Shown here one piece after another: positions 1 to 64,000 of a DNA stretch of 64,000 nt (positions within the stretch are counted from its first letter, which is position 1; each line of letters begins with the position of its first letter). The notes beneath the pieces are model-generated. The model saw only the letters and a list, made by a program, of their open reading frames with translations. It did no database searches and was not told the origin of the DNA. The position numbers and the translations under genes were made by a program. This stretch comes from Nitrospira sp. (GTDB lineage: Bacteria > Nitrospirota > Nitrospiria > Nitrospirales > Nitrospiraceae): assembly GCA_029194675.1 (NCBI GenBank), contig JARFXP010000002.1, forward strand, positions 682,001-746,000, given 5' to 3'.

Positions 1-2
1 CT

Positions 3-1868
3 CATGAAGATTGGGATCTCTGGATCCGCATGGCGACTCGATTCCCGTTTAAACACCTGCCGGTCAGGACGGCCGAGTTTACCTGGCGGAGTGATGGCAC
101 ATCCATGTCGAGCGGGACCAGGGCGACCTATCGTCGCACCACTGAAATCATTTATCGAAAATACGCGCCCTACGCAGAACAGATTGTCGGCGTCCGGGAA
201 GCCCAGCAGCGGCATCTCGAAAATCTCCAATCGTCGATGCCGGTGAAGCCATACGTCTGCTCCATCATCATCCCGGTATGGAACAAGGTGGAACTGACCA
301 GGCAATGTCTGACAGCGCTAGCCTCCAATGCGACCGATATCCCGTTCGAAGTGATCGTCGTCGACAATGGGTCCACGGATGGGACAGGGGAGTTTTTAGG
401 GGAGATCAAGGGAGATGTGCAAATCCTCAGAAACGATCAGAACCTCGGGTTTGCCAAGGCGTGCAATCAAGGGGCTCGGGCGGCTCGCGGTAAATACCTG
501 GTGTTCCTGAACAACGATACGATCCCTCAACCGCACTGGCTCAAGCCGTTGGTCAGCGAAGTGGATGAGCATCCTGAAGTTGGGGTAGTGGGCAGCAAAC
601 TGCTCTTCGCGGACGGATCCGTCCAGCATGCGGGGGTGGTCTTCATGCGGTCACATCGGAGTGCCTATCACATCCATCGGACCTTCGCGAGTAACGCTTC
701 TGCGGTGAATCAGCGGCGCGAGTTCCAGGCGGTTACTGCGGCTTGCATGCTCGTGCGTCGTGAGATCTTTGATGAGGTACAGGGATTCGACGAAGGTTTC
801 ATCAATGGTTTCGAAGATGTGGATCTCTGTCTGAAGGTTCGGGGAAAGGGGTACCAGGTGATCTACCAACCCCGCAGCGTGTTGTATCACTTGGAAAGCC
901 AAACTCCTGGTCGAAAAGAGCACGAGGTGCATAACAGCCGTCGGCTCCAAGAACGGTGGGGCGATCATTGGTGGCTGGGGGACGAGGATCTCCACTATCA
1001 CAGGGACGGGTTTAAATTGGTCGGCGGTTCTCAAGACGCAGAATTTGCAACACAATTGAAACCGATGGGAGATATACGCGATCGGGCGGCTTGGGCTCAT
1101 GTCGCGGCCGCGCAAGCGGCTGCGCTGAAGCAAGATTGGCCGGCTGTCAAACGTGAACTCCGATTGGTGGACCACTGGCCGGATGACCGATTCGTGCTGT
1201 CCTGGGGCGCCATGGTGGCCGAGCGGATGAAAGAGCCGGTCCTACGGGTCCGGTTCCTCTCGCGCTATTTGGCGTTGGTTGATGCGCCTAGCGAGCGACT
1301 CGCGCTGATCCGTACGTTGGTCGAACAGAAGAACTTGGTGGATGCACAGGAACACCTCCGGATCCTGCTTGAGTCTTCCCCGGATCATGCGGAAGGACTG
1401 TTGATGAAAGGCATTCTGTGCATGCAGCGAGAACAATATGAGCAAGCGGAGCGCTCGTTCGCTTCGGCAATGCGGGAGGGAGCGGATCGCAGGAAATGTC
1501 TGATGGGGGTGGGAATGGCGGCAATGGGAAGGGCTTACACGCAAGGAGCCTGGGAGCGGTTTCTTGAGGTGCTGGACGAAAACCCCGACGATGCCGAGGC
1601 GATCCACTGGCTGCTCCGTGCCGGCACGGCACAAAACCGTTGGCCGGAGTTGGGTGAGCAACTGCATCGATATGTGACGAGAAATCCCGGTGACGTAGCC
1701 GTGCGATTTGCCTTCGCCAGCGTGTTGCTGAGGGGTGAACGGGTCGAAGCGGCTCGGCGGGAATATGATGCGCTTCAGGCGCTTGCACCAGGTTACGATG
1801 GGTTGGACCAACTCGGCCAGGCGATTGCAGGAAAACAAGCCGAGATCCTGACGGAAGCCGCCCATTGA
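3..1868 (+). CDS. Glycosyltransferase family 2 with C-terminal TPR region, 5' partial
   Basis: The gene is cut by the window start. The frame is open back to base 3 and begins HEDWDLWIRMA, the end of a GT2 catalytic domain (the HEDWDLW acceptor-side motif), so the first ATG at 30 is internal. A second complete GT2 domain follows: CSIIIPVWNKVELTRQCL, then VVDNGSTDGT, then NNDTIPQP as the metal-binding DxD-like segment, and FINGFEDVDLCLKVR. The last ~250 residues are TPR-like helices (for example ILLESSPDHAEGLLMKGILC). Tandem GT2 plus TPR proteins are common in O-antigen and flagellin glycosylation loci. Three more glycosyltransferases and flagellin lie downstream, so a role in flagellin glycosylation is inferred. 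The sugar specificity cannot be read. Confidence 0.88.
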   Translation, partial: HEDWDLWIRMATRFPFKHLPVRTAEFTWRSDGTSMSSGTRATYRRTTEIIYRKYAPYAEQIVGVREAQQRHLENLQSSMPVKPYVCSIIIPVWNKVELTRQCLTALASNATDIPFEVIVVDNGSTDGTGEFLGEIKGDVQILRNDQNLGFAKACNQGARAARGKYLVFLNNDTIPQPHWLKPLVSEVDEHPEVGVVGSKLLFADGSVQHAGVVFMRSHRSAYHIHRTFASNASAVNQRREFQAVTAACMLVRREIFDEVQGFDEGFINGFEDVDLCLKVRGKGYQVIYQPRSVLYHLESQTPGRKEHEVHNSRRLQERWGDHWWLGDEDLHYHRDGFKLVGGSQDAEFATQLKPMGDIRDRAAWAHVAAAQAAALKQDWPAVKRELRLVDHWPDDRFVLSWGAMVAERMKEPVLRVRFLSRYLALVDAPSERLALIRTLVEQKNLVDAQEHLRILLESSPDHAEGLLMKGILCMQREQYEQAERSFASAMREGADRRKCLMGVGMAAMGRAYTQGAWERFLEVLDENPDDAEAIHWLLRAGTAQNRWPELGEQLHRYVTRNPGDVAVRFAFASVLLRGERVEAARREYDALQALAPGYDGLDQLGQAIAGKQAEILTEAAH

Positions 1869-1949
1869 TTCGCCATCTCGTTCAGGCTGAGGGGTGTGAA
1901 AGCCAGGACCTGAAAGAACCCCTCAATCGGTTCAGATCGCGCAAGTGAC

Positions 1950-3110
1950 ATGGGAAGGATGCCACGCGCGCTAGTCATACAATTAGCGAGACTGGGAGAT
2001 CTCCTGCAATCGCTGCCGGCGATCACCGGGCTCCGCATCCGTCATCCCGAGACGCAAGTAGATCTGCTCTGTCCGTCTCATCTTATCGAAGTGGGACGTC
2101 TGCTGCCGGGTATCGAGAAAGTCCTCGCGTGGGATGGAGCGGCCTGGCAGCGACGTACGATGGCCGCCCAGCAGAATTTGCGAGCGGAGCATCTTGTGGA
2201 GGTCGATACAACGTTGATGGGATTGGCGCCGGACCGGTACGACTATGGCTATGTTCTCAATCAACATCATCGGGCCCTTGTGGCGGCTTCTTTGCTTGCT
2301 CGGGAAGTGAAGGGACCATTTCTGTACGGACCGCTCAGCGAGGTGTTGACACCGTGGGCAACCTACATTCGCGATGTGGCGCAGCGGCGCTTGGGACAAC
2401 GCGTTCACCTGGCTGATGCCTTCTGCGGGCTCTGCGGAGTCTCTCCGCCAGGGTCCGTCGTCCTGCTCGATCCTCCGACCGTCCGATTGCCTGAGGATTT
2501 GGAACCCATCGGCAAACACGCTGCTCCGTGGATTGCGCTCATCGTAGGAGCCGGGGAGACCGAGCGGTTTGTACCCACGGAAGTGTGGCGTCGGTTGATG
2601 ACCTCATTTCTTTCATGCATGCCGCAAGGCCGTGTCGTACTTGTCGGGACAGAGTGCGAACGGGCCGCAGAGATTCAAGCGCCGCTGCCTCCGTCGGCTC
2701 TAGGTCGAATTTGGGACACGACGGGTCGCACCTCGCTGTCGCAGCTTGCTGCCATTCTTGCTCGCTGCCATCGAGTCGTCGGTTCGGACACAGGTCCCCT
2801 GCATCTCGCTGCGGCGCTCGGCAGGCCGGTGATCGGTTGGTATTTTGCGCGGGCACGGGTCCATGAGACGGGACCGTACGGTTTCCATCATGTCGTATGG
2901 CAGGCCGAAAAAATGAGGGGTGAGATCTGGCCGGTCGACGAAACCATCGCCGCGATGTGTCAGCAGGGGCACCATGCGCCGGTCGGCTGGAGTGTATGGA
3001 CGAGCCACTGCGATGCATGGGGCGCCTATTATACGCCGGCCGGCCAATCGGCCGTTCCACCGCGCGAACGTGAAGCGCTCTGGCAGGAACTGGAGCCTGC
3101 CCTCTCATGA
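1950..3110 (+). CDS. Glycosyltransferase family 9 (heptosyltransferase-like)
   Basis: 386 residues. The N-terminus RALVIQLARLGDLLQSLPA is the GT9/ADP-heptosyltransferase signature (LxRLGDxLxSLP). The C-terminal half has the nucleotide-sugar pocket SDTGPLHLAAALGRPVIGWY, very typical of GT9. GT9 enzymes move a sugar from a nucleotide donor to LPS core or, in flagellar islands, to flagellin. Two in-frame starts, 1950 and 1959, are possible, with no strong Shine-Dalgarno for either. The stop overlaps the next start (ATGA at 3107), indicating translational coupling. With another GT9 two genes on and flagellin downstream, flagellin glycosylation is more likely than LPS core synthesis, but this is inferred. 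Confidence 0.85.
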   Translation: MGRMPRALVIQLARLGDLLQSLPAITGLRIRHPETQVDLLCPSHLIEVGRLLPGIEKVLAWDGAAWQRRTMAAQQNLRAEHLVEVDTTLMGLAPDRYDYGYVLNQHHRALVAASLLAREVKGPFLYGPLSEVLTPWATYIRDVAQRRLGQRVHLADAFCGLCGVSPPGSVVLLDPPTVRLPEDLEPIGKHAAPWIALIVGAGETERFVPTEVWRRLMTSFLSCMPQGRVVLVGTECERAAEIQAPLPPSALGRIWDTTGRTSLSQLAAILARCHRVVGSDTGPLHLAAALGRPVIGWYFARARVHETGPYGFHHVVWQAEKMRGEIWPVDETIAAMCQQGHHAPVGWSVWTSHCDAWGAYYTPAGQSAVPPREREALWQELEPALS

Positions 3111-4924
3111 ACTATCTGATGCAGAATCTCGAAGGCCTTCGTAAGCGGTATCCAGCGCTTGCCCAGAATACGCAGGAGAACGCTGGTGGTCTGCTGACTG
3201 TCGTGCCTTCACGAGAAGGGAGTCCATCGGCTACGCATGAAGGACGGTGGATTCACAGCGGATACGATCCGCGTCAAGAAGCCCAAGCGTGGGCCAAAGC
3301 TCAATTGCTCGAATGGAAGGCCGGCGAGCTCGGGGTCGTGCTCGGTGTCGGCTTGCTCTATCACGTCGAAGCGTTGGTCGCTCTCAAGCCGCAAGGGGCG
3401 ATGCTGACGGTTGTCGTGCCCAATGTGGCAGAGCTCAAAGACGCCGTCTCGACGAGGCCTATGACGGCCTGGGTCCACAGGGTCGAATGGCTGTGGGGAA
3501 CGCCTGCGGCGATGGCAGAGGAGTTGGCCGCAAAGTCGGAGCCGCTCCGGTTCATGACGTATGGACCGGCTGCCCGTCTACACGCCGACGCTCATCGCGA
3601 TTTGGAAGCGGGGCTCCGACGGATGGTTTCGGCCAAGCAGACCGGCCGACTTCATGTTGCAGTCGTGGGGCCGATCTACGGCGGCTCGCTCCCGGTCGCT
3701 CACCACACGGTCGCAGCACTGGAATCGCTGGGCCATCGGGTCAGCTGGCTGGATCAAAGTCCCCATCGGATAAGCTACGAAACATTCGGGGGTTATCACG
3801 AGCCTCGCCATCGCCTCACAATGCAAGGCCGGTTTGCCGACGTGCTGAGTTTAGGCGTTGTCACGCACCTTGCCGAAGATCCGCCGGATCTTGTGTTGGC
3901 GCTTGCCCAGGCACCGATGAATCTCGCGGTGCTCGAGCATCTGCGCAAGAAGAAATTTCTCACCGCGATGTGGTTCGTTGAAAACTACCGGCATCTGACC
4001 TACTGGCAGCAATTGGCCGGCGGGTATGACTATTGGTTCGTCATCCAGCAAGCCTCGTGCTTTGAATCGCTGAAGCGGGCGGGAGCGCGCCACGTCAGCT
4101 ATCTGCCGATGGCGGCTGATCCAGCCGTTCATCGTCCACTGATACTCACGACAGCCGAACAGGACGAGTACGGTGCGGATGTGTCGTTTGTCGGAGCCGG
4201 TTACGCGAATCGGCGCACGTTGTTTCCCAGATGGTTATCGAATGATTGGTCTTTCAAGCTTTGGGGGAATGAATGGGAAGGCGCGGAGGGTCTCACCTCG
4301 CTGCTCCAACGCGGCGGTGCCCGCATCGATACTGAGACCTGCATCAAAGTCTTCAACGCCACGTCCGTCAACCTGAATCTTCATTCCTGTGCCGGTGACG
4401 GACTCGATCCGGAAGCGGACTTCGTCAATCCTCGGACGTTTGAATTGGCTGCTTGCGGTGCGTTTCAGCTGGTCGACGAGCGGTCACTCATGCCCGATCT
4501 TTTCGCCGCCAATGAGATGGTCCGGTTCACTGCGGTAGCTGAAGTCCCGTCGCTCATCCGTACTTGGCTCGAGAATGTGCCAGGACAACGCGCGATTGCT
4601 GAGGCCGCGCGTCGTCGCATGCTCGCGCAACACACGTACCAACATCGCATGAAGGAACTCTTGACTACGATCGGTGTGCATCAACCTGATCGAATAGGAG
4701 CCATTGTGCGTGGGGATCGCAACGCCGGCGCGTTGACGCAGCGTGAGAATGCACCACCTGAGCTTACGGCACTGCTTCGACTGTTTCCCCCTGGCCAACG
4801 CGTGGAGCTCAAGGATGTAGCAGCCCAGATCAAGGCGAAAGGTGCCGGTCGGGAACTGGCGCGAGAGGAGCTGCTGGTTCTGATGCTGGATAGTTATCGA
4901 GCAGAAACGAGAGATCTCGTATGA
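3107..4924 (+). CDS. CgeB/Maf-like glycosyltransferase
   Basis: 605 residues. The N-terminus (NLEGLRKRYPAL; LGVVLGVGLLYHVEAL) resembles the Maf flagellin-modification family. From about residue 180 the protein changes to a CgeB/DUF3880-type GT-B glycosyltransferase: VAVVGPIYGGSLPVAHHTV, then MWFVENYRHLTYW, then NLNLHSCAGDGLDPEAD and NPRTFELAACGAFQLVDE, the usual C-terminal donor-binding motif of the Glyco_trans_1_2 family. Both ends overlap neighbours by ATGA, so it sits in a tight operon between two GT9 genes. Flagellin O-glycosylation is the most likely role given the context. The Maf assignment of the N-terminal part is weaker than the CgeB assignment. Confidence 0.8.
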   Translation: MNYLMQNLEGLRKRYPALAQNTQENAGGLLTVVPSREGSPSATHEGRWIHSGYDPRQEAQAWAKAQLLEWKAGELGVVLGVGLLYHVEALVALKPQGAMLTVVVPNVAELKDAVSTRPMTAWVHRVEWLWGTPAAMAEELAAKSEPLRFMTYGPAARLHADAHRDLEAGLRRMVSAKQTGRLHVAVVGPIYGGSLPVAHHTVAALESLGHRVSWLDQSPHRISYETFGGYHEPRHRLTMQGRFADVLSLGVVTHLAEDPPDLVLALAQAPMNLAVLEHLRKKKFLTAMWFVENYRHLTYWQQLAGGYDYWFVIQQASCFESLKRAGARHVSYLPMAADPAVHRPLILTTAEQDEYGADVSFVGAGYANRRTLFPRWLSNDWSFKLWGNEWEGAEGLTSLLQRGGARIDTETCIKVFNATSVNLNLHSCAGDGLDPEADFVNPRTFELAACGAFQLVDERSLMPDLFAANEMVRFTAVAEVPSLIRTWLENVPGQRAIAEAARRRMLAQHTYQHRMKELLTTIGVHQPDRIGAIVRGDRNAGALTQRENAPPELTALLRLFPPGQRVELKDVAAQIKAKGAGRELAREELLVLMLDSYRAETRDLV

Positions 4925-6588
4925 CGCGGCAAGTCCTGATCATCAACATCACCCGGATGGGCGATCTCGTCCAGATGGGCACTCTGTTGTCACGTCTCCG
5001 TGACGAATGGCCCGGCGTGGCGGTAGATCTTGTGGTCGATCGACAATTCGCACCGGTGGTGTCCATGCTGAGTGGCTTGCGTGACATCATCGCCTATGAC
5101 TTTCATGCTTTGATTGATGAGAGCCGGGTCTGCGCCAAAGATACCGTTGCACTCTATCGAGATGTGGCATCATGGGCCGACGATTTGCACAAGCGCCGCT
5201 ACGATCGCATCATCAACCTCACGTTCAACCGATCCAGCGCGCTCCTGGCTGAATATGTCGGCGCGCACGATATCCGCGGTGCGCGGAGCGCTTGGGACGG
5301 CGGTACGGTCATCGACAATCCCTGGATGGTGTACTTTACAGATATTCATCAGATCCGCCGGATCAATCGATTCAACCTCGTCGACGTCTATGCAATGGCT
5401 GGGAGCAGGCCGGGCTCGTTTGCACCATTGTCTGTGACGACGCCGGCTGAAAATACAGAGTGGGCGAGGCGTTTTCTGTCGAGTCCGGGTGGGCAGGATG
5501 CCAAATGGATCGCGGTGCAAGCAGGGGCGAGCGATGTAATGAAGGCCTGGCGGCCACAGCATTTCGGCGTGGCGCTGGCCCGCTTCAGCAAGCATTGGGA
5601 TGGCGGCATCCTGTTCATTGGATCGCCATCGGAACAGGACACGATCGCTCATGTCATCCGGACGTATCGAGAGGCGGGTGGGTGCAGCATAATCAAGAAT
5701 GCTGCCGGGCAAACGACGTTGCCGCAGCTTGTCGCTCTCCTGGCGGACTGTAGGTTATTGCTCACAAACGACACAGGACCGATGCATTTGGCCGTTGGGG
5801 TGCAGACTCCGGTCATTGATCTGTCCGTCGGCCATGTGGATTTCCAGGAGACCGGTCCACACGGGCCAGGACATTGGGTTCTGCAGCCGGATCTGGCGTG
5901 CGCACCATGCGGTTTTGACCAGGTTTGTTCGCACCACGCTTGTAAGGATCGGCTGCCGATCGAAGTGGTCGACGGTGTCATGCAGCATGTGGTCGGGCAG
6001 GGACCGTTGCCCACGACTGGACCGGGCTATCGGTTGTACCGATCAGGCGTCGATGCGGATCAATTGGGTACTTTTGAACTCGTCTCCGGCCGTGAAGATG
6101 CAATAGAGTCCTGGTATGCGGCCTTCTGGCGCCGTCGCTGGTATGAGTCGTTCACCGGTCGGCCGAGCCGGCTGCCGGCACTCAACAGTCTTGCTCCGGA
6201 CATCGACGAGGGATTGGCCTGTATGCGGACGATGATGCCGTTGCTTGACAGCCTCTGTCGACGGGCCGACCACATCGTCCGTCTCACCGGGCAAACGTCG
6301 CTTCCTGTCCAAGCCATTCAAGCGCTACAACGGGCACAAGCGGAGGAACGTCGGAAGGTGGCTCAGGCCGGTAGGGCGACGTGGGCCACAAAACCGCTGA
6401 TCACGGCAGCGCTCCGTCTATTGCATCAGGACAATGTGCAAGGGCTGGGGCGAATGGCGAGGCATCACGCGGCGGTGTATCATCGCTGGCGCCGCGAGAC
6501 GAAGGTCGTGGCCTCCTACGTCCTATCCGCGCGGGAAGCGGCCTCTCCGAGTTCAAGCACACCTGTGTCATACGCCGGAATCAAATGA
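4921..6588 (+). CDS. Glycosyltransferase family 9 with extra C-terminal domain
   Basis: 555 residues, about 200 longer than a plain GT9. The N-terminus VLIINITRMGDLVQMGTLLS is the GT9 start motif. NDTGPMHLAVGVQTPVIDL is the donor pocket. A four-cysteine cluster, CAPCGFDQVCSHHAC, follows and may bind a metal; such clusters occur in GT9 enzymes of flagellar loci. The last ~190 residues are helical and unassigned. The start overlaps the previous stop (ATGA at 4921), completing a three-gene coupled set. A role in glycan transfer to flagellin is inferred from position. Confidence 0.83.
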   Translation: MTRQVLIINITRMGDLVQMGTLLSRLRDEWPGVAVDLVVDRQFAPVVSMLSGLRDIIAYDFHALIDESRVCAKDTVALYRDVASWADDLHKRRYDRIINLTFNRSSALLAEYVGAHDIRGARSAWDGGTVIDNPWMVYFTDIHQIRRINRFNLVDVYAMAGSRPGSFAPLSVTTPAENTEWARRFLSSPGGQDAKWIAVQAGASDVMKAWRPQHFGVALARFSKHWDGGILFIGSPSEQDTIAHVIRTYREAGGCSIIKNAAGQTTLPQLVALLADCRLLLTNDTGPMHLAVGVQTPVIDLSVGHVDFQETGPHGPGHWVLQPDLACAPCGFDQVCSHHACKDRLPIEVVDGVMQHVVGQGPLPTTGPGYRLYRSGVDADQLGTFELVSGREDAIESWYAAFWRRRWYESFTGRPSRLPALNSLAPDIDEGLACMRTMMPLLDSLCRRADHIVRLTGQTSLPVQAIQALQRAQAEERRKVAQAGRATWATKPLITAALRLLHQDNVQGLGRMARHHAAVYHRWRRETKVVASYVLSAREAASPSSSTPVSYAGIK

Positions 6589-6602
6589 GAGGAGACTGAT
6601 CC

Positions 6603-7136
6603 ATGCAGATCACGCTCGATCAAGACCATTGGGAAGTCGACGCGCCGCTGACGATGGAACATGTGCTGACGGAGCTCAGCGAACGCGCCCATGCTCGGGC
6701 TCGTATCGTCACCAAGCTGCAGCTCGACCATCGTACGATTACGGACCGTGACTTGGACCCTGTATTTCTCGCCGAATCGGTCGTGCGCTTTCGGCAGCTG
6801 ACGGCGGTGTCACAGCCGATGCCGGATCTCATACGGGCCGCCGAAGGGTCCATCAGGAAATACGCAGAAACTCTCCGCACCGAGGGGACGGCCTTGCTCT
6901 CGCCGTTGAGATTCGGACCATTGCCGCTGTCCCCGCTCGACGCCTGGCTGGGACAGCTGGCAGACTATCTCGAGTTCGTAGATGGGGCTTCGGTCACTAT
7001 GCAGGTAGAGACCGGAGTCTCCGCCGTGGCGCCTTGGGTTCAACAGCTGTTGGAGGCGCGGGCGGCTCGAGACGTGGTTCGTTTGGCGGATCTCTTGGAG
7101 TATGAAATCTTACCTCGGTTGGATATCCGATGGTGA
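6603..7136 (+). CDS. Hypothetical protein upstream of flagellin
   Basis: 177 residues, not recognised. It starts 14 bases after the GT9 stop with GGAGA a few bases upstream, so it probably belongs to the glycosylation operon. The N-terminal ~60 residues (MQITLDQDHWEV; TMEHVLTELSERA; RIVTKLQLDHRTIT) look like a small beta-grasp module of the kind seen in unnamed genes next to flagellin in other phyla. The rest is helical (LIRAAEGSIRKYAETLR; LDAWLGQLADYLEFVDG). No signal peptide or membrane segment is visible. A cytoplasmic helper role in flagellin handling or glycosylation is a guess from position. Confidence 0.6.
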   Translation: MQITLDQDHWEVDAPLTMEHVLTELSERAHARARIVTKLQLDHRTITDRDLDPVFLAESVVRFRQLTAVSQPMPDLIRAAEGSIRKYAETLRTEGTALLSPLRFGPLPLSPLDAWLGQLADYLEFVDGASVTMQVETGVSAVAPWVQQLLEARAARDVVRLADLLEYEILPRLDIRW

Positions 7137-7195
7137 CAGCAGATTGCTGTCCATTGTCATCGGCTCAGTCACTTCGTGCTTGATTGATGAGCCAC

Positions 7196-7222
7196 TCAAG
7201 TCCCTCTTGATTCAGCCGATAA
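7196..7222 (+). promoter_or_regulatory. Sigma-28 (FliA) promoter of flagellin
   Basis: TCAAGTCC, then 11 bases, then GCCGATAA. The -10 is a perfect match to the sigma-28 consensus (TAAAGTTT-N11-GCCGATAA), spacing is exact, and the -35 matches in the core TCAAGT. Transcription would start near 7230, leaving about 90 bases of leader before the flagellin ATG. A strong AAGGAGG at 7308-7314 serves that ATG. Confidence 0.85.
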
Positions 7223-7322
7223 GATACCAGACCCGCTCACAGAGATGAGCAGGCGCGCGCTTCTGCACGGATGCCGGAGGCGAAGGGGCTGATCAAGTTT
7301 TTGACTCAAGGAGGAAAGGGCT

Positions 7323-8150
7323 ATGTCAATTATCGTCAACAACAATCCCGCATCCATTTCGGCCCAGCGCAATCTGGGTGTGAGTTCGGGGAGCTTGGCC
7401 CGATCGGTTGAGCGCCTGTCGTCCGGGCTCCGCATCACCCGCGCCGCCGACGACGCGGCCGGTCTCGGGCTATCCGAAACGTTGCGGGCGCACATTCGTA
7501 GCATCAATCAGGCCGTTAGGAACTCTTCGGACGGGATTAGCCTCACGCAGATCGCCGACGGAGCTGCTGCCACCATCGGCAATCTCATGGCTCGTCTGCG
7601 CGAGTTGGCCTCGCAATCATCCAGCGGCACGGTGGGCGCCACCGAACGATCGTACATCGATCAGGAGTTCGTGGCGCTGCGTTCGGAAATCGACCGCATT
7701 GCCCAGGTGACGGAGTTCAATGGACAAGCCTTGACCAGCGGCAGCACGATCAGTTTCACGATGCAGGTGGGTTTCAAGAGCGGCACCGGCAACACGTTAA
7801 CGATGGACTTGAACCAACTGACGATCTCCGCGTTGGGTATCAGCAGCGTGAACGTGTCCACAGCGGCCAATGCACAGAGCGCGCTGAGCAACATCGACAG
7901 CGCCATCAGCGCCGTGGCGACCGCCCGTGCCGAGTATGGGTCGCTCCAGAATCGGTTCGAAGCCACGATCGCGAATCTGGAGGTTTCGAGTGAAAATCTC
8001 ACGGCAGCCGAATCGCGGATCCGCGATGCAGATATCGCCTATGAAACCTCACAATTCACCAAGAACCAGGTTCTGGTGCAGACAGGTATCGCCGTGCTCG
8101 CGCAGGCGAATACGCTGCCGCAGCAGGCGCTGGCGTTACTCCGAGGGTAA
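7323..8150 (+). CDS. fliC: Flagellin
   Basis: 275 residues, a short flagellin consisting almost only of the D0/D1 helical regions. The N-terminus SIIVNNNPASISAQRNL and SVERLSSGLRITRAADDAAG, and the C-terminus ESRIRDADIAYETSQFTKNQ and ANTLPQQALALLRG, are classic. The middle is a small Ser/Thr/Gly-rich stretch (about residues 100-165) that would be the surface-exposed part and the likely glycosylation target. It is preceded by a sigma-28 promoter and AAGGAGG eight bases before ATG. It polymerises into the filament after export by the flagellar type III system. flaG, fliD and fliS follow. Confidence 0.97.
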   Translation: MSIIVNNNPASISAQRNLGVSSGSLARSVERLSSGLRITRAADDAAGLGLSETLRAHIRSINQAVRNSSDGISLTQIADGAAATIGNLMARLRELASQSSSGTVGATERSYIDQEFVALRSEIDRIAQVTEFNGQALTSGSTISFTMQVGFKSGTGNTLTMDLNQLTISALGISSVNVSTAANAQSALSNIDSAISAVATARAEYGSLQNRFEATIANLEVSSENLTAAESRIRDADIAYETSQFTKNQVLVQTGIAVLAQANTLPQQALALLRG

Positions 8151-8161
8151 TTGATTATTGG

Positions 8162-8194
8162 GGCCGCGCCCGCGTTTCCTGAGCGGGCGCGACC
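8162..8194 (+). terminator. Stem-loop after flagellin, possible attenuator
   Basis: Arms 8162-8173 and 8183-8194 pair over 12 positions with one C-A mismatch, around a 9-base loop. The stem is very GC-rich but no T-run follows. It could lower read-through into flaG or protect the flagellin mRNA 3' end rather than act as a full terminator. Confidence 0.5.
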
Positions 8195-8219
8195 TCGATA
8201 GATCAGTAGGGAGGCTGCC

Positions 8220-8576
8220 ATGATACACAGCGTTGCGCCAAAGGCAGATCCTCGGGTGGACCGCGTTCATGAAGCGGAACTATCGGGTTCGGCCGGCCAG
8301 AAGTTGCGGGCGAAGAAAGGCGATTTGGACGGTCAGTCGACTTTCCAGGATGACCGTGCCAGGATCGATCGGGCGGCAACGAAGGTCAACGAGGTCCTGA
8401 GTCTGGCGGACCTGGGGCTCAAGATTGAAGTGGACGATGAAACGAAACGGGTAGTTGTGAAGGTGATTGAGCAGAAATCCGGTGAGGTGATTCGTCAGAT
8501 TCCAGCTAAAGAGTTGCTGGAGTTGGAAAAGTACCTGTCCAGCCAGAAGGGGATCCTGCTGAGAGAACAGGCGTAG
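8220..8576 (+). CDS. flaG: FlaG family protein
   Basis: 118 residues. The C-terminal half carries the FlaG signature: LGLKIEVDDETKRVVVKVIE and SGEVIRQIPAKELLEL. The N-terminal ~55 residues are charged and probably disordered. FlaG proteins sit between flagellin and fliD in many genomes and influence filament length. GGGAGG lies just before the ATG. Placement between fliC and fliD supports the call. Confidence 0.9.
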   Translation: MIHSVAPKADPRVDRVHEAELSGSAGQKLRAKKGDLDGQSTFQDDRARIDRAATKVNEVLSLADLGLKIEVDDETKRVVVKVIEQKSGEVIRQIPAKELLELEKYLSSQKGILLREQA

Positions 8577-8596
8577 GATAATCGCGAGGAGCCTGC

Positions 8597-10000
8597 ATGG
8601 CCACGATAAGTTTTGGCGGCCTGGGAAATGGACTGGACTTCGGCCAGGTTGTCGATCAATTGGTCAAGGCGTCGCGCATCCCCGTCGATCGGCTCAATGC
8701 CAAGAAGGGCGACCTGAATTCGAAATCGACCGACTATGCCACGCTGAACACGAAGTTGATCGCCCTTCAAAGCGCGGCCGACAAGGTGCGTCTACCTTCC
8801 AAGTTCGACCGCACCAGTGTGTCGGTCAGCGACACGACTGTGCTCACGGCAACGGGGTCGTCGTCGGCAGTTCAGGGAAGCTACACGGTCAAGGTCACGC
8901 AACTGGCGCAATCACACCAGATTACGAGCAAGGCGGCGAAGGCGGTTTCGTCCACGGCGACCGACATTGTGAGCGGCGGCTCGGGGACGTTCACCTTCCG
9001 CGTGGGCAGCGGCACGAATCAAACCGTCAGTCTGAGTGCGACTGAGACAATCGAAGATCTCAAAGCAGCCATCAATGATCTCGGTGCCGGCGTCACCGCG
9101 TCAATCGTGAACGCGGGGAGTGAGAGTTCTCCCGCCTACCGGCTGGCGCTGACCGCCACTAGTACCGGTGCCGCCAACGAGGTCACAATTGTCGCGGACA
9201 ACACCGACCTCGATTTTCTGAACGGCAGCGGAACCGGAGGAACCGATACTCTGCAAGCGGCTCAGGACGCCGTGATCGTTGTGGGCGATCCCACTCTGAA
9301 TCCGCTGACATTCCAACGAAGCAGCAACACTATTGCCGATGCCATTACCGATGTGACGTTGGCGCTGACTAAGACGACCGGCTCAAGTACGATCTTGGTG
9401 AATGTCTCACGGGATATGTCGGCCGTCCAAACCAACATTAAAGATCTGGCAACGGCGTACAATGAGGTGGTCAAGTTCATCAACGAGAGGACTACCTACG
9501 ACATCACGACCAAAAAGGGTGGAATCTTTTTCAACGAACCCACTGTGCGGGCGGTGCTTAGCCAGGTGAGGACGGCACTCGCTTCTGTCGTGCCGGGATC
9601 GACCGCCTATGTTTCGGTGGGTGACATCGGGTTCAAAACGGAGCGCGACGGATCGGTGACTGTCGATGATGCCAAGCTGAATGCGGCGCTCAGTTCTAAT
9701 TATACGGCCGTCAAGAATCTGTTCGTGAATCAAACGGGCAGCGCCGGAGTCGCCCAGCTCCTCAATGCAGCGGTGGATACGCTCGATGATATTGAATCAG
9801 GAGCGCTGACGCTCCGAAAACGAGGCCTCACCGACCAGATTTCGGATCTGACGGACGAGATTGCCCGGAAAGAAGATCTCATCACGGAGTATGAGGAACG
9901 CCTCCGCCGCCAGTACGCTGCGCTCGATGGGCTCCTTAGGCAAATGCAAAGCCAGATCGGTTTCCTTCAGTCTAATTCCTCACTCACGGGGAAAAATTAA
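8597..10000 (+). CDS. fliD: Flagellar hook-associated protein 2 (filament cap)
   Basis: 467 residues, within the normal FliD range. The N-terminal domain (FGGLGNGLDFGQVVDQLV; VDRLNAKKGDLNSKSTDYA) and the C-terminal coiled-coil part (LTDQISDLTDEIARKEDLI; LRRQYAALDGLLRQMQSQ) are typical FliD_N and FliD_C. FliD forms the cap at the filament tip under which flagellin folds. It starts 21 bases after flaG with GAGGAG upstream, and fliS follows 22 bases after its stop. Confidence 0.95.
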   Translation: MATISFGGLGNGLDFGQVVDQLVKASRIPVDRLNAKKGDLNSKSTDYATLNTKLIALQSAADKVRLPSKFDRTSVSVSDTTVLTATGSSSAVQGSYTVKVTQLAQSHQITSKAAKAVSSTATDIVSGGSGTFTFRVGSGTNQTVSLSATETIEDLKAAINDLGAGVTASIVNAGSESSPAYRLALTATSTGAANEVTIVADNTDLDFLNGSGTGGTDTLQAAQDAVIVVGDPTLNPLTFQRSSNTIADAITDVTLALTKTTGSSTILVNVSRDMSAVQTNIKDLATAYNEVVKFINERTTYDITTKKGGIFFNEPTVRAVLSQVRTALASVVPGSTAYVSVGDIGFKTERDGSVTVDDAKLNAALSSNYTAVKNLFVNQTGSAGVAQLLNAAVDTLDDIESGALTLRKRGLTDQISDLTDEIARKEDLITEYEERLRRQYAALDGLLRQMQSQIGFLQSNSSLTGKN

Positions 10001-10021
10001 GATCGTCCACGGAAGGGACCT

Positions 10022-10414
10022 ATGCTCACTCAATACACGAACCAGTATCAGCAGACACAGGTGATGACCTCCTCCAGAGTCCAGGTCGTCGTGCTGCTCT
10101 ACGACGCGGCCATCCAATCGATCGAACTGGCCAGGGGCGGGATTGAGTCGAACAATCTAAGGGAAAAAGGCCGATTCCTCGGACGAGCCATTTCCATCAT
10201 CGGGGAGCTCAATAGTGTGCTCGATTTCGAACAAGGTGGTGAGATCGCGCATTCGCTGCACCGCCTCTACGAGTACATGCTCAGCGAACTGGTCACAGCC
10301 AATGCCCGAAACGATGCGCGCCGTCTCGATGGCCCGCTGCGTTGCATGACGACACTTCGTGAGGGGTGGCTTGAGATCGCGGCGCAACAGACTCGTATGG
10401 CAGGTGTACGATGA
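10022..10414 (+). CDS. fliS: Flagellin export chaperone FliS
   Basis: 130 residues, standard FliS length. The N-terminal motif (YTNQYQQTQVMTSSRVQVVV, LLYDAAIQSIELA) and FLGRAISIIGELNSVLDFEQ, then RLYEYMLSELVTAN, match the FliS helical bundle. It binds the C-terminal helices of flagellin in the cytoplasm and stops early polymerisation. Its stop overlaps the next start (ATGA at 10411), coupling it to the FliT-like gene. Confidence 0.94.
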   Translation: MLTQYTNQYQQTQVMTSSRVQVVVLLYDAAIQSIELARGGIESNNLREKGRFLGRAISIIGELNSVLDFEQGGEIAHSLHRLYEYMLSELVTANARNDARRLDGPLRCMTTLREGWLEIAAQQTRMAGVR

Positions 10415-10737
10415 ACTCCACGGGGGAAAATAGTCAAGACGTCGTTGCTCGGCTCACAGAGGCCGCTGCAGAGGCGGCTGAGATCGGACAATGGGACGTC
10501 GTTGCTCAATATTATCGCGAACGCGCTGACATCTTGTCGGCCATACAGACGCCGATTCGAGAGGCGAGCGATATGCTGAAGCTCGATGAACAGATCCGCG
10601 ATCGTGTGCGTACTGCACAAGCCGTGTTGGTGTCTCTGTTGGGTGAGGCGGCGGCGACCAGGCAGCGACTTCAAGGTCTACATCAGCGACTTGAGGTGCA
10701 GGCTTCAGCTCCTGTGACCGTATCCGTGAAGGTGTAG
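10411..10737 (+). CDS. FliT-like flagellar chaperone
   Basis: 108 residues, all helical and charged (RLTEAAAEAAEIGQWDVVAQ; LDEQIRDRVRTAQAVLVSLL). It overlaps fliS by four bases and ends the filament gene set, exactly where fliT sits in many genomes. FliT proteins are poorly conserved, so the call rests on position, size and helical make-up rather than on a motif. A FliD-binding chaperone role is inferred. Confidence 0.6.
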   Translation: MNSTGENSQDVVARLTEAAAEAAEIGQWDVVAQYYRERADILSAIQTPIREASDMLKLDEQIRDRVRTAQAVLVSLLGEAAATRQRLQGLHQRLEVQASAPVTVSVKV

Positions 10738-10824
10738 CGTTTCCTCCGGAACTGAGCCGCCCTTCATGACCGAGAGCCGGCGCGCGCCGCTACGCTGAGA
10801 CAGGCCCATAGCAAAGAAAGTTAC

Positions 10825-11436
10825 ATGACCATGGCGTCCCCAGTCACGTCACCTTCCGTACCATCCAAGGATTCCGCAGATGAACGGCGAGAATGGATCA
10901 GAATCGATGACCGGGTGCTGATGGAATATCGTTTGCTGACCGATACAGGAACCGTCAATTCTGTCGAGACAGGCAGCACCGCTCCGGAGATGATTTCAGC
11001 AGCAGTCACGAAGCCGACAGCGGATCTGCTCGCGCGCACTGGAGAGTCATTGATCGGCTCACCGGTGCTTCCATGGATCATGAAAGTCGATTACCTGCTC
11101 GAAGTCATCCTCAATTCCCTTGCGACGATCGCGCCGTCAAGTGTCGTCATGGCGAGGCTGACGAATGTCAATTTGAGTGGAGGAGGGGTGGGCTTCGCAT
11201 CCTCCCGCGAATTCGCTGTCGGCGACCGAATATCGGTCAAGATGATCCTGCCTCCGTTTACCCCCATCCACACCGTGGCTGAGGTTATCCGATCGACATC
11301 GGACCCCCAGGGACAGGGTTGGATTCTTGCCACGGAATTCGTCGAGATCAGTGCAAACGATCAGGAGCACCTCATCCGTCACATTCTTCTTACACAAGCC
11401 GAACGATTGAGAGCACGCCGGATTTCCGTCTTGTAG
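10825..11436 (+). CDS. PilZ domain protein
   Basis: 203 residues. An N-terminal RREWIR (RxxxR) and a later NLSGGGVGF (N-x-S-x-x-G) form the two halves of the c-di-GMP-binding PilZ signature. They are separated by about 90 residues, much more than in a minimal PilZ domain, as in PilZ proteins with an inserted or N-terminal helical part. FAVGDRISVKMILPPF is the usual PilZ beta-barrel continuation. It is probably a cytoplasmic c-di-GMP effector tied to motility. It is convergent with the ATPase gene that follows. Confidence 0.82.
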   Translation: MTMASPVTSPSVPSKDSADERREWIRIDDRVLMEYRLLTDTGTVNSVETGSTAPEMISAAVTKPTADLLARTGESLIGSPVLPWIMKVDYLLEVILNSLATIAPSSVVMARLTNVNLSGGGVGFASSREFAVGDRISVKMILPPFTPIHTVAEVIRSTSDPQGQGWILATEFVEISANDQEHLIRHILLTQAERLRARRISVL

Positions 11437-11462
11437 AAACCGATGGTTCCTGAAGATACCGG

Positions 11463-12362
11463 TTATGCCGCTTGGGCAGGAGGGGCATTGAGGAGCTGTA
11501 GCAGCGTCTCTCCCATCCTCTCCAGCGCGGCGGCGGCAGGGGAAGAAGGGGCGTACTGAACCACCGGCACGTAGGCTCGTACCGCTTGTTCCATCGCAGG
11601 GTCTTCGGGGATTTCACCCAATAAGGTTAAGTCACCCCCAACATACTCCTTGAGCAACTTCCTAAGCTGCAGCACATTGACGCGAGCCCGCCCTGAGACT
11701 CGATTGAGGATGAGGGTTGGCTGAAAAGTTCGCAGAGTGTTTTCAGCAGACGCCCGGCCGGATTCATCGGTCTTGCCCGCCACGTCCAACACCTCTTCCA
11801 CACTGTTGTAGTCTCGATTGGTAAACTCCTCTGGCATGACATCCTGCATCACGAACATTGACAAGACACGACGAATCGCCGCCAGCTTGATGAACCTGTA
11901 GAGATCCAGGACAGAGGTCGGGTCCGGGGTTGCGACAGCGAGGTGATGGTCAGCCATCAGAAAAAAATCGAGCGCATGATAGCCCGTTCCCGCTCCGATA
12001 TCGATGATGATCACGTCCGCTCGAATATGCTGAAAATTCCGGATCAGGCGCATCTTCTGTGAATAGGCCATGTTGGCCGTCGCCAATGTGTCCCCGGTGC
12101 CCGGAATAATCCGCAAGTTCGGGTGAACGGAGAGACGTTGAGCCAGATCATCCAGGTGCTCGATTCGATGGTTGAGGAAGTCGGTCAGGGTGAACGACGG
12201 GTTTAGGAGACCGACCAGCACATGCGCATCGGCGCCGCCGACATCGAGGTCTGTGAGCACTACCTGTTTTCCCTTCCGTGCCAAAACGAGAGCCAGGTTG
12301 ACCGAAACTACACTTTTCCCCACCCCGCCTTTTCCCGATGCGACCGATATGACACATGCCAT
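11463..12362 (-). CDS. MinD/ParA-type ATPase, FlhG-like
   Basis: 299 residues. The deviant Walker A is SGKGGVGKS at residues 9-17, with two lysines as in MinD/FlhG. LTDLDVGGADAHVLVGLL is the switch region and DVIIIDIGAGTGYHALDFFL is Walker B. A MinD-type amphipathic C-terminal helix is not obvious; the end is rich in leucine and alanine. Its place between filament genes and cheY suggests FlhG/FleN, which sets flagellar number and position. No flhF is in the window, so another MinD-like role is possible. It is the only - strand gene in the flagellar/chemotaxis part. Confidence 0.8.
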   Translation of the reverse strand: MACVISVASGKGGVGKSVVSVNLALVLARKGKQVVLTDLDVGGADAHVLVGLLNPSFTLTDFLNHRIEHLDDLAQRLSVHPNLRIIPGTGDTLATANMAYSQKMRLIRNFQHIRADVIIIDIGAGTGYHALDFFLMADHHLAVATPDPTSVLDLYRFIKLAAIRRVLSMFVMQDVMPEEFTNRDYNSVEEVLDVAGKTDESGRASAENTLRTFQPTLILNRVSGRARVNVLQLRKLLKEYVGGDLTLLGEIPEDPAMEQAVRAYVPVVQYAPSSPAAAALERMGETLLQLLNAPPAQAA

Positions 12363-12503
12363 TGAGTTCAGTTTCTATTGGTTTGAGCCTGGTAGCACAT
12401 ACTGTGTCGGTCAGTCGCGCAGAAACATGAATACACATCATCCATCAGAGTGGAACCGGTAAGAAGATAAGGTTGTAGGCCGACATCCGCCTCTACTGGG
12501 TGC

Positions 12504-12531
12504 TCAAGTTTTGGAACCGCTACGCCGATAC
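12504..12531 (+). promoter_or_regulatory. Candidate sigma-28 promoter of the HTH gene
   Basis: TCAAGTTT, 12 bases, GCCGATAC. Each half matches 7 of 8 consensus positions; the spacer is one base longer than at the flagellin promoter. Transcription would start near 12538, only a few bases before the ATG at 12542, giving an almost leaderless mRNA. Confidence 0.5.
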
Positions 12532-12541
12532 CTCAATCGTC

Positions 12542-12772
12542 ATGAATAATGAAGTACCGACAGCAGCAGCGATCCACACTGTGGAGACCACAGCACGGGA
12601 GGGGGAAATTCTGACCGTGATGGAGGTGGCTCGGTTTCTGCGGGTACCGAAGTCTACAGTCTATAAGCTCGCCCGAGTTGGCGATCTGCCGGCGTCAAAA
12701 ATTGGAAAGCATTGGCGCTTCCTTCGCCGTGATATCCATGAATGGATGCATGGTCGGTCTCGGCAAGCCTAG
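12542..12772 (+). CDS. Excisionase/AlpA-type helix-turn-helix DNA-binding protein
   Basis: 76 residues from the ATG at 12542; an upstream in-frame start at 12500 would lie inside the candidate promoter. The domain LTVMEVARFLRVPKSTVYKL, then GDLPASKIGKHWRFLRRDI and HEWM, is the classic winged MerR-like excisionase fold (helix_turn_helix, family 17). Such proteins serve in phage excision, but stand-alone copies also act as small regulators. No integrase or phage gene is near, so a regulatory role in the motility block is more likely. Confidence 0.82.
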   Translation: MNNEVPTAAAIHTVETTAREGEILTVMEVARFLRVPKSTVYKLARVGDLPASKIGKHWRFLRRDIHEWMHGRSRQA

Positions 12773-13090
12773 CGATCCGAGAGTGGCTGTTTGGTTCATC
12801 GGCAGAATGATTCGACTGCCGTCCTCGGCCGACAAGTCTCCAGGCCATGAGTGGAGGCCTATCTTGTCGGCGATGCCCTCCCAGGACAAGCGTTTTCCAA
12901 GCACCTCGATCATTCCTCACTCATGCAGGGAAGTCGGCAACGCATCGAGCCTTTCCGGCTCAGGTCGATCGGCGAATGTGCCGATATCCGACGAAGCGCC
13001 GAGAGGCCCTGGAGAGGTTGAACCGTCCTATCATGGACAAGACCGTGAATCATCGTGGCTGTGACGGTAGGAGAAGAAAAAGGAGGGGCT
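12773..13090 (+). other. Gene-free stretch before cheY
   Basis: No convincing coding frame was seen. A weak sigma-28-like pair occurs at 12960-12987 (TCAGGTCG, then GCCGATAT), with the same long spacing as the HTH promoter, about 100 bases before the cheY start. An AGGAGG just before 13091 is the cheY ribosome binding site. Confidence 0.35.
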
Positions 13091-13471
13091 ATGTTGGCCG
13101 ATCCAAACATGAAAATCCTTGTGGTCGATGACATGGTGACGATGAGAAGAATTGTCAAGAATATCCTGAAGCAGTTGGGATTCGCCAATATAGATGAGGC
13201 AGAAAACGGACAAGAGGCGCTGCAGAAGCTGCGAGCAGACACCTTTGGCTTCGTTGTGTCCGACTGGAACATGCCGGTCATGACTGGTATCGACATGCTC
13301 CGTGCGATTCGAGCAGACGAGAAGCTCAAAACAACGCCTGTCTTGATGGTGACCGCCGAGGCGCAACAAAGCAACTTGGTCGAGGCAGTGCAAGCGGGCG
13401 TCAACAACTATATCGTCAAGCCATTCACAGCCGAGACTTTGCAAGAAAAGATTGCGAAGATTTTCAAGTAA
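13091..13471 (+). CDS. cheY: Chemotaxis response regulator CheY
   Basis: 126 residues, a lone receiver domain. The start at 13091 is chosen over 13055 because AGGAGG sits seven bases upstream and the protein then begins MLADPNMKILVVDD as CheY proteins do. Acidic pocket D13/D14, phosphorylation site D58 in VVSDWNMP, Thr in MVTAEA and Lys in YIVKPF are all present. Phosphorylated CheY binds the flagellar switch. cheZ starts three bases after its stop, so kinase output and phosphatase are co-expressed. Confidence 0.95.
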   Translation: MLADPNMKILVVDDMVTMRRIVKNILKQLGFANIDEAENGQEALQKLRADTFGFVVSDWNMPVMTGIDMLRAIRADEKLKTTPVLMVTAEAQQSNLVEAVQAGVNNYIVKPFTAETLQEKIAKIFK

Positions 13472-13474
13472 CCC

Positions 13475-14107
13475 GTGATCAAACAGATCCGTGTTCACAC
13501 TGGGATAGGGAGCAAGGTTGTGCATAATCAAGAACATAAATTGTACGAGGAACTCGGAGCCTTGACTCGTTTTGTGGACAACGCGATGAAAGCCATTTCG
13601 GTGGTTACCCCGCAGATCATTTCCAGTAGTACCCAGCTTCCAACCGCCGCCTCCCATTTGAGCGACCTGAGCAAAATGACGGAAGATGGCACACTTGAGG
13701 TGATGCGTTTGACGGAGATGATTCAGGATCATCACGGGCAGATCGCCAAAGATCTCTCCTCGGTCGTCGAAGTCTTGCAGGCGATGGATTGCGCGACTCT
13801 TGCAGGACGTCTCCAGAACGTGACCTCTGTTCTCGCTCGGGACGGCAAATGTCTGACGGAGATCATGACCGCTCTGTCCTTTCAAGATCTGGTGGCTCAA
13901 CGGGTGAAGAAACTTGTTTCGATTCTCGACGAAGTGCAAGGAAAGCTGAAGGAGCTAGTGGTCCTGTTCGGATTTCAGGAAAGCTGCGAGGCTGCACGTG
14001 ATGCGGGCACAGCCGGACACTTACTCAAACAACTCGAGGAATCGAAAACGACCGTCATGAAGCAGAAAGTCGCCGACGACATCCTGGCTCAGTTCGGATT
14101 CAAATGA
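13475..14107 (+). CDS. cheZ: CheY-P phosphatase CheZ
   Basis: 210 residues with a GTG start three bases after cheY. ALSFQDLVAQRVKKLV holds the catalytic FQDLxxQ (Asp and Gln) of CheZ. The C-terminus VADDILAQFGFK matches the CheZ C-terminal peptide that docks onto CheY (DDLLxxLGF in enterics). The rest is long helix. It removes phosphate from CheY. A GTG near 13515 is an alternative start. Confidence 0.92.
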   Translation: MIKQIRVHTGIGSKVVHNQEHKLYEELGALTRFVDNAMKAISVVTPQIISSSTQLPTAASHLSDLSKMTEDGTLEVMRLTEMIQDHHGQIAKDLSSVVEVLQAMDCATLAGRLQNVTSVLARDGKCLTEIMTALSFQDLVAQRVKKLVSILDEVQGKLKELVVLFGFQESCEAARDAGTAGHLLKQLEESKTTVMKQKVADDILAQFGFK

Positions 14108-14119
14108 GGCGTCCGTATA

Positions 14120-14890
14120 ATGGATATTGCAACAGTACTCGGGATCGTGATCGCGTTGGGTTCCATCGTTGGAGGGCAAGTACTGGAAGGCGGCCACGTG
14201 AGTTCGATCCTGCAGCTGACTGCCTTTATCATCGTGATCGGTGGGACGGCCGGAGCGATCTGTATCCAGAATCCGCTGCCGGTCGTTATCAAGGCGGTCG
14301 GCGCCCTGTCTCTGGCGCTTTCCAGCCATCACATCGACAATAAGGGAACGATCAAGTTGATTTTGGATCTCGCAAACCTCTCGCGAAAGCAGGGGTTGCT
14401 GGCGCTCGAGGGAAAACTGAAAGACATCAAAGATCCCTTCATAAAGAAAGGAATTCAACTGATCGTTGACGGTACCGAACCAAAAGCTGTGCATGAGATT
14501 CTCGAAATTGAAGTGGAACACCATGAGGAACAAGGTATGATCGCGGCCAAGGTCTGGGAAGCAGCCGGAGGATACGCACCGACCGTCGGCATCCTCGGCG
14601 CGGTTCTGGGGTTGATTCATGTGATGGAAAATCTCGCCGATCCCTCGAAACTTGGCAGCGGGATCGCGGTCGCGTTCGTCGCCACGATCTACGGCGTGGG
14701 GGCGGCGAACCTCTTCTTCCTTCCCCTTGCCAACAAGATCAAGCTGAAGCTGAAAGAGGAAGCGGGGGGCCGCAACCTGATCATCATGGGGCTCGTTGGA
14801 CTCGCTCATGGCGAAAATCCTCGGTTGCTGCAAGAAAAGTTGGAGAGTGTCCTTCCACACAGCGAACGTACGAAAGAGACAAAGAAATGA
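14120..14890 (+). CDS. motA: Flagellar motor stator protein MotA
   Basis: 256 residues, the PomA/MotA short-form length. Four membrane segments are visible: about residues 4-22, 28-50, 150-175 and 182-205. The loop between the second and third pairs is charged (LEGKLKDIKDPFIKKGIQLI) and would contact the rotor. AAGGYAPTVGILGAVLGLIH is the third-helix signature. It works with MotB encoded just downstream. The ion type cannot be fixed from sequence alone. Confidence 0.93.
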   Translation: MDIATVLGIVIALGSIVGGQVLEGGHVSSILQLTAFIIVIGGTAGAICIQNPLPVVIKAVGALSLALSSHHIDNKGTIKLILDLANLSRKQGLLALEGKLKDIKDPFIKKGIQLIVDGTEPKAVHEILEIEVEHHEEQGMIAAKVWEAAGGYAPTVGILGAVLGLIHVMENLADPSKLGSGIAVAFVATIYGVGAANLFFLPLANKIKLKLKEEAGGRNLIIMGLVGLAHGENPRLLQEKLESVLPHSERTKETKK

Positions 14891-14970
14891 AACGTGAAAT
14901 GTGAAAAGTGAAGCGGCATGCTCCAAGCCTGGGTCGAACGTCTCACCCCTTCACGTCTAACGGTTTACGC
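14888..14970. repeat. Short-word inverted repeat between motA and motB
   Basis: The left part repeats the word gtgaaa at 7-8 base steps (AAACGTGAAATGTGAAAAGT). The right part carries the complement (cacccc ttcacg, ggttt). Similar word clusters occur at 17003-17082, 36490-36600, 29368-29440 and 39136-39182. The element covers the motA stop region and the extra upstream start of the motB frame. Confidence 0.55.
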
Positions 14971-14974
14971 GCTT

Positions 14975-15823
14975 ATGGCCAAGCACAAACACGAAGAACA
15001 CGAAAATCACGAACGCTGGCTAGTCTCGTATGCCGATTTCATTACCTTGCTGTTTGCGTTTTTCGTCGTAATGTACTCGATCTCGTCGGTCAACATCGGG
15101 AAGTACCGAACCGTCAGCGAATCGATCAAGGCGGCGTTGAATCCGCTCGCTAACCACTCGGGTGCGAATCAGGTAATCAGCGTCGGCGAAGCAAAACTAG
15201 CGCTGCAAGGGCGGAATCTAACCGACGCCAAGGAAGTCATGATTCGCCGTATCCGCCAACTGACCCAAGTCATTAAGGATAAGCAACTGAAAGACATGGT
15301 GGCGTTCGTCACCGTCGTGCAGACGATCAATGGAGACATCGTAATTACGATCCCTGATCGACTCCTGTTTAACAGTGGAGAAGCGACTGTCAGAGCGGAA
15401 GCCCTGCCTTTTCTCGAAGGATTAGGCGGAGCTATCCTGGAAATGAACCGGCATGCCCGCGTCGAAGGACATACGGATAATGTTCCAATGCGGACAGCAC
15501 AATTTCCTTCCAATTGGGAGCTGTCGGCCGCTCGGGCAGTGATGGTTGTGCGGGTATTGTCGGAACTCTACGGAGTACCGGCGGATCACCTGGCAGCCGT
15601 GGGGCATGCCGATACCAGACCCGTGACGGCCAACTCGGATGCGGAACAGAGGGCCAAGAATCGTCGAGTCGAAGTCGTCATTCTTGAGCAAGCGCCTCCG
15701 GCTCCCGTGCTCCCGTCCGAGGATGAGACGGATATATCCAAGCAATCGACAGAAGAAATGCCGCCGAGCGCATCGCAGGCTGGTCCTGAGTTGCTCGGCG
15801 AAGGCCGACTCCGGACGCCGTAG
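14975..15823 (+). CDS. motB: Flagellar motor stator protein MotB
   Basis: 282 residues from the ATG at 14975. A longer in-frame start at 14918 would add 19 residues encoded by the repeat element and is less likely. ERWLVSYADFITLLFAFFVV is the single membrane helix, with D21 as the ion-binding aspartate. The C-terminal OmpA-like peptidoglycan-binding domain has VEGHTDNVPM, NWELSAARAVMVVRVL and RAKNRRVEVVIL. A ~40-residue acidic tail follows. It anchors the stator formed with MotA. Confidence 0.93.
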   Translation: MAKHKHEEHENHERWLVSYADFITLLFAFFVVMYSISSVNIGKYRTVSESIKAALNPLANHSGANQVISVGEAKLALQGRNLTDAKEVMIRRIRQLTQVIKDKQLKDMVAFVTVVQTINGDIVITIPDRLLFNSGEATVRAEALPFLEGLGGAILEMNRHARVEGHTDNVPMRTAQFPSNWELSAARAVMVVRVLSELYGVPADHLAAVGHADTRPVTANSDAEQRAKNRRVEVVILEQAPPAPVLPSEDETDISKQSTEEMPPSASQAGPELLGEGRLRTP

Positions 15824-15922
15824 GCCTATCGCAGGTTCCCACAGGCAGCCCGACTCTCAAGTCTCGTTTAAATGCAACCGACAGTAAGTGTCAGTGACCT
15901 CAGAGAAGAGGTTTCACGATCG

Positions 15923-16225
15923 ATGACAACAGAACTGGCTGCATCTCAGACGCAACGGACTGAAGATCAGAATCCCAGACACCTCGCCCCCAAGTGCGAT
16001 CTCACCATTTTTGAGGTGGCAGAATTCAAGGAATCTCTGGTGAAGCTGTTTGCAAATGATGGGTTGGTGTCATTGGATCTCAGCGGCGTTGCGCGAGTGG
16101 ACACAGCGGCGATTCAGCTGATGCTGGCCGCGCGCAAGCAAGGACGCATGATCGTGATGGGTATCTCCGATGACCTTCAGACCAAATTGAATCAGTTGGG
16201 ATTGACCGATCCTCTGAGCGAGTGA
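15923..16225 (+). CDS. STAS domain protein
   Basis: About 100 residues from 15923; an in-frame ATG at 15872 is an alternative. LTIFEVAEFKESLVKLF and LVSLDLSGVARVDTAAIQLM fit the STAS/MlaB-like fold. The usual phosphorylated Ser of anti-sigma antagonists is replaced by Thr (VDTAAIQ, T61). Small STAS proteins of this kind stand just upstream of cheA in several phyla. Its partner is unknown; a link to the chemotaxis kinase or to the partner-switching genes at 30-33 kb is inferred. Confidence 0.8.
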   Translation: MTTELAASQTQRTEDQNPRHLAPKCDLTIFEVAEFKESLVKLFANDGLVSLDLSGVARVDTAAIQLMLAARKQGRMIVMGISDDLQTKLNQLGLTDPLSE

Positions 16226-16259
16226 GGCGCATGACAAGTCAACCAGCTTATCCAAGATC

Positions 16260-16538
16260 GTGACGGCGATGCAGTTTCAGGATATCACGCGGCAAAAGCT
16301 GGAACACGTTGGGCGAGCGTTGGATCGATGGAGCCGGCATCTCCTGACGCTGATGAAGGGACCCGAGGACGACAGTGGGAAGCAGGAGGTGGCTGCCCTG
16401 GAACTGATTAAGCAGCACTATACCATGGAGGAGGAGGAGGAACGTCGCGTGCATGCGACGGCGGTCGATCCTGATTACGGAGAACCGGTGCCCATGGACA
16501 TGTCGAGCAACGAACCCGATCTCGTCGCGCTCTGTTAG
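16260..16538 (+). CDS. Short CheZ-like protein
   Basis: 92 residues from a GTG; the ATG at 16269 also works. MQFQDITRQKLEHVGRALD reproduces the CheZ catalytic helix (FQDxxxQ). The frame is open upstream to 16218 and reads LSKIVTAMQ, also CheZ-like, without a further start codon. The protein lacks the long N-terminal helix and the CheY-docking C-terminus of CheZ. It could be a minimal phosphatase, a docking protein or a decayed cheZ. It is followed by the second cheY and cheA, which argues for a link with CheY2. Confidence 0.6.
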   Translation: MTAMQFQDITRQKLEHVGRALDRWSRHLLTLMKGPEDDSGKQEVAALELIKQHYTMEEEEERRVHATAVDPDYGEPVPMDMSSNEPDLVALC

Positions 16539-16593
16539 AGCGAAGTCCGATGTTACTGCAATAGGATTCTGTCGCCGATGTCGGAGGGTCGCC

Positions 16594-16965
16594 ATGGGCA
16601 AGACTGCGCTGATCGTCGATGATTCACCCACTATGCGTCAGCTGGTGTCGTCTACCTTGACGAATGCCGGTTTTACCGTCGTCGAAGCAGAGCATGGGAA
16701 AGATGCTGTAAATAAAGTTGCAGCAGAGCCCAAGCTGGATATCATCGTGACCGATCTGAATATGCCGGAGATGGACGGGATCACGCTCATCAAAGCATTA
16801 CGGAAATTGAACGCGTTCAGATTCACACCGATCCTCATGCTCACGACCGAGTCAGCGGCTGACAAGAAACAGGCAGGAAAAGAAGCCGGTGCGACGGGCT
16901 GGATCGTCAAACCGTTCAACCCGGACATCCTGCTGAAAACGATCGCCAAGGTATTGCCGGTATAG
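16594..16965 (+). CDS. CheY-like response regulator
   Basis: 123 residues. The start at 16594 is supported by GGAGGG about six bases upstream and the sequence MGKTALIVDDSPTMRQ. Phosphorylation site is D54 in IVTDLNMPEMDG; the Thr (LMLTTES) and Lys (WIVKPF) switch residues are present. It is closest in style to the CheY proteins encoded beside cheA in Geobacter-type clusters. It differs from the cheY at 13091, so two CheY proteins may compete for CheA phosphate. Confidence 0.93.
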   Translation: MGKTALIVDDSPTMRQLVSSTLTNAGFTVVEAEHGKDAVNKVAAEPKLDIIVTDLNMPEMDGITLIKALRKLNAFRFTPILMLTTESAADKKQAGKEAGATGWIVKPFNPDILLKTIAKVLPV

Positions 16966-17002
16966 CGGCGCGAACGTGCCTTTCGAGAAGCGTTCGCGTC
17001 GG

Positions 17003-17082
17003 AGTTTCAAGTTGAAAGTTCCAAGTTTCACGATGGAACCAGAAACCTGAGACTTGAAATCCGAAACGTGAAACCTGCCAAC
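17003..17082. repeat. Short-word inverted repeat before cheA
   Basis: A run of near-copies of agtttcaagt / gaaagttcc / aagtttcacg followed by the complementary words gaaacctgag / acttgaaatc / cgtgaaacct. The two halves can pair imperfectly. It belongs with the word clusters at 14888, 29368, 36490 and 39136. It lies in the 172-base gap between cheY2 and cheA. Confidence 0.6.
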
Positions 17083-17137
17083 GAAACGACGCACGTCTCG
17101 CTGAGTCAAACGGGCCTTCGGAAGGACAAAGCAGAAG

Positions 17138-19306
17138 ATGAGCAACGAGTTCGCACAATTTCAGGACGCGTTCTTTGAGGAGGCTGCCGAGCATCTCGCG
17201 GTCGTCGAAGAAGGGCTGCTGGAATTGGAACAGCATCCAGAGGATCTCGACCTGCTCAATAAGGTCTTTCGCTCGGCCCATTCGATCAAAGGCACAGCCG
17301 GCATGTTCGGCTTTCATGCGGTTGCGGAATTTACCCACAAGATGGAGACGTTGCTGGATTTACTGCGGAATGGGCGGAGGGCGGTTTCTCCCTCCATCGC
17401 GGGTCTCCTCTTAAGGGCAACCGATTGTTTGAAAGCGTTGATCCAATCAACGAAGTCAGGCGCGGCAATTGACGACGAAACAGTCCAGAGACTCGCTGGA
17501 GAGTTGGCCTCATCGAGAGCGTCGGACTCGCAGGCGTCGGCAGTGAATGTGAATAGGAAAAGTGCGCAACCTGTTTCAGACGAGAACTGTGGTGGAGATC
17601 AGACTTTTGTGATCAAGTGGACCCCTCCGGAATGGCTATTTCAACGAGGGCTCGACCCGCTTCAAACGTTCAAGGAACTAAAAAGCATTGGTGTCCTGAC
17701 CGGAGTCACGCTCGATATGTCTCGACTACCGGGTCTTGACTGCATCGATCCGGAGACCTGCTACCTGTCATGGACCATGCAACTGACAACGAGCAAGGAT
17801 CAGAAGGTAATCGAGTCCGTCTTTGAATTTGTCAGAGGAGACAGCGCGTTATCAATTCGGCCGATTGAAGGCGCGGGAGACCGATCGCAGAACCTTGTAA
17901 CGGAGGCAGGCTTCTCTGTCGAACCAGAAGACCCCAAACCGCTCGGGCAAATTCTCATGGAAGGCGGCTTGGTCTCTCCCGACGAGCTTGATCACGCTCT
18001 GGGACAACAAAAGCGGGTAGGCGAAATTCTTGTCGAGCAAAATGTGGTCACCCAGCAACAGGTCGAGCAGGCGCTGCAGAAACAACGTCAGCAGGAATCT
18101 GTCGCGCAGGCCAAAAAAACCGATGCCACATCCATCCGCGTTGATACGGCAAAGATTGACAAGCTTATCAACTTGGTGGGTGAGCTGATGATCACCCAGT
18201 CTATGTTGAGCGATTTGGGGGCTCGATTCGAGATGCGCCATTTGCCGGTGTTCTTGGAGCGCATGGTGGAACTGGAACGGAACACTCGAGAAATTCAAGA
18301 ACGTGTCATGAGCATTCGCATGTTGCCCATCGGTACCGTATTTGCCAGGTTTCCTCGGCTTGTGCGAGACCTTTCGACCAAAACAGGCAAGAAAATCCAA
18401 CTCATCCTGTCCGGAGAAGAGACGGAATTGGACAAGACGGTCATCGAATCCATCGGCGATCCGCTCATACACTTGGTAAGGAACTCGGCCGATCACGGAT
18501 TGGAGACTCCGGATGAGCGATTGGACAATAATAAGCAAGAGGTCGGGACGATCCGGCTCAGCGCGTTCCATGAGGGCGGAAATATCTGCATCACCGTGGA
18601 AGACGATGGGCGTGGATTGGACCGCGACAAGATTTTGGCGAAGGCGAATAAGCAAGGCTTGATCAGCGAGAACGATAACCTGACTGACGATCAAATTTGG
18701 CCGTTGATCTTCAAGCCAGGGTTTTCCACCGCGGAGACAATAACGGACGTGTCCGGTCGTGGTGTGGGTATGGATGTGGTAAAGCGAAACATCGAAAGTC
18801 TGGGAGGGACGGTCGGTATCAAAACCACCAAAGGCAAGGGTGCCACGTTCATACTCAAGCTGCCGCTGACGTTGGCGATCATTGACGGCATGACGGTGCG
18901 GGTCGGCAAGGAAACCTACATCGTGCCGCTGCTGTCCATACTCGAGTCGATCCAGCCCAAAGCCGAATTGACCAAGACCGTGGTCGGCAAGGGCGAACTC
19001 ATTAATGTTCGAAGTACGTACATCCCGATAGTGCGATTGTACGAAGTCTTCGCGAGCGAGCCCCAGTATACGGATCCCAAGGAGGCAATTCTGCTCATTC
19101 TGGAGACGGAAGGGGAACGGGTGGCGATTATGGTGGATGAAATTCTTGGACAACAGCAGGTTGTCATCAAAAGCATGGAGCAGAATTTTCGCAAGGTCGA
19201 AGGCATCGCCGGCGCAACGATTCTTGGAGACGGCAGGGTCGGGTTCATTGTCGATGTGCGTGGCGTGCTTGAAATCGCTCGCCACGGCAGCCCGGTTGCG
19301 GCGTAA
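17138..19306 (+). CDS. cheA: Chemotaxis histidine kinase CheA
   Basis: 722 residues. Hpt domain at 1-105 with H48 in RSAHSIKGTAG. A P2-like domain at about 155-245 is of the Geobacter type. Dimerisation starts at about 330 (DKLINLVGELMITQSML). The ATPase has HLVRNSADHGLE, DDGRGLD and SGRGVGMDVVKRNIESLGG, and a CheW-like P5 domain closes the protein. Unusually, residues 268-316 hold two 24-residue MshEN-like motifs (LGQILMEGGLVSPDEL; RVGEILVEQNVVTQQQ), a fold that binds c-di-GMP in MshE. CheA receives receptor signals through CheW and phosphorylates CheY and CheB. Confidence 0.95.
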   Translation: MSNEFAQFQDAFFEEAAEHLAVVEEGLLELEQHPEDLDLLNKVFRSAHSIKGTAGMFGFHAVAEFTHKMETLLDLLRNGRRAVSPSIAGLLLRATDCLKALIQSTKSGAAIDDETVQRLAGELASSRASDSQASAVNVNRKSAQPVSDENCGGDQTFVIKWTPPEWLFQRGLDPLQTFKELKSIGVLTGVTLDMSRLPGLDCIDPETCYLSWTMQLTTSKDQKVIESVFEFVRGDSALSIRPIEGAGDRSQNLVTEAGFSVEPEDPKPLGQILMEGGLVSPDELDHALGQQKRVGEILVEQNVVTQQQVEQALQKQRQQESVAQAKKTDATSIRVDTAKIDKLINLVGELMITQSMLSDLGARFEMRHLPVFLERMVELERNTREIQERVMSIRMLPIGTVFARFPRLVRDLSTKTGKKIQLILSGEETELDKTVIESIGDPLIHLVRNSADHGLETPDERLDNNKQEVGTIRLSAFHEGGNICITVEDDGRGLDRDKILAKANKQGLISENDNLTDDQIWPLIFKPGFSTAETITDVSGRGVGMDVVKRNIESLGGTVGIKTTKGKGATFILKLPLTLAIIDGMTVRVGKETYIVPLLSILESIQPKAELTKTVVGKGELINVRSTYIPIVRLYEVFASEPQYTDPKEAILLILETEGERVAIMVDEILGQQQVVIKSMEQNFRKVEGIAGATILGDGRVGFIVDVRGVLEIARHGSPVAA

Positions 19307-19528
19307 TCTTTCTGATGCCATCCCAGCGGTCGACTTGAAATCTGTATGCGATTTCAAGGAGGGCGATTTCAATGCGCTGTCCATTCCGAGGATGCGGGAA
19401 GGCTTTCTAAAGGACGACCGATATATCTGTGACCGTATGTATAGTGCAGAAATCTGGACGGGCACCGACTTGCCGGATCAAGCAGCGATGCTGAAGAGCC
19501 GGAGAGACAATCGTGAAAGGAGCATTCC

Positions 19529-20059
19529 ATGTCAGGAATGGCTACGGACAAGAAATTCAATGATCTTCGCCGGCATGCGGCGTCGCAACTGGACGGCGGT
19601 CAGTTTTTGACATTCAGTCTAGGAGAAGAGCTCTATGGTGTCGATATTCTCCGTGTGCAGGAGATCAAGGGGTATGCGGCCGTGACCAAAATTCCCAATA
19701 CACCGCCTCATATCAAGGGAGTTGTGAATCTGCGCGGAACCATCGTGCCCATCGTCGAGCTACGGACCAAATTCGGTATGCCGACAATCGACTACACGGC
19801 GTTTACCGTCATCATCGTGGTGGTGGTGCGGGACAAAGTGATGGGGTTGGTGGTTGATGCGGTATCGGACGTGCTCGACATCGAGAAAAAGGATATTCAG
19901 TCGGCGCCGGATTTCGGGAATAAAGTCGACGTGACGTTCTTAAACGGGATTGGAAAGTCCGGTGACAAACTGGTGTCGCTGTTGGACATCGACCGATTGT
20001 TACTGGATTCAGCCGGGAAAGATTCATCGATGGATTTACCTGTGGCGGCCGCAACGTAA
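19529..20059 (+). CDS. cheW: Chemotaxis coupling protein CheW
   Basis: 176 residues. FLTFSLGEELYGVDILRVQE, then IPNTPPHIKGVVNLRGTIVP and FTVIIVVVV, are typical CheW. It bridges receptor and CheA. AAAGGAG lies six bases before ATG. The 220-base gap after cheA shows no gene. Confidence 0.95.
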   Translation: MSGMATDKKFNDLRRHAASQLDGGQFLTFSLGEELYGVDILRVQEIKGYAAVTKIPNTPPHIKGVVNLRGTIVPIVELRTKFGMPTIDYTAFTVIIVVVVRDKVMGLVVDAVSDVLDIEKKDIQSAPDFGNKVDVTFLNGIGKSGDKLVSLLDIDRLLLDSAGKDSSMDLPVAAAT

Positions 20060-20395
20060 GGAGTCGGACCGAGCGCCATGTCCGGTTACTAAGCCGGCGG
20101 CCATGCCATAGCGGAAAGTGATCCTTTATGGCAAAACGTGAACGAAGATCTGGTCAGCCGCCGGTCTCAAAACAGATTCGATCATCATCGGAGCGTCGGC
20201 AGTAAATCGAGATGCGAGCGTACGAGTTGTGTACAGCCCGTGGCTATCGACAGGGCTATGATCTCGATGATTGGCTCGATGCCGAACGAGAAATCGACCG
20301 CGCGACGTAGCCTCCCTCTCTTCCTTTCGTCTATACCGTATTATCAATTAGTTGATTTGAGCAGGGGCTTGCGTAGGGCCATATGGATTTGACGG
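20060..20395 (+). other. Gene-free stretch between cheW and the histidine kinase
   Basis: 336 bases without a convincing gene. A frame of 84 codons (20138-20392) has arginine/serine-rich, shadow-like composition. An AT-richer patch near 20335-20360 (tataccgtattatcaattag) may hold the kinase promoter, but no confident -35 was found. Confidence 0.3.
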
Positions 20396-23089
20396 ATGAT
20401 GCATGGCGCGTTATCCTGCCGTCCCGTGACCAATCACGGTTGTCAGACGACCACTGAAGCTAGTGTCAGTCCCCATCGAAGTTATAGCCCTCCATCTCCA
20501 AGCATTCTCGGTCCTTCGATCATAGGCCTTGTCGCGTTTCTTGGCTTCAATGGCTTCTACCTTGCTATCTCAGGGCAGGCTTCCATGACGATTCTCCACG
20601 TATCGACCCTTGCAGGCTTTTGTCTTATGTTGGCGGGACTGTGCCGGTGGATCAGCAGGTTTCCATCTGAAGCTGCCCCGACTGAAGAACGATTTCGCCG
20701 TCTCTTCGAATATGCCGCTGTCGCTATGGCGATTGTCGACTCCGACAAACGGTTCGTCCATGTGAATCGGGCGTACTCCGAGCTGCTCGGATACGACACA
20801 CTCGAGCTTCTCGGCAGACCCTTCACTATGGTGGCGCATCCGGAAGATCTACCGGAACATCTTGTATTGTGGGACGAGGTGTTTCGTCGCAACGAGTGTT
20901 CAAGTGCTGAAGACAAGCGGTACATCCATAAAGACGGCCGTGTCATCTGGGTCCGAGTGACGGCCAATCTATTTAAACCATCGGATGGTACGGCACCTCT
21001 CGTCATGGCCGTCGTCGAAAACATCATCGAACGCAAGCAGGCAGAACAGGTTCTACGGCAAAACGAAGCGCGATTGATCGAAGCGATTCCTCAGCAGGTC
21101 TGGACCGCCCGTCCGGACGGCACATTAGATTATGTGAGCCGGCGCGTGCTGGAGTATTTCGATGTTCCGGCAGAGCGACTGCTCGATTGGGAATGGCAGT
21201 CTGTGCTCCATCCTGACGACCTGCCTGCCTGTATGACGGCGTGGACTGCTTCTCTGCAGACTGGGGAACCCTATGAGATTGAGTTTCGTCTCAGACAGGC
21301 GGGTATCGGCACCTATCGCTGGCATCTGACCCGCGCCCTGCCGATGAGAGACGAAGCAGGTCGGATCGTCAAGTGGATTGGGACAAACACTGACATTACC
21401 GGACGCCGACAGGCCGAAGAAGCCATTCGGGAAAGCGAGGAACGGTTTCGAGTCCTTGCCGACACGGCGCCGGTTCTAATCTGGATGTCAGGCCTCGACA
21501 AACACGTCAGCTATTTCAATACCCGCTGGCTGGAATACACCGGCCGAACTATGGAAAAAGAGCTGGGAGGGGGTTGGGTCGAGGGGGTGCATCCTGATGA
21601 CGTTGATCGCTGCTGGAATATCTATTCTGAAGCGTTCGATCGCTGTGAGCCCTTTGAGCTGGAATACCGCTTACGAAAGGCCGATGGGCAGTACGGCTGG
21701 TTGCATGAGAGCGGTGCGCCTCGGTTCCTTCCGGGCGGAACGTTTGCTGGCTACCATGGCGCCTGCATTGACATTACGGCGCGAAAGCTGGCGGAGGCGG
21801 AGCTGCGACGAGTGCATGATGAATTAGAGCAGCGGGTCAGTGAACGGACCGCGCAGCTGGCGCTGGCCAATCGATCTCTTCAAGACGAGATTGCCGAGCG
21901 GAAGTACGTGGAGGAGGCGGTACGCGACAGCGAACTGCGGTACAAGCTGCTGACGGAGGCGACGTTCGACGGTATCGCCATTCACGATCAGGGGATCCTG
22001 ATCGAGGTGAATACCGGTTTGGAGCGGATATTCGGGTACGGACCGGGTGAACTCATCGGCCGATCCCTATGGGATCTCGTCGCCGACGAATCCCGCGATC
22101 TGGTCCTGGCCAATATGCAGAACGGCGTGAACGGGCCCTACGAAGCCATGGGGCGTCGCAAAGACGGTTCCACTTTTCCTGGTGAAGTCGTAGTCAGGCC
22201 CTGTCGTTATCGTGGGAAGGGAGTTCGACTGGTGGCGGGCCGTGACATTACCGAGCGCAAGCACTTGGAGGCGGAGCGGTTCCGCCATACGGAAGAGCTG
22301 GAGCAACAGATTGCCGAACGGACCGCCGAGATCGCCAAGCTGGAATCGCAGCGGGCGCAGACGGAAAAACTGGCGGCGATGGGCCGCTTAGCCGCCGGGG
22401 TCGCGCATGAAATCAATAACCCGATTGCCGGGATCAAGAACGCCTTTACGCTCGTGAAACAGGCGGTAGATCCTGCCCATCCTCACGCCGAATTCGTCGG
22501 CATGATCGATCGTGAGATCGCTCGCGTCGCATCCATCGTCCAGAACATGTATCAACTCTATCGACCGGAGTCCGGCAAGGGGGAGACGGTGGAACTCCAG
22601 TCGATGATGAACGACATCGAGGCGCTTTTCTTCAAACGGCTGCAACAGCGCCGGCTCGATCTGGCGATCGATGTGGATCCGGGTATCGACCGGCTCCGCG
22701 TACCGCGAGGGGATTTGCTGCAAGTCCTGCTGAATCTGCTGAATAATGCCATCGATTGTTCCAGCGACAGCGGTACGGTCACACTGGCTATCCGTGCGGA
22801 GCCGGATACGATACGGATTGCCGTGTCCGACCAAGGGCCAGGCATTCCCCCAGAGCACTTCCCGCACATCTTCGACCCCTTCTTTACGACAAAGACGGGG
22901 GGAGACCAAAAAGGCATGGGGCTGGGGCTTTCCGTCTCTCAGAGCCTGGTGATGGCGATGGGCGGCAAGATCGAAGTTCAGACTCAGCCGAATGACGGAT
23001 CGACGTTTTCGGTCCTCTTACCGCGCCACACGGCTGTGGCTTGTACGCAAAATCAATCAGATATCATGAAGGAGGTCGTGACCCCATGA
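20396..23089 (+). CDS. Membrane-anchored four-PAS sensor histidine kinase
   Basis: 897 residues. Two hydrophobic helices near residues 39-60 and 64-84, with almost no periplasmic part, so sensing is probably by the PAS domains. Four PAS domains follow, each with a PAC tail: RRLFEYAAVAMAIVDS, IEAIPQQVWTARPDG, LADTAPVLIWMSG and LLTEATFDGIAIHDQG. Coiled-coil linkers join them. HisKA has H671 in GVAHEINNPIAG. The ATPase has LLNLLNNAID, DQGPGIPPEHF and GMGLGLSVSQSLV. Its stop overlaps the response regulator start (ATGA at 23086), so the two form a two-component pair. The first ATG is the assumed start. Confidence 0.9.
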   Translation: MMHGALSCRPVTNHGCQTTTEASVSPHRSYSPPSPSILGPSIIGLVAFLGFNGFYLAISGQASMTILHVSTLAGFCLMLAGLCRWISRFPSEAAPTEERFRRLFEYAAVAMAIVDSDKRFVHVNRAYSELLGYDTLELLGRPFTMVAHPEDLPEHLVLWDEVFRRNECSSAEDKRYIHKDGRVIWVRVTANLFKPSDGTAPLVMAVVENIIERKQAEQVLRQNEARLIEAIPQQVWTARPDGTLDYVSRRVLEYFDVPAERLLDWEWQSVLHPDDLPACMTAWTASLQTGEPYEIEFRLRQAGIGTYRWHLTRALPMRDEAGRIVKWIGTNTDITGRRQAEEAIRESEERFRVLADTAPVLIWMSGLDKHVSYFNTRWLEYTGRTMEKELGGGWVEGVHPDDVDRCWNIYSEAFDRCEPFELEYRLRKADGQYGWLHESGAPRFLPGGTFAGYHGACIDITARKLAEAELRRVHDELEQRVSERTAQLALANRSLQDEIAERKYVEEAVRDSELRYKLLTEATFDGIAIHDQGILIEVNTGLERIFGYGPGELIGRSLWDLVADESRDLVLANMQNGVNGPYEAMGRRKDGSTFPGEVVVRPCRYRGKGVRLVAGRDITERKHLEAERFRHTEELEQQIAERTAEIAKLESQRAQTEKLAAMGRLAAGVAHEINNPIAGIKNAFTLVKQAVDPAHPHAEFVGMIDREIARVASIVQNMYQLYRPESGKGETVELQSMMNDIEALFFKRLQQRRLDLAIDVDPGIDRLRVPRGDLLQVLLNLLNNAIDCSSDSGTVTLAIRAEPDTIRIAVSDQGPGIPPEHFPHIFDPFFTTKTGGDQKGMGLGLSVSQSLVMAMGGKIEVQTQPNDGSTFSVLLPRHTAVACTQNQSDIMKEVVTP

Positions 23090-23844
23090 TCACTGAGGCA
23101 CCACGGGTATTGCTCGCCGATGATGAAGAAACGTTTCGTCGCTCGACGGCGCGGCTTTTGGAGCAAGAGGGGTATCATTGCGATTGCGCCCAAGACTCGC
23201 AGGAAGCAAGTACGCTCCTGACGAGTCAGCATGATGCCCTCATTACGGATATTCGTATGCCAGGCAATATGCAATTCGAATTTCTCCGGGATGTCCGCAC
23301 CCGGTTCCCTTCGCTTCCGATCGTGCTCGTGACCGGCTACCCCTCGGTCCAAACTGCCGTGGAATCACTCCGCATGTCGTTCACGGACTACTTGCTGAAG
23401 CCGGTCGATTGGCCGGATTTGCTTCGTGCGGTAGGCGAAGCCGTGAAGAGGACCAGCCTTCTGCGTATGACCGCTGCGGTTCGAGAAGAAGCGAGTCGAC
23501 TGGTTGCTTCCTTGGAACATGTGCAGGAGAACCTGCCTCGACTGGGAAGCGGGGCCAACGAACGAGAACTGGCATGGTCGCTCGATGCGTTCCTTTCCCA
23601 GAGTTTCGCACAGATGGCCGTCTTGTCTTCCAGGATTCGGTCAGTTCTGACGAGCCAATTGCAAGGCGGTGCTGAGGAACCTACGGATGTTTGCCGTACG
23701 ATGCAATGTCCAAGACTGGATGCGTATCGGGAGGCGCTTGAGAGTACGGTTGAGGTGCTGGTGCAGACCAAGCACCCTTTACGATCCCAGGACCTAGCAC
23801 TTTTACGGAGTAAAATCCAACAGTTACTCCGCGAGGATGCATGA
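23086..23844 (+). CDS. Response regulator with unassigned helical C-terminus
   Basis: 252 residues. The receiver domain is VLLADDEETFRRS with phosphorylation site D55 in LITDIRMPG and Lys in YLLKPVDWP. AAGGAGG lies inside the end of the kinase gene and the ATG overlaps its stop. After residue ~125 come about 120 helical residues (VREEASRLVASLEHVQENL; LDAFLSQSFAQMAVLSSRI) with no DNA-binding or enzymatic motif. It may act by protein contact, or the tail may be a dimerisation or Hpt-like helical bundle. Confidence 0.88.
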   Translation: MITEAPRVLLADDEETFRRSTARLLEQEGYHCDCAQDSQEASTLLTSQHDALITDIRMPGNMQFEFLRDVRTRFPSLPIVLVTGYPSVQTAVESLRMSFTDYLLKPVDWPDLLRAVGEAVKRTSLLRMTAAVREEASRLVASLEHVQENLPRLGSGANERELAWSLDAFLSQSFAQMAVLSSRIRSVLTSQLQGGAEEPTDVCRTMQCPRLDAYREALESTVEVLVQTKHPLRSQDLALLRSKIQQLLREDA

Positions 23845-24025
23845 ATTCAGAATCGTCTCCCATTCCGTCGATTGCCGGGTCGACATCGTGACCAATCCGG
23901 CATCGCTCGCGAAGGGCGGTCGCTCCTCACGCATGTAAGGATTGCGTCGGCGGTGTTCTTCCCGAAGCACTCCTTCCCAAGGCTTTCCGCTTTTCCTGAC
24001 CGCGGGCTCGTCTACCGTCACCACT

Positions 24026-24051
24026 TAAGGTTTCCCATCCCGAACCGATAG
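24026..24051 (+). promoter_or_regulatory. Candidate sigma-28 promoter of the chemoreceptor
   Basis: TAAGGTTT matches 7 of 8 consensus -35 positions. After 10 bases comes ACCGATAG, matching 6 of 8 -10 positions. The spacer is one base short. The same -10 word occurs before cheR. Confidence 0.35.
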
Positions 24052-24159
24052 AGTGTGGGGCAAGACGTAGGCTGCCGATGTGAACGTTCGGCTTGAATCG
24101 CCTTAACGGGCAGGAGAGTGACCTGCAAACTGAAGGCGCACCCAGGAGACACTCGAAAC

Positions 24160-24185
24160 AAAGCGTCTCGTGGATGCGTTTTTTT
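24160..24185 (+). terminator. Possible intrinsic terminator or attenuator
   Basis: GCGTC and GATGC pair (one G-U) around the loop TCGTG and are followed by G and then seven T. The stem is short. It may end transcription from the kinase/regulator pair or attenuate the chemoreceptor leader. Confidence 0.4.
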
Positions 24186-24425
24186 ACTGGTGAACCGCAT
24201 CGCATTTGCAACCCCGCTGGACAAAAAGAGCGCGCCCGTGAACGAGTTCCCAATTTGTGGATCAAATTCAAATGGATTGCCACGTTTGAAATGATGGAAA
24301 TGCTCCCTGTGTGGTTTGGGCAGCGGCCATGTTCGGTGTGGCTCAGTTGAGCGCACGCAATGGAACGGGCATAGCAGACGCGGAGGTCCACGAAGGCCTG
24401 GCTGACGGAGCTTGAGGGAGGTCCT

Positions 24426-27197
24426 ATGAGCGAAAGGTTCAGTAATTTCAAGATCAGATCGAAACTGCTGTGCGGGTTCGGGGTCATCGGACTACTGCTC
24501 GTCATCATCGGCGGCTTGTCCATCGTGGGCATGAATCGGCTGAATGGGAACACGGAGTTTATCTATAAGACGAACGTGATGGGGGTCACGGTCATGGGTG
24601 ATCTGCGCGCACAGATGCTGCGCAGGAGCAACTTCGTCGTATGGCACATTCTGGCGAACGACTCGGCCACGATGGCCGCGCGGGAAAAGAGCATCGCGGA
24701 ACTCGACAGTGAAATAGAAGACCTCTTGGCGAAGTATGTCCCGCTCATCGTCACGGAACCTGAACAAAAGGTATTTGAAAAATTAAAGGCCGGGATCCCC
24801 GAGTATATGGAAGTCCGCAAGAAAGTGTTGCAACTCAGCAAGAACTTCAGCAAAGACGCGGCAGCAGAGGTTCAGAAGACCGAGCTGGCAGGGAAAATCG
24901 ACGTGCTCTATGACGCAGTCGACTGGTTGGTCGACGAAAACAAGAGACAAGCGGAGGAAAGTTATCGATCCGGCCACGATCTCAGCACGAACCTGAATTG
25001 GGGCATGGGGGTATTGAACATCAGCGCGATCCTCATCGGCGCATTCACCGTATGGTTTGTCTCCAAGCTGATCAGTAAGAACTTGCTGAATGTGCTTGAC
25101 GCGGCACATAAACTCCAAGGCGGCCAATTGACCCACCGCTCGACGGTCACGACACAGGACGAAATCGGAGAGTTGGCGCAGGCGTTCAATCAAATGGCCG
25201 AGGCGTTGGCCCAGGCAGCGGGCAAACAACAGGAGATGATGGAGGAGATGCAGGCACGCATCGACATCATGAACACCACAAGCATCGTTTCGGAAGCCGA
25301 CCTCAAGGGCGATATCCTCACCGCCAACGAGAAATATCGTGAAATCTCCAAGTACTCAGAAAATGAATTGATCGGTAGTCCGCACAGTATCACGCGCCAT
25401 CCGGACATGCCGAAGGAGACCTTCAAGGCCATGTGGAAAGCGATCGGCCGGGGAGAGATCTTTCGGGGCGTCATCAAGAACCGCGCGAAAGACGGTACAC
25501 CCTATTATGTCGATGCGGTGATCAAGCCGATCATGGGTTCGAACGGCAAACCCCGGAAATACTTGGGTGTGCGCTACGAAATCACGCAGTACGAGCTTGC
25601 GCGTCAGAACATGAAGGGCATCGTCGATGCGATAGATGCGTCCTACGCCACCATCGAGTTCGATCTCAAAGGCAACGTCCTCACGGCCAACAATGTGTTC
25701 TTGCAGACGATGGGCTACAGCCTGGACGAAATCAAGGGCAAGCACCACAGTCAGTTCGTCGAATCGTCGTATAGTGGATCGCCCGAGTATCGCGCCGTCT
25801 GGGAGAAGCTCGGGCGCGGCGAGCGAGAGGCCGGTCAGTACAAATGCATCACGAAGAGCGGCAAGGAGGTTTGGGTTCAGTCCAGTTACAACCCGGTCAT
25901 GGACGAGATGGGGCGGCCGTTCAAAGTGCTGCAATTGGCTGATGACATCACGGGACAGAAGCAGGCGCAGGTCGAAGTGGAAAAACTGATTGTCGCCGCG
26001 GCAGCCGGCCAGCTGTCGGAGCGCATCAAGGCCGATCGGTTCGAGGGTACGGCCAAGGTGCTCACCCAGAGTTTCAACCAGCTCCTTGATGCCGTCGCCA
26101 CGCCCTTGAACGAAGCCCAAGCCGTGCTCACCGCGTTGGCGAGCAACGATCTCACCAAGACGCTGACGGGGGTTTATCAGGGTGAATTCGAGCAGATGAA
26201 GACCAGCTTGAATGGCGCGCTGACGAATCTAGCCACGACGATCGCCGCCGTGCGTGAGTCGGTGGAGGCGGTGGCGACGGGTGCCGAAGAGATCACAAAG
26301 GGCAACGAAGACCTGTCGCAACGGACCAGCGAACAGGCCTCGGCGCTGGAAGAGACCAGTGCCTCAATGGAGGAGATGACGAGCACGGTGAGGCAGAACG
26401 CGGACAATGCCAAGCAGGCCAATCAACTGGCGGTGGCTGCTCGGGACACGGCGGACAAGGGCGGGGCGGTCACGAAACGGGCCGTGGATGCGATGGGGGA
26501 GATCAACAAGAGCAGCAAGAAGATTGCCGACATCATCACGGTGATCGACGAGATCGCATTCCAAACAAACCTTTTGGCATTGAACGCAGCGGTGGAGGCG
26601 GCGCGGGCGGGAGAACATGGGCGCGGGTTTGCCGTGGTGGCGGCGGAGGTGCGGAACCTGGCGCAGCGCTCGGCGACGGCGGCCAAGGAAATCAAGGGCC
26701 TGATCAACGAGTCGATTCAACGGGTGAACGACGGCAGCGAGCTGGTCAATCAGTCGGGGAAGACGCTGGAAGAAATTATGAGCGCGGTGAAGCGGGTGGG
26801 TGACATTATTGCTGAGATCACGGCGGCGTCGCAGGAACAGGCGAGCGGGATCGATCAGGTGAACAAGGCAATCATGGCGATGGACGAAACGACACAGCAG
26901 AATGCGGCCTTGGTGGAGGAGACCACGAGCGCCAGTCAGTCGATGAGGAGTCAAGCGGCGGAACTGCTGCGCCGAATGGCGTTGTTCAAGATCCAGAGGA
27001 TGTCTGAGGCAGAGAAAGCAGAGAACGTGGCAATCGCTAGTGTGAGGGAACATACTGCGCGGTCAATCGACCGCGCGTATAACCTTCGGGAACGGAAACT
27101 GGCATTGCGACCACCTCAAACGATTGCGCCAAAGAACGCCATGGTCGTTAGCGGAGGGGATGCCTCCCAGCGGTCGGAGGAGTTCGAAGAATTTTAA
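24426..27197 (+). CDS. Methyl-accepting chemotaxis protein with two PAS domains
   Basis: 923 residues. First membrane helix at about 14-37, four-helix-bundle periplasmic domain to ~185, second helix at ~194-214, then HAMP. Two Aer-like PAS domains follow ([40 protein letters not shown]), each with a PAC tail, then a second HAMP-like region and the signalling domain with tip [20 protein letters not shown]. The protein ends EFEEF, fitting the x-aromatic-x-x-aromatic pentapeptide that tethers CheR. It probably senses redox or an internal ligand through PAS as well as a periplasmic cue. cheR, cheD and cheB follow. Confidence 0.94.
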
Positions 27198-27361
27198 CGG
27201 GGGATTGCTCAGTCGAAACGGATCTCGGTAGGAGGTTCCCCTTCATGACATCACGTAGTTCTGTCTGGGCCTCAACCTAACCATCCGAAGGTTTGCGCAG
27301 AGTCGGATGCCGCATAGCACCTTCCGGCGTGCTCCATCAGCCTGTTTCCGTCCGCTTCGTT

Positions 27362-27388
27362 TAAGATTTGCTCTCGACAGACCGATAG
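27362..27388 (+). promoter_or_regulatory. Candidate sigma-28 promoter of cheR
   Basis: TAAGATTT, exactly 11 bases, ACCGATAG. Six of eight positions match in each half and spacing is ideal. The start of transcription would fall near 27395, which makes the in-frame ATG at 27395 unlikely and favours 27455 as the cheR start. Confidence 0.5.
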
Positions 27389-27454
27389 AGCCCTATGCAC
27401 GGGTGCGTCGCGTCAGCCGACGGCGTGCCTTGTTCGTCACAGGCTTTGACCGCC

Positions 27455-28273
27455 ATGGAATTCGCCATCTCGACAGAGGAGTATCAACGCTTTCGGAGGC
27501 TCATCTACGACAAAAGCGGAATTTCGCTTGGAGACCGAAAACAATTGTTGGTGAAGTCCCGCTTGTCCAAGCGATTGCGCGACCTCCAGTTGTCGACCTT
27601 TTCAGAGTACTACGATCTCGTCCTGAGCGATCCGAAGGGGGAAGAATTCACCCGTCTGCTGGATCTGATCTCAACCAATAAGACCGATTTCTTTCGTGAG
27701 CCGAAACATTTCGATTTTCTCCGTGACAGGATTCTTCCAGAATTGGCGGAAGAAAAGCGCATCCGCATCTGGTCGTCTGCATGCTCGACCGGTGAAGAGC
27801 CCTATACGATCGCCATGACGCTCTTCGAACATGCGCAGAATCCCGCCCAATGGGATTTTAAGATACTCGCTTCGGATCTTTCCACCCGAGTATTGGATAA
27901 AGCGGCAGCCGGTACATACAACGAAGACCGCTTCCGTGATGTGCCGTCGGAGGTGCTGAGGCGGCATTTCTTACGCGGGCTGGGGGCCAGCGCGGGTCTC
28001 TTCAAGGTGAAGCCGCACCTTGCCGCGGTGATTCAGTTTCGTCGACTCAACTTGATGGACAGTCAGTTCCCCATCAAGAATCCTCTAGACCTGATTTTCT
28101 GCCGGAATGTCATGATCTACTTCGACCGGCCGACTCAGGAAACATTGATCGAGAAGTTCCACCGCCATCTGAAGCCGGGCGGCTATCTCTTCATCGGGCA
28201 TTCCGAGAGTCTCCAGTGGGTGAATCACGCGTTCAGATCGTTGGCTCCGACGATCTATCAGAGGGAACACTGA
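27455..28273 (+). CDS. cheR: Chemoreceptor methyltransferase CheR
   Basis: 272 residues from 27455 (MEFAISTEEYQRFRRLIYDK), a usual CheR N-terminus; a start at 27395 would add 20 unusual residues. The SAM-binding part is RIRIWSSACSTGEEPYTIAM, and LDLIFCRNVMIYFDRPTQ and GYLFIGHSESL are family motifs. It methylates glutamates of chemoreceptors using S-adenosylmethionine. The receptor just upstream ends in a CheR-tether-like pentapeptide. cheD starts six bases after the stop. Confidence 0.95.
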   Translation: MEFAISTEEYQRFRRLIYDKSGISLGDRKQLLVKSRLSKRLRDLQLSTFSEYYDLVLSDPKGEEFTRLLDLISTNKTDFFREPKHFDFLRDRILPELAEEKRIRIWSSACSTGEEPYTIAMTLFEHAQNPAQWDFKILASDLSTRVLDKAAAGTYNEDRFRDVPSEVLRRHFLRGLGASAGLFKVKPHLAAVIQFRRLNLMDSQFPIKNPLDLIFCRNVMIYFDRPTQETLIEKFHRHLKPGGYLFIGHSESLQWVNHAFRSLAPTIYQREH

Positions 28274-28278
28274 CATCG

Positions 28279-28890
28279 ATGGCGCTGATCCAGACCGATC
28301 ACTTCGTCCATATTCGGCGGATGCGTGACAGTCGTTTCCCGCACGAAATTGCCGCGATCCTGCCTGGAGAATTCTTTGTCAGCCCGGATCCCATGATTGT
28401 CTATACCGTGCTGGGTTCCTGCGTGTCGGCTTGCATTCGTGATCCGGTCGCCGGTGTCGGTGGGATGAACCATTTTATGTTGCCGAAACCAAAAGAGGTG
28501 GAGAATGACTCATGGGGCGAGTCCACCAGATACGGCTCATACGCGATGGAGTCGTTGATCAATGACATTATCAAGCGCGGAGGGAACAAGAGTCGCCTGG
28601 AGATCAAGTTATTCGGGGCAGGACGAATTTACGAGGGCAACATCGACGTGGGTGCCAGGAATGCAGAGTGGGTCCTGGACTATCTCCAAGCGGAAGGACT
28701 GACCGCTTGTAAGACGGACCTCGGGGACATCTTTCCGCGGAAAATATACTACTTTACCGAGTCGGGGCGAGTGCTCATGAAGAAGATTGAGCGCGTGAAG
28801 AATCACACGATCGCCGAGCGCGAGCACGAATATGCGGCAAAGATTCAATCAAAGGAACAAGCGCCGGTTGAAGACGTGACGCTATTCTGA
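28279..28890 (+). CDS. cheD: Chemoreceptor glutamine deamidase CheD
   Basis: 203 residues. VLGSCVSACIRDPVAGVGG contains the catalytic Cys and GMNHFMLP the catalytic His of CheD. KLFGAGRIYEGNIDVGARNA is the conserved core and GRKIYYF-like PRKIYYFTESGRVLMKKI closes the domain. It deamidates receptor glutamines and, in some species, is bound by a CheC phosphatase; no cheC is seen here. The upstream in-frame start (28216) overlaps cheR and is rejected. Confidence 0.94.
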   Translation: MALIQTDHFVHIRRMRDSRFPHEIAAILPGEFFVSPDPMIVYTVLGSCVSACIRDPVAGVGGMNHFMLPKPKEVENDSWGESTRYGSYAMESLINDIIKRGGNKSRLEIKLFGAGRIYEGNIDVGARNAEWVLDYLQAEGLTACKTDLGDIFPRKIYYFTESGRVLMKKIERVKNHTIAEREHEYAAKIQSKEQAPVEDVTLF

Positions 28891-28963
28891 TGGAACAAGA
28901 AACCAGCGGCCTCTATCCTCGATCCATGGGGATGGGCTAACGGTGACCGGTCATGAGGAATCG

Positions 28964-30028
28964 ATGAACAAGATTCGCGTCTTGACGGTCGATGACTCGG
29001 CATTGATGCGGCAAGTGCTCGCCATGTTGCTCGAGAAAGATCCTCAAATTGAGGTCGTCGGCTCGGCGCCGGATCCCTACATTGCGAGGGAGAAGATTAA
29101 GGCGCTGAACCCCGACGTGCTGACTCTCGATGTGGAAATGCCCAAGATGGACGGACTCACATTTTTGGAGAAACTGATGCGTGGGCGCCCAATGCCGGTG
29201 GTGATGGTGAGTTCACTGACGGAGGTCGGCTGCCAGACGACATTGCGCGCGCTTGAACTCGGAGCGGTGGATTTTATTGCCAAGCCGAAGATCGATCTTC
29301 GGGAAGGAATGGAGGAGATCGCCCAGGATCTCATCACCAAGGTCAAAGCCGCCGCAGTAGCTCGGGTAAGGGGCAAGGAGGTAGGGGGGAGGGATGAGCA
29401 GAAATCCATCACCTCTCATCCTTCACCTCTCCCCTCCGGAAGCGCCATGATCAAAACAACCGATACCATCATTGCCATTGGTTCTTCTACCGGTGGAACG
29501 GAGGCTGTGAAGGAGATATTGGAAAGACTCCCGCCGCATACCCCACCCATCCTGATTACGCAACATATGCCGGAACGATTCACGAAAACATGGGCCGACC
29601 GGTTGAACCGTCTCTGTCGGGTTGCCGTCAAAGAAGCGCAAGACGGAGACAGTGTCTTGCCGGGACATGCCCTGATCGCTCCAGGTAATTTCCATATGAC
29701 GTTGGTCAGAAGCGGGGCTCGGTACACGGTGCGGATCAATCAAGATCTCCCGGTCAATCGCCACCGGCCGTCGGTGGATGTCATGTTTGCTTCAGTGGCC
29801 CGCCACGCAGGGGGCAATGCCGTCGGGATCATCCTGACGGGGATGGGAGGCGACGGCGCCAAAGAAATGTTGACGATGAAACAGGCCGGTGCCCTCACGA
29901 TCGCTCAAGATGAAGCGAGCTGCGTCGTGTTCGGGATGCCGAAGGAGGCCATCAAGGCCGGCGCGGTCGACAAAGTATTGCCGCTGGATGGCATTGCCGG
30001 AGCCATTCTTGCATACGTCGGACGCTGA
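28964..30028 (+). CDS. cheB: Chemoreceptor methylesterase CheB
   Basis: 354 residues from ATG 28964 (MNKIRVLTVDDSALMRQ); an in-frame GTG at 28943 is possible. Receiver site is D56 in TLDVEMPKMDG. The catalytic triad is Ser in IAIGSSTGG, His in ITQHMPERF and Asp in LTGMGGDG. It demethylates receptors and is activated by CheA phosphate. The linker between the two domains (about residues 135-160) is coded by a GGGAGG-type word repeat, so linker length and composition may vary between strains. Confidence 0.95.
   Translation: MNKIRVLTVDDSALMRQVLAMLLEKDPQIEVVGSAPDPYIAREKIKALNPDVLTLDVEMPKMDGLTFLEKLMRGRPMPVVMVSSLTEVGCQTTLRALELGAVDFIAKPKIDLREGMEEIAQDLITKVKAAAVARVRGKEVGGRDEQKSITSHPSPLPSGSAMIKTTDTIIAIGSSTGGTEAVKEILERLPPHTPPILITQHMPERFTKTWADRLNRLCRVAVKEAQDGDSVLPGHALIAPGNFHMTLVRSGARYTVRINQDLPVNRHRPSVDVMFASVARHAGGNAVGIILTGMGGDGAKEMLTMKQAGALTIAQDEASCVVFGMPKEAIKAGAVDKVLPLDGIAGAILAYVGR
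29368..29440. repeat. Inverted short-word repeat inside the cheB linker
   Basis: The left arm has purine words (taaggggcaagg, aggtaggggggagggatgag). The right arm has the complement (ctcatccttcacctctcccc). It stays in frame within cheB. It is the same type of element as those between genes at 14888, 17003 and 36490 and in gspH at 39136. Confidence 0.6.
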
Positions 30029-30044
30029 CGACGCTGGAGTCTCT

Positions 30045-30383
30045 ATGCCGATTACTCAACGGGTATTGCACGACGCCACCGTGATCCACATTGACGAGGT
30101 GTTCACCTACCGCAATCGCAAGGATTTTTCGACTGCGGTGATGGCGTTTAAGGAATCCCAAAGCCGGCACCTCATCGTCAATCTGCACGAGGCGACCTAT
30201 ATCGACAGCGCGGCGATCGGGCTGTTGGCGTTAACGTCCCAGCAACTTATGGCGGCAGAACGACGACTCAGCCTGGTGGGTCCGCAGGGTACGGTGAGAC
30301 AGATTCTGGAGATGGCGAACATCGACAGGATGATGGCGGTGTTTCCTACAGAGGAAGCGGCGGTTGCAGCCCGGGGCTCGTGA
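30045..30383 (+). CDS. STAS anti-anti-sigma factor-like protein
   Basis: 112 residues from 30045. HLIVNLHEATYIDSAAIGLL carries the STAS phospho-acceptor motif with S55. It starts 17 bases after cheB. Such proteins bind and release a switch kinase according to phosphorylation. Its probable partners are the kinase-like protein at 32439 and the phosphatase at 30851, inferred from the operon. Confidence 0.88.
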   Translation: MPITQRVLHDATVIHIDEVFTYRNRKDFSTAVMAFKESQSRHLIVNLHEATYIDSAAIGLLALTSQQLMAAERRLSLVGPQGTVRQILEMANIDRMMAVFPTEEAAVAARGS

Positions 30384-30430
30384 GAACTCGATGCGAGCCG
30401 ATCTCGACTGATCCGAAGAAGGAGGTGCTC

Positions 30431-30781
30431 ATGACGATGCAAACAAAAGAACGACCCGTTCCAAACGGGGTCATCCTCGAAATGGCGGGTGATCTGACCT
30501 ATGCCAATCGTGAACAGTTTAAGACGGCGGTCGAAGCCATCAGGCAGAAAGGTTGCCGGCATCTGATTTTAAACATGGCTGAGGTCCGATTCGTAGACAG
30601 TTCAGGACTGGGCTTGCTGGCCCTCGTCTCTCAGAATTTTAAACTGAGTCAAGGGAAAGTGAGCATGTTGAAGCCGCAGAGCTATGTGAGGGAAATCATG
30701 AGCTTGGCGAATATTCAGAAGTTGATCCCAGTCTACGACAACGAGCAGGACGCGTTGACGGGACATCAGCAAGCCGCGTAG
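30431..30781 (+). CDS. STAS anti-anti-sigma factor-like protein
   Basis: 116 residues from 30431, chosen because GGAGG lies five bases upstream. HLILNMAEVRFVDSSGLGLL is the canonical SpoIIAA/RsbV motif (DSSGLG) with the phosphorylatable serine at 57 or 58. It is a paralogue of the STAS gene just before it and follows that gene by 47 bases. Two antagonists for one phosphatase/kinase set imply two outputs or a graded switch. Confidence 0.92.
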   Translation: MTMQTKERPVPNGVILEMAGDLTYANREQFKTAVEAIRQKGCRHLILNMAEVRFVDSSGLGLLALVSQNFKLSQGKVSMLKPQSYVREIMSLANIQKLIPVYDNEQDALTGHQQAA

Positions 30782-30850
30782 CCAAACCGTGACACCGCCC
30801 GTCGGAACAGACATCCGCCATGCGTGCCGCATCTCGTCACAGGAGGTGTG

Positions 30851-32059
30851 ATGCCGATTCCAGTGAAGGTATCAACTCCTCGAAATGCCGAAGCGTCGGA
30901 ACCGCAAACTGTGTTGGTCGTGGACGATGAGCCTACCGCACGGGTGGCGTTGGCGGCTCGACTCAAACGGCTCGGGTATCGGGTGATCGAAGCCGGAGAC
31001 GGAAAGGCGGGGTTGGAAGTGCTCCGCCGCGAGCGACCAGATCTGACCATCTTGGATTGGCTGATGCCGGAAATGGATGGCCCATCCTTCTGTGAACTGG
31101 TTCGTCGAGATCCTGAGCTGCTGTCGAGTCAAATCCTCATGATGACCAGCCACGACCAGCCGGAGCAGATCGCCGAAGGACTGGCGCGAGGCGCCGACGA
31201 TTTTCTCAGCAAGGCCGCCAGCAAGTACGAAATCACGGCACGTGTTCAGGCGGGCATGCGCACGGCGACCTTGATCCGAAGGCTTGAGGATGTGACGGAG
31301 GAAATTCGGACAAAGCAGGAGGCGCTTGAACGGGAACTTCAGTCCGCTGCCCGCTATGTCGAAACGCTGCTCCCAGCCTCGGGGACAGTTGTTCCCGGTG
31401 TGCAGATGGTTCGCGCCTATCGGCCTTCTCTCACCTTGGGCGGGGATCTCTTCAACATCGTTCAATGGAGCGACGACTTCTTGGGGCTATATCTGCTGGA
31501 TGCGTCCGGCCACGGTGTTTCGCCGGCCTTACGATCAGCCTCAATTTCAACCTTCCTGCGAAGAGACAGCTTGCTGCACCATGTCGGCTCGAATGACCCG
31601 GGTGCCGTCCTGACGGAAGCGAATAAACAATTCCCTCTCACAGAAAATGGACATTACTTCACGATCGTGTTCGCGAGCCTCGACCTCCGGTGCCGTACAC
31701 TGTCTTACGCGACAGCCGGCCACAACGGGGTGCTCCTTCATCGCCGGTCTGGCGGGACTTGTTGGATGGCCCAACCGAATTTGCCGCTTGGTTTCGATAG
31801 CTCGACAACCTACGTCGCGGCGGAGCTTCCGATCACCCCTGGTGACCGTCTGTATCTGCTCAGCGACGGTCTCTACGAAGTGCCGGATCCGTCCGGCGAA
31901 CTATGGGGGCAAGCGCGCTTAGACGAGACGATTCGCGGGTTGGGTGAACAACCCCTGGCCGAGGTGGTGTCAGGGACCATCGCGGAGGCCATTCGATGGC
32001 AGGGGCATGAACAATTTCCAGATGATGTTGCGTTGATGGGTGTGGAAATAGCCGTGTGA
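30851..32059 (+). CDS. Receiver-PP2C serine phosphatase (RsbU/SpoIIE type)
   Basis: 402 residues from 30851, with AGGAGG upstream. Receiver domain: VLVVDDEPTARVAL with D69 in LTILDWLMPEMDG and a Lys in FLSKAAS. A coiled coil (RLEDVTEEIRTKQEALEREL) leads to the SpoIIE phosphatase: LTLGGDLFNIVQWSDD, LLDASGHGVSPAL, YATAGHNGVLLHR and DRLYLLSDGLYE with metal-binding aspartates. Phosphorylation of the receiver, perhaps by CheA or the nearby kinase, would turn on dephosphorylation of the STAS proteins. Confidence 0.93.
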   Translation: MPIPVKVSTPRNAEASEPQTVLVVDDEPTARVALAARLKRLGYRVIEAGDGKAGLEVLRRERPDLTILDWLMPEMDGPSFCELVRRDPELLSSQILMMTSHDQPEQIAEGLARGADDFLSKAASKYEITARVQAGMRTATLIRRLEDVTEEIRTKQEALERELQSAARYVETLLPASGTVVPGVQMVRAYRPSLTLGGDLFNIVQWSDDFLGLYLLDASGHGVSPALRSASISTFLRRDSLLHHVGSNDPGAVLTEANKQFPLTENGHYFTIVFASLDLRCRTLSYATAGHNGVLLHRRSGGTCWMAQPNLPLGFDSSTTYVAAELPITPGDRLYLLSDGLYEVPDPSGELWGQARLDETIRGLGEQPLAEVVSGTIAEAIRWQGHEQFPDDVALMGVEIAV

Positions 32060-32082
32060 CCGCTTCAATGGGAGTGGAACCC

Positions 32083-32442
32083 ATGAACCTACACTCAATC
32101 TTCAACCTGGATGAAGCCCTCGCTCGTTTGGATGACGATCGAGAGACGCTCCAGCTGATGATCGAATTGTTCATGGAGCATGGTCCGAAGGACTTGGCGG
32201 AAGCTCAGGCGGCTCTCAGCGCCGGGAATGCTGCGGGTGTGGCGCGATCCAGTCACCGCTTGAAGGGCGCTATATTACAGTTTTGCGCTCCCGCCGCCCT
32301 TCAAGCCTGCAAAGAATTGGAAGAGTCGGCGAAAGTAGACAATCTGGCGCAGGGGGGGCGGCTCTATGCCACGTTGGAGCAGGAGTTCCAACGTCTTCTG
32401 GCTGCACTCTGTCAGGTGCGCGACAAAGGAATTGCCGCATGA
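32083..32442 (+). CDS. Hpt domain protein
   Basis: 119 residues from 32083; GGGAG lies eight bases upstream, and the frame also has a GTG at 32056 overlapping the previous stop. ARSSHRLKGAILQFCAPAAL is the Hpt motif with the phosphorylated His in SHRLKG. FNLDEALARLDDDRETLQLM is the first helix. It is likely to relay phosphate between a kinase and the receivers on either side of it. The stop overlaps the next start (ATGA at 32439). Confidence 0.88.
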   Translation: MNLHSIFNLDEALARLDDDRETLQLMIELFMEHGPKDLAEAQAALSAGNAAGVARSSHRLKGAILQFCAPAALQACKELEESAKVDNLAQGGRLYATLEQEFQRLLAALCQVRDKGIAA

Positions 32443-33338
32443 ACATACCCACGACGTCTGAGCATCTCTTGGTGATCGATCCCTGTCCGGATACTCAGGC
32501 GCGTATTGCAGAACAGTTGCAAGGTAGAGGGTTTTCTGTCGTTGCGGCGTCCGATCCGACCACCGCGTTGACCACGATCGACATGGCGGCACCGGATATT
32601 GTGATCACCGACCTGTTTCTTCCTGAGGCAACGGGCCTGACCTTGCTCAAGGAGCTCAAGGCCAGGCATGAACTCTGTCCGGTGATCGTCATGGCGGAGG
32701 ATGCACCGGAACCGATGATCGTACAGGCACTTCGGGTCGGAGCCGCCGACTATTTGCACAAGCCCGTGACCGAAGAAGAGCTGGCGCATGCGTTGCAGCG
32801 CGCTCGGCATCTCCTGCCCGGAGACCTCGCGGATATTCCGGGACTCTATCGATCAGAATATCGACTGACCGTCGATTCCGACCCGACCCATATCCCAGGG
32901 GTGATCTCCTGGCTGATCAAGACGACGGCCTCGACCCTGCCTCCTATCCGACGGCTGCACCTTCGCGGAGCGCTACAAGAATTGCTCTTTAACGCTGTTG
33001 AACATGGGAATCTCGAGATCGTCTACCGGGAAAAGCAGGAAGCTCTCGCAGACGGCCGCTATGAGCAATTGCTGGCTCACCGACTCGCTCAAACTCGGCT
33101 GAGAGATCGTCGGGTGATCATGCATGTGCTTCACGATAAGGATGCAAACAGTCTGGCGTACCGGATCACCGATGAGGGCAAGGGCTTCAAATGGCGGAGC
33201 CTGCTCACGCGATCCCAAGAGCTCTGTGAGGCGGAAGACACGAACGGGCGGGGGATCTTTTTGGCCCGATCGTTCTTTCCCTGCTTGGCGTACAACGAGC
33301 GGGGCAATGAGGTGACGATCACGGTGTCGCTCGATTAG
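32439..33338 (+). CDS. Receiver fused to RsbW-type anti-sigma kinase domain
   Basis: 299 residues. The N-terminal receiver (HLLVIDPCPDTQARI) keeps phosphorylation site D58 in IVITDLFLPEATG and Lys in YLHKPV but has lost the second acidic pocket residue (IDP instead of DD). The C-terminal HATPase has LQELLFNAVEHGNLEIV (N box), ITDEGKGF and NGRGIFLARSFF, as in RsbW/SpoIIAB anti-sigma kinases. It would phosphorylate the STAS proteins and hold a target protein. The target is not in the window. It ends the chemotaxis/switch operon. Confidence 0.9.
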   Translation: MNIPTTSEHLLVIDPCPDTQARIAEQLQGRGFSVVAASDPTTALTTIDMAAPDIVITDLFLPEATGLTLLKELKARHELCPVIVMAEDAPEPMIVQALRVGAADYLHKPVTEEELAHALQRARHLLPGDLADIPGLYRSEYRLTVDSDPTHIPGVISWLIKTTASTLPPIRRLHLRGALQELLFNAVEHGNLEIVYREKQEALADGRYEQLLAHRLAQTRLRDRRVIMHVLHDKDANSLAYRITDEGKGFKWRSLLTRSQELCEAEDTNGRGIFLARSFFPCLAYNERGNEVTITVSLD

Positions 33339-33345
33339 ATTTCCG

Positions 33346-33382
33346 GTTTCCGGGTTCATGGTGAAAGCACAGAGCCCGAAAC
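33346..33382. terminator. Imperfect inverted repeat between convergent operons
   Basis: GTTTCCGGGTTC (33346-33357) and GAGCCCGAAAC (33372-33382) pair with one bulge and one mismatch. It sits between the convergent chemotaxis and secretion operons and may terminate both. No T-run follows on the + strand. Its words resemble the other short-word repeats. Confidence 0.4.
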
Positions 33383-33395
33383 TCGTCTTGTGTCA

Positions 33396-34340
33396 TTAGA
33401 GCAGCCGCAGGTATTCGACAGTGCTCTCCCCCTTGCCGGCATCTCGCTTCAGTATGGCCAATGCGGTTTTGGTCGTTTCATTCACGGTGACGGTAAGGCG
33501 CGCGGAGAAATAGTCCGATTTGATATCGTAATCGCTTCTTAGTGTCCGACCGATCTCTTGGAAGCTCCCGACTCGATCGAGTTCCACTTTCGTCTTGTAG
33601 GGGCGTCCTTGGACGATCTCCAGTGCGACGGATTGGGTGACGCTCGGATCCAGCGTCTGAAGGACGATGGGATCAGCGGTGTTGACATTCATCGGGATTC
33701 CTCCTTCTTGTGGAAAGACCGTCACATAGGGAGAGATCCGCTCGATGATCTCCGGCGTGAACCCCTTGATGAGCCGCAGATCTCCCAGCCCGGGTAACGG
33801 GCTATTCGGGGACCGATAAGGCGGTCTCAACGATTGGTAGTAGAGGCTCTCGGCACCGGCTGGCTGGGGCACTTCATCCTGATCCATCCAATCGATGAGA
33901 GCATCGACCAGATTTGGGCTGACCCTGAGCAGTTCGAATAATCGTTTGGCTCGAAGGATCTTCTTCTTCTGTGCAATGTCACCTCCCGACGTCGACGCGA
34001 GGTCGTTCAAATTGAATTTCCCCGTCTCATCCTGGATCTGCGCGGTCAGAAACCCGTCTCCGATCGCATAATTCTTGATCGGCATGGCCCAGATATCGGT
34101 CGGCCCGTCGTATTTCTGCCCCGTCATCTTTTCACGCAAGAGGTCCTGCAGCAGTACGGCTCGAGCAGCCTGTACAGCGGCGCGGGTCAACATGCCTGCC
34201 TTATAATCGTCCCGAAAGGCGGCTGCGGCTCGATATTCACGGCGTGCTTCCGCATCGAACTCAAGGATAAGGGCGGTAAGGATCGTCAGAACCAGGAGTG
34301 CCAAGAGCAGTGCGATGCCTCGTTCGTCAGCTCTTGGCAT
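33396..34340 (-). CDS. gspK: Type II secretion minor pseudopilin GspK
   Basis: 314 residues. ERGIALLLALLVLTILTALI is the N-terminal helix after a short basic leader; position +5 is not Glu, as expected for GspK. DETGKFNLNDLAS, ALIDWMDQDEVPQPAGAES and NVNTADPIVLQTL are GspK motifs (calcium-binding and helix-hairpin regions). GspK caps the pseudopilus with GspI and GspJ. It is the last gene of the operon and overlaps gspM by 14 bases. Confidence 0.93.
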   Translation of the reverse strand: MPRADERGIALLLALLVLTILTALILEFDAEARREYRAAAAFRDDYKAGMLTRAAVQAARAVLLQDLLREKMTGQKYDGPTDIWAMPIKNYAIGDGFLTAQIQDETGKFNLNDLASTSGGDIAQKKKILRAKRLFELLRVSPNLVDALIDWMDQDEVPQPAGAESLYYQSLRPPYRSPNSPLPGLGDLRLIKGFTPEIIERISPYVTVFPQEGGIPMNVNTADPIVLQTLDPSVTQSVALEIVQGRPYKTKVELDRVGSFQEIGRTLRSDYDIKSDYFSARLTVTVNETTKTALAILKRDAGKGESTVEYLRLL

Positions 34341-34875
34341 AACTCAAGACCCGAACGGTAGCGTCGATATTGACCGGATTATCGAATTTCGGGCGGATCT
34401 GCAGATGGCGAACGTGAACATCATACGGGGCTTGATCGATGGCCACGAGCAATGCCAACAAGTCGGGCAATTGGATGCCATCCAATCGGAGATCGACGGC
34501 TGTTTCCTCGTAGCCTTGTGCCAACGATTGTTGGTGAGGCTGCATGCCGGTGATGCGTTCGCGCACATGGGCGGTGGTGGCCGCTTCCTCCATGAACGTC
34601 AGCAGGGAGAAATGGCTGTCGGCTCCCGGCATGCGGCTTTCGGTTTTTGCCAAGCGGTCCCGTTTGACGAGATACGCTTGACCCAACGTCGCCAATTCGG
34701 CCAGGTCTTTCTGCTTCCGCACCTCCTGGCGATCGAGGCGATCCAGGGTGTCCAACAGAGGGTCGACGATCAGGACAAAGAGGAGACTGAGACCAAACAC
34801 GATCCCGCCCGCCAGAACGAGGATGCGTTCACGCTGCGACATCTGGCGCCAACGTTCCCGGAAACCCTGCGTCAT
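34327..34875 (-). CDS. gspM: Type II secretion protein GspM
   Basis: 182 residues. Cytoplasmic start FRERWRQMSQRERILVLAGG, one membrane helix at about 20-40, then a coiled coil and a ferredoxin-like periplasmic domain. GspM binds GspL in the inner membrane platform. The call rests on topology, size and position: its start overlaps the gspL stop (ATGA at 34872) and gspK follows. Confidence 0.82.
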   Translation of the reverse strand: MTQGFRERWRQMSQRERILVLAGGIVFGLSLLFVLIVDPLLDTLDRLDRQEVRKQKDLAELATLGQAYLVKRDRLAKTESRMPGADSHFSLLTFMEEAATTAHVRERITGMQPHQQSLAQGYEETAVDLRLDGIQLPDLLALLVAIDQAPYDVHVRHLQIRPKFDNPVNIDATVRVLSYAKS

Positions 34876-36455
34876 GATTTCTCCACCGTGACGGTAATTC
34901 GAAACACGACTTGATTGGGGCCTGCGCCCACTCGGGTTTCCGTCACCGCGACATCCTTCAATTGGGGGCTTGATGCGAAAGTTTGTTTGAGTCGTTCCAC
35001 GGCGTCGAAGGAGGTGGTCTCACCCTCCATGAGAATGGCTGCTCCGTCTACGGTCAGCTCGCGCACCTTCACCATTGTTCCAGGCGGGAGTTGTTTCACG
35101 AAGGTCGAGAGTGTGCGCAACACGTTGCCGTCGGCGGTATCGACGACGCCGAGGGCTTTGTCCAGGACTCCGATGCGGTACTGCGCTTGATCGAGCTCTT
35201 CCCCGGGAGCGGCACCCGCTCCGAAGAATTGCTCATACTGGCTGTGCAGCGCAGTTTTGAGCCGAGCGACCCGCTGGCTGTGTAGCATGAAGTGAATCGA
35301 GAAATCTATGATCACCAGGACGGCAATGACTAGACCGGCGGCGATCGCCAGGCGGCGGTCTTGTTTGGTCGTGCCGCGGTCCGACGAGGCGGCGTCGGCC
35401 ACGCCTTTGAGGTCGAGCGCGAGCTCCATGGGAGACGATGTGAATCGCCATCGCGGCCGGATGATCTTTGGGTGAATCGCCAAGCCGAACGCGATGGAAA
35501 ATGCCCGTGGGGTTTCAGCTCCGAACCCCTGCCGAGGTCCCACCGGGTAGAGTCCCAATTGTCGGGAGATATACTCGCCGATCTCTTGCAGCTTGGCCCC
35601 CCCTCCGCATACCCAACAGTGCGTCAAGCGGCTGCGCTCGTTTCCCAGATGGGCCTGCAAGGTGATGCGGAGTTCCTTTAGGATCGGTTCCAACAGACTG
35701 TCCACCTGATCCACGGCCATCGTGCGCTTCCGACGTTCTGCGTCTGCGAAACTACAGGCGTGCCGGACGGCCAAGGCATGCGTCAGATCGTTGCCGCCCC
35801 ACAGAATCGTCCGAAGGACCAGGGGACGTCCTCCCTGCACGAGGCAGAGCGTCGTCTTCGATGCTCCGACGTCGATGATGGCCAGGTCTTGCGGGACGGC
35901 CGCTCCTTCTTCTCGAAGGTATTGAGTCACGGAGAAGAGGGCCATGGCATCGACATTGATTGCCGAGGGCTCCACATCGGCTTGGGCCAGAAACCGGAGA
36001 TGCTCCGCGACCTTGTCTCTTGGTGCGGCTGTGACCAGGACTTCCGAACCCTTACTCTCGCGGAGCGTGCCTTCCGCCGTGGGTCCCGGCGGCAACACCA
36101 GGCTTCCGACCGCAAGGTCTTCGAGCGGCATCGGAACGAGATTCTCGACTTCAAAAGGGACGACTTGGGCGAGCTTGGTTGAATCCTTGAAGGGAAAGGA
36201 CAAAGTTCTGACGAAAAGGTCCTGGCAAGGAATCGCGGTCACCAACCGGTCTGTGCCATAGAGTCCGTTTTGCCAGAGGAATCCACGCAGCGACTTCACA
36301 CGTCGAGCCGGATCGAGGTCCTCGGGGCGGGAAAACGGCATGGGATGTTGGAAGTAATCGATGGTTTCGCGCCCGCTCAGGCGGCGGCGGAAACGCACGG
36401 CCTTCAAGCCCGTTTGTCCGATGTCCAGCCCGACACATTCGTTTACGATGGCCAT
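34872..36455 (-). CDS. gspL: Type II secretion protein GspL (PilM/PilN-like fusion)
   Basis: 527 residues. The N-terminal actin-like part resembles PilM/GspL: VGLDIGQTGLKAVRFRR, LAIIDVGASKTTLCLVQGG and CWVCGGGAKLQEIGEYI. One membrane helix at about 372-392 (LAIAAGLVIAVLVIIDFSIH) leads to a PilN-like periplasmic domain. GspL recruits the ATPase GspE to the membrane. The PilM character is stronger than in classic enterobacterial GspL, as seen in Geobacter- and Nitrospira-type systems. Confidence 0.87.
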   Translation of the reverse strand: MAIVNECVGLDIGQTGLKAVRFRRRLSGRETIDYFQHPMPFSRPEDLDPARRVKSLRGFLWQNGLYGTDRLVTAIPCQDLFVRTLSFPFKDSTKLAQVVPFEVENLVPMPLEDLAVGSLVLPPGPTAEGTLRESKGSEVLVTAAPRDKVAEHLRFLAQADVEPSAINVDAMALFSVTQYLREEGAAVPQDLAIIDVGASKTTLCLVQGGRPLVLRTILWGGNDLTHALAVRHACSFADAERRKRTMAVDQVDSLLEPILKELRITLQAHLGNERSRLTHCWVCGGGAKLQEIGEYISRQLGLYPVGPRQGFGAETPRAFSIAFGLAIHPKIIRPRWRFTSSPMELALDLKGVADAASSDRGTTKQDRRLAIAAGLVIAVLVIIDFSIHFMLHSQRVARLKTALHSQYEQFFGAGAAPGEELDQAQYRIGVLDKALGVVDTADGNVLRTLSTFVKQLPPGTMVKVRELTVDGAAILMEGETTSFDAVERLKQTFASSPQLKDVAVTETRVGAGPNQVVFRITVTVEKS

Positions 36456-36489
36456 GAAGTCGTCCTGCTATTCCGCATTCTGGCTTGAC

Positions 36490-36605
36490 CGGTCCGAAGG
36501 TTCGAGTTTCAGGTTACAAGTCGGCAAGTTTGAAAGTTGCAAGTTGAGAAGACTCCTAAAACCCGCACTTGTGAACTTTCCCACTTTCTTACGTTTCAAG
36601 CGGAA
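36490..36605. repeat. Short-word inverted repeat between gspN and gspL
   Basis: Words of the type gtttcaggtt, aagtttgaaagtt and gcaagttgag are followed by the complementary cacttgtgaactttcc, cactttc and acgtttcaag. It fills most of the 178-base gap. It resembles the element before cheA (17003-17082), sharing the word gttgaaagtt / tttgaaagtt. Confidence 0.6.
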
Positions 36606-36633
36606 AACTCCTTACGACTGCTCCGCCCGTACT

Positions 36634-37518
36634 TTACAATGCAATCCTCGCCTGTGCCAAGGTTCCTACAATCTTGACGGTCATGGGTGTTCCCGGAGGT
36701 AGCGAGGGAAAGCCCAGTGCTCCAGCCTTCGAAGCAAATCCAGGGCCTGGGATGACCGTCACCGTGAGATTCAATTGGCTCTGTTGCATTGGTTGCTGGA
36801 TGGTGATGTGTCCTTCGCTCGTAAAGAGGCAATCGATGCCTTCTCCCTTCAGTTGCGTGACGTCGCAGCGGAGGTCTCGGCACGCGAGTCCTGCCGAAAC
36901 CTTGCTGAAAGTGAGCGACAGGGTTCGTCCGTTTCCAAGGGGAATCTGATCGATCACCAAGTCTGTCGCCTCGGCCGTCCACATGCCTTCCCCCTTCATC
37001 GTGGTGACGGTCGTCTGGCCGGAGTCGACTCGATGGGAAAAATCTCCGTTGAGCGTGCCGTGCGTGACGTAGCGACGGAGCAATTTGGAAAGATCCACTT
37101 GTTGAACCTGCCCCTTGATCGTGACGGGGCCCGCCAAGGAAAGGGACGAGGTGGTGACGGTGCCTTTGGCGAGACCTGTCGGGGAAGAGGTCTCATTCAG
37201 CTTTGCAACGACATCGAGCCCAAGCGTGCCGCTCAACGCTTTCATGACTCCGAGTTTGGCCTCCAGCACCGCCAATTGGATGGGGGTCCAGTTCTGTTGA
37301 GTCAAGGTAACGTTCCGCCATTCAAGGCCTAACGGAAGCCTCACGGTCCAATCGGCAACTCGGATTTCCATGCCGGTCGCTCTCATGAGTTCTGCAACCA
37401 CCCGCGCCTGGAGCAGGCCGTACGGAAAGGTCGCCACCAAGGACAACACCAAGATGGTGATTCCTGCTACCGTCCAAGCTAGGATCTCTCGCCATGCTTC
37501 GGGCCATTTGATGGTCAT
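36634..37518 (-). CDS. gspN: Type II secretion protein GspN
   Basis: 294 residues from ATG 37518, which overlaps the gspJ stop (ATGA); a longer frame up to 37626 would overlap gspJ and is rejected. One N-terminal membrane helix (ILAWTVAGITILVLSLVA), then a beta-rich periplasmic part (VADWTVRLPLGLEWRNVTLT; LTVTVIPGPGFASKAGALGF) typical of GspN of the delta-proteobacterial/Nitrospira type. Its function in secretion is not well defined. It lies between gspJ and gspL. Confidence 0.8.
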   Translation of the reverse strand: MTIKWPEAWREILAWTVAGITILVLSLVATFPYGLLQARVVAELMRATGMEIRVADWTVRLPLGLEWRNVTLTQQNWTPIQLAVLEAKLGVMKALSGTLGLDVVAKLNETSSPTGLAKGTVTTSSLSLAGPVTIKGQVQQVDLSKLLRRYVTHGTLNGDFSHRVDSGQTTVTTMKGEGMWTAEATDLVIDQIPLGNGRTLSLTFSKVSAGLACRDLRCDVTQLKGEGIDCLFTSEGHITIQQPMQQSQLNLTVTVIPGPGFASKAGALGFPSLPPGTPMTVKIVGTLAQARIAL

Positions 37519-38138
37519 GATGTGCCGATTGTCACCCATTCCCGTACCGTCCAGGGGTCGGCGTCGGGGTATTGAAACGTCACTTCGATTAACAAAGCCT
37601 TGGGGATTTTGGTGACCGCCGGCCATTCGTCGATCCAGATCCGGTTCTGGTCGTCGTAATAGCGGATATTGAAGGCCTGGACTCGATCGGCCAGTTCCAT
37701 CTGATCCAGCGACTCATTGGTATCGGTGACCGTATAGAGATTCCGGCGGACGAACCGAATCAGCCGATCACGTTCACGCGTATAGACCACGCGAACGGTT
37801 TCGCTTTCCTTGGCGGCCGAAGTGCTCAATTCTTGACTCATCGCCAGGATGGCCAGGATGTCGGCCGGTTGCCCGTCTTGCGTCCCGTTCGTTCCCACCC
37901 AAGGGTACATGGTGTTGCGTTTGCTGAGGGAGACTTCCTCGGCCATGAGACGCAAAATTCTTCTGATCGCTTGTTCCTTTGCCGCATGGTCTCGTCCGGC
38001 TTCCACGGCGTTCGTTGTCATGACGAGCGACCCAAAGACCATGGCGCCGACCATGCCCAACAAGGCTACGGCCACCAAGACTTCGACGAGCGTAAAGCCC
38101 GCTTGGGATTTAAAAAGTGAGACGTCCGGCAAAGACAT
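37515..38138 (-). CDS. gspJ: Type II secretion minor pseudopilin GspJ
   Basis: 207 residues. The prepilin site is SQAG^FTLVEVLVAVALLG with Glu at +5. A beta-rich C-terminal domain follows, ending VTFQYPDADPWTVREWVTIG. The start overlaps gspI by 29 bases. GspJ forms the pseudopilus tip with GspI and GspK. Confidence 0.9.
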   Translation of the reverse strand: MSLPDVSLFKSQAGFTLVEVLVAVALLGMVGAMVFGSLVMTTNAVEAGRDHAAKEQAIRRILRLMAEEVSLSKRNTMYPWVGTNGTQDGQPADILAILAMSQELSTSAAKESETVRVVYTRERDRLIRFVRRNLYTVTDTNESLDQMELADRVQAFNIRYYDDQNRIWIDEWPAVTKIPKALLIEVTFQYPDADPWTVREWVTIGTS

Positions 38139-38547
38139 ACGTGCTGACCTCTACCGCTTCTTCCAGTTCTCCCCGCAGCCACGAGACCTTGATCCGAATC
38201 TCTCGAATCAGCTCCAGCGGGGTGGGTGCGATCGTACGCTTCCATTTGTACCCGACCGCTCTCGGGACTGTTTGCATGGTCATTTGTGCCCCAAGCGGGA
38301 TGTTGAGAAATTCTCCGGTGTTTTCCCCGATGGCATACTGTCCCGAGAGCTCGGTTTCGAGGAGTTTCTCTTGGGCCAACAGCGTGGCGGCGGTCAGTTC
38401 GGATGCTCTCTCTTGGAGCTCCAGGTCGAAATTTCTGAGGCCAAGGAGAATCGGGAGTGCGATGGCCAGCAAGGCGATGGCCAGCAGCACTTCGAGCAAC
38501 GTGAATCCGCTTTCATCGGACTTGGTTCGGTCTCTAACTTGGTCCAT
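38110..38547 (-). CDS. gspI: Type II secretion minor pseudopilin GspI
   Basis: 145 residues. Prepilin site ESG^FTLLEVLLAIALLAIA with Glu at +5. TAATLLAQEKLLETEL is the usual conserved GspI segment after the N-terminal helix. It starts six bases after the gspH stop and is the probable nucleus of the pseudopilus tip complex. Confidence 0.9.
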   Translation of the reverse strand: MDQVRDRTKSDESGFTLLEVLLAIALLAIALPILLGLRNFDLELQERASELTAATLLAQEKLLETELSGQYAIGENTGEFLNIPLGAQMTMQTVPRAVGYKWKRTIAPTPLELIREIRIKVSWLRGELEEAVEVSTYVFAGRLTF

Positions 38548-38553
38548 CGCGAT

Positions 38554-39258
38554 CTACTGTTGAGTTGGAAACAACCCTCTCGGCGGCGCTCCTGCTCCTG
38601 CTTGCTTGGTCGGCTTCAACAGAGGTCGGACCCGGTCGGGGATGATCTGGTTCGGAGGAGGGTCGAGACGTTCGTCGCTGACCCGAATTCCTCCCGTCAA
38701 AGAATCGACCGCCAGCCCCAGGAGATTATTTTTCGCATCCATCAGGTACATCGTGACCGGCTCGATCCGCCCGTTGGCGAAGAAGGATACATCGACTCGT
38801 CCGGAAAAATGTTTGTCTTGTCCGACGGAGACTTCCGTCAATCGAATCGATTCAGGCAGCGAACGAGGTGTCTTCCAGCCGGGATCGAGCGGAAGCCGTT
38901 CTTCTTTCCCCTCCACCATCATCATCCAGTAGGTTCCCTGATCCAAATCGAGGTAGAGCTTCAGGGGTTGTTGGCTTGTGGTCGCCAGTCCTTGAAAGGT
39001 TCGAAGGACACCGACCAGTTTCCGTCCTGTGGAGCTCAGATCTTCGTCGAGACTGAACCGAGGGAAAACGACCACCACGACCATGGTCAAGAGAAACAGG
39101 ACGATCAGCATTTCCAGGATGGTGAAGCCTGCTGAAGCGGGTAAGGGGTGAGGGGTGAGGGGCGGGGGGTAAGGGGTAAGGCGCAAGGCGTGAGAGGAAA
39201 GCGGCCATCGCGCTTGACCCGAATGCTCGATGCTCGATGTTCGGTAGCCGGTACCCAT
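38554..39258 (-). CDS. gspH: Type II secretion minor pseudopilin GspH
   Basis: 234 residues. The prepilin site is ASAG^FTILEMLIVLFLL with Glu at +5. The leader is about 44 residues, against the usual 5-20, and is Pro/Leu/Thr-rich (LTPYPPPLTPHPLP) because it is coded by a CCCCTTA-type word repeat. GGAAG stands just before the ATG, which is eight bases after gspG. A TTG inside the leader could give a shorter one. The C-terminal half is a beta-rich pseudopilin head. Confidence 0.85.
   Translation of the reverse strand: MGTGYRTSSIEHSGQARWPLSSHALRLTPYPPPLTPHPLPASAGFTILEMLIVLFLLTMVVVVVFPRFSLDEDLSSTGRKLVGVLRTFQGLATTSQQPLKLYLDLDQGTYWMMMVEGKEERLPLDPGWKTPRSLPESIRLTEVSVGQDKHFSGRVDVSFFANGRIEPVTMYLMDAKNNLLGLAVDSLTGGIRVSDERLDPPPNQIIPDRVRPLLKPTKQAGAGAPPRGLFPTQQ
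39136..39182. repeat. Near-tandem short-word repeat in the gspH leader
   Basis: Near-copies of ggggtaa / ggggtga repeat at about 8-base steps on the + strand. They code on the - strand for the Pro-rich leader of GspH. Just beyond, the word atgctcg repeats twice (39224-39240). It is the same kind of element as the one in cheB. Confidence 0.65.
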
Positions 39259-39265
39259 TGACTTC

Positions 39266-39802
39266 CTATTCTTTGTCGAGATTCCAATTGGTGATATCGG
39301 CGTTCACGCCTTCCCCGCCAACCTCGCCGTCCGTCCCGAGAGAGGTGACCTCATATTCCACTTTGTACTCTCCTTTTTGGACCGGGCTAAGATACTTGTA
39401 CGGATTTCCCCAAGGATCTTCGGGAAGTTTGGGGAGGTATCCTCCGATTTTCCATTTCTTCGGGACCACACCGACGGATGGCTTTTCAATGAGCGCCTTG
39501 AGGCCCTGTTCTGTGGTGGGATAGACACCGTTATCCAATTTGTAGAGTTGCAGCGCTCCCTCGATGTTTCGAATCTGGACTTTGGCCGCCGTGCGCTTGG
39601 CATCATCCGTTCTGCCCATGATGCGCGGGACGACCAGGGCCGCGAGAATGGCCAAAATAGCCACGACGACCATGATCTCGATGAATGTAAAGCCGGCGGA
39701 GTGTGCCGATGTCCGCTGGCTTAGGCAGGCGACGAAGCGAAGCAGTCGATTGGTTTCACCGATGTGTGTGGTAGACGGGCACTGCTTTTCCGGATCAGTC
39801 AT
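39266..39802 (-). CDS. gspG: Type II secretion major pseudopilin GspG
   Basis: 178 residues from ATG 39802, chosen because AAAGGGGGA stands about eight bases upstream; the frame is open to 39865. Prepilin site SAG^FTFIEIMVVVAILAILA. VPRIMGRTDDAKRTAAKVQI, NGVYPTTEQGLKALIEKP and GGYLPKLPEDPWGNPYKYLS are strongly diagnostic of GspG. The leader is ~37 residues long, also longer than usual. GspG polymerises into the pseudopilus that drives substrates through the secretin. Confidence 0.94.
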   Translation of the reverse strand: MTDPEKQCPSTTHIGETNRLLRFVACLSQRTSAHSAGFTFIEIMVVVAILAILAALVVPRIMGRTDDAKRTAAKVQIRNIEGALQLYKLDNGVYPTTEQGLKALIEKPSVGVVPKKWKIGGYLPKLPEDPWGNPYKYLSPVQKGEYKVEYEVTSLGTDGEVGGEGVNADITNWNLDKE

Positions 39803-39861
39803 CGTGAGTCCCCCTTTATCTCGTTTCACGCTCTTTCTCTCCCGTGTTTCGGATCGTCTCC

Positions 39862-41100
39862 TCAATGGACCATCTGCCCCATCTCGAAGATGGGTAACAG
39901 GATCGCGACGACGATGAAGAGGACGACGGCACCCATGGCCAGGATCATGATCGGCTCCATGAGCGAGGTCAAGCGGGCGATGACCCGCTCCACTTCGCCG
40001 TCGTATATTTGACTTACGCGGCGCAACATCTCCTCCATTTCACCGCTTTTTTCACCGACGGCGATCATATGGGTGACCAAGGCCGGAAATTCGCCGCTCC
40101 GTTTTAACGGATCGGCGATCGTCTCCCCCTCGCGGATGTTCTGCCGTGCTGTTTCGACCGTTTCTTCAAGGACCCTATTGTTCATGACACGCTTCGAGAC
40201 ATCCATCGCGTCGAGCAATTGCACTCCGCTGGCCAACATCGTAGACAGGGTGCTGGTGAGCCTGGAAATCGACACCATTCGCGCGACGTCTCCGATCAAT
40301 GGAAATTTTAGGATCAACCGGTCCGCCATCATCCGACCGGCGCCGGTCCGGACGAAGCGCCGCGTCGCATAGAGGCCTCCGAGTATGAGCCCCATCAATA
40401 GCATCCAATAGTCTGCAAAGAACTGGCTGACCGACATCAAGGCAACCGTCGGCCATGGCAGTGCTTGTTTCTGTTGAGCAAACACGAGCGTAATCTTGGG
40501 GACGACAAACGTAATGAGGAAAAAAAGGATGACCGATCCGATCACGAGCATGATAATGGGGTAGAGCATCGCATTGGTGACCTTGTTTCTCAGGGCGAGC
40601 TGTTTCTCCAAGAACTCCGCGAGTCGGAACAAGATCTGATCCAGCGCTCCACTGGCCTCACCGGCCCGTACCATATGCACATAGATGGGAGAAAAGTCCT
40701 TTTCGTAGGTCTCCAAGACAGCACTCAAGGCTTTACCTCCACGGATTTGTTCCCGGAGATCGGCCAGCAGACCCTTGATGGATTTCTTCTCCGCTTGGTC
40801 CACCAAGACGCCGAGGGCTTCGATCAACGGGAGTCCGGCCACGAGCAGTGTCGCAAACTGTCTGGTCATCAGGGCCAGATCGTTTGCGGTGAAGGTGGCC
40901 GATCGACCGATGGATCGTTCGGTGCGGCCGTGAGGTTTGTCTCGCGTTCGACTCGGCGCTTGGCCTTGCTCGACGACATCGGTCGGATAGACGCCTTCTT
41001 TCCTCAGTTTGAGTCGGGCGACTTTGACGTTCTCCGCGTCGATGATCCCTGTCGTGGATCCGCCATCGCTCCGGTAGCCCTGGTATTGATAGACCGGCAT
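39862..41100 (-). CDS. gspF: Type II secretion inner-membrane platform protein GspF
   Basis: 412 residues from MPVYQYQGYRSDG, the usual GspF start; an in-frame upstream start at 41154 adds 18 atypical residues. LALMTRQFATLLVAGLPLIE and MVRAGEASGALDQILFRLAE, then MIAVGEKSGEMEEMLRRVS, are the paired T2SSF domain motifs. Three membrane segments are visible, including one close to the C-terminus. It is the platform protein contacted by GspE. Confidence 0.94.
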   Translation of the reverse strand: MPVYQYQGYRSDGGSTTGIIDAENVKVARLKLRKEGVYPTDVVEQGQAPSRTRDKPHGRTERSIGRSATFTANDLALMTRQFATLLVAGLPLIEALGVLVDQAEKKSIKGLLADLREQIRGGKALSAVLETYEKDFSPIYVHMVRAGEASGALDQILFRLAEFLEKQLALRNKVTNAMLYPIIMLVIGSVILFFLITFVVPKITLVFAQQKQALPWPTVALMSVSQFFADYWMLLMGLILGGLYATRRFVRTGAGRMMADRLILKFPLIGDVARMVSISRLTSTLSTMLASGVQLLDAMDVSKRVMNNRVLEETVETARQNIREGETIADPLKRSGEFPALVTHMIAVGEKSGEMEEMLRRVSQIYDGEVERVIARLTSLMEPIMILAMGAVVLFIVVAILLPIFEMGQMVH

Positions 41101-41197
41101 GATCAGCAGACTCCGGACGCATCGGGCTTGGGCGACCGGTGCCGGACAGTCCAAGCTCGAACCGAGTGGGGTAGGCGGTCAGCGCGTCGGTGCCGCA

Positions 41198-43054
41198 TTA
41201 TTCGACGTCGATTTCCTGTTGAGTGATCCGCATGACTTCTTCCAGCGTGGTATGGCCTTGAACGACTCGCTCAGCCCCTTCCTGCTTTAACGTCACCATG
41301 CCTTTGGCGATCGCGGCCTGTTTGATGGCAGTGGAGTCGGCTTTGCTTCCGATGAGCCGCCTGATCTCGTCATCCAGTACCATGAGCTCAAAAATACCTG
41401 TACGGCCACGATAGCCGGTTTGAGAACAGGCTGCACAGCCGGCTCCTCGGTAAAGGGTGACGTTGGAACCAGGCGCGACGTCCAAGCGGCCGAGTTCTGC
41501 TTCGCTCGGACGATAGGGGCGTTTGCAGTCAGGACAGATCCTTCTCAACAACCGTTGGGCCAGGACGGCAACGACCGATGAAGCCACCAGAAAGGGCTCG
41601 ATTCCCATATCGATCAGGCGTGTGGGGGCACTGGCGGCGTCGTTGGTATGTAGGGTGGAAAACACCAGATGTCCGGTGAGCGAGGCATGAATCGCGATCT
41701 CCGCCGTTTCGCGGTCGCGAATCTCGCCGATCATGATGACGTCGGGGTCTTGCCGGAGAATCGAGCGGAGTCCGGCGGCGAACGACAAATTGATCTTGGG
41801 GTTCACTTGCATTTGGCCGATGCCGAGCAGTTGGTATTCCACCGGATCTTCGACCGTGATGATATTCTTGTCCGGCGCATTGATGTGGCTCAACGCGGCA
41901 TAGAGGGTCGTGGTTTTGCCGCTTCCGGTCGGACCGGTGACGAGAATAATTCCGTGTGCGAGTTGAATCAGCTGATGGATCACGGCGAGCCGTTCTTTCG
42001 AGAAGCCCATTTCCGAAAGATTCAGGAGGCGATTTTCTTTCTCCAGCAATCGCAATACGACCCGCTCGCCATGGGAGGTGGGCAAGACGGAGACCCGCAG
42101 GTCGACGTCTTTCCCGGAGGTCCTGATGCCGAACCGACCGTCCTGCGGTAATCGCTTCTCAGCAATGTTGAGACCGGCCATGATCTTCAGCCGCGCGATA
42201 ATGCTGGCTTGCAAGTGCTTGGGTGGGGTGAGGACGGGGTAGAGCACGCCGTCGATACGATATCGGACCACCAGCCCCCGCTCGAACGACTCGAAATGGA
42301 TGTCGCTCGCCCGTTGCCGAACCGCCTGAAACAGCACCGAGTTGACCAATCGGATGATCGGAGCCTCGTCGGTGGCGTCCAGCAAATCTTGCGGCTCGTC
42401 GAGCTCATGCGCGAGCTGGTCGAGGCTCTGGTTTGCCGCAATGTCTTCCATGACCTGTTCCGCGCCGGCCGGGTTGGCGATTTCGTCGTAGGCCCGGTTC
42501 AAGCTGGCCAGCAGAACGACACTGGTGGTCAAGACCGGTTTGATCGGTTTGCTCAAGAGCAAACGGAGGTCGTCAAGCGCGACCGTTTCCAGAGGATCGG
42601 TCGATGCGGTCAGAATGGCTCCTTCCTCATATCGAAGCGGCAGGACGCGATAGCGTCGACAAAATGCGATGGGTACCTTCTTGATCAGCTCGTGGTCCAC
42701 ATGGGTGTTGTCGAGATGGGGCATCCAAGACATCTCAAATTGTTGGGCGAGAGCCTCCAGCAATTGCTCTTCTCTCAGCGAGCGCAAATGCAGCAGGATT
42801 TCTCCCAGCAGACCGCCTTTCTCCCGCTGGTAGGCTAAGGCCTCCTCGAGCTTTGAATCCAAAAGGTTGAACTTTTGCGCGAGGATTTGTCCCAATAGAG
42901 GGCGATGAACCGTAGGATTGGACTGATCGTTGTCGAGTCGATCCGACACTTTTCCCAGACCTTTCATGAATAGGGACGAGCGCCATCGCAGTCCTTTCTC
43001 CGATACGGCTCGACCCCGGTCGTAAAGATACTCTCCCTTCCGATGGACTGGCAA
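41198..43054 (-). CDS. gspE: Type II secretion ATPase GspE
   Basis: 618 residues from a TTG with GAGG five bases upstream; ATG 42967 is an alternative 29 codons in. Residues 53-76 and 82-105 are two MshEN-like motifs with a 5-residue spacer (LLGQILAQKFNLLDSKLEEA; LLGEILLHLRSLREEQLLEA), though the leading Arg is Leu. The ATPase has Walker A GPTGSGKTTT, Asp box and Walker B (IMIGEIRDRETAEIA), and the four-Cys zinc motif CPDC...CAAC. It powers pseudopilus assembly at the cytoplasmic face. Confidence 0.94.
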   Translation of the reverse strand: MPVHRKGEYLYDRGRAVSEKGLRWRSSLFMKGLGKVSDRLDNDQSNPTVHRPLLGQILAQKFNLLDSKLEEALAYQREKGGLLGEILLHLRSLREEQLLEALAQQFEMSWMPHLDNTHVDHELIKKVPIAFCRRYRVLPLRYEEGAILTASTDPLETVALDDLRLLLSKPIKPVLTTSVVLLASLNRAYDEIANPAGAEQVMEDIAANQSLDQLAHELDEPQDLLDATDEAPIIRLVNSVLFQAVRQRASDIHFESFERGLVVRYRIDGVLYPVLTPPKHLQASIIARLKIMAGLNIAEKRLPQDGRFGIRTSGKDVDLRVSVLPTSHGERVVLRLLEKENRLLNLSEMGFSKERLAVIHQLIQLAHGIILVTGPTGSGKTTTLYAALSHINAPDKNIITVEDPVEYQLLGIGQMQVNPKINLSFAAGLRSILRQDPDVIMIGEIRDRETAEIAIHASLTGHLVFSTLHTNDAASAPTRLIDMGIEPFLVASSVVAVLAQRLLRRICPDCKRPYRPSEAELGRLDVAPGSNVTLYRGAGCAACSQTGYRGRTGIFELMVLDDEIRRLIGSKADSTAIKQAAIAKGMVTLKQEGAERVVQGHTTLEEVMRITQQEIDVE

Positions 43055-43216
43055 GGACGCCTCGAATTCTTAACGCAATGGTGAACTCTTGGGTGTCCTA
43101 GACCGTGAGTATTCCTTGCCGTCAACCCGCTATTGCAGGAGTCGATTCCTCATTCATCGAGGGGTGGTGGCTCAAACGACCACGGAGATTGTCGAGGGAG
43201 AACGCCGACCAGGCTT

Positions 43217-44128
43217 TCAGCGAAGCTCGTACGTGATCGTTGATCGTTGATTGTTCCGCAGCACGTCGAGCTTGACGATCTGCTCATTCTTCAGCTGTTG
43301 CAATAAATTCAACATGGTACCGGGATCGCGAATGTCGACTCCATTGACGCGCTGCAACACATCTCCCGCCTGAACCCCAATTTTTTCGTAGAAACTGGTC
43401 GGGGCGATGTAGTCCAATCGAAACCCGTTGATGGCTCCGTTCACCATATGCGGCGCGGCTCTGGCCTGAGATAAGAGTTTCGGCAGATCGCTCATAGCCT
43501 GGTCCACCTCCCGGCGGTCTATGACTTTTCGTAGAGGAACGCCAGCTGTCTGCGTCTGGACGGCTGAAGGCACGGAACTGGAGGAACCGCCTGGAGCTGC
43601 CGGATTATCCAACAGCGCCAGCTCCAATAATTCCTCCAGGTTACCTTGGCGGACCAGAATTCCATTCCGCCGAATCTCACTGACTTCTCCCAGGTCGAGA
43701 ACCTGATCATGGATGCGAACCAACATCTGTTGCTTAGATGCAATCTCCTCGACGATCCCGAACATGCCGCGCTGATCGCCTAGCACGACACCGATCAAAC
43801 GAACCCTGCCTGCTAAGCCGAGCGAAGCTCGAACTGGGGCGCCGGCTGGTCCTCGTCTATCAGCGTTTGTGAGCTCGCCCTGAGGGGTGGCGGGGAGAAG
43901 GAAGAGGCCGCTGGAACGCACATCCTCCGCTGCCTTGGCCGGCGAGTAGGAGGCGCGCAACTGAGAGCCAGCCGCTCGGTCGTCGCCGGCACCAACGGGA
44001 TGGGTAGGGATCACATACAAGGCCTCGGCGACGAAGGCATTGATGGAGTGCGCGATCAAGAGCCCGCTCACGACCAGACAGAGGAATAGGCTGATACGGC
44101 GCACTCGTTGGGGAAGAATTACTGCCAT
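43217..44128 (-). CDS. gspC: Type II secretion protein GspC
   Basis: 303 residues. One N-terminal membrane helix (ISLFLCLVVSGLLIAHSINA), an HR-like domain (RVRLIGVVLGDQRGMFGIVE; VSEIRRNGILVRQGN) and a C-terminal PDZ-type domain (FRLDYIAPTSFYEKIGVQAG, DVLQRVNGVDIRDPGT). GspC links the inner platform with the secretin GspD. It is the first gene of the operon and diverges from gmd. gspD, which usually follows, is absent; the 162-base gap to gspE has no gene. Confidence 0.92.
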   Translation of the reverse strand: MAVILPQRVRRISLFLCLVVSGLLIAHSINAFVAEALYVIPTHPVGAGDDRAAGSQLRASYSPAKAAEDVRSSGLFLLPATPQGELTNADRRGPAGAPVRASLGLAGRVRLIGVVLGDQRGMFGIVEEIASKQQMLVRIHDQVLDLGEVSEIRRNGILVRQGNLEELLELALLDNPAAPGGSSSSVPSAVQTQTAGVPLRKVIDRREVDQAMSDLPKLLSQARAAPHMVNGAINGFRLDYIAPTSFYEKIGVQAGDVLQRVNGVDIRDPGTMLNLLQQLKNEQIVKLDVLRNNQRSTITYELR

Positions 44129-44276
44129 GAATTGCCTCTGGTTCTATCTGCCGCCATCGTACATGGCTACTATCGTTGGTCGCAAGAATCTTTCATCAAC
44201 GATCTTTTTGTATAGATGAGTAGACAAACGGATCACAGCACGCAATAATCCGTTCCTATTCAAGGAGGGTTTCCGC

Positions 44277-45284
44277 GTGAAGAAAGCACTGATTACGGGG
44301 ATTACCGGACAAGATGGATCTTATCTGTCGGAATTTCTGCTCGCTAGAGGCTACGAAGTCTACGGCATTGTGCGCCGTTCCAGTTCGTTCAACACAGGGC
44401 GCATCGATCCGATTTATGAAGATCCGCATGTGCCCCATCGGCGACTTCACTTGATCTACGGTGATCTGAACGACGCCAGCTCTCTGAATCGGATTTTGCG
44501 CACCGTCCAGCCTGATGAAATCTATAATCTTGGCGCTCAAAGCCACGTCCGGGTGAGTTTTGATATTCCTGAATATACAGGGGAGATCACAGGGTTAGGA
44601 ACCATTCGACTGCTTGAAGCCATACGAGAATCGGGGCTCAAGCCGAAGTTTTATCAGGCGTCGTCCAGCGAAATGTTCGGCAAGGTGCTGGAGGTGCCAC
44701 AGAAGGAATCGACTCCCTTCTATCCAAGGAGTCCGTACGGGGCGGCGAAGGTCTATTCCTACTGGATTACGGTCAACTATCGGGAGGCGTACAATCTCTT
44801 TGCCTGCAACGGCATCCTGTTCAACCATGAATCGCCGCGACGGGGGGAAACCTTCGTGACACGGAAGATCACCAAGGCTGCGGCCCGCATCAAGCTGGGC
44901 GTCCAACAAGATTTGTTTTTGGGAAATCTGGAGGCCAAGCGCGACTGGGGCTACGCCGGCGACTATGTCGAAGCCATGTGGATGATGTTGCAAGCTCCGA
45001 CTCCGGACGATTATGTCATCGCGACGGGCGAAACACACACAGTGAAGGAAATGTTGGAGCTGACGTTCGACCGGTTAGAATTGGACTGGACGAAACACGT
45101 GAAGATCGATGCCAAGTACTACCGTCCGACTGAAGTCGATCTACTCATCGGTGATGCCGGCAAGGCCAAGAAGGAACTTGGTTGGCAACCGAAAGTACGG
45201 TTCGAAGAGTTGATCGCCATGATGGTGGATGCGGATCTCGCAGCGGAACGGGAGAGATTGGAAGGAGTCGGTAGAAAACATTGA
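44277..45284 (+). CDS. gmd: GDP-mannose 4,6-dehydratase
   Basis: 335 residues with GTG start and AAGGAGG eight bases upstream. NAD(P)-binding [20 protein letters not shown], then [29 protein letters not shown] and the YxxxK of [12 protein letters not shown], are diagnostic. [20 protein letters not shown] is a very specific GMD motif. It turns GDP-mannose into GDP-4-keto-6-deoxymannose, which the next enzyme reduces to GDP-fucose. Confidence 0.96.
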
Positions 45285-45299
45285 GACTTGGATGTTCTT

Positions 45300-46259
45300 A
45301 TGTCTTTCTGGTCCAATAAGAGCGTCGTTGTCACAGGGGGAGCCGGATTTCTCGGGTCGTTCGTCGTCGACCAGTTGCGCGCGAAAGGGTGCCGACAGAT
45401 CGTGGTGCCGCGAAGCAAGGAATACGATTTAGTGCAGATGGAGGCGGTGAAGCAATTGTATAGCGATGCGAAGCCTGACCTGGTGATCCATCTTGCGGCG
45501 CGTGTCGGTGGAATCGGGGCCAACCAGGCCAATCCCGGTCGATTTTTCTACGATAACTTGATGATGGGCACGCAGCTGATCGAGGTGGGCCGCCAGCGGG
45601 GGCTGACAAAATTCGTCGCAACCGGGACCATCTGCGCCTATCCTAAATTCGCGCCCATTCCATTCAAGGAAGATGACATCTGGAACGGGTACCCTGAGGA
45701 AACGAATGCTCCGTACGGGCTGGCGAAAAAGATGATGTTGGTGCAGTCACAGGCCTATCGGCAGCAATATGGTTTTAATTCGATCGTCTTGTTTCCCGTG
45801 AATCTCTATGGGCCACGAGATAACTTCGACCTGGAAACCTCTCACGTCATTCCGGCGCTCATACGTAAGTGCGCGGCGGCAAAGGAAGCGGGACAGGCAT
45901 CGATTAACCTTTGGGGTGATGGATCGCCGACTCGAGAGTTTCTGTATGTTGAGGATGCTGCGGAAGGCATTCTGCTCGCGGCTGAACAGTATGATGGGAA
46001 CCTACCCGTCAATCTGGGAACAGGTGAAGAGGTCGCGATTCGTGATCTTGCCCGAATGATCGCGGCTGAGGTTGGGTTCACCGGGACGATTCAGTGGGAT
46101 ACCACAAAGCCTAACGGCCAGCCTCGGCGATGCCTTGACGTCAGCCGCGCCAAGCAGCTCTTCGGCTTTCAAGCCCGACATGGCTTGCGCGACGGATTGA
46201 GGAAAACCGCTCAGTGGTTTCAGGACAACCGTCAGGCGATACGGGAAGTGCGCTTCTAG
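45300..46259 (+). CDS. fcl: GDP-L-fucose synthase
   Basis: 319 residues from ATG 45300; a TTG at 45288 is in frame. [20 protein letters not shown] is the Rossmann motif. [20 protein letters not shown] and [20 protein letters not shown] are specific to GDP-fucose synthase, and [10 protein letters not shown] holds the YxxxK pair. It is an epimerase-reductase using NADPH. The last 44 bases are repeated, with five changes, at 47706-47749 beyond wecB. Confidence 0.94.
46216..46259 (+). repeat. Direct repeat copy 1: 3' end of fcl
   Basis: The last 44 bases of fcl match 47706-47749 at 39 positions with no gaps. Together the copies bracket a segment of about 1.49 kb that contains wecB. Confidence 0.75.
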
Positions 46260-46425
46260 ATCTCTCTCCTGAGTCGGCTCATTCCAGCGGGAACTTGTGC
46301 GGATGGACCGATATCGGCTTTGCTGCCGTGACGTTCGTCAAAAGCTGGAATCATTGAACGAAACTCCGCGTCGGCTACAATAAGTGGGCCGCAAAGCTGC
46401 ATCGATTTGCAATGGGAGGCTCTGA

Positions 46426-47526
46426 GTGAAGCGCATCGATATCATCGCCGGAGCACGGCCCAATTTCATGAAAATCGCGCCGATCATCGAGGCGCTAAAA
46501 GCAACCGAGCGGCGTGGCGGACAGCTACGGTACCGATTGATTCATACCGGTCAGCATTATGATCGCGCGATGTCCGGAAGTTTCTTCGAGGAACTCGGGA
46601 TTCCAGATCCGGATATCAATCTCGAGGTGGGGTCCGGCACTCAGGCCGAACAAACCGCCGGTATTATGGTCGGGTATGAAAGAGTCTTGTTGAAGGACAA
46701 GAGCGACCTCTGTCTTGTGGTCGGTGATGTTACGTCCACGATGGCCTGTTCCATCGCGGCGCGAAAGCTAGGCGTGCCGGTGGCTCATGTCGAGGGCGGG
46801 ATTCGATCCGGGGATTGGACGATGCCGGAGGAAATCAATCGAGTGGCGACCGACTCCATCACCAACTGGTTTTTCACGACGAGCGAGACGGCCAACGGCA
46901 ATTTGCGACGCGCTGGGGTAACCGATGACCGGATCTTTTTTGTCGGCAACACGATGATCGACACGTTGCTCAAGAACGTGCCGCGTTTTCGAGCTCCGGC
47001 TTGTTGGCACTCCCTCAAGCTCGAACCGGGACAGTTTTTTGTCGTAACACTCCATCGTCCGGCAAACGTCGATGGAGAGCAGCAGCTCTTGTCTTTGCTC
47101 CGCGCCATCGTCGAAGGCACCAAAGGACTTCCGGTGGTCTTTCCCGTGCATCCCCGGACCGCGAAAAACCTCAGAGAACTCGACAGTGCGACGCCACAGC
47201 TTCATTATGTCGATCCGCTTGGGTACCTGGAATTCAACTATCTCGTCAAACATGCGAAAGGGGTGATTACCGATTCGGGGGGCATCACCGAAGAGACAAC
47301 GGTGCTCGGAGTGCCCTGCTTGACTCTTCGTGACAATACCGAGCGACCGGAGACCATTACCATCGGGACAAACGAACTGATCGGGACTGATCCCAACAAG
47401 CTGCCACCTGCGCTGTCGCGTTTAATGGCAGGACAGTGGAAGAAAGGCGCGATTCCTCCGCTTTGGGATGGAAGGACGGCTGAACGGATCGTTGGACAGT
47501 TGGAAAGACTGCTGCTCCCATCGTGA
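46426..47526 (+). CDS. wecB: UDP-N-acetylglucosamine 2-epimerase (non-hydrolysing)
   Basis: 366 residues; GTG start with GGGAGG six bases upstream. IIAGARPNFMKIAPIIEAL, LVVGDVTSTMACSIAARKL, VAHVEGGIRSGDWTMPEEIN, TLHRPANVD and ITDSGGITEET are family motifs. It makes UDP-ManNAc from UDP-GlcNAc. The WecG/TagA-type transferase at 55567 may use the product; no UDP-ManNAc dehydrogenase (wecC) is in the window. The gene lies between two copies of the fcl 3' end. Confidence 0.95.
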   Translation: MKRIDIIAGARPNFMKIAPIIEALKATERRGGQLRYRLIHTGQHYDRAMSGSFFEELGIPDPDINLEVGSGTQAEQTAGIMVGYERVLLKDKSDLCLVVGDVTSTMACSIAARKLGVPVAHVEGGIRSGDWTMPEEINRVATDSITNWFFTTSETANGNLRRAGVTDDRIFFVGNTMIDTLLKNVPRFRAPACWHSLKLEPGQFFVVTLHRPANVDGEQQLLSLLRAIVEGTKGLPVVFPVHPRTAKNLRELDSATPQLHYVDPLGYLEFNYLVKHAKGVITDSGGITEETTVLGVPCLTLRDNTERPETITIGTNELIGTDPNKLPPALSRLMAGQWKKGAIPPLWDGRTAERIVGQLERLLLPS

Positions 47527-47686
47527 GTTCATCTTGAGACTGCAGGCAGATGGAGACCTTGCGATACTCGTATCATTACACTCGGGTAATGATCAGCATT
47601 AATGGAAGAAGGTGTGGTGTCCACGTCAACTATCTGAGCTATGGAGGCTAAATCATCAAGAATGTCGTGTCACATTGAAAAACCCG

Positions 47687-47749
47687 CATCGATTGAAGAC
47701 TATTTGGTTTCAGGCCAACCTTCAGTCGATACGGGAAGTGCAATTCTAG
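47687..47749 (+). pseudogene. Remnant of an fcl-like gene 3' end
   Basis: The frame reads KTIWFQANLQSIREVQF followed by TAG, against [18 protein letters not shown] and TAG at the end of fcl. Frame, spacing and stop are kept, so this is a diverged copy, not chance. Upstream of 47687 no homology to fcl is visible. It could be the scar of a duplication, an insertion or a lost second epimerase gene. Confidence 0.7.
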
Positions 47750-47799
47750 GAGTGTAAGACCCTCTCTCCCACCACGATCGTCCAGACGGTGAACTAGTT

Positions 47800-47937
47800 C
47801 TAGCTCTCGTTTTTTCTACTCCCAAATAAGGTATGCCCTTCTGGCCACTGAGGATGAGGCCATAGCGCCACCGTCAGAAATCGTTCTGTGCCGTGCGTGC
47901 TGTCTGGGAACTGGTGGGTCTCGATCACGCGGTTCAT
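47800..47937 (-). CDS. Possible small protein of 45 residues
   Basis: The frame starts ATG at 47937 and reads MNRVIETHQFPDSTHGTERF, then LTVALWPHPQWPEGHTLFG, ending in Ser. Composition looks protein-like (Trp, Pro, His spread evenly). No clear ribosome binding site and no known family. It may be a gene fragment or chance. Confidence 0.25.
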   Translation of the reverse strand: MNRVIETHQFPDSTHGTERFLTVALWPHPQWPEGHTLFGSRKNES

Positions 47938-48096
47938 CGATGATTCACTTCGTGAGTGTAAAAACCATTTTTCTGTTTGTAGCAGAGAAAAGCTGAGTTA
48001 GTGTTTTCCTAACAGACCGCATATCCCTGCAGACAGATCAGATGGTTTTTCGCAATACTCGAACATGAATGCCCACGTTCGGAACCTCGTCCTGGC

Positions 48097-49260
48097 ATGC
48101 GAAAAGTTTCAATCATTCAACGCGAGCTCCCGCACTACCGCATAAGATTCTTCGAAGAGTTGTATACTCAGGGAAGGTTACAGGATCTGGATATCCAGGT
48201 GTACTGCGCAGTGCCTCCAGCGCAGAGACCAAGAGCTGTAACTTTCCCCTTTCAGGTACTTTCGGCACGCTACCTCGGCAAGAGGAAATCAAACTCTTAT
48301 TGGCTCTCTGGGTTAGCGAAAGCGATCGTAGGATCAGATGCTGTTGTTGCACCGCAAGAATTGCAGTGCCTGACCGTTCCCTGTCTGTGGATGAGGCGAA
48401 AGCTGATTTGTAAAACCTGGATTTGGTGGGGGCATGGCTATAACTTTCAAGTGGCAGTTCGACCGTCACTAAGGACAAGCATAAAAGAGATCGTGAAAGG
48501 GTTCATGACAAGACGGGCAGAGGGTTTGATTACCTATACGGAGAAGGGCGCAGATTATTGGAGAAAGCGCGGTTTTCCTCAGGATCGAGTCATTCCATAT
48601 TACAACACGATCGATGTCGAGGAATTGCGAAGGGCTGCCAATGAAATGGGCGAAACACAACGGCGGGAACTCAGGCAAAAACTCATGTTAGACGGGAAAC
48701 ATGTGCTGCTATTTTCAGGCCGTTTGTATGCTGAGAAGAGGGTGGATTTCATTTTACGGGCATTTGCGCTTCTAAAGAAGTCCCGCCCAGATGTATCGCT
48801 GTTGATTATTGGAGACGGGGAGGAACGCAACAGACTGCAGCAATTGGCCAAAGATCTTGAACTTCACGACGTGCACTTCCTAGGGGAGATCGTGAATCCT
48901 AAGGATTCCGCGGCGTACTTTTTGCTTGCCGATCTCATGGTGATTCCAAGCCTGGTAGGACTTGTCATTGTGCACGGGTTTGCGTTCGGGCTTCCACTAC
49001 TTACTACAGATTCCCCTGGACACGGACCTGAACTTGAGTATCTCACTGAAAACAATGGAGTCATGACCGGACGTGATCCATCGCGTTATGCGGAAGTCAT
49101 TCGGATGCTGCTGTCGTCTCCACTACGGCTTGAGGCGATGAAACGCTCAGCGCTGGCTCAAGGTGATACCCTGAAACTCGAGTATTCTGTTCAGCGATTT
49201 GTGAACGGGATTACCCAATTTTCGAAAAATCAGAAATGTATAGGAGATGGAATGACATGA
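48097..49260 (+). CDS. Glycosyltransferase family 4
   Basis: 387 residues. The GT-B fold is shown by the N-terminal acceptor part (VSIIQRELPHYRIRFFEELY) and the C-terminal GT4 motifs: HVLLFSGRLYAEKRVDFILR, LLIIGDGEERNRLQQLAKDL and a donor-site segment VIPSLVGLVIVHGFAFGLPL, in which the usual E-x7-E is partly changed (VIVHGF instead of EGFGL-like). Retaining sugar transfer on the polysaccharide repeat unit is inferred. It opens the polysaccharide gene set. Confidence 0.88.
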   Translation: MRKVSIIQRELPHYRIRFFEELYTQGRLQDLDIQVYCAVPPAQRPRAVTFPFQVLSARYLGKRKSNSYWLSGLAKAIVGSDAVVAPQELQCLTVPCLWMRRKLICKTWIWWGHGYNFQVAVRPSLRTSIKEIVKGFMTRRAEGLITYTEKGADYWRKRGFPQDRVIPYYNTIDVEELRRAANEMGETQRRELRQKLMLDGKHVLLFSGRLYAEKRVDFILRAFALLKKSRPDVSLLIIGDGEERNRLQQLAKDLELHDVHFLGEIVNPKDSAAYFLLADLMVIPSLVGLVIVHGFAFGLPLLTTDSPGHGPELEYLTENNGVMTGRDPSRYAEVIRMLLSSPLRLEAMKRSALAQGDTLKLEYSVQRFVNGITQFSKNQKCIGDGMT

Positions 49261-49273
49261 TGAGTGAGGCGCA

Positions 49274-50383
49274 ATGAGAACGACGACGAATTGTTTACGA
49301 GGCCTATTCGCCATCATCGCAGTCTGGTGCTTTCCTTGTAGCATGGTGCGAGGGGAGGATGTTTCGTCACACCCCGCATCACCATTCGAGGGCAAGCGGG
49401 CCATTCTAGACGGCGACATCCCTTCATGGACGAAGAAGGAATATGTAGATGAAGTACTGTCACGGATCAAACGTGCAGGCTTTAATGTCTATATGCCGAC
49501 GGTCTGGCAAGGACGCGGTACGGTGTGGCCATCCAAACACGCTCCTTGGGATACCAAGCTGGCGAATCGTCACAAATCAAACTTTGATCCATTGCGGTAC
49601 GTCATTGAAAAAGCGCATGAGATGGGACTCGAGGTGCATCCATGGTTCACCCTGACGCTAAGACAAAGCGATATTTTCCCTGAATTCGCGTTGCCAACCA
49701 TGCCGCAGAAAGCCTTTGATGTGCACAACCCGGAGTTTAGGGAGCTCTTAGTAAAACTGATTGAGGAGGTTACGGTCGGTTACGACATCGATGGCATCAA
49801 CTTGGATTACGTACGTGCTATTGAGCTATGCACGAGTGTGAGGTGTGAAGACGAGTACAACAGGACATACAAGAGGAGTCTAAAAGGGGACACAATGCTG
49901 TTCAGGATGGTGCCGAATCGGGTTCCGTCTCTCATCGACTATCAAGAGACAGCCGTCACGACGTTGGTGCGGGAGATCTCGGAGGCACTAAGATCGAAAA
50001 AACCGCATCTCTTGCTCAGTGCCGATGTGTTTGTCGGTCATGCTCCATTGAATCAAGGACAGAACAGCGTCTCATGGGTTAACGACGGTCTCGTCGACGT
50101 GATTTTTCGGATGGATTATGGGAGGCAACTCAACTTTGCCGCCATGGATCGCACCCGGCAAGAGCTGAACTATCCCGACAAGCAGAATCTTTTGATCTCG
50201 AATATGTCGAATCCAGAGGAAATGGTTTCCGGGCAAGCATACTTCGCTCGGGACGGCAAGTGGCTCGCGGATACGATTACCAACGTTCGGAAGCGTTGGC
50301 CGAAGACGGGGATCGCCGTTTACTTCTATAAATATCTCACGGATGAGCAGATTGCGGCAATACGCAATGTGTGGCCTCGGTAG
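49274..50383 (+). CDS. Secreted glycoside hydrolase-like protein (GHL10 family)
   Basis: 369 residues. Signal peptide at 1-27 (LRGLFAIIAVWCFPCSMVRG). KRAILDGDIPSWTKKEYVDE, then AGFNVYMPTVWQGRG, AHEMGLEVHPWFTL and YDIDGINLDYVRA fit the GHL10/YngK (DUF187) TIM-barrel family. The acidic residues in DGINLDYVR may be catalytic. It probably cuts or edits the polysaccharide outside the inner membrane. GAGG stands four bases before ATG and it follows the GT4 gene by 13 bases. Confidence 0.82.
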   Translation: MRTTTNCLRGLFAIIAVWCFPCSMVRGEDVSSHPASPFEGKRAILDGDIPSWTKKEYVDEVLSRIKRAGFNVYMPTVWQGRGTVWPSKHAPWDTKLANRHKSNFDPLRYVIEKAHEMGLEVHPWFTLTLRQSDIFPEFALPTMPQKAFDVHNPEFRELLVKLIEEVTVGYDIDGINLDYVRAIELCTSVRCEDEYNRTYKRSLKGDTMLFRMVPNRVPSLIDYQETAVTTLVREISEALRSKKPHLLLSADVFVGHAPLNQGQNSVSWVNDGLVDVIFRMDYGRQLNFAAMDRTRQELNYPDKQNLLISNMSNPEEMVSGQAYFARDGKWLADTITNVRKRWPKTGIAVYFYKYLTDEQIAAIRNVWPR

Positions 50384-50490
50384 CGAGCAGCCCGTTCCAT
50401 TCTGCAAGCAACGCATTGATCAATCAGGAGCCGTAGGTGTTCTGAATATGCCGTTTTCAACCTGGCTATGCAGTCTGGAGCTGTGAGGGT

Positions 50491-51858
50491 ATGCTCGATC
50501 GGACGCACTGGAAAACGACCGTTCTGTATTCCGTGGTATTTCTTCCCATGTTGGGACGGTCCTTTTTCCCCGCGGTCAGAAACACAAATTCCATCACATT
50601 TCAGTCTTCGCTCACAGATCCTCAAATTCTGGGTATGTACATCCTTTGGGCATGCTGCGTGTGGTTCCTAGTCAAACACCCAGGCAATCTAAAGTTTGCA
50701 TGTGCACCGCCGCTCTGGCCGTTGACACTATTCGTGCTGATCGTGGCTTCATCGGTCCTGACCGTTTCACGCGCACCGTTGTACTCGCTTTGGAGAAGCG
50801 TGGAAACGTGTGGGGTTCTTCTCTGGGGCCTTCTTGTGTTCGCGATGGCGCGAGAACATCAGAGCCCTCACAAGCTATTTACATCATTCTATGCCATGAG
50901 TGCGCTGATGCTTGTGGGCGTTATTGTAGCAGTGATCAGTGACTCTCAACATGCATGGATGCGGGAGGGAAGTAGCGTTGAGCGGTTGGATGTGACATCG
51001 ACATTCTTGATGGGAGCTAACACGATCGGCGTGATTGCCGCGCTGTTGAGCTTGGCGGCTCTTTCCAGATTTATGGTGTTGGTCGAAATGCGGTATCTCA
51101 TCGTCGGCAGCATATCTCTCGCGTTGTGCTATGCAGCGAGGTCTCGAACAGGATTTATTGTCTTGCTTTTAGGGGGTTGTGTATTGACGAGTGTTCTCGT
51201 GCGAATGCCGACCAGGCGTGTGATCTCCGCGATTGTTGGGATACTGTCGAGCGTTCTCATGATCGGGCTTCTTTTGGTGAGTCCCGAGTTTGTTGATACC
51301 GTCGCGTATACCTTTACGCGTGGTCACAACGAGGCGAATATTAGGTCGCTTGATGGGCGGATGAGTATTTGGACAGAGGCGTTGGAAGCGTTCGAGCAGT
51401 CCCCTCTCCTTGGATCAGGCTACGCGACATATCCGATGCACATCACGGGGGGAGGACATTTCCATAACATGTTTATTGAATTGATGGTGACAACGGGGCT
51501 TCTAGGGATTATCCCCATCCTCATTTTGTTCGCGTTACTCGGCGCTCGGCTTGTCAAATTATTTCAAAATGTTCCCGTGAACGCTGCGTCCAATCCCATC
51601 GAGTCACTCGATGCACTCCTGATAGGTACCGTCGTAATCGTGTCGGAAATGACGACGGCCGGAGCGGCGTACTACTCATGGCAGATGATCGGGATCGTGG
51701 TGTTGGCCGTGGGCCTCCATACGCCACTTGATGCTCCTCAGACTGATGACAGCACTGAGTGCTCTCTTCAAGAAAAAAGACGCATGCAGACGTTGGCGCA
51801 CGTTCAAGGTGGAGTGCTGGTCTCTGAGCCGTACAGGAAACCGATCATTTTCGGATGA
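50491..51858 (+). CDS. O-antigen ligase/polymerase family membrane protein
   Basis: 455 residues with about ten to twelve membrane helices. The segment SLDGRMSIWTEALEAFEQSP and GGHFHNMFIELMVTTGLLG is the periplasmic loop and C-terminal motif of the Wzy/WaaL family (Wzy_C). It would polymerise repeat units or ligate glycan to an acceptor; sequence alone does not separate these roles. A flippase follows, so polymerase in a Wzx/Wzy-type route fits best. Confidence 0.85.
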   Translation: MLDRTHWKTTVLYSVVFLPMLGRSFFPAVRNTNSITFQSSLTDPQILGMYILWACCVWFLVKHPGNLKFACAPPLWPLTLFVLIVASSVLTVSRAPLYSLWRSVETCGVLLWGLLVFAMAREHQSPHKLFTSFYAMSALMLVGVIVAVISDSQHAWMREGSSVERLDVTSTFLMGANTIGVIAALLSLAALSRFMVLVEMRYLIVGSISLALCYAARSRTGFIVLLLGGCVLTSVLVRMPTRRVISAIVGILSSVLMIGLLLVSPEFVDTVAYTFTRGHNEANIRSLDGRMSIWTEALEAFEQSPLLGSGYATYPMHITGGGHFHNMFIELMVTTGLLGIIPILILFALLGARLVKLFQNVPVNAASNPIESLDALLIGTVVIVSEMTTAGAAYYSWQMIGIVVLAVGLHTPLDAPQTDDSTECSLQEKRRMQTLAHVQGGVLVSEPYRKPIIFG

Positions 51859-51982
51859 TGACGGACGTGTGGATTCATCGGGTGTTGGGTATTGAATGTC
51901 GTTCAAAGGGCTTTCCGATAGCCGGGGGATGGTCCATACCAAGCCGTAGATTTTCAGAATTTCACGGAGCGCTGAAGCTCTG

Positions 51983-53539
51983 ATGGAGGTGTCATCCGCT
52001 TCTTCAACCCCACAAGCAGCTTCTCTGCGTGCCACAGACGGCTCTCAGTTGGTTCGCGTGGCTCGTGGGGGCGTCTTGATATTCATCAGCATGTTCTTTG
52101 GGCTCGGGCTCAACTATATCTACAGCATTTGTCTCGCTCGCATGTTCGATGCAGAGGTGTTTGGTCTGTATACGCTTGGGTTGGCTGCGTTCAGTGTACT
52201 TTCCGTGGTTTCAGTGGCTGGTTTAGATCGTGCGATTTTGCGGTTTATTCCGGCGGTGAATGACGGCGATAGGATCACATTGGTTGGTCCTATGGTTAAG
52301 TATATTGCCCGGATGTCGCTCATCATCGGATGTGTGGCTGGATTCACACTCTTGGGGCTGTCGTCAAGCCTCTCTACGAAGATCTTCGGTAAGCCGACAC
52401 TCACAGATGTTTTGATACTCTTTTCCTTTGCAATCCCATTGTTTTCCCTTTCCATGGTGCTGCTCTCCACGTTGCAAGCGCTTCAAGACAACCGGTGGAG
52501 ATCATTTGTGAAGTATGGCTGCGAGCCAATTGTCAAATTTTCGCTTACAGTGGTTTTTGTCTGGCTGGGGTGGGGGGTATACGGTGCGCTCGTCGCGTTT
52601 GGAATCGCGCTTTGCCTCACGATCGTGTTGGCGTATATCCCGCTTCGCCGCTATGTTTCCTTAGGCTGCCACTCTTTTCAACACCGAGCGTTCCACGAAA
52701 AGGTGGTGCGGTTTGCCGCTCCGCTACTCGGGGCGTTGATTGTCGCCAGCCTCGCGGCTCGTTCAGATGTGTTCATGATCGGTTATTGGTTGCCGCCGGA
52801 GCAGATAGGATTTTATGGGGCTGCGTTTCAGACTGCGTCCATCATTGCGTTAATCCTCGGCAGTCTGGACTCTGCTGCAACGCCACTCATCTCCAGAGCT
52901 ATTGCTGGTGATAATCAGTCATGCCTTCAGTCGCTCTTGCAGTCCGTTCTCCGATGGTCCGTCAGCATGTCATTGCCGATGTTTCTTGTTTTTGTCTTAT
53001 TCCCTGCCGAAGTGCTTTCGATATTCGGAGATCAGTTTCATCATGCGTCGTATTGTCTCGTCGTCCTGGCAATGAGCCAGGTGATCAACGCCGCAAGTGG
53101 CTCATCGAACACCGCATTGGTATTGGCTGGATATTCAAAGCTGGTGATGTGGAACAGTATTTGGCTGGGGGTCACCCAGATTGTATTCAATGTGATGCTC
53201 GTCCCTCTCTATGGAATGACCGGCGCAGCAGTGGGGACGGCCACTGCTCTGACTCTTGTGAGCGTTGTCCGTTTTTATGAATGTTCTCTGCTACTCAAAG
53301 TGAAGATGATTGAGCGAGAGATCTGGAAGCCCGTTGCCGCTGCAGCGATCACGTTTGCTCTCGTCTCTGTCTGTAAGTTATGCGGGCTGCCGGTGAGCTG
53401 GTGGATCTTGGCCGCGACATCGGTAGGCCTCTATACACTCATCACCACGCTGTTGGGATTGCATGAGCAAGATCGAAACCTTCTGAATCATTTGAAAGAG
53501 ACGGTCTATCGTCACGGAGGTCCACGACTATGCGTATAA
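51983..53539 (+). CDS. Polysaccharide flippase (Wzx-like, MOP superfamily)
   Basis: 518 residues with about 12-14 membrane helices. LVRVARGGVLIFISMFFGLG and ARMFDAEVFGLYTLGLAAFS are the N-terminal MOP/Wzx pattern, with GAAFQTASIIALILGSLDSA in the middle. It moves lipid-linked repeat units across the inner membrane. It overlaps the methyltransferase by ten bases. Confidence 0.9.
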   Translation: MEVSSASSTPQAASLRATDGSQLVRVARGGVLIFISMFFGLGLNYIYSICLARMFDAEVFGLYTLGLAAFSVLSVVSVAGLDRAILRFIPAVNDGDRITLVGPMVKYIARMSLIIGCVAGFTLLGLSSSLSTKIFGKPTLTDVLILFSFAIPLFSLSMVLLSTLQALQDNRWRSFVKYGCEPIVKFSLTVVFVWLGWGVYGALVAFGIALCLTIVLAYIPLRRYVSLGCHSFQHRAFHEKVVRFAAPLLGALIVASLAARSDVFMIGYWLPPEQIGFYGAAFQTASIIALILGSLDSAATPLISRAIAGDNQSCLQSLLQSVLRWSVSMSLPMFLVFVLFPAEVLSIFGDQFHHASYCLVVLAMSQVINAASGSSNTALVLAGYSKLVMWNSIWLGVTQIVFNVMLVPLYGMTGAAVGTATALTLVSVVRFYECSLLLKVKMIEREIWKPVAAAAITFALVSVCKLCGLPVSWWILAATSVGLYTLITTLLGLHEQDRNLLNHLKETVYRHGGPRLCV

Positions 53540-54366
53540 CCAACGAAACCGACGCTATGAATGCGACGTACATGCGTGAATGCTTGTCAGGCCGGATACT
53601 GTACGGAGACGATTTATCCGAAGATGCGATCGACGCATGGTTTGACGATGAAAAGGAAGGGTTCGCGGATCTTGGGGCCAAGAATCACGAGTCCTATTGT
53701 TACGAGTATCACGGATTAAACACTCTTCATGGATTCCGTCACCTCCCATCAAAGTTGTATGGCCGCACGCTTTGTGTGGGAGGGGCGTATGGAGAAGAAG
53801 TGAAGCCGTTTCTTGAGAATATCAGGGCGATCACGATCCTGGAGCCTTCTGGAGCATTCAGAACCACCAGCCTCGATGGTGTCCCTATCGAATATGTCAA
53901 ACCTCTTCCCACGGGTATCATGCCGTTCGAGGATGGGACCTTCGATTTAGCGACGTGTTTTGGCTGTCTTCATCACATTCCAAATGTGGGCACCGTCTTG
54001 CGCGAGCTCCATCGATGTATGAAGCCCAACGGGTTTGCGTTGGTTCGAGAGCCAATTATTTCCATGGGAGACTGGCGGCGCCCACGGAAAGGGTTAACGA
54101 GGCGCGAGCGTGGGATACCATTGCCTGTGTTCCGGGTATTGATCTCTGATGCTGGATTTAGCATCGAGAAAGAAACATTGTGCGGATTTTCTGTAACCTC
54201 CAGGCTTGGGGGAATGCTCGGGAAACATTTCTATAATTCGCCGACCATCGTTCGAATCGATCAGCTTCTCGCCGAGCTGTTCGCATGGAACTACCGGTAT
54301 CACCCTGTGACGGCCGTTCAAAAATTCATGCCCACGGTTGCTGCATTTGTGCTGAGGAAGCCCTAG
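53530..54366 (+). CDS. SAM-dependent methyltransferase
   Basis: 278 residues. GRTLCVGGAYGEEVKPFL is a variant of motif I, MPFEDGTFDLATCFGCLHHI is the class I methyltransferase post-motif, and NGFALVREPIIS follows. Likely to methylate a sugar in the polysaccharide, inferred from its overlap with the flippase gene. The N-terminal ~70 residues are unassigned. Confidence 0.85.
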   Translation: MRITNETDAMNATYMRECLSGRILYGDDLSEDAIDAWFDDEKEGFADLGAKNHESYCYEYHGLNTLHGFRHLPSKLYGRTLCVGGAYGEEVKPFLENIRAITILEPSGAFRTTSLDGVPIEYVKPLPTGIMPFEDGTFDLATCFGCLHHIPNVGTVLRELHRCMKPNGFALVREPIISMGDWRRPRKGLTRRERGIPLPVFRVLISDAGFSIEKETLCGFSVTSRLGGMLGKHFYNSPTIVRIDQLLAELFAWNYRYHPVTAVQKFMPTVAAFVLRKP

Positions 54367-54421
54367 GCCGTGAGTCCTGATTAGCAGGGTATGCGGTACC
54401 GTCATCTCAACCTCGATACCT

Positions 54422-55570
54422 GTGTGTAGCAGGAAAGATGTCGTGGAAGATAGAGCACGGCTTTTTATTCTTGGCCCCACGCCACCGCCATTCCATGGAG
54501 TGGCGGTAGCGGTACAAACGTTGCTTCAGTCGGACCTTGGGAAACGGTTTCGCACATATCACTTGGATCTTGCAGACCGGCGAGGCATTCAGCATGTCAA
54601 TAAGCCTGATTTGCACGACGTTGTCCTCTTTGCTCGTCAGTGGCTCAAACTGGTTAGCATGCTCATCAACGCCTGCCCCGCGGTGAGCTACCTGGTTCTG
54701 TCCCAATCGACGATAGGATTTCTACGCGACAGCCTGTTGATCTGGCCAGCGTATCTGAGAGGCAGTCATGTCGTTCTTCATCTGCATGGAGGAAATTTTC
54801 GAGACTGGTTTCTCGGGCGATCCTGGCTCATGAAGGCATATGTGAAAGCTGTCCTTCGACGTGTCACGCGTGCCATTGTCCTCGGCGAGTCCTTGAAGCG
54901 TCAATTCGAGGGACTCGTCGATGAGCAGCGAATTGCCGTCGTGCCGAACGGCGTCGATTGGGGTGCGTCCAGCCTCCATTCAGGAATGCCACGCGGCGGA
55001 TCTCGATTCCGTATTCTTCATCTGAGTACGTTAAGCCATTTGAAGGGAGCGCTCATGTTCCTTCGGGCTGTCCCATCCGTAGTTCAGCAGCGAAAAGATG
55101 TGGAGTTCGTATTGGCAGGACCATGGTCGCATGCGGAGGACAAACAATGGGCAGACAGCTTCATTTGTCAACATAAACTCGAAACCTATGTGTCGTTCAG
55201 CGGGCAAGTGGACGGCGCAGAGAAAAGGGCTTTGTTTGACTCTTCGGACATTTTCGTTTTTCCTGGAGTCCAGCAAGAAGGACAACCCTTGGTTGTTCTC
55301 GAGGCGATGGCGGCAGGCATCCCCGTGATCTTTACCGATCGAGGTTGCCTCCGTGACACGGTGCCGGATGGAGAAGTTGGACTAGAAGTGCCAATCGGAG
55401 ATCCTCGTCAGTTGGCAGATCGCATACTATGGTTGCTGGATCATCCTGAGGCTATCAAAGCGATGGGAGCACGCGCCCGCAAAAGATACGAAGCTCTGTA
55501 CACGAAAGAGCGACACATCGAGCGAATGATGGATATCTTTATCTCATCCTGCGAGGAAGGTGTTGCGTGA
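54422..55570 (+). CDS. Glycosyltransferase family 4
   Basis: 382 residues from a GTG at 54422; a GTG at 54443 with AGGAAAG upstream may be the true start. GPTPPPFHGVAVAVQTLL is the glycine-rich acceptor loop, RILHLSTLSHLKGALMFLRA the mid motif, and FVFPGVQQEGQPLVVLEAMA the E-x7-E GT4 donor site. The stop overlaps the next start (GTGA at 55567). It adds a sugar to the growing repeat unit. Confidence 0.92.
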   Translation: MCSRKDVVEDRARLFILGPTPPPFHGVAVAVQTLLQSDLGKRFRTYHLDLADRRGIQHVNKPDLHDVVLFARQWLKLVSMLINACPAVSYLVLSQSTIGFLRDSLLIWPAYLRGSHVVLHLHGGNFRDWFLGRSWLMKAYVKAVLRRVTRAIVLGESLKRQFEGLVDEQRIAVVPNGVDWGASSLHSGMPRGGSRFRILHLSTLSHLKGALMFLRAVPSVVQQRKDVEFVLAGPWSHAEDKQWADSFICQHKLETYVSFSGQVDGAEKRALFDSSDIFVFPGVQQEGQPLVVLEAMAAGIPVIFTDRGCLRDTVPDGEVGLEVPIGDPRQLADRILWLLDHPEAIKAMGARARKRYEALYTKERHIERMMDIFISSCEEGVA

Positions 55571-56436
55571 GCAGAACCGTATGCGCAGGTGAGAATGCCG
55601 GTGTGGGCAAACGGGATGCCGGAATACTGCTAGGAGTTCCGATTGACAGGAAGTCCCTCGCAGACATGGTGCAAGAGTCCATGCACGCTGTCGCGCACAG
55701 AACGTTTCAAAAGGTATTTGCCTGTGCCAATCCTCATTCGTTGGTGGTCACACAACAGGATGCTGACTTTCATTCTGCCCTGACCCGTGCCGATTTTGTT
55801 GTCGCGGATGGCATCGGCGCAACATTGATGGCACGTCTCGTCGGTATCCGGATCGGGCCTCGAATCACAGGAACCGACTACTTCTATGGAGTTCTGAACG
55901 CACTCCAACAACGTGGCCAGGGCCGTGTCTTCTTTATTGGATCGTCGCAGCAGGTTCTGGATCGCATTGCTAAACGCTTCGCCGTCGATTTTCCTGCCCT
56001 GACGCTTGGCGGTGCTTTGTCTCCGCCGTTCGGAGCATGGAGTGAGATGGAAAATCATCGGATGGTGAAAATGATCAACGATGCTAAGCCGGACGTCCTC
56101 TGGGTCGGCATGACGGCGCCGAAGCAGGAAAAATGGGTGGAGGCCAACCGTCGACAGCTCAACGTGTCCGTAATTGGTTCGATCGGTGCGGTCTTCGACT
56201 TTTACGCCGGAACTTACTCACGCGCTCCCAAATGGGTCTGCGATATCGGTTTGGAATGGGCCTATCGATTTATCCTTGAGCCACGCCGGATGTGGCGGCG
56301 CAACTTCGTGTCCGCACCAAAGTTTGTGTGGCTAGTGCTTCGTCGACACATCTACCGTGGAGATGCCACCCTGACAGCTACCGATTTGTCGAAGCAGGAA
56401 GAAATTGCCCACCACCGTGAGAAAAAAGCTGCCTAA
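55567..56436 (+). CDS. WecG/TagA/CpsF family glycosyltransferase (GT26)
   Basis: 289 residues with GTG start. FACANPHSLVVTQQDADFHS, ADFVVADGIGATLMARL, GRVFFIGSSQQVLDRIAKRF, KPDVLWVGMTAPKQEKWVE and VIGSIGAVFDFYAGTYSRAP are strong GT26 motifs. Members transfer ManNAc or ManNAcA to lipid-linked GlcNAc. With wecB at 46426 and the WecA-like protein at 59165, ManNAc addition to GlcNAc-PP-undecaprenol is the likely second step. Confidence 0.93.
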   Translation: MSRTVCAGENAGVGKRDAGILLGVPIDRKSLADMVQESMHAVAHRTFQKVFACANPHSLVVTQQDADFHSALTRADFVVADGIGATLMARLVGIRIGPRITGTDYFYGVLNALQQRGQGRVFFIGSSQQVLDRIAKRFAVDFPALTLGGALSPPFGAWSEMENHRMVKMINDAKPDVLWVGMTAPKQEKWVEANRRQLNVSVIGSIGAVFDFYAGTYSRAPKWVCDIGLEWAYRFILEPRRMWRRNFVSAPKFVWLVLRRHIYRGDATLTATDLSKQEEIAHHREKKAA

Positions 56437-56646
56437 GATTGTGAGGGGGGCTGCAAGGTGCCTGTCGTTGGTCTTGGCCAATCTGTGCTTTTTTTCACGA
56501 TCGTGTGTGATGTGACGGCAACCAGATGCCATTTCCATATACCCATCTTTACATAATTGAACACCGCTGCAGCAACATCGACACAGTTGCCGCCTTTGGT
56601 CTCCATCGTCTTCTTTAGTTTTCAGCGACATGCAAATTTCATTAGA

Positions 56647-56662
56647 TGGTCTGGGATTTGCT
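56647..56662 (+). promoter_or_regulatory. Candidate sigma-54 promoter of the VPLPA-CTERM gene
   Basis: TGGTCTGGGATTTGCT has the GG-N10-GC spacing of -24/-12 promoters and a full TTGCT -12 box; the -24 box matches TGG and the last G. Transcription would start near 56673, 48 bases before the ATG. A perfect palindrome, CACGATCGTG at 56496-56505, lies 150 bases upstream where an enhancer-binding protein could sit. PEP-CTERM genes are known to use sigma-54 with PrsK/PrsR in other bacteria. Confidence 0.6.
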
Positions 56663-56720
56663 GAACAGTTCTCCGTTCATACGTGTCCCTAATGAACCAA
56701 CCTCTAGAAGGAGCGGTGAT

Positions 56721-57389
56721 ATGCGGATGATGAAACGATGGCTTCGGAGAGGGTTCATCCTGCAGGTTGCTGCGGTGTGTGCCCTTTCGGTTCCGATCAG
56801 TGCAGCGAAAGCAGCTCTGGTGACCTATTCGTTCACCGGCAACATCAACATCGCCGGTAATCCCTCGGTCTCCGGTTCATTTCAATTTGATAATGCGACT
56901 GGTGGGAGTGGAGGTGTCTACAACGGTGCCGTAACTGGCTTCACCCTGAATCTTAACCTGAATACTGGGACGTACACATCGTCGTTCGTTCCAGGTGCCA
57001 ATGCTGTGACGATTTCCCAGAACATGCCGCTGGGGGGTGGCATTGTCGACCGTTGGGCGTTGGTGACTGCTGCTACTGGTGAAGCGATCAGTGGTACCAC
57101 CACGCGGCCATTCAGTTTTGATCTTCGTCTCGACCATGAGGGCGGGGGATTGTTTACTGACACGAGCCTTCAAGATCCTCCAGGTTTGAGCAGTCTGAAT
57201 GGTGGCAGTGCGAAATGGCGGCTCTTTTTCGAGGATGCCGACGGTACGCCATCCGCGTATCTCGGATCGATAAGTAATCTGACTGCCGTGCCGTTGCCGG
57301 CTGCGGTGCTCCTGTTCGGAGCGGGGCTTATCTCCTTGGTGGGTTTGGGAGCCGGAGGGCTGAGAAATCTCCGAGCGTCCAAAGCCTAG
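56721..57389 (+). CDS. VPLPA-CTERM sorting domain protein
   Basis: 222 residues from ATG 56721 (AAGGAG about nine bases upstream). Signal peptide ends near SAAKA at residue 31. The middle is beta-rich, Gly/Asn/Thr-rich and without cysteine (VTYSFTGNINIAGNPSVSGS). The C-terminus has VPLPAAVLL at residue 190, a hydrophobic helix and a basic tail RNLRASKA: the VPLPA form of the PEP-CTERM sorting signal. The probable sorting enzyme is encoded next. It is expected at the cell surface or in the matrix; the body resembles other PEP-CTERM proteins but has no assigned function. Confidence 0.9.
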   Translation: MRMMKRWLRRGFILQVAAVCALSVPISAAKAALVTYSFTGNINIAGNPSVSGSFQFDNATGGSGGVYNGAVTGFTLNLNLNTGTYTSSFVPGANAVTISQNMPLGGGIVDRWALVTAATGEAISGTTTRPFSFDLRLDHEGGGLFTDTSLQDPPGLSSLNGGSAKWRLFFEDADGTPSAYLGSISNLTAVPLPAAVLLFGAGLISLVGLGAGGLRNLRASKA

Positions 57390-57403
57390 TTGTCTCGTTT
57401 CTG

Positions 57404-57446
57404 ACGGGCTTGATACTTCGATCGTGGTATCAAGCCCGTTCTTTCT
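57404..57446 (+). terminator. Rho-independent terminator after the VPLPA-CTERM gene
   Basis: A perfect 13-bp stem (57404-57416 with 57427-57439) and a 10-base loop, followed by TCTTTCT. It starts 15 bases after the stop codon. The sorting substrate is therefore transcribed apart from the exosortase gene. Confidence 0.85.
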
Positions 57447-57557
57447 GCGGACTCGATCGATAGCTGGGAAGTTGCCAGGGAAAGTGTCACCTCACTCTTC
57501 AGAACCGGTTTAGCTCGCTCCTCTAGCTCCTAATCATCGTGTGAGTAACTCACGCTT

Positions 57558-59132
57558 ATGACCGGCACACGTTCCTTTCTCTTCACCTCAGTCCTGGTTG
57601 TGGCGCTATTGGTGTACATGTATGCGGACAGTCTTGTCTTCCTGTTCAGCCGATGGTTTGGCACTGAGGATTATAGCCATGGAATCTTCGTGCCTCTCAT
57701 CAGCGGGTTTTTGATTTGGCAGTCTAGGCATCGTTTATCTCAAGTCTCAGGGGAAAAGTCATGGTGGGGCCTTGGCGTCATCGCTCTCGGCCTTGTGCTC
57801 TACGTCGTGGGCGAATTGTCCACGCTGTTTGTAATTCTGCACGTCTCCTTGTGGATCGTGATAGTCGGGTTGGCCGTTACGCTGCTCGGGATTCGCGGGA
57901 CGAGGACCATAACCTTTCCACTCGGCTATCTTCTGACTGCCATCCCTCTTCCGATGTTTTTCTACGAGGGTCTGTCGAGCAAGCTTCAACTATGGTCTTC
58001 ATCGCTCGGAGTCGGTTGTTTGCAGCTTGTCGGCGTGATGGCCTTTCGTGAAGGCAATGTCATTGATCTTGGCCCGGTTCAACTCCAAGTGGCCGAAGCC
58101 TGTAGCGGGATTCGCTACTTGCTTCCGCTGACCTCCCTTGCGCTGCTCTGCGCGTACCTCTTCAAGGATAGGATGTGGAAGCGAGTCGTCCTGGTTCTCT
58201 CGTCGGTTCCGATCTCCATCATGATCAACGGATTCCGCATCGGCATGATCGGACTGCTGGTTGAGCGCTATGGAAACGGAGCTGCGCAAGGCTTTTATCA
58301 TCTCTTTGAGGGATGGGTCATTTTCATGGTGAGTTTCGGGCTATTGATCATGGAAATGGCGCTCTTAGGAAAGCTTGGAGCAGCGGTGTCCAGGAAATCC
58401 TTGTCCGAACGACTGACGTGGAGAAATCAAGAGTCAGAGGTCGTCCGTGAAGTTGGACTCAAGAATCCACCAGGCAACATCTTCTCACCGGGACCAGCCT
58501 ATCTGTGCAGTGTGGCTCTTTTCGTGCCATTCACGCTCCTCTCGACGATGCTCATGGACCGTGAAGAGATTCCCCCGCCGCGAACCGCATTCGTCGACTT
58601 CCCGATGCAGATCAGCGGATGGCGAGGCGAGCCCTATCCACTCGAGCAGCAGTACATCGACGCGCTTCGCTTCGATGACTATGTTCTCGCTGACTATCGT
58701 TCAGGTGTTCAGCATCCCGTGAATTTCTATGCGGCGTACTATCGGTCACAGCGGAAAGGACAGTCGGCTCATTCGCCTCAGAGTTGTCTGCCGGGTGGGG
58801 GATGGGAAATTGAGTCTCTGACGCAGCGAGAATTGTCGATGCCACCAGGGGTGATGGAACCGCTTAGGATCAATCGAGCCGTGATCCAGAAAGGTGAACA
58901 GAAGCAAATCGTGATGTACTGGTTCAAACAACGAGACCGAAACCTCACGGACGAATATCTGGTGAAGTTGTACCTGCTGTGGGATGCGTTCTCGAGACAA
59001 CGGACTGACGGAGCGCTGGTGAGATTGGCTTCACTCGTTGGTCCCGGGGAATCCGAAGCAGTTGTGGATCAACGTCTACAGGAATTGGCGATCGCGGTGG
59101 GTCGAGAGCTGACCAAGTTTGTACCGGACTGA
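57558..59132 (+). CDS. xrtD: Exosortase XrtD-like with C-terminal EpsI domain
   Basis: 524 residues. Eight or so membrane helices fill the first 300 residues. Catalytic triad: C182 in AEACSGIRYL, R227 in NGFRIG and H248 in YHLFEG. From about 330 to the end is an EpsI domain (MQISGWRGEPYPLEQQYIDA; SAHSPQSCLPGGGWEIESL). This length and fusion fit XrtD, the exosortase for VPLPA-CTERM proteins, and the gene just upstream codes such a protein. It cleaves the sorting signal at the inner membrane and passes the substrate on, by analogy with archaeal and PEP-CTERM systems. Confidence 0.92.
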   Translation: MTGTRSFLFTSVLVVALLVYMYADSLVFLFSRWFGTEDYSHGIFVPLISGFLIWQSRHRLSQVSGEKSWWGLGVIALGLVLYVVGELSTLFVILHVSLWIVIVGLAVTLLGIRGTRTITFPLGYLLTAIPLPMFFYEGLSSKLQLWSSSLGVGCLQLVGVMAFREGNVIDLGPVQLQVAEACSGIRYLLPLTSLALLCAYLFKDRMWKRVVLVLSSVPISIMINGFRIGMIGLLVERYGNGAAQGFYHLFEGWVIFMVSFGLLIMEMALLGKLGAAVSRKSLSERLTWRNQESEVVREVGLKNPPGNIFSPGPAYLCSVALFVPFTLLSTMLMDREEIPPPRTAFVDFPMQISGWRGEPYPLEQQYIDALRFDDYVLADYRSGVQHPVNFYAAYYRSQRKGQSAHSPQSCLPGGGWEIESLTQRELSMPPGVMEPLRINRAVIQKGEQKQIVMYWFKQRDRNLTDEYLVKLYLLWDAFSRQRTDGALVRLASLVGPGESEAVVDQRLQELAIAVGRELTKFVPD

Positions 59133-59164
59133 ACCAACACAAGTGAGGATGCGGGGACCAATCC

Positions 59165-60799
59165 ATGGTGAATGAACTGTTCTTTAGTTTCATGACGGCG
59201 TTATTTTTGTCCATGGCGCTCATTCCTCCGTTACGGCTGGCAGCCGAACGATTTCAGGTGATGGATTTGCCTGGAGAGAGAAAAGTGCATGCGCACCCTA
59301 TTCCACGGGTGGGAGGTCTTGCCTTCGCAACCGGTGCCTGCGCTTCGATTGCCTGGTGGGTTCCGAAAGATGCTATTGCGCTATCGATTCTGGTCGGCAG
59401 CGTCATCATCGTGGGGTTCGGAGTATGGGACGACCGTGTCGATCTGAGCTATCGAAGCAAACTCATTGGACAGCTGCTTGCCGCCCTCGCCGTTGTCTTT
59501 GGAGGGGATATCTGGTTTACCACCCTTCCTTTTCTACCCGATGTGGAAGTGCCGGCATGGGCTGGGATGTTTGTGACCGTCGTGTTTCTTGTCGGCGTGT
59601 CCAATGCCGTCAATCTCACAGATGGGTTGGATGGGCTAGCCGGTGGTCTGTCATTTCTTACGCTATCTGGGATTGCCTATTTGGCCTATGTCTCTGATGA
59701 TTCGACTGTCTTGTTGTTGACCGTCCCGTTTCTGGGAGGGCTCTTGGGGTTCTTGCGCTACAACACCTACCCGGCTCGTATTTTCATGGGAGACGGCGGC
59801 AGCCAATTGTTGGGATTCATCATGGGGGTATTCGCCGTTCTACTGACGGATTCCTCACGAGGGCCATTCAGTCCGAGCCTTGCTCTATTTCTATTGGGGC
59901 TGCCGTTTTTGGATACGCTTGGCGTGACTGGACAACGGCTGGCTGAAGGCCGCTCTCCATTCATCGGCGACCGTGCGCACATTCACCATAAACTGCTTCG
60001 TTTTGGGTTCACGCATTATGAGGCCGTGACCGTCGTTTACGTGATCCAGGCAGGGATGTTGGGCTTGGCGTATGTGCTGCGATGGCAGTCCGACCTATTG
60101 ATCCTTCCCCTTTATCTCCTGATTGCGGGATCGGTCTTGATGCTGTTCATCGCAGCAGGGCGCGGTCTTCTTCCCAATCTCACTTCACAAAGCGGTCATT
60201 TTCTATCCAATGTGGCCGTGACGCGATTGATGAATGGCCCGTGGCTGACGGATCTGCCGATGCAGTTCTTGGCCGTGACCGTCCCATGTTTCCTCATTGC
60301 CCTGGTGTTTGTTCCATCGAATGTGCCGACCGATGTCGGATATCTGTCGATCATCATATTCGGGATTGTGTTGCTCGGCCTCTCGTTTTCTCCTCGAGTC
60401 GCGCCATATTTTGTCCGTGGTGGACTCTACGTGGGCACCACGTTCCTGCTGTATGTCTGCGATGGGTCGCGAGCGAGCGCTTTATCTACCGTCACGATCG
60501 TGCACAACGCATTCTTTGTCGTGGTCGCCGTTATGGTGTTATTGAGTCTTCGATTCAACCAGGAGAACCGGTTTCAGACGACACCGCTCGACTATTTAAT
60601 GGTCTTCTTGGCCGTCATGTTCCCGCTCCTCCCGGAGGTCAGCGCCGATATCTCGCACTTGGGGGTCTTTGCCGCCAAATTGATGGTGCTCTTCTTTTCC
60701 TTCGAATTGCTACTCCATGCATTTTCGAGTCGTGTCCGACAGTTGGGACTCGTTTCGCTCTGGATCCTGTTCGGACTAGGAATTCGGATTTTGTTGTAG
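59165..60799 (+). CDS. WecA/MraY-type glycosyl-1-phosphate transferase, long form
   Basis: 544 residues. The first ~330 residues are the PNPT fold: KVHAHPIPRVGGLAFATG, SNAVNLTDGLDGLAGGLSFL, NTYPARIFMGDGGSQLLGFI and DRAHIHHKLLRFGFTH. It moves GlcNAc-1-P or a like sugar to undecaprenyl phosphate and so starts the repeat unit. The remaining ~200 residues form several extra membrane helices (FLIALVFVPSN; LSIIIFGIVLLGLSF) absent from plain WecA (about 360 residues). Their role is unknown. Confidence 0.9.
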   Translation: MVNELFFSFMTALFLSMALIPPLRLAAERFQVMDLPGERKVHAHPIPRVGGLAFATGACASIAWWVPKDAIALSILVGSVIIVGFGVWDDRVDLSYRSKLIGQLLAALAVVFGGDIWFTTLPFLPDVEVPAWAGMFVTVVFLVGVSNAVNLTDGLDGLAGGLSFLTLSGIAYLAYVSDDSTVLLLTVPFLGGLLGFLRYNTYPARIFMGDGGSQLLGFIMGVFAVLLTDSSRGPFSPSLALFLLGLPFLDTLGVTGQRLAEGRSPFIGDRAHIHHKLLRFGFTHYEAVTVVYVIQAGMLGLAYVLRWQSDLLILPLYLLIAGSVLMLFIAAGRGLLPNLTSQSGHFLSNVAVTRLMNGPWLTDLPMQFLAVTVPCFLIALVFVPSNVPTDVGYLSIIIFGIVLLGLSFSPRVAPYFVRGGLYVGTTFLLYVCDGSRASALSTVTIVHNAFFVVVAVMVLLSLRFNQENRFQTTPLDYLMVFLAVMFPLLPEVSADISHLGVFAAKLMVLFFSFELLLHAFSSRVRQLGLVSLWILFGLGIRILL

Positions 60800-60874
60800 C
60801 AAACCGAGTTACGTAATAACCTAGGTTCCATGCCGACGGCATTCCCATACAACAGACGTGGGTGGGCTTTCAGT

Positions 60875-63259
60875 ATGCGCGTGAGGACCGCCATCGTTCT
60901 TCTGTCGGCGGTCGCATGGACGGCTTGTGGTGGTCCCGAGGAGCGAAAGGCCAAGTACTTCGCTCGCGCCAATGAGTACATTGAAGCGGCCAACTATCCC
61001 AAGGCGCGGGTCGCCCTGCGGAATGTGCTGAAAATAGATCCAAAGGATGCGGGTGCCTATGTCCTCTTTGCTCGCGTTGAAGAGAGGGAAAAGAATTGGC
61101 GCAACGCTGTCCAACTCTATCAGGAAGCCGTCAGACTGGATCCTGGTCATACCGCAGCATGGATTACCCTGGGGAAATACTATCTGGAAGCGAGGTTGAC
61201 CGAGCAGGTGGCGGAGGCGGCAGACACCGTCCTGAAGAAGGAGCCAAAACATCCTCAAGCGAACGCACTGAAGATCGCCTTGCAGGCCGTGACGGAGCAG
61301 GCCGTTCCTTCGGCGATCCTCAAAGCGGAGGCACTGGCGAAGGAGTTTCCATCAGAACCGGATGTCGCCATTCTTCTTGCCACGTTGTACGACCAGCGTC
61401 AGCGATATCATGATGCCGAGGTCACGTTGCGACGCGCGTTGGATGCTCATCCGAGAGATCTGGATCTTCTGAACAATTTGAATGCGGTCCTGACGCGGGC
61501 AAACGACATCGTCGGCGCAGAAGCGGTCATTCGTCGGATGATTGACGCCGAGCCTGAGTTCTTTGACCATCGGCTGAGACTTGTCCGCTTCTATGTTCAA
61601 CAGGCTGCCTACGATAAGGCGGAAGAGATTCTCCGTAACGCGGTGGCGCTCGATCCGAACAGCGAACAGCGCCGGCTTGCATTGGCCGACTTCTTTTTGA
61701 GCAGGAAGGATGTTCCGTCTGCCGAACGAGTATTGTTGGACGCCACGGCACAGTTGCCGTACTCAAGCCAACTTCAATTCGGGCTTGCCGCGTTCTACCG
61801 GAAGACCGGACAAGACACAAAAGCACGTGAGCGCTATGCCGCGTTGGTTCAAGAGTACAAGGATAAGCCGGTCGGGTTGGAAGCCAAGGTGAAGTTGGCG
61901 GAGATGGATTTTCAGTCTGGCAAGCAGATCGAAGCGGAGCGTCAAGTGCAGGAAGTATTACGAGACAACCCCCGCTCCTCGGACGGCCTGACCCTTTTAG
62001 GACGTCTCGAGTTAGCCAGAAGGAATGGGAAAGACGCGGTTCAGGCCTTTCGCACGGTTTTGCATGATCAGCCGGGATCGGCGACGGTTCACTATCTCCT
62101 TGGCCAGGCCTATCAGCTCACTGGAGAGACCAGCCTGGCGAAAGAGAGTTTTGAGCGAGCGGTGGCGTTGTATCCTGACCAGGTCGATGCCAAGCGATCT
62201 CTTGCGGTACTGGAAAGCAAAATCGGCCGTTACCAACAGGCCCGTGCTCGACTTGACGACCTGCTGAAGCAACGTCCTAATGATATTGCTGCCCTCGATA
62301 TGCTGATGACGCTCGACTTGGTAATGAAAAACTGGTCTGGAGCGGAACAGACGTTGAGGCGGATCCATCACGTAGCAGGCGAAAGTCATATGGCCTTGAT
62401 GGCGGAAGGGCGACTGTATGAGGCGCAACGTCGTTTGAATGACGCGATGAATGCCTATGAACGCGCCACAGCTCTGGTTCCGAACGAGCCGGAGCCACTC
62501 TTGTCCCTGGTGAAGCTTGAGGTGGCTCATGATCACAAGGTCCGAGCGCAAGCACGGTTGGAAACGCTCCTCGCGGCTCGTCCGGACCATCCATTCGGCC
62601 ACGGATTGTTGGCAGAAGTCTTGTCCGTCTCCGGGGCGCATGAAGCGGCCGAGCTTCACTATCGTGAAGCTGCGCGACTGAACCCCAAATGGATGGCGCC
62701 GTGGCTCAACTGGGCCACGTTGCTATTGTCCCGCAAAAAACCGGATATGGCCGTACAGGTTCTACACGAGGGGCTCAAGGCCAACCCCGATAGTGAGGAG
62801 TTGCACATGCTCTTGGCCTCGGCGCACTCCGAGCAAGCACAGATAGATCTCGCTATGGCCGCATATGAGACCACCTTGCGGCTGAATCCTCGCAACGTGC
62901 TGGCAGCGAATAATCTGGCCGTCTTGCTCGCGGACCACAAGGGTGATCCATCGAGTTTGCAAAGGGCCTTCGCGCTCAGTCGAGATTTTGAAAAGGAGGC
63001 GCCGCATCCTCTCTTTATCGATACCCTCGGCTGGGTGCGATTCAGAATGGGGCAACCGGAAGAGGCGATCCGGCTGATGAAAGACGCCGTCGCCAAATCA
63101 CCCGACATTTCTGTCCTGAATTATCATCTTGGAATGGCATTGTTTCAGTCCGGTAAACGCACCGAGGCCCGTACGTATCTTTTAAAGGCGCTGAAGAATT
63201 CCGATTCGTTCGAAGGACGGCGGGAGGCAGAGCAAGCCCTCGCGCAGATCAGAGGGTAG
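60875..63259 (+). CDS. prsT: TPR lipoprotein of exosortase/polysaccharide loci (PrsT-like)
   Basis: 794 residues from ATG 60875; a start at 60830 would put 15 polar residues before the signal peptide. Signal IVLLSAVAWTACGG with a lipobox-like Cys. About 20 TPR units follow (YPKARVALRNVLKIDPKDAG; DAEVTLRRALDAHPRDLDLL; MAAYETTLRLNPRNVLAANN). PrsT is the TPR protein found beside exosortase and export genes and may act in the periplasm or outer membrane as an assembly scaffold, like AlgK/PelB. The exporter gene follows after nine bases. Confidence 0.85.
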   Translation: MRVRTAIVLLSAVAWTACGGPEERKAKYFARANEYIEAANYPKARVALRNVLKIDPKDAGAYVLFARVEEREKNWRNAVQLYQEAVRLDPGHTAAWITLGKYYLEARLTEQVAEAADTVLKKEPKHPQANALKIALQAVTEQAVPSAILKAEALAKEFPSEPDVAILLATLYDQRQRYHDAEVTLRRALDAHPRDLDLLNNLNAVLTRANDIVGAEAVIRRMIDAEPEFFDHRLRLVRFYVQQAAYDKAEEILRNAVALDPNSEQRRLALADFFLSRKDVPSAERVLLDATAQLPYSSQLQFGLAAFYRKTGQDTKARERYAALVQEYKDKPVGLEAKVKLAEMDFQSGKQIEAERQVQEVLRDNPRSSDGLTLLGRLELARRNGKDAVQAFRTVLHDQPGSATVHYLLGQAYQLTGETSLAKESFERAVALYPDQVDAKRSLAVLESKIGRYQQARARLDDLLKQRPNDIAALDMLMTLDLVMKNWSGAEQTLRRIHHVAGESHMALMAEGRLYEAQRRLNDAMNAYERATALVPNEPEPLLSLVKLEVAHDHKVRAQARLETLLAARPDHPFGHGLLAEVLSVSGAHEAAELHYREAARLNPKWMAPWLNWATLLLSRKKPDMAVQVLHEGLKANPDSEELHMLLASAHSEQAQIDLAMAAYETTLRLNPRNVLAANNLAVLLADHKGDPSSLQRAFALSRDFEKEAPHPLFIDTLGWVRFRMGQPEEAIRLMKDAVAKSPDISVLNYHLGMALFQSGKRTEARTYLLKALKNSDSFEGRREAEQALAQIRG

Positions 63260-63268
63260 GAAGAATTC

Positions 63269-63871
63269 ATGTCTCGATCAGTGCGATCAATGATGAAGGG
63301 GGTACTGATGGCCACGGCTGTCATGATAGTGGCGATGCCTGCTTATGCGGGTGATGCGATGACCGGCTGGCCGGTGGCGCAAGTCGAGCCAGGGTACCGC
63401 CTCGGCGCCGAGGATATCATGCTGGTATCGGTGTGGAAGGATGAACAGCTGACGCGAGAAGTCGTCGTCCGTCCGGACGGGATGTTTTCATTTCCCCTCG
63501 TCGGCGATATCCAGGCCGAGGGTCGAACAGTCGAGGACATTCGTGGCGACCTTGTGAAGCGGCTGACAAAGTATATTCCGAATGCCAATGTTTCGGTCGC
63601 GGTCACAAAAGTCATCAGTTACAAGGTGTACGTCGTCGGCCGAGTGAATAAGCCGGGTGAGTATTTGATCGGCCATTACACCGATGTGCTGCAGGCGCTC
63701 AGTCTTGCTGGTGGACTGACTCCGTTTGCCGCTGAGAACGATATCAAGGTCTTACGGCGGGTGAGGGGAGAACAACATGCCATTCCCTTTCGCTATGGAG
63801 ATGTTCGGAAAGGCAGGGATTTGGAGCAAAATATCATTCTGCAGCGCGGTGACGTCGTCATGGTCCCCTGA
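63269..63871 (+). CDS. Polysaccharide export protein (Wza-like, exosortase type)
   Basis: 200 residues. Signal peptide to about residue 27 (VLMATAVMIVAMPAYAG). VEPGYRLGAEDIMLVSVWKD and VVVRPDGMFSFPLVGDIQAE are Poly_export motifs, and SYKVYVVGRVNKPGEYLIGH, DVLQALSLAGGLTPFA is the SLBB domain. No lipobox is evident. It forms the outer-membrane/periplasm channel for the polysaccharide. Confidence 0.93.
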   Translation: MSRSVRSMMKGVLMATAVMIVAMPAYAGDAMTGWPVAQVEPGYRLGAEDIMLVSVWKDEQLTREVVVRPDGMFSFPLVGDIQAEGRTVEDIRGDLVKRLTKYIPNANVSVAVTKVISYKVYVVGRVNKPGEYLIGHYTDVLQALSLAGGLTPFAAENDIKVLRRVRGEQHAIPFRYGDVRKGRDLEQNIILQRGDVVMVP

Positions 63872-63882
63872 CCGTCGCCCTC

Positions 63883-64000
63883 ATGCACCCGAGCCGCAAA
63901 TGGAGAGACCGGGGTTGGCATACCGTCTACGCTCTTTCCGTGGTGGTGATCGTTGCATTTGGGATGGCGCCGCGAAGCGAGGCTGCCGAATGGTCGCTCT
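63883..64000 (+). CDS. N-terminus of an exported protein, 3' partial
   Basis: The frame from ATG 63883 stays open to the window end. It reads a basic start (MHPSRKWRDRGWHTVY), a hydrophobic helix (ALSVVVIVAFGMA) and SEAAEWSL, a signal peptide with a likely cleavage at EAA. It starts 11 bases after the export gene. Exosortase loci often have an outer-membrane beta-barrel gene of the TIGR03016 type here, and those mature proteins begin similarly (AEW...), but too little is visible to name it. Confidence 0.6.
   Translation, partial: MHPSRKWRDRGWHTVYALSVVVIVAFGMAPRSEAAEWSL

Follow-up and report, generated by a model that had tools for sequence, protein, structure and literature searches.

The flagellar CheA kinase encoded in a stretch of 64,000 nucleotides from a Nitrospira genome, referred to here as the window, raises the question of whether a second messenger, c-di-GMP, can be sensed by a domain within the chemotaxis kinase itself. 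The source genome has a size of 5.2 Mb and is 99% complete, and almost all of the closest relatives of the CheA carry the label Nitrospira or Nitrospirota. The cheA gene is located in a flagellar and chemotaxis block, which also includes genes for a PilZ protein and a ParA-like protein (Table 1). In a sequence-only reading of the window it had been proposed that two 24-residue motifs of the MshEN type, at residues 268-291 and 293-316, lie between the P2-like domain and the dimerisation domain of CheA, and that a PilZ gene is present about 6 kb upstream. The position of the motifs was confirmed by the Pfam domains and by a predicted domain covering residues 155-242, and the PilZ gene by its Pfam match, at a distance of 5.7 kb upstream of cheA.

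The Hpt, H-kinase_dim, HATPase_c and CheW domains were identified in this order in CheA, all above the Pfam cut-offs, while the P2-like domain has no Pfam match. The phospho-accepting histidine of P1 is most likely H48, which is invariant across 84 CheAs. A CheA dimerisation domain above the cut-off occurs in only one other protein of the genome (L010), and no such motifs were found in the stretch of L010 read before that domain. Upstream of cheA, at 16990-17085, a dispersed repeat rich in GTTTC/GAAAC is present. In some Nitrospira (L047, L048 and L019), DNA of a similar kind seems to be translated as part of the disordered CheA linker before motif 1, where GAGTTTCAGGTTTC ... GAAACCCGAAACC gives FQVSS...HETRN stretches.

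Table 1. Features of cheA and of its neighbourhood in the window
Feature	Position	Strand	Description
PilZ-domain protein	10825..11436	+	Pfam PilZ 3.1e-10; RREWIR (RxxxR) and NLSGGG ([D/N]xSxxG)
Response regulator	13055-13471	+	Pfam Response_reg
cheZ	13475-14107	+	Pfam CheZ
motA and motB	14120..15823	+	Pfam MotA_ExbB, MotB_plug, OmpA
STAS protein	15872-16225	+	Pfam STAS
Second response regulator	frame 16453-16965	+	Pfam Response_reg
cheA	17138..19306	+	722 aa; order P1(Hpt)-P2-like-MshEN_N-like tandem-P3-P4-P5
P1 Hpt helical bundle	17165..17521	+	residues 10-128; Pfam Hpt match 10-96
P2-like domain	17597..17866	+	residues 154-243; predicted beta-alpha-beta-beta-alpha-beta, pLDDT mostly >90
MshEN motif 1, PLGQILMEGGLVSPDELDHALGQQ	17939..18010	+	residues 268-291; NF053729; predicted helices 269-275 and 281-289
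Spacer K292, one residue	18011..18013	+	from sequence; five residues in VcMshE
MshEN motif 2, RVGEILVEQNVVTQQQVEQALQKQ	18014..18085	+	residues 293-316; NF053729; predicted helices 294-300 and 306-327
Last helix of tandem	18053..18118	+	residues 306-327; AF2 prediction; extends towards P3
P3 dimerisation domain	18128..18316	+	residues 331-393; Pfam H-kinase_dim
P4 ATPase domain	18317..18871	+	about residues 394-578; Pfam HATPase_c 443-578
P5 CheW-like domain	18887..19273	+	residues 584-712; Pfam CheW

Both of the proposed motifs were found, though the second fits the pattern less strictly than the first, with Val at positions 2 and 17. The one-residue spacer, the Pro in place of Arg at position 1 of motif 1 and the Asn in place of Gly at position 10 of motif 2 are as the sequence-only reading had them. 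In common with the MshEN_N domain of VcMshE (5htl; PMC5013675), the CheA tandem has two 24-residue motifs, four predicted helices, and Gly3, Leu21 and Gln24 in both motifs, at 32% identity within the aligned part. The two differ in the spacer (one residue in CheA, five in VcMshE), in the Pro for Arg of motif 1, in the two Val residues and the Asn of motif 2, in the MshEN_C sub-domain, which CheA lacks, and in the host protein, which is a kinase in the one case and an ATPase in the other. The stacking residue at position 1 is Arg in motif 2 and Pro in motif 1. Pro at this position falls within the relaxed pattern [RKPN] given by Wang et al. (PMC5013675), but PMC11731258 studied R, K and L there, and not Pro. 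Position 10 can be Asn, Lys or a different residue in true MshEN domains, too.

The family assignment was addressed by profile searches. The NCBI curated model NF053729 (c-di-GMP_motif, MshE-related), which has 53 positions and a curated cut-off of 38 bits, matches CheA residues 268-316 over its full length (model positions 1-53 of 53) with 43.5 bits and an E-value of 2e-11. The isolated CheA fragment was scored with 53.1 bits, and 68 of 68 CheA fragments were matched at an E-value of 0.001 or better. In a genome-wide search with the same model, the CheA frame reached 53.4 bits, above every ATPase of the same genome. The window also encodes a GspE/PilB-type ATPase (41201-43069, minus strand), which scored 42.5 bits, below the CheA frame; its motifs at 42740-42895 have the canonical five-residue spacer, with Phe and Arg at position 10. 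When a profile of 68 CheA tandems was compared with the PDB, PilF (1.5e-30), PilB (1.5e-10) and MshE 5htl (3.9e-10) were retrieved, and nothing outside this family was better than 0.14. A profile built from non-CheA MshEN domains scored the CheA fragment with 37.7 bits, against a maximum of 11.4 bits among 5,000 shuffles; its members had been gathered with the CheA profile, so that the two profile tests are not fully independent. Over the reading frames of the window, only CheA and the GspE/PilB-type ATPase were significant with this profile.

The profile check suggested in the sequence-only reading supports the proposal when the appropriate model is used: NF053729 matches above its cut-off (43.5 versus 38 bits), whereas Pfam PF05157 gives no match to CheA. 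In true MshEN proteins, position 1 of the PF05157 model falls immediately behind Gln24 of motif 2, and NF053729 and PF05157 match adjoining segments; PF05157 covers MshEN_C, which is absent from CheA. Since the model begins past motif 2, it cannot test the CheA tandem, and it was set aside as unsuitable for this purpose. The Pfam model that bears the name MshEN therefore excludes the c-di-GMP motif, and Pfam-based MshEN surveys miss N-only forms such as the one of CheA. DUF4388 (PF14332) was rejected as the family, with 18.4 bits in the protein and at most 24 in the fragment where 25 are needed, and with a match to part of the model only. A tblastn search of plasmids with the CheA fragment of the window gave one weak match, a GspE with an E-value of 10, so a single-sequence search is too weak for this tandem. 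A hand-written, idealised CheA-like consensus finds MshEN proteins among plasmids; it is not a natural sequence and is used as supporting evidence only. It is close to certain that the CheA tandem is homologous to MshEN, and, to judge from its sequence, the segment of residues 268-316 is a compact MshEN_N variant and not the canonical 53-residue form.

The fold was predicted with AlphaFold2 without templates, from an alignment of 68 fragments; AlphaFold2 itself has seen MshEN structures. The fragment model consists of four helices (fragment positions 12-18, 24-32, 37-43 and 49-72) at moderate confidence, with a mean pLDDT of 73, about 82 in the core, and a pTM of 0.49. For full-length CheA the same four helices were predicted (269-275, 281-289, 294-300 and 306-327; pLDDT 83), flanked by disordered linkers, and at a pTM of 0.56 the relative placing of the domains is uncertain. 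In a Foldseek search with the fragment model, the best 15 matches were all N-domains of MshE, PilF or PilB, most of them c-di-GMP-bound; the best match, 5htl, had a probability of 1.00 and an E-value of 0.08, the E-values alone being not significant. By VIA-align, model residues 7-62 superpose on residues 5-64 of 5htl_A with a Z of 7.7 (56 residues at 1.9 A, 32% identity), which for a helical bundle does not settle the matter. Of ten family rows, nine had Z values of 6.4-7.7 and one apo PilF chain 4.1, while the first unrelated row had 3.5. Relative to MshE, four residues are missing from the loop that joins helices 2 and 3; these helices stay separate in the model. The structure prediction thus agrees with the earlier proposal, with c-di-GMP-bound MshE (5htl) and PilF as best matches, and the tandem is compatible with the MshEN_N fold, in which two helix-turn-helix hairpins would pack as a four-helix bundle. 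Together with NF053729 and the conservation of ligand residues, the predicted fold supports the presence of an MshEN-type domain in CheA.

The ligand residues were compared with domains of known behaviour. In MshE, Gln24 contacts the ribose and phosphate (PMC5013675), and no structural reason is apparent for its conservation in CheA other than the ligand. For GSPII-A of PilF, which does not bind c-di-GMP, it was shown that binding required Q24 to be restored in both motifs and R1 in motif 2, that high affinity needed G3 of motif 2 as well, and that a turn of the N-terminal helix, which blocks the site, and contacts between sub-domains had to be removed too (PMC12002112). All four positions missing in GSPII-A (the two Q24, and R1 and G3 of motif 2) are canonical in CheA. 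PMC5013675 gives eight changes for XpsE, a non-binder, and CheA has none of them. The Val that replaces Leu17 in motif 2 of CheA is a mild change; Ile in place of Leu at both such sites of PilF had a cost of 2.4-fold (PMC12002112). The isolated N sub-domain of MshE was shown to bind c-di-GMP with a KD of 0.35 uM (PMC5013675), so the missing C sub-domain of CheA is no obstacle to binding. The source genome codes for three GGDEF domains, two of them with an intact GGDEF sequence, and for 27 PilZ domains; c-di-GMP is therefore very probably made. Other genomes of the genus contain 4 to 9 GGDEF domains, except for one small genome with none.

The tandem is kept in every Nitrospira CheA orthologue checked and in many other Nitrospirota CheAs. 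Among the Nitrospira orthologues, pairwise identity is 75% in the tandem, 74% in P1, 61% in P2 and 16% in the linker before the tandem. Gly3 and Gln24 are almost invariant in both motifs, even though the linkers on either side can scarcely be aligned. In 68 Nitrospirota CheAs, which were picked for showing the tandem, so that the figures describe tandem-bearing CheAs, weighted conservation in motif 1 and motif 2, respectively, is 1.00 and 0.96 for G3, 1.00 and 0.96 for L6, 0.96 and 0.55 for G10, 1.00 and 0.85 for L21, and 0.89 and 1.00 for Q24. A few CheAs lack the tandem (L135-L138, L148, L149 and L182), and in one Nitrospirota CheA (L129) it is decayed, with Leu-Gly lost or altered in both motifs and the final Gln kept. 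The family f18 Nitrospirota CheAs examined have no tandem despite many GGDEF proteins in the genome. As GGDEF was identified in 195 of 198 Nitrospirota genomes, its presence was discarded as uninformative for the presence of the tandem.

The spacer comprises one residue in 111 of 137 retrieved CheA sequences, many of which are closely related and some present twice, and 2 to 18 residues in the others. In the aligned non-CheA MshEN domains it comprises five residues in 28 of 28 cases and one residue in none. Among plasmids, few short-looking matches were found outside CheA, and none was clearly short. A second CheA type of about 640 aa in Nitrospirota, mostly in the Nitrospira family (L139-L144, L147), has a tandem with spacers of 4 to 8 residues. 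Two plasmid-borne gammaproteobacterial CheAs, from Pseudomonas sp. HR96 and Aeromonas sp. BC14 (L180 and L181), have comparable motifs, separated by 12 and 9 residues, and are encoded in clusters of the order MCP-response regulator-STAS-CheA.

The combination of CheA and MshEN is already known, as CheA is named among the proteins with MshEN in the main text of Wang et al. 2016 (PMC5013675), which describes no test of a CheA. In our literature search, no paper was found that reports c-di-GMP binding by a CheA or tests a CheA-MshEN protein. What is added here is the compact spacer, the conservation through the genus and much of the phylum, and the argument from ligand residues. Other known systems resemble the CheA tandem in part. 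For the c-di-GMP-activated glycosyltransferase NfrB/NrfB, the NfrB model matches the CheA segment weakly (4.4e-5), and NrfB is found among plasmids with the idealised CheA-like tandem; its output domain is a glycosyltransferase. GSPII-A, -B and -C of Thermus PilF have the fold predicted for CheA and a longer spacer; GSPII-B accepts Lys or Leu at position 1, and GSPII-A is the non-binder described above. PilZ chemoreceptors, MapZ on CheR1 and YcgR at the motor link c-di-GMP to swimming, as is proposed here for CheA, but they act on receptors, methylation or the motor and not via a domain within CheA.

The homology, the compatible fold prediction, the conserved ligand residues, the place in CheA and the presence of GGDEF proteins form the basis of the explanation favoured here. 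The homology is observed, and we consider it rather probable that c-di-GMP is the ligand of this compact MshEN_N domain in the main flagellar CheA and that the domain tunes the kinase, on which c-di-GMP would then probably act directly. The tandem would be an MshEN_N domain without C sub-domain, inserted between P2 and P3, in which the two helix-turn-helix motifs form a four-helix bundle with a joint site for one c-di-GMP. Each motif would take one guanine via the Gly3 backbone and leucine clusters, while the two Gln24 residues would hold ribose and phosphate. Binding between the motifs may order or compact the tandem. Its last helix is predicted to continue towards the dimerisation helices; through this helix and the P2-P3 connection, the ligand would probably alter the delivery of P1/P2 to P4 or the setting of P3, and in this way autophosphorylation and the level of CheY-P. 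As a guess, high c-di-GMP would alter the kinase output so that directed swimming is damped. Against this explanation speak the Pro1 of motif 1, which lies outside the tested set of R, K and L, the spacer of one residue instead of five, the moderate confidence of the fold model, and GSPII-A, which shows that an MshEN fold can exist without binding. The Nitrospirota CheAs without tandem in genomes rich in GGDEF proteins also count against it. A bolder reading is possible and is put forward tentatively: the MshEN with one-residue spacer would be an ancient and conserved way for c-di-GMP to enter the flagellar chemotaxis kinase of Nitrospirota and to switch its output directly, maybe in a pocket formed jointly by both subunits of the CheA dimer, so that c-di-GMP would act on the kinase in addition to receptors or the motor.

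Among the alternatives, the one that survives best is that the tandem is a ligand-free relic or a docking platform, which has the MshEN fold and binds a protein such as a PilZ adaptor, CheW or a polar landmark in place of c-di-GMP. GSPII-A keeps the fold without binding and was proposed by the authors to be a landing pad (PMC12002112), the N-domain of Xanthomonas PilB, solved with PilZ, is among the structural matches (7lkm, 7lkn), and the genome has 27 PilZ domains, with one encoded close upstream of cheA; the Pro of motif 1 also fits such a loss. However, Gln24, which serves the ligand rather than the core, and Gly3 are conserved as listed above, the latter nearly invariantly, whereas several such positions have been lost in GSPII-A and XpsE. 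We regard this alternative as unlikely.

Distinctly less probable is a c-di-GMP-binding domain that places or clusters CheA without tuning the kinase activity. The position between P2 and P3 alone does not show catalytic coupling and the linkers on both sides are disordered in the model, but the last helix is predicted to extend towards P3. Slightly below this we place a pocket bridging the two protomers, in which the one-residue spacer blocks the intramolecular arrangement and c-di-GMP is held between motif 1 of one CheA subunit and motif 2 of its partner subunit. The tandem directly precedes the dimerisation helices, its spacer is four residues shorter than that of MshE, and according to Wang et al. 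MshEN_N can homodimerise (PMC5013675); the monomer model, however, is interrupted between helix 2 and helix 3 and can be superposed on 5htl, so that one chain seems compatible, and CheAs with spacers of 2 to 18 residues keep the same motifs, which an intramolecular pocket explains simply. A chance likeness of a helical linker rich in Glu and Gln, for which the linker composition and the single weak plasmid match of the window fragment might speak, is refuted by the NF053729 score and the 5,000 shuffles, with the reciprocal profile and the conservation also contrary to it.

Across the whole nitrifier genus and beyond, CheA has retained the domain, whose ligand residues are known from structures, and annotation by Pfam alone misses such a receptor, since PF05157 does not contain the c-di-GMP motif. 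If the favoured explanation of a kinase-tuning c-di-GMP receptor is true, the gain or bias of the entire chemotaxis pathway would be under the control of a biofilm signal at its central kinase.
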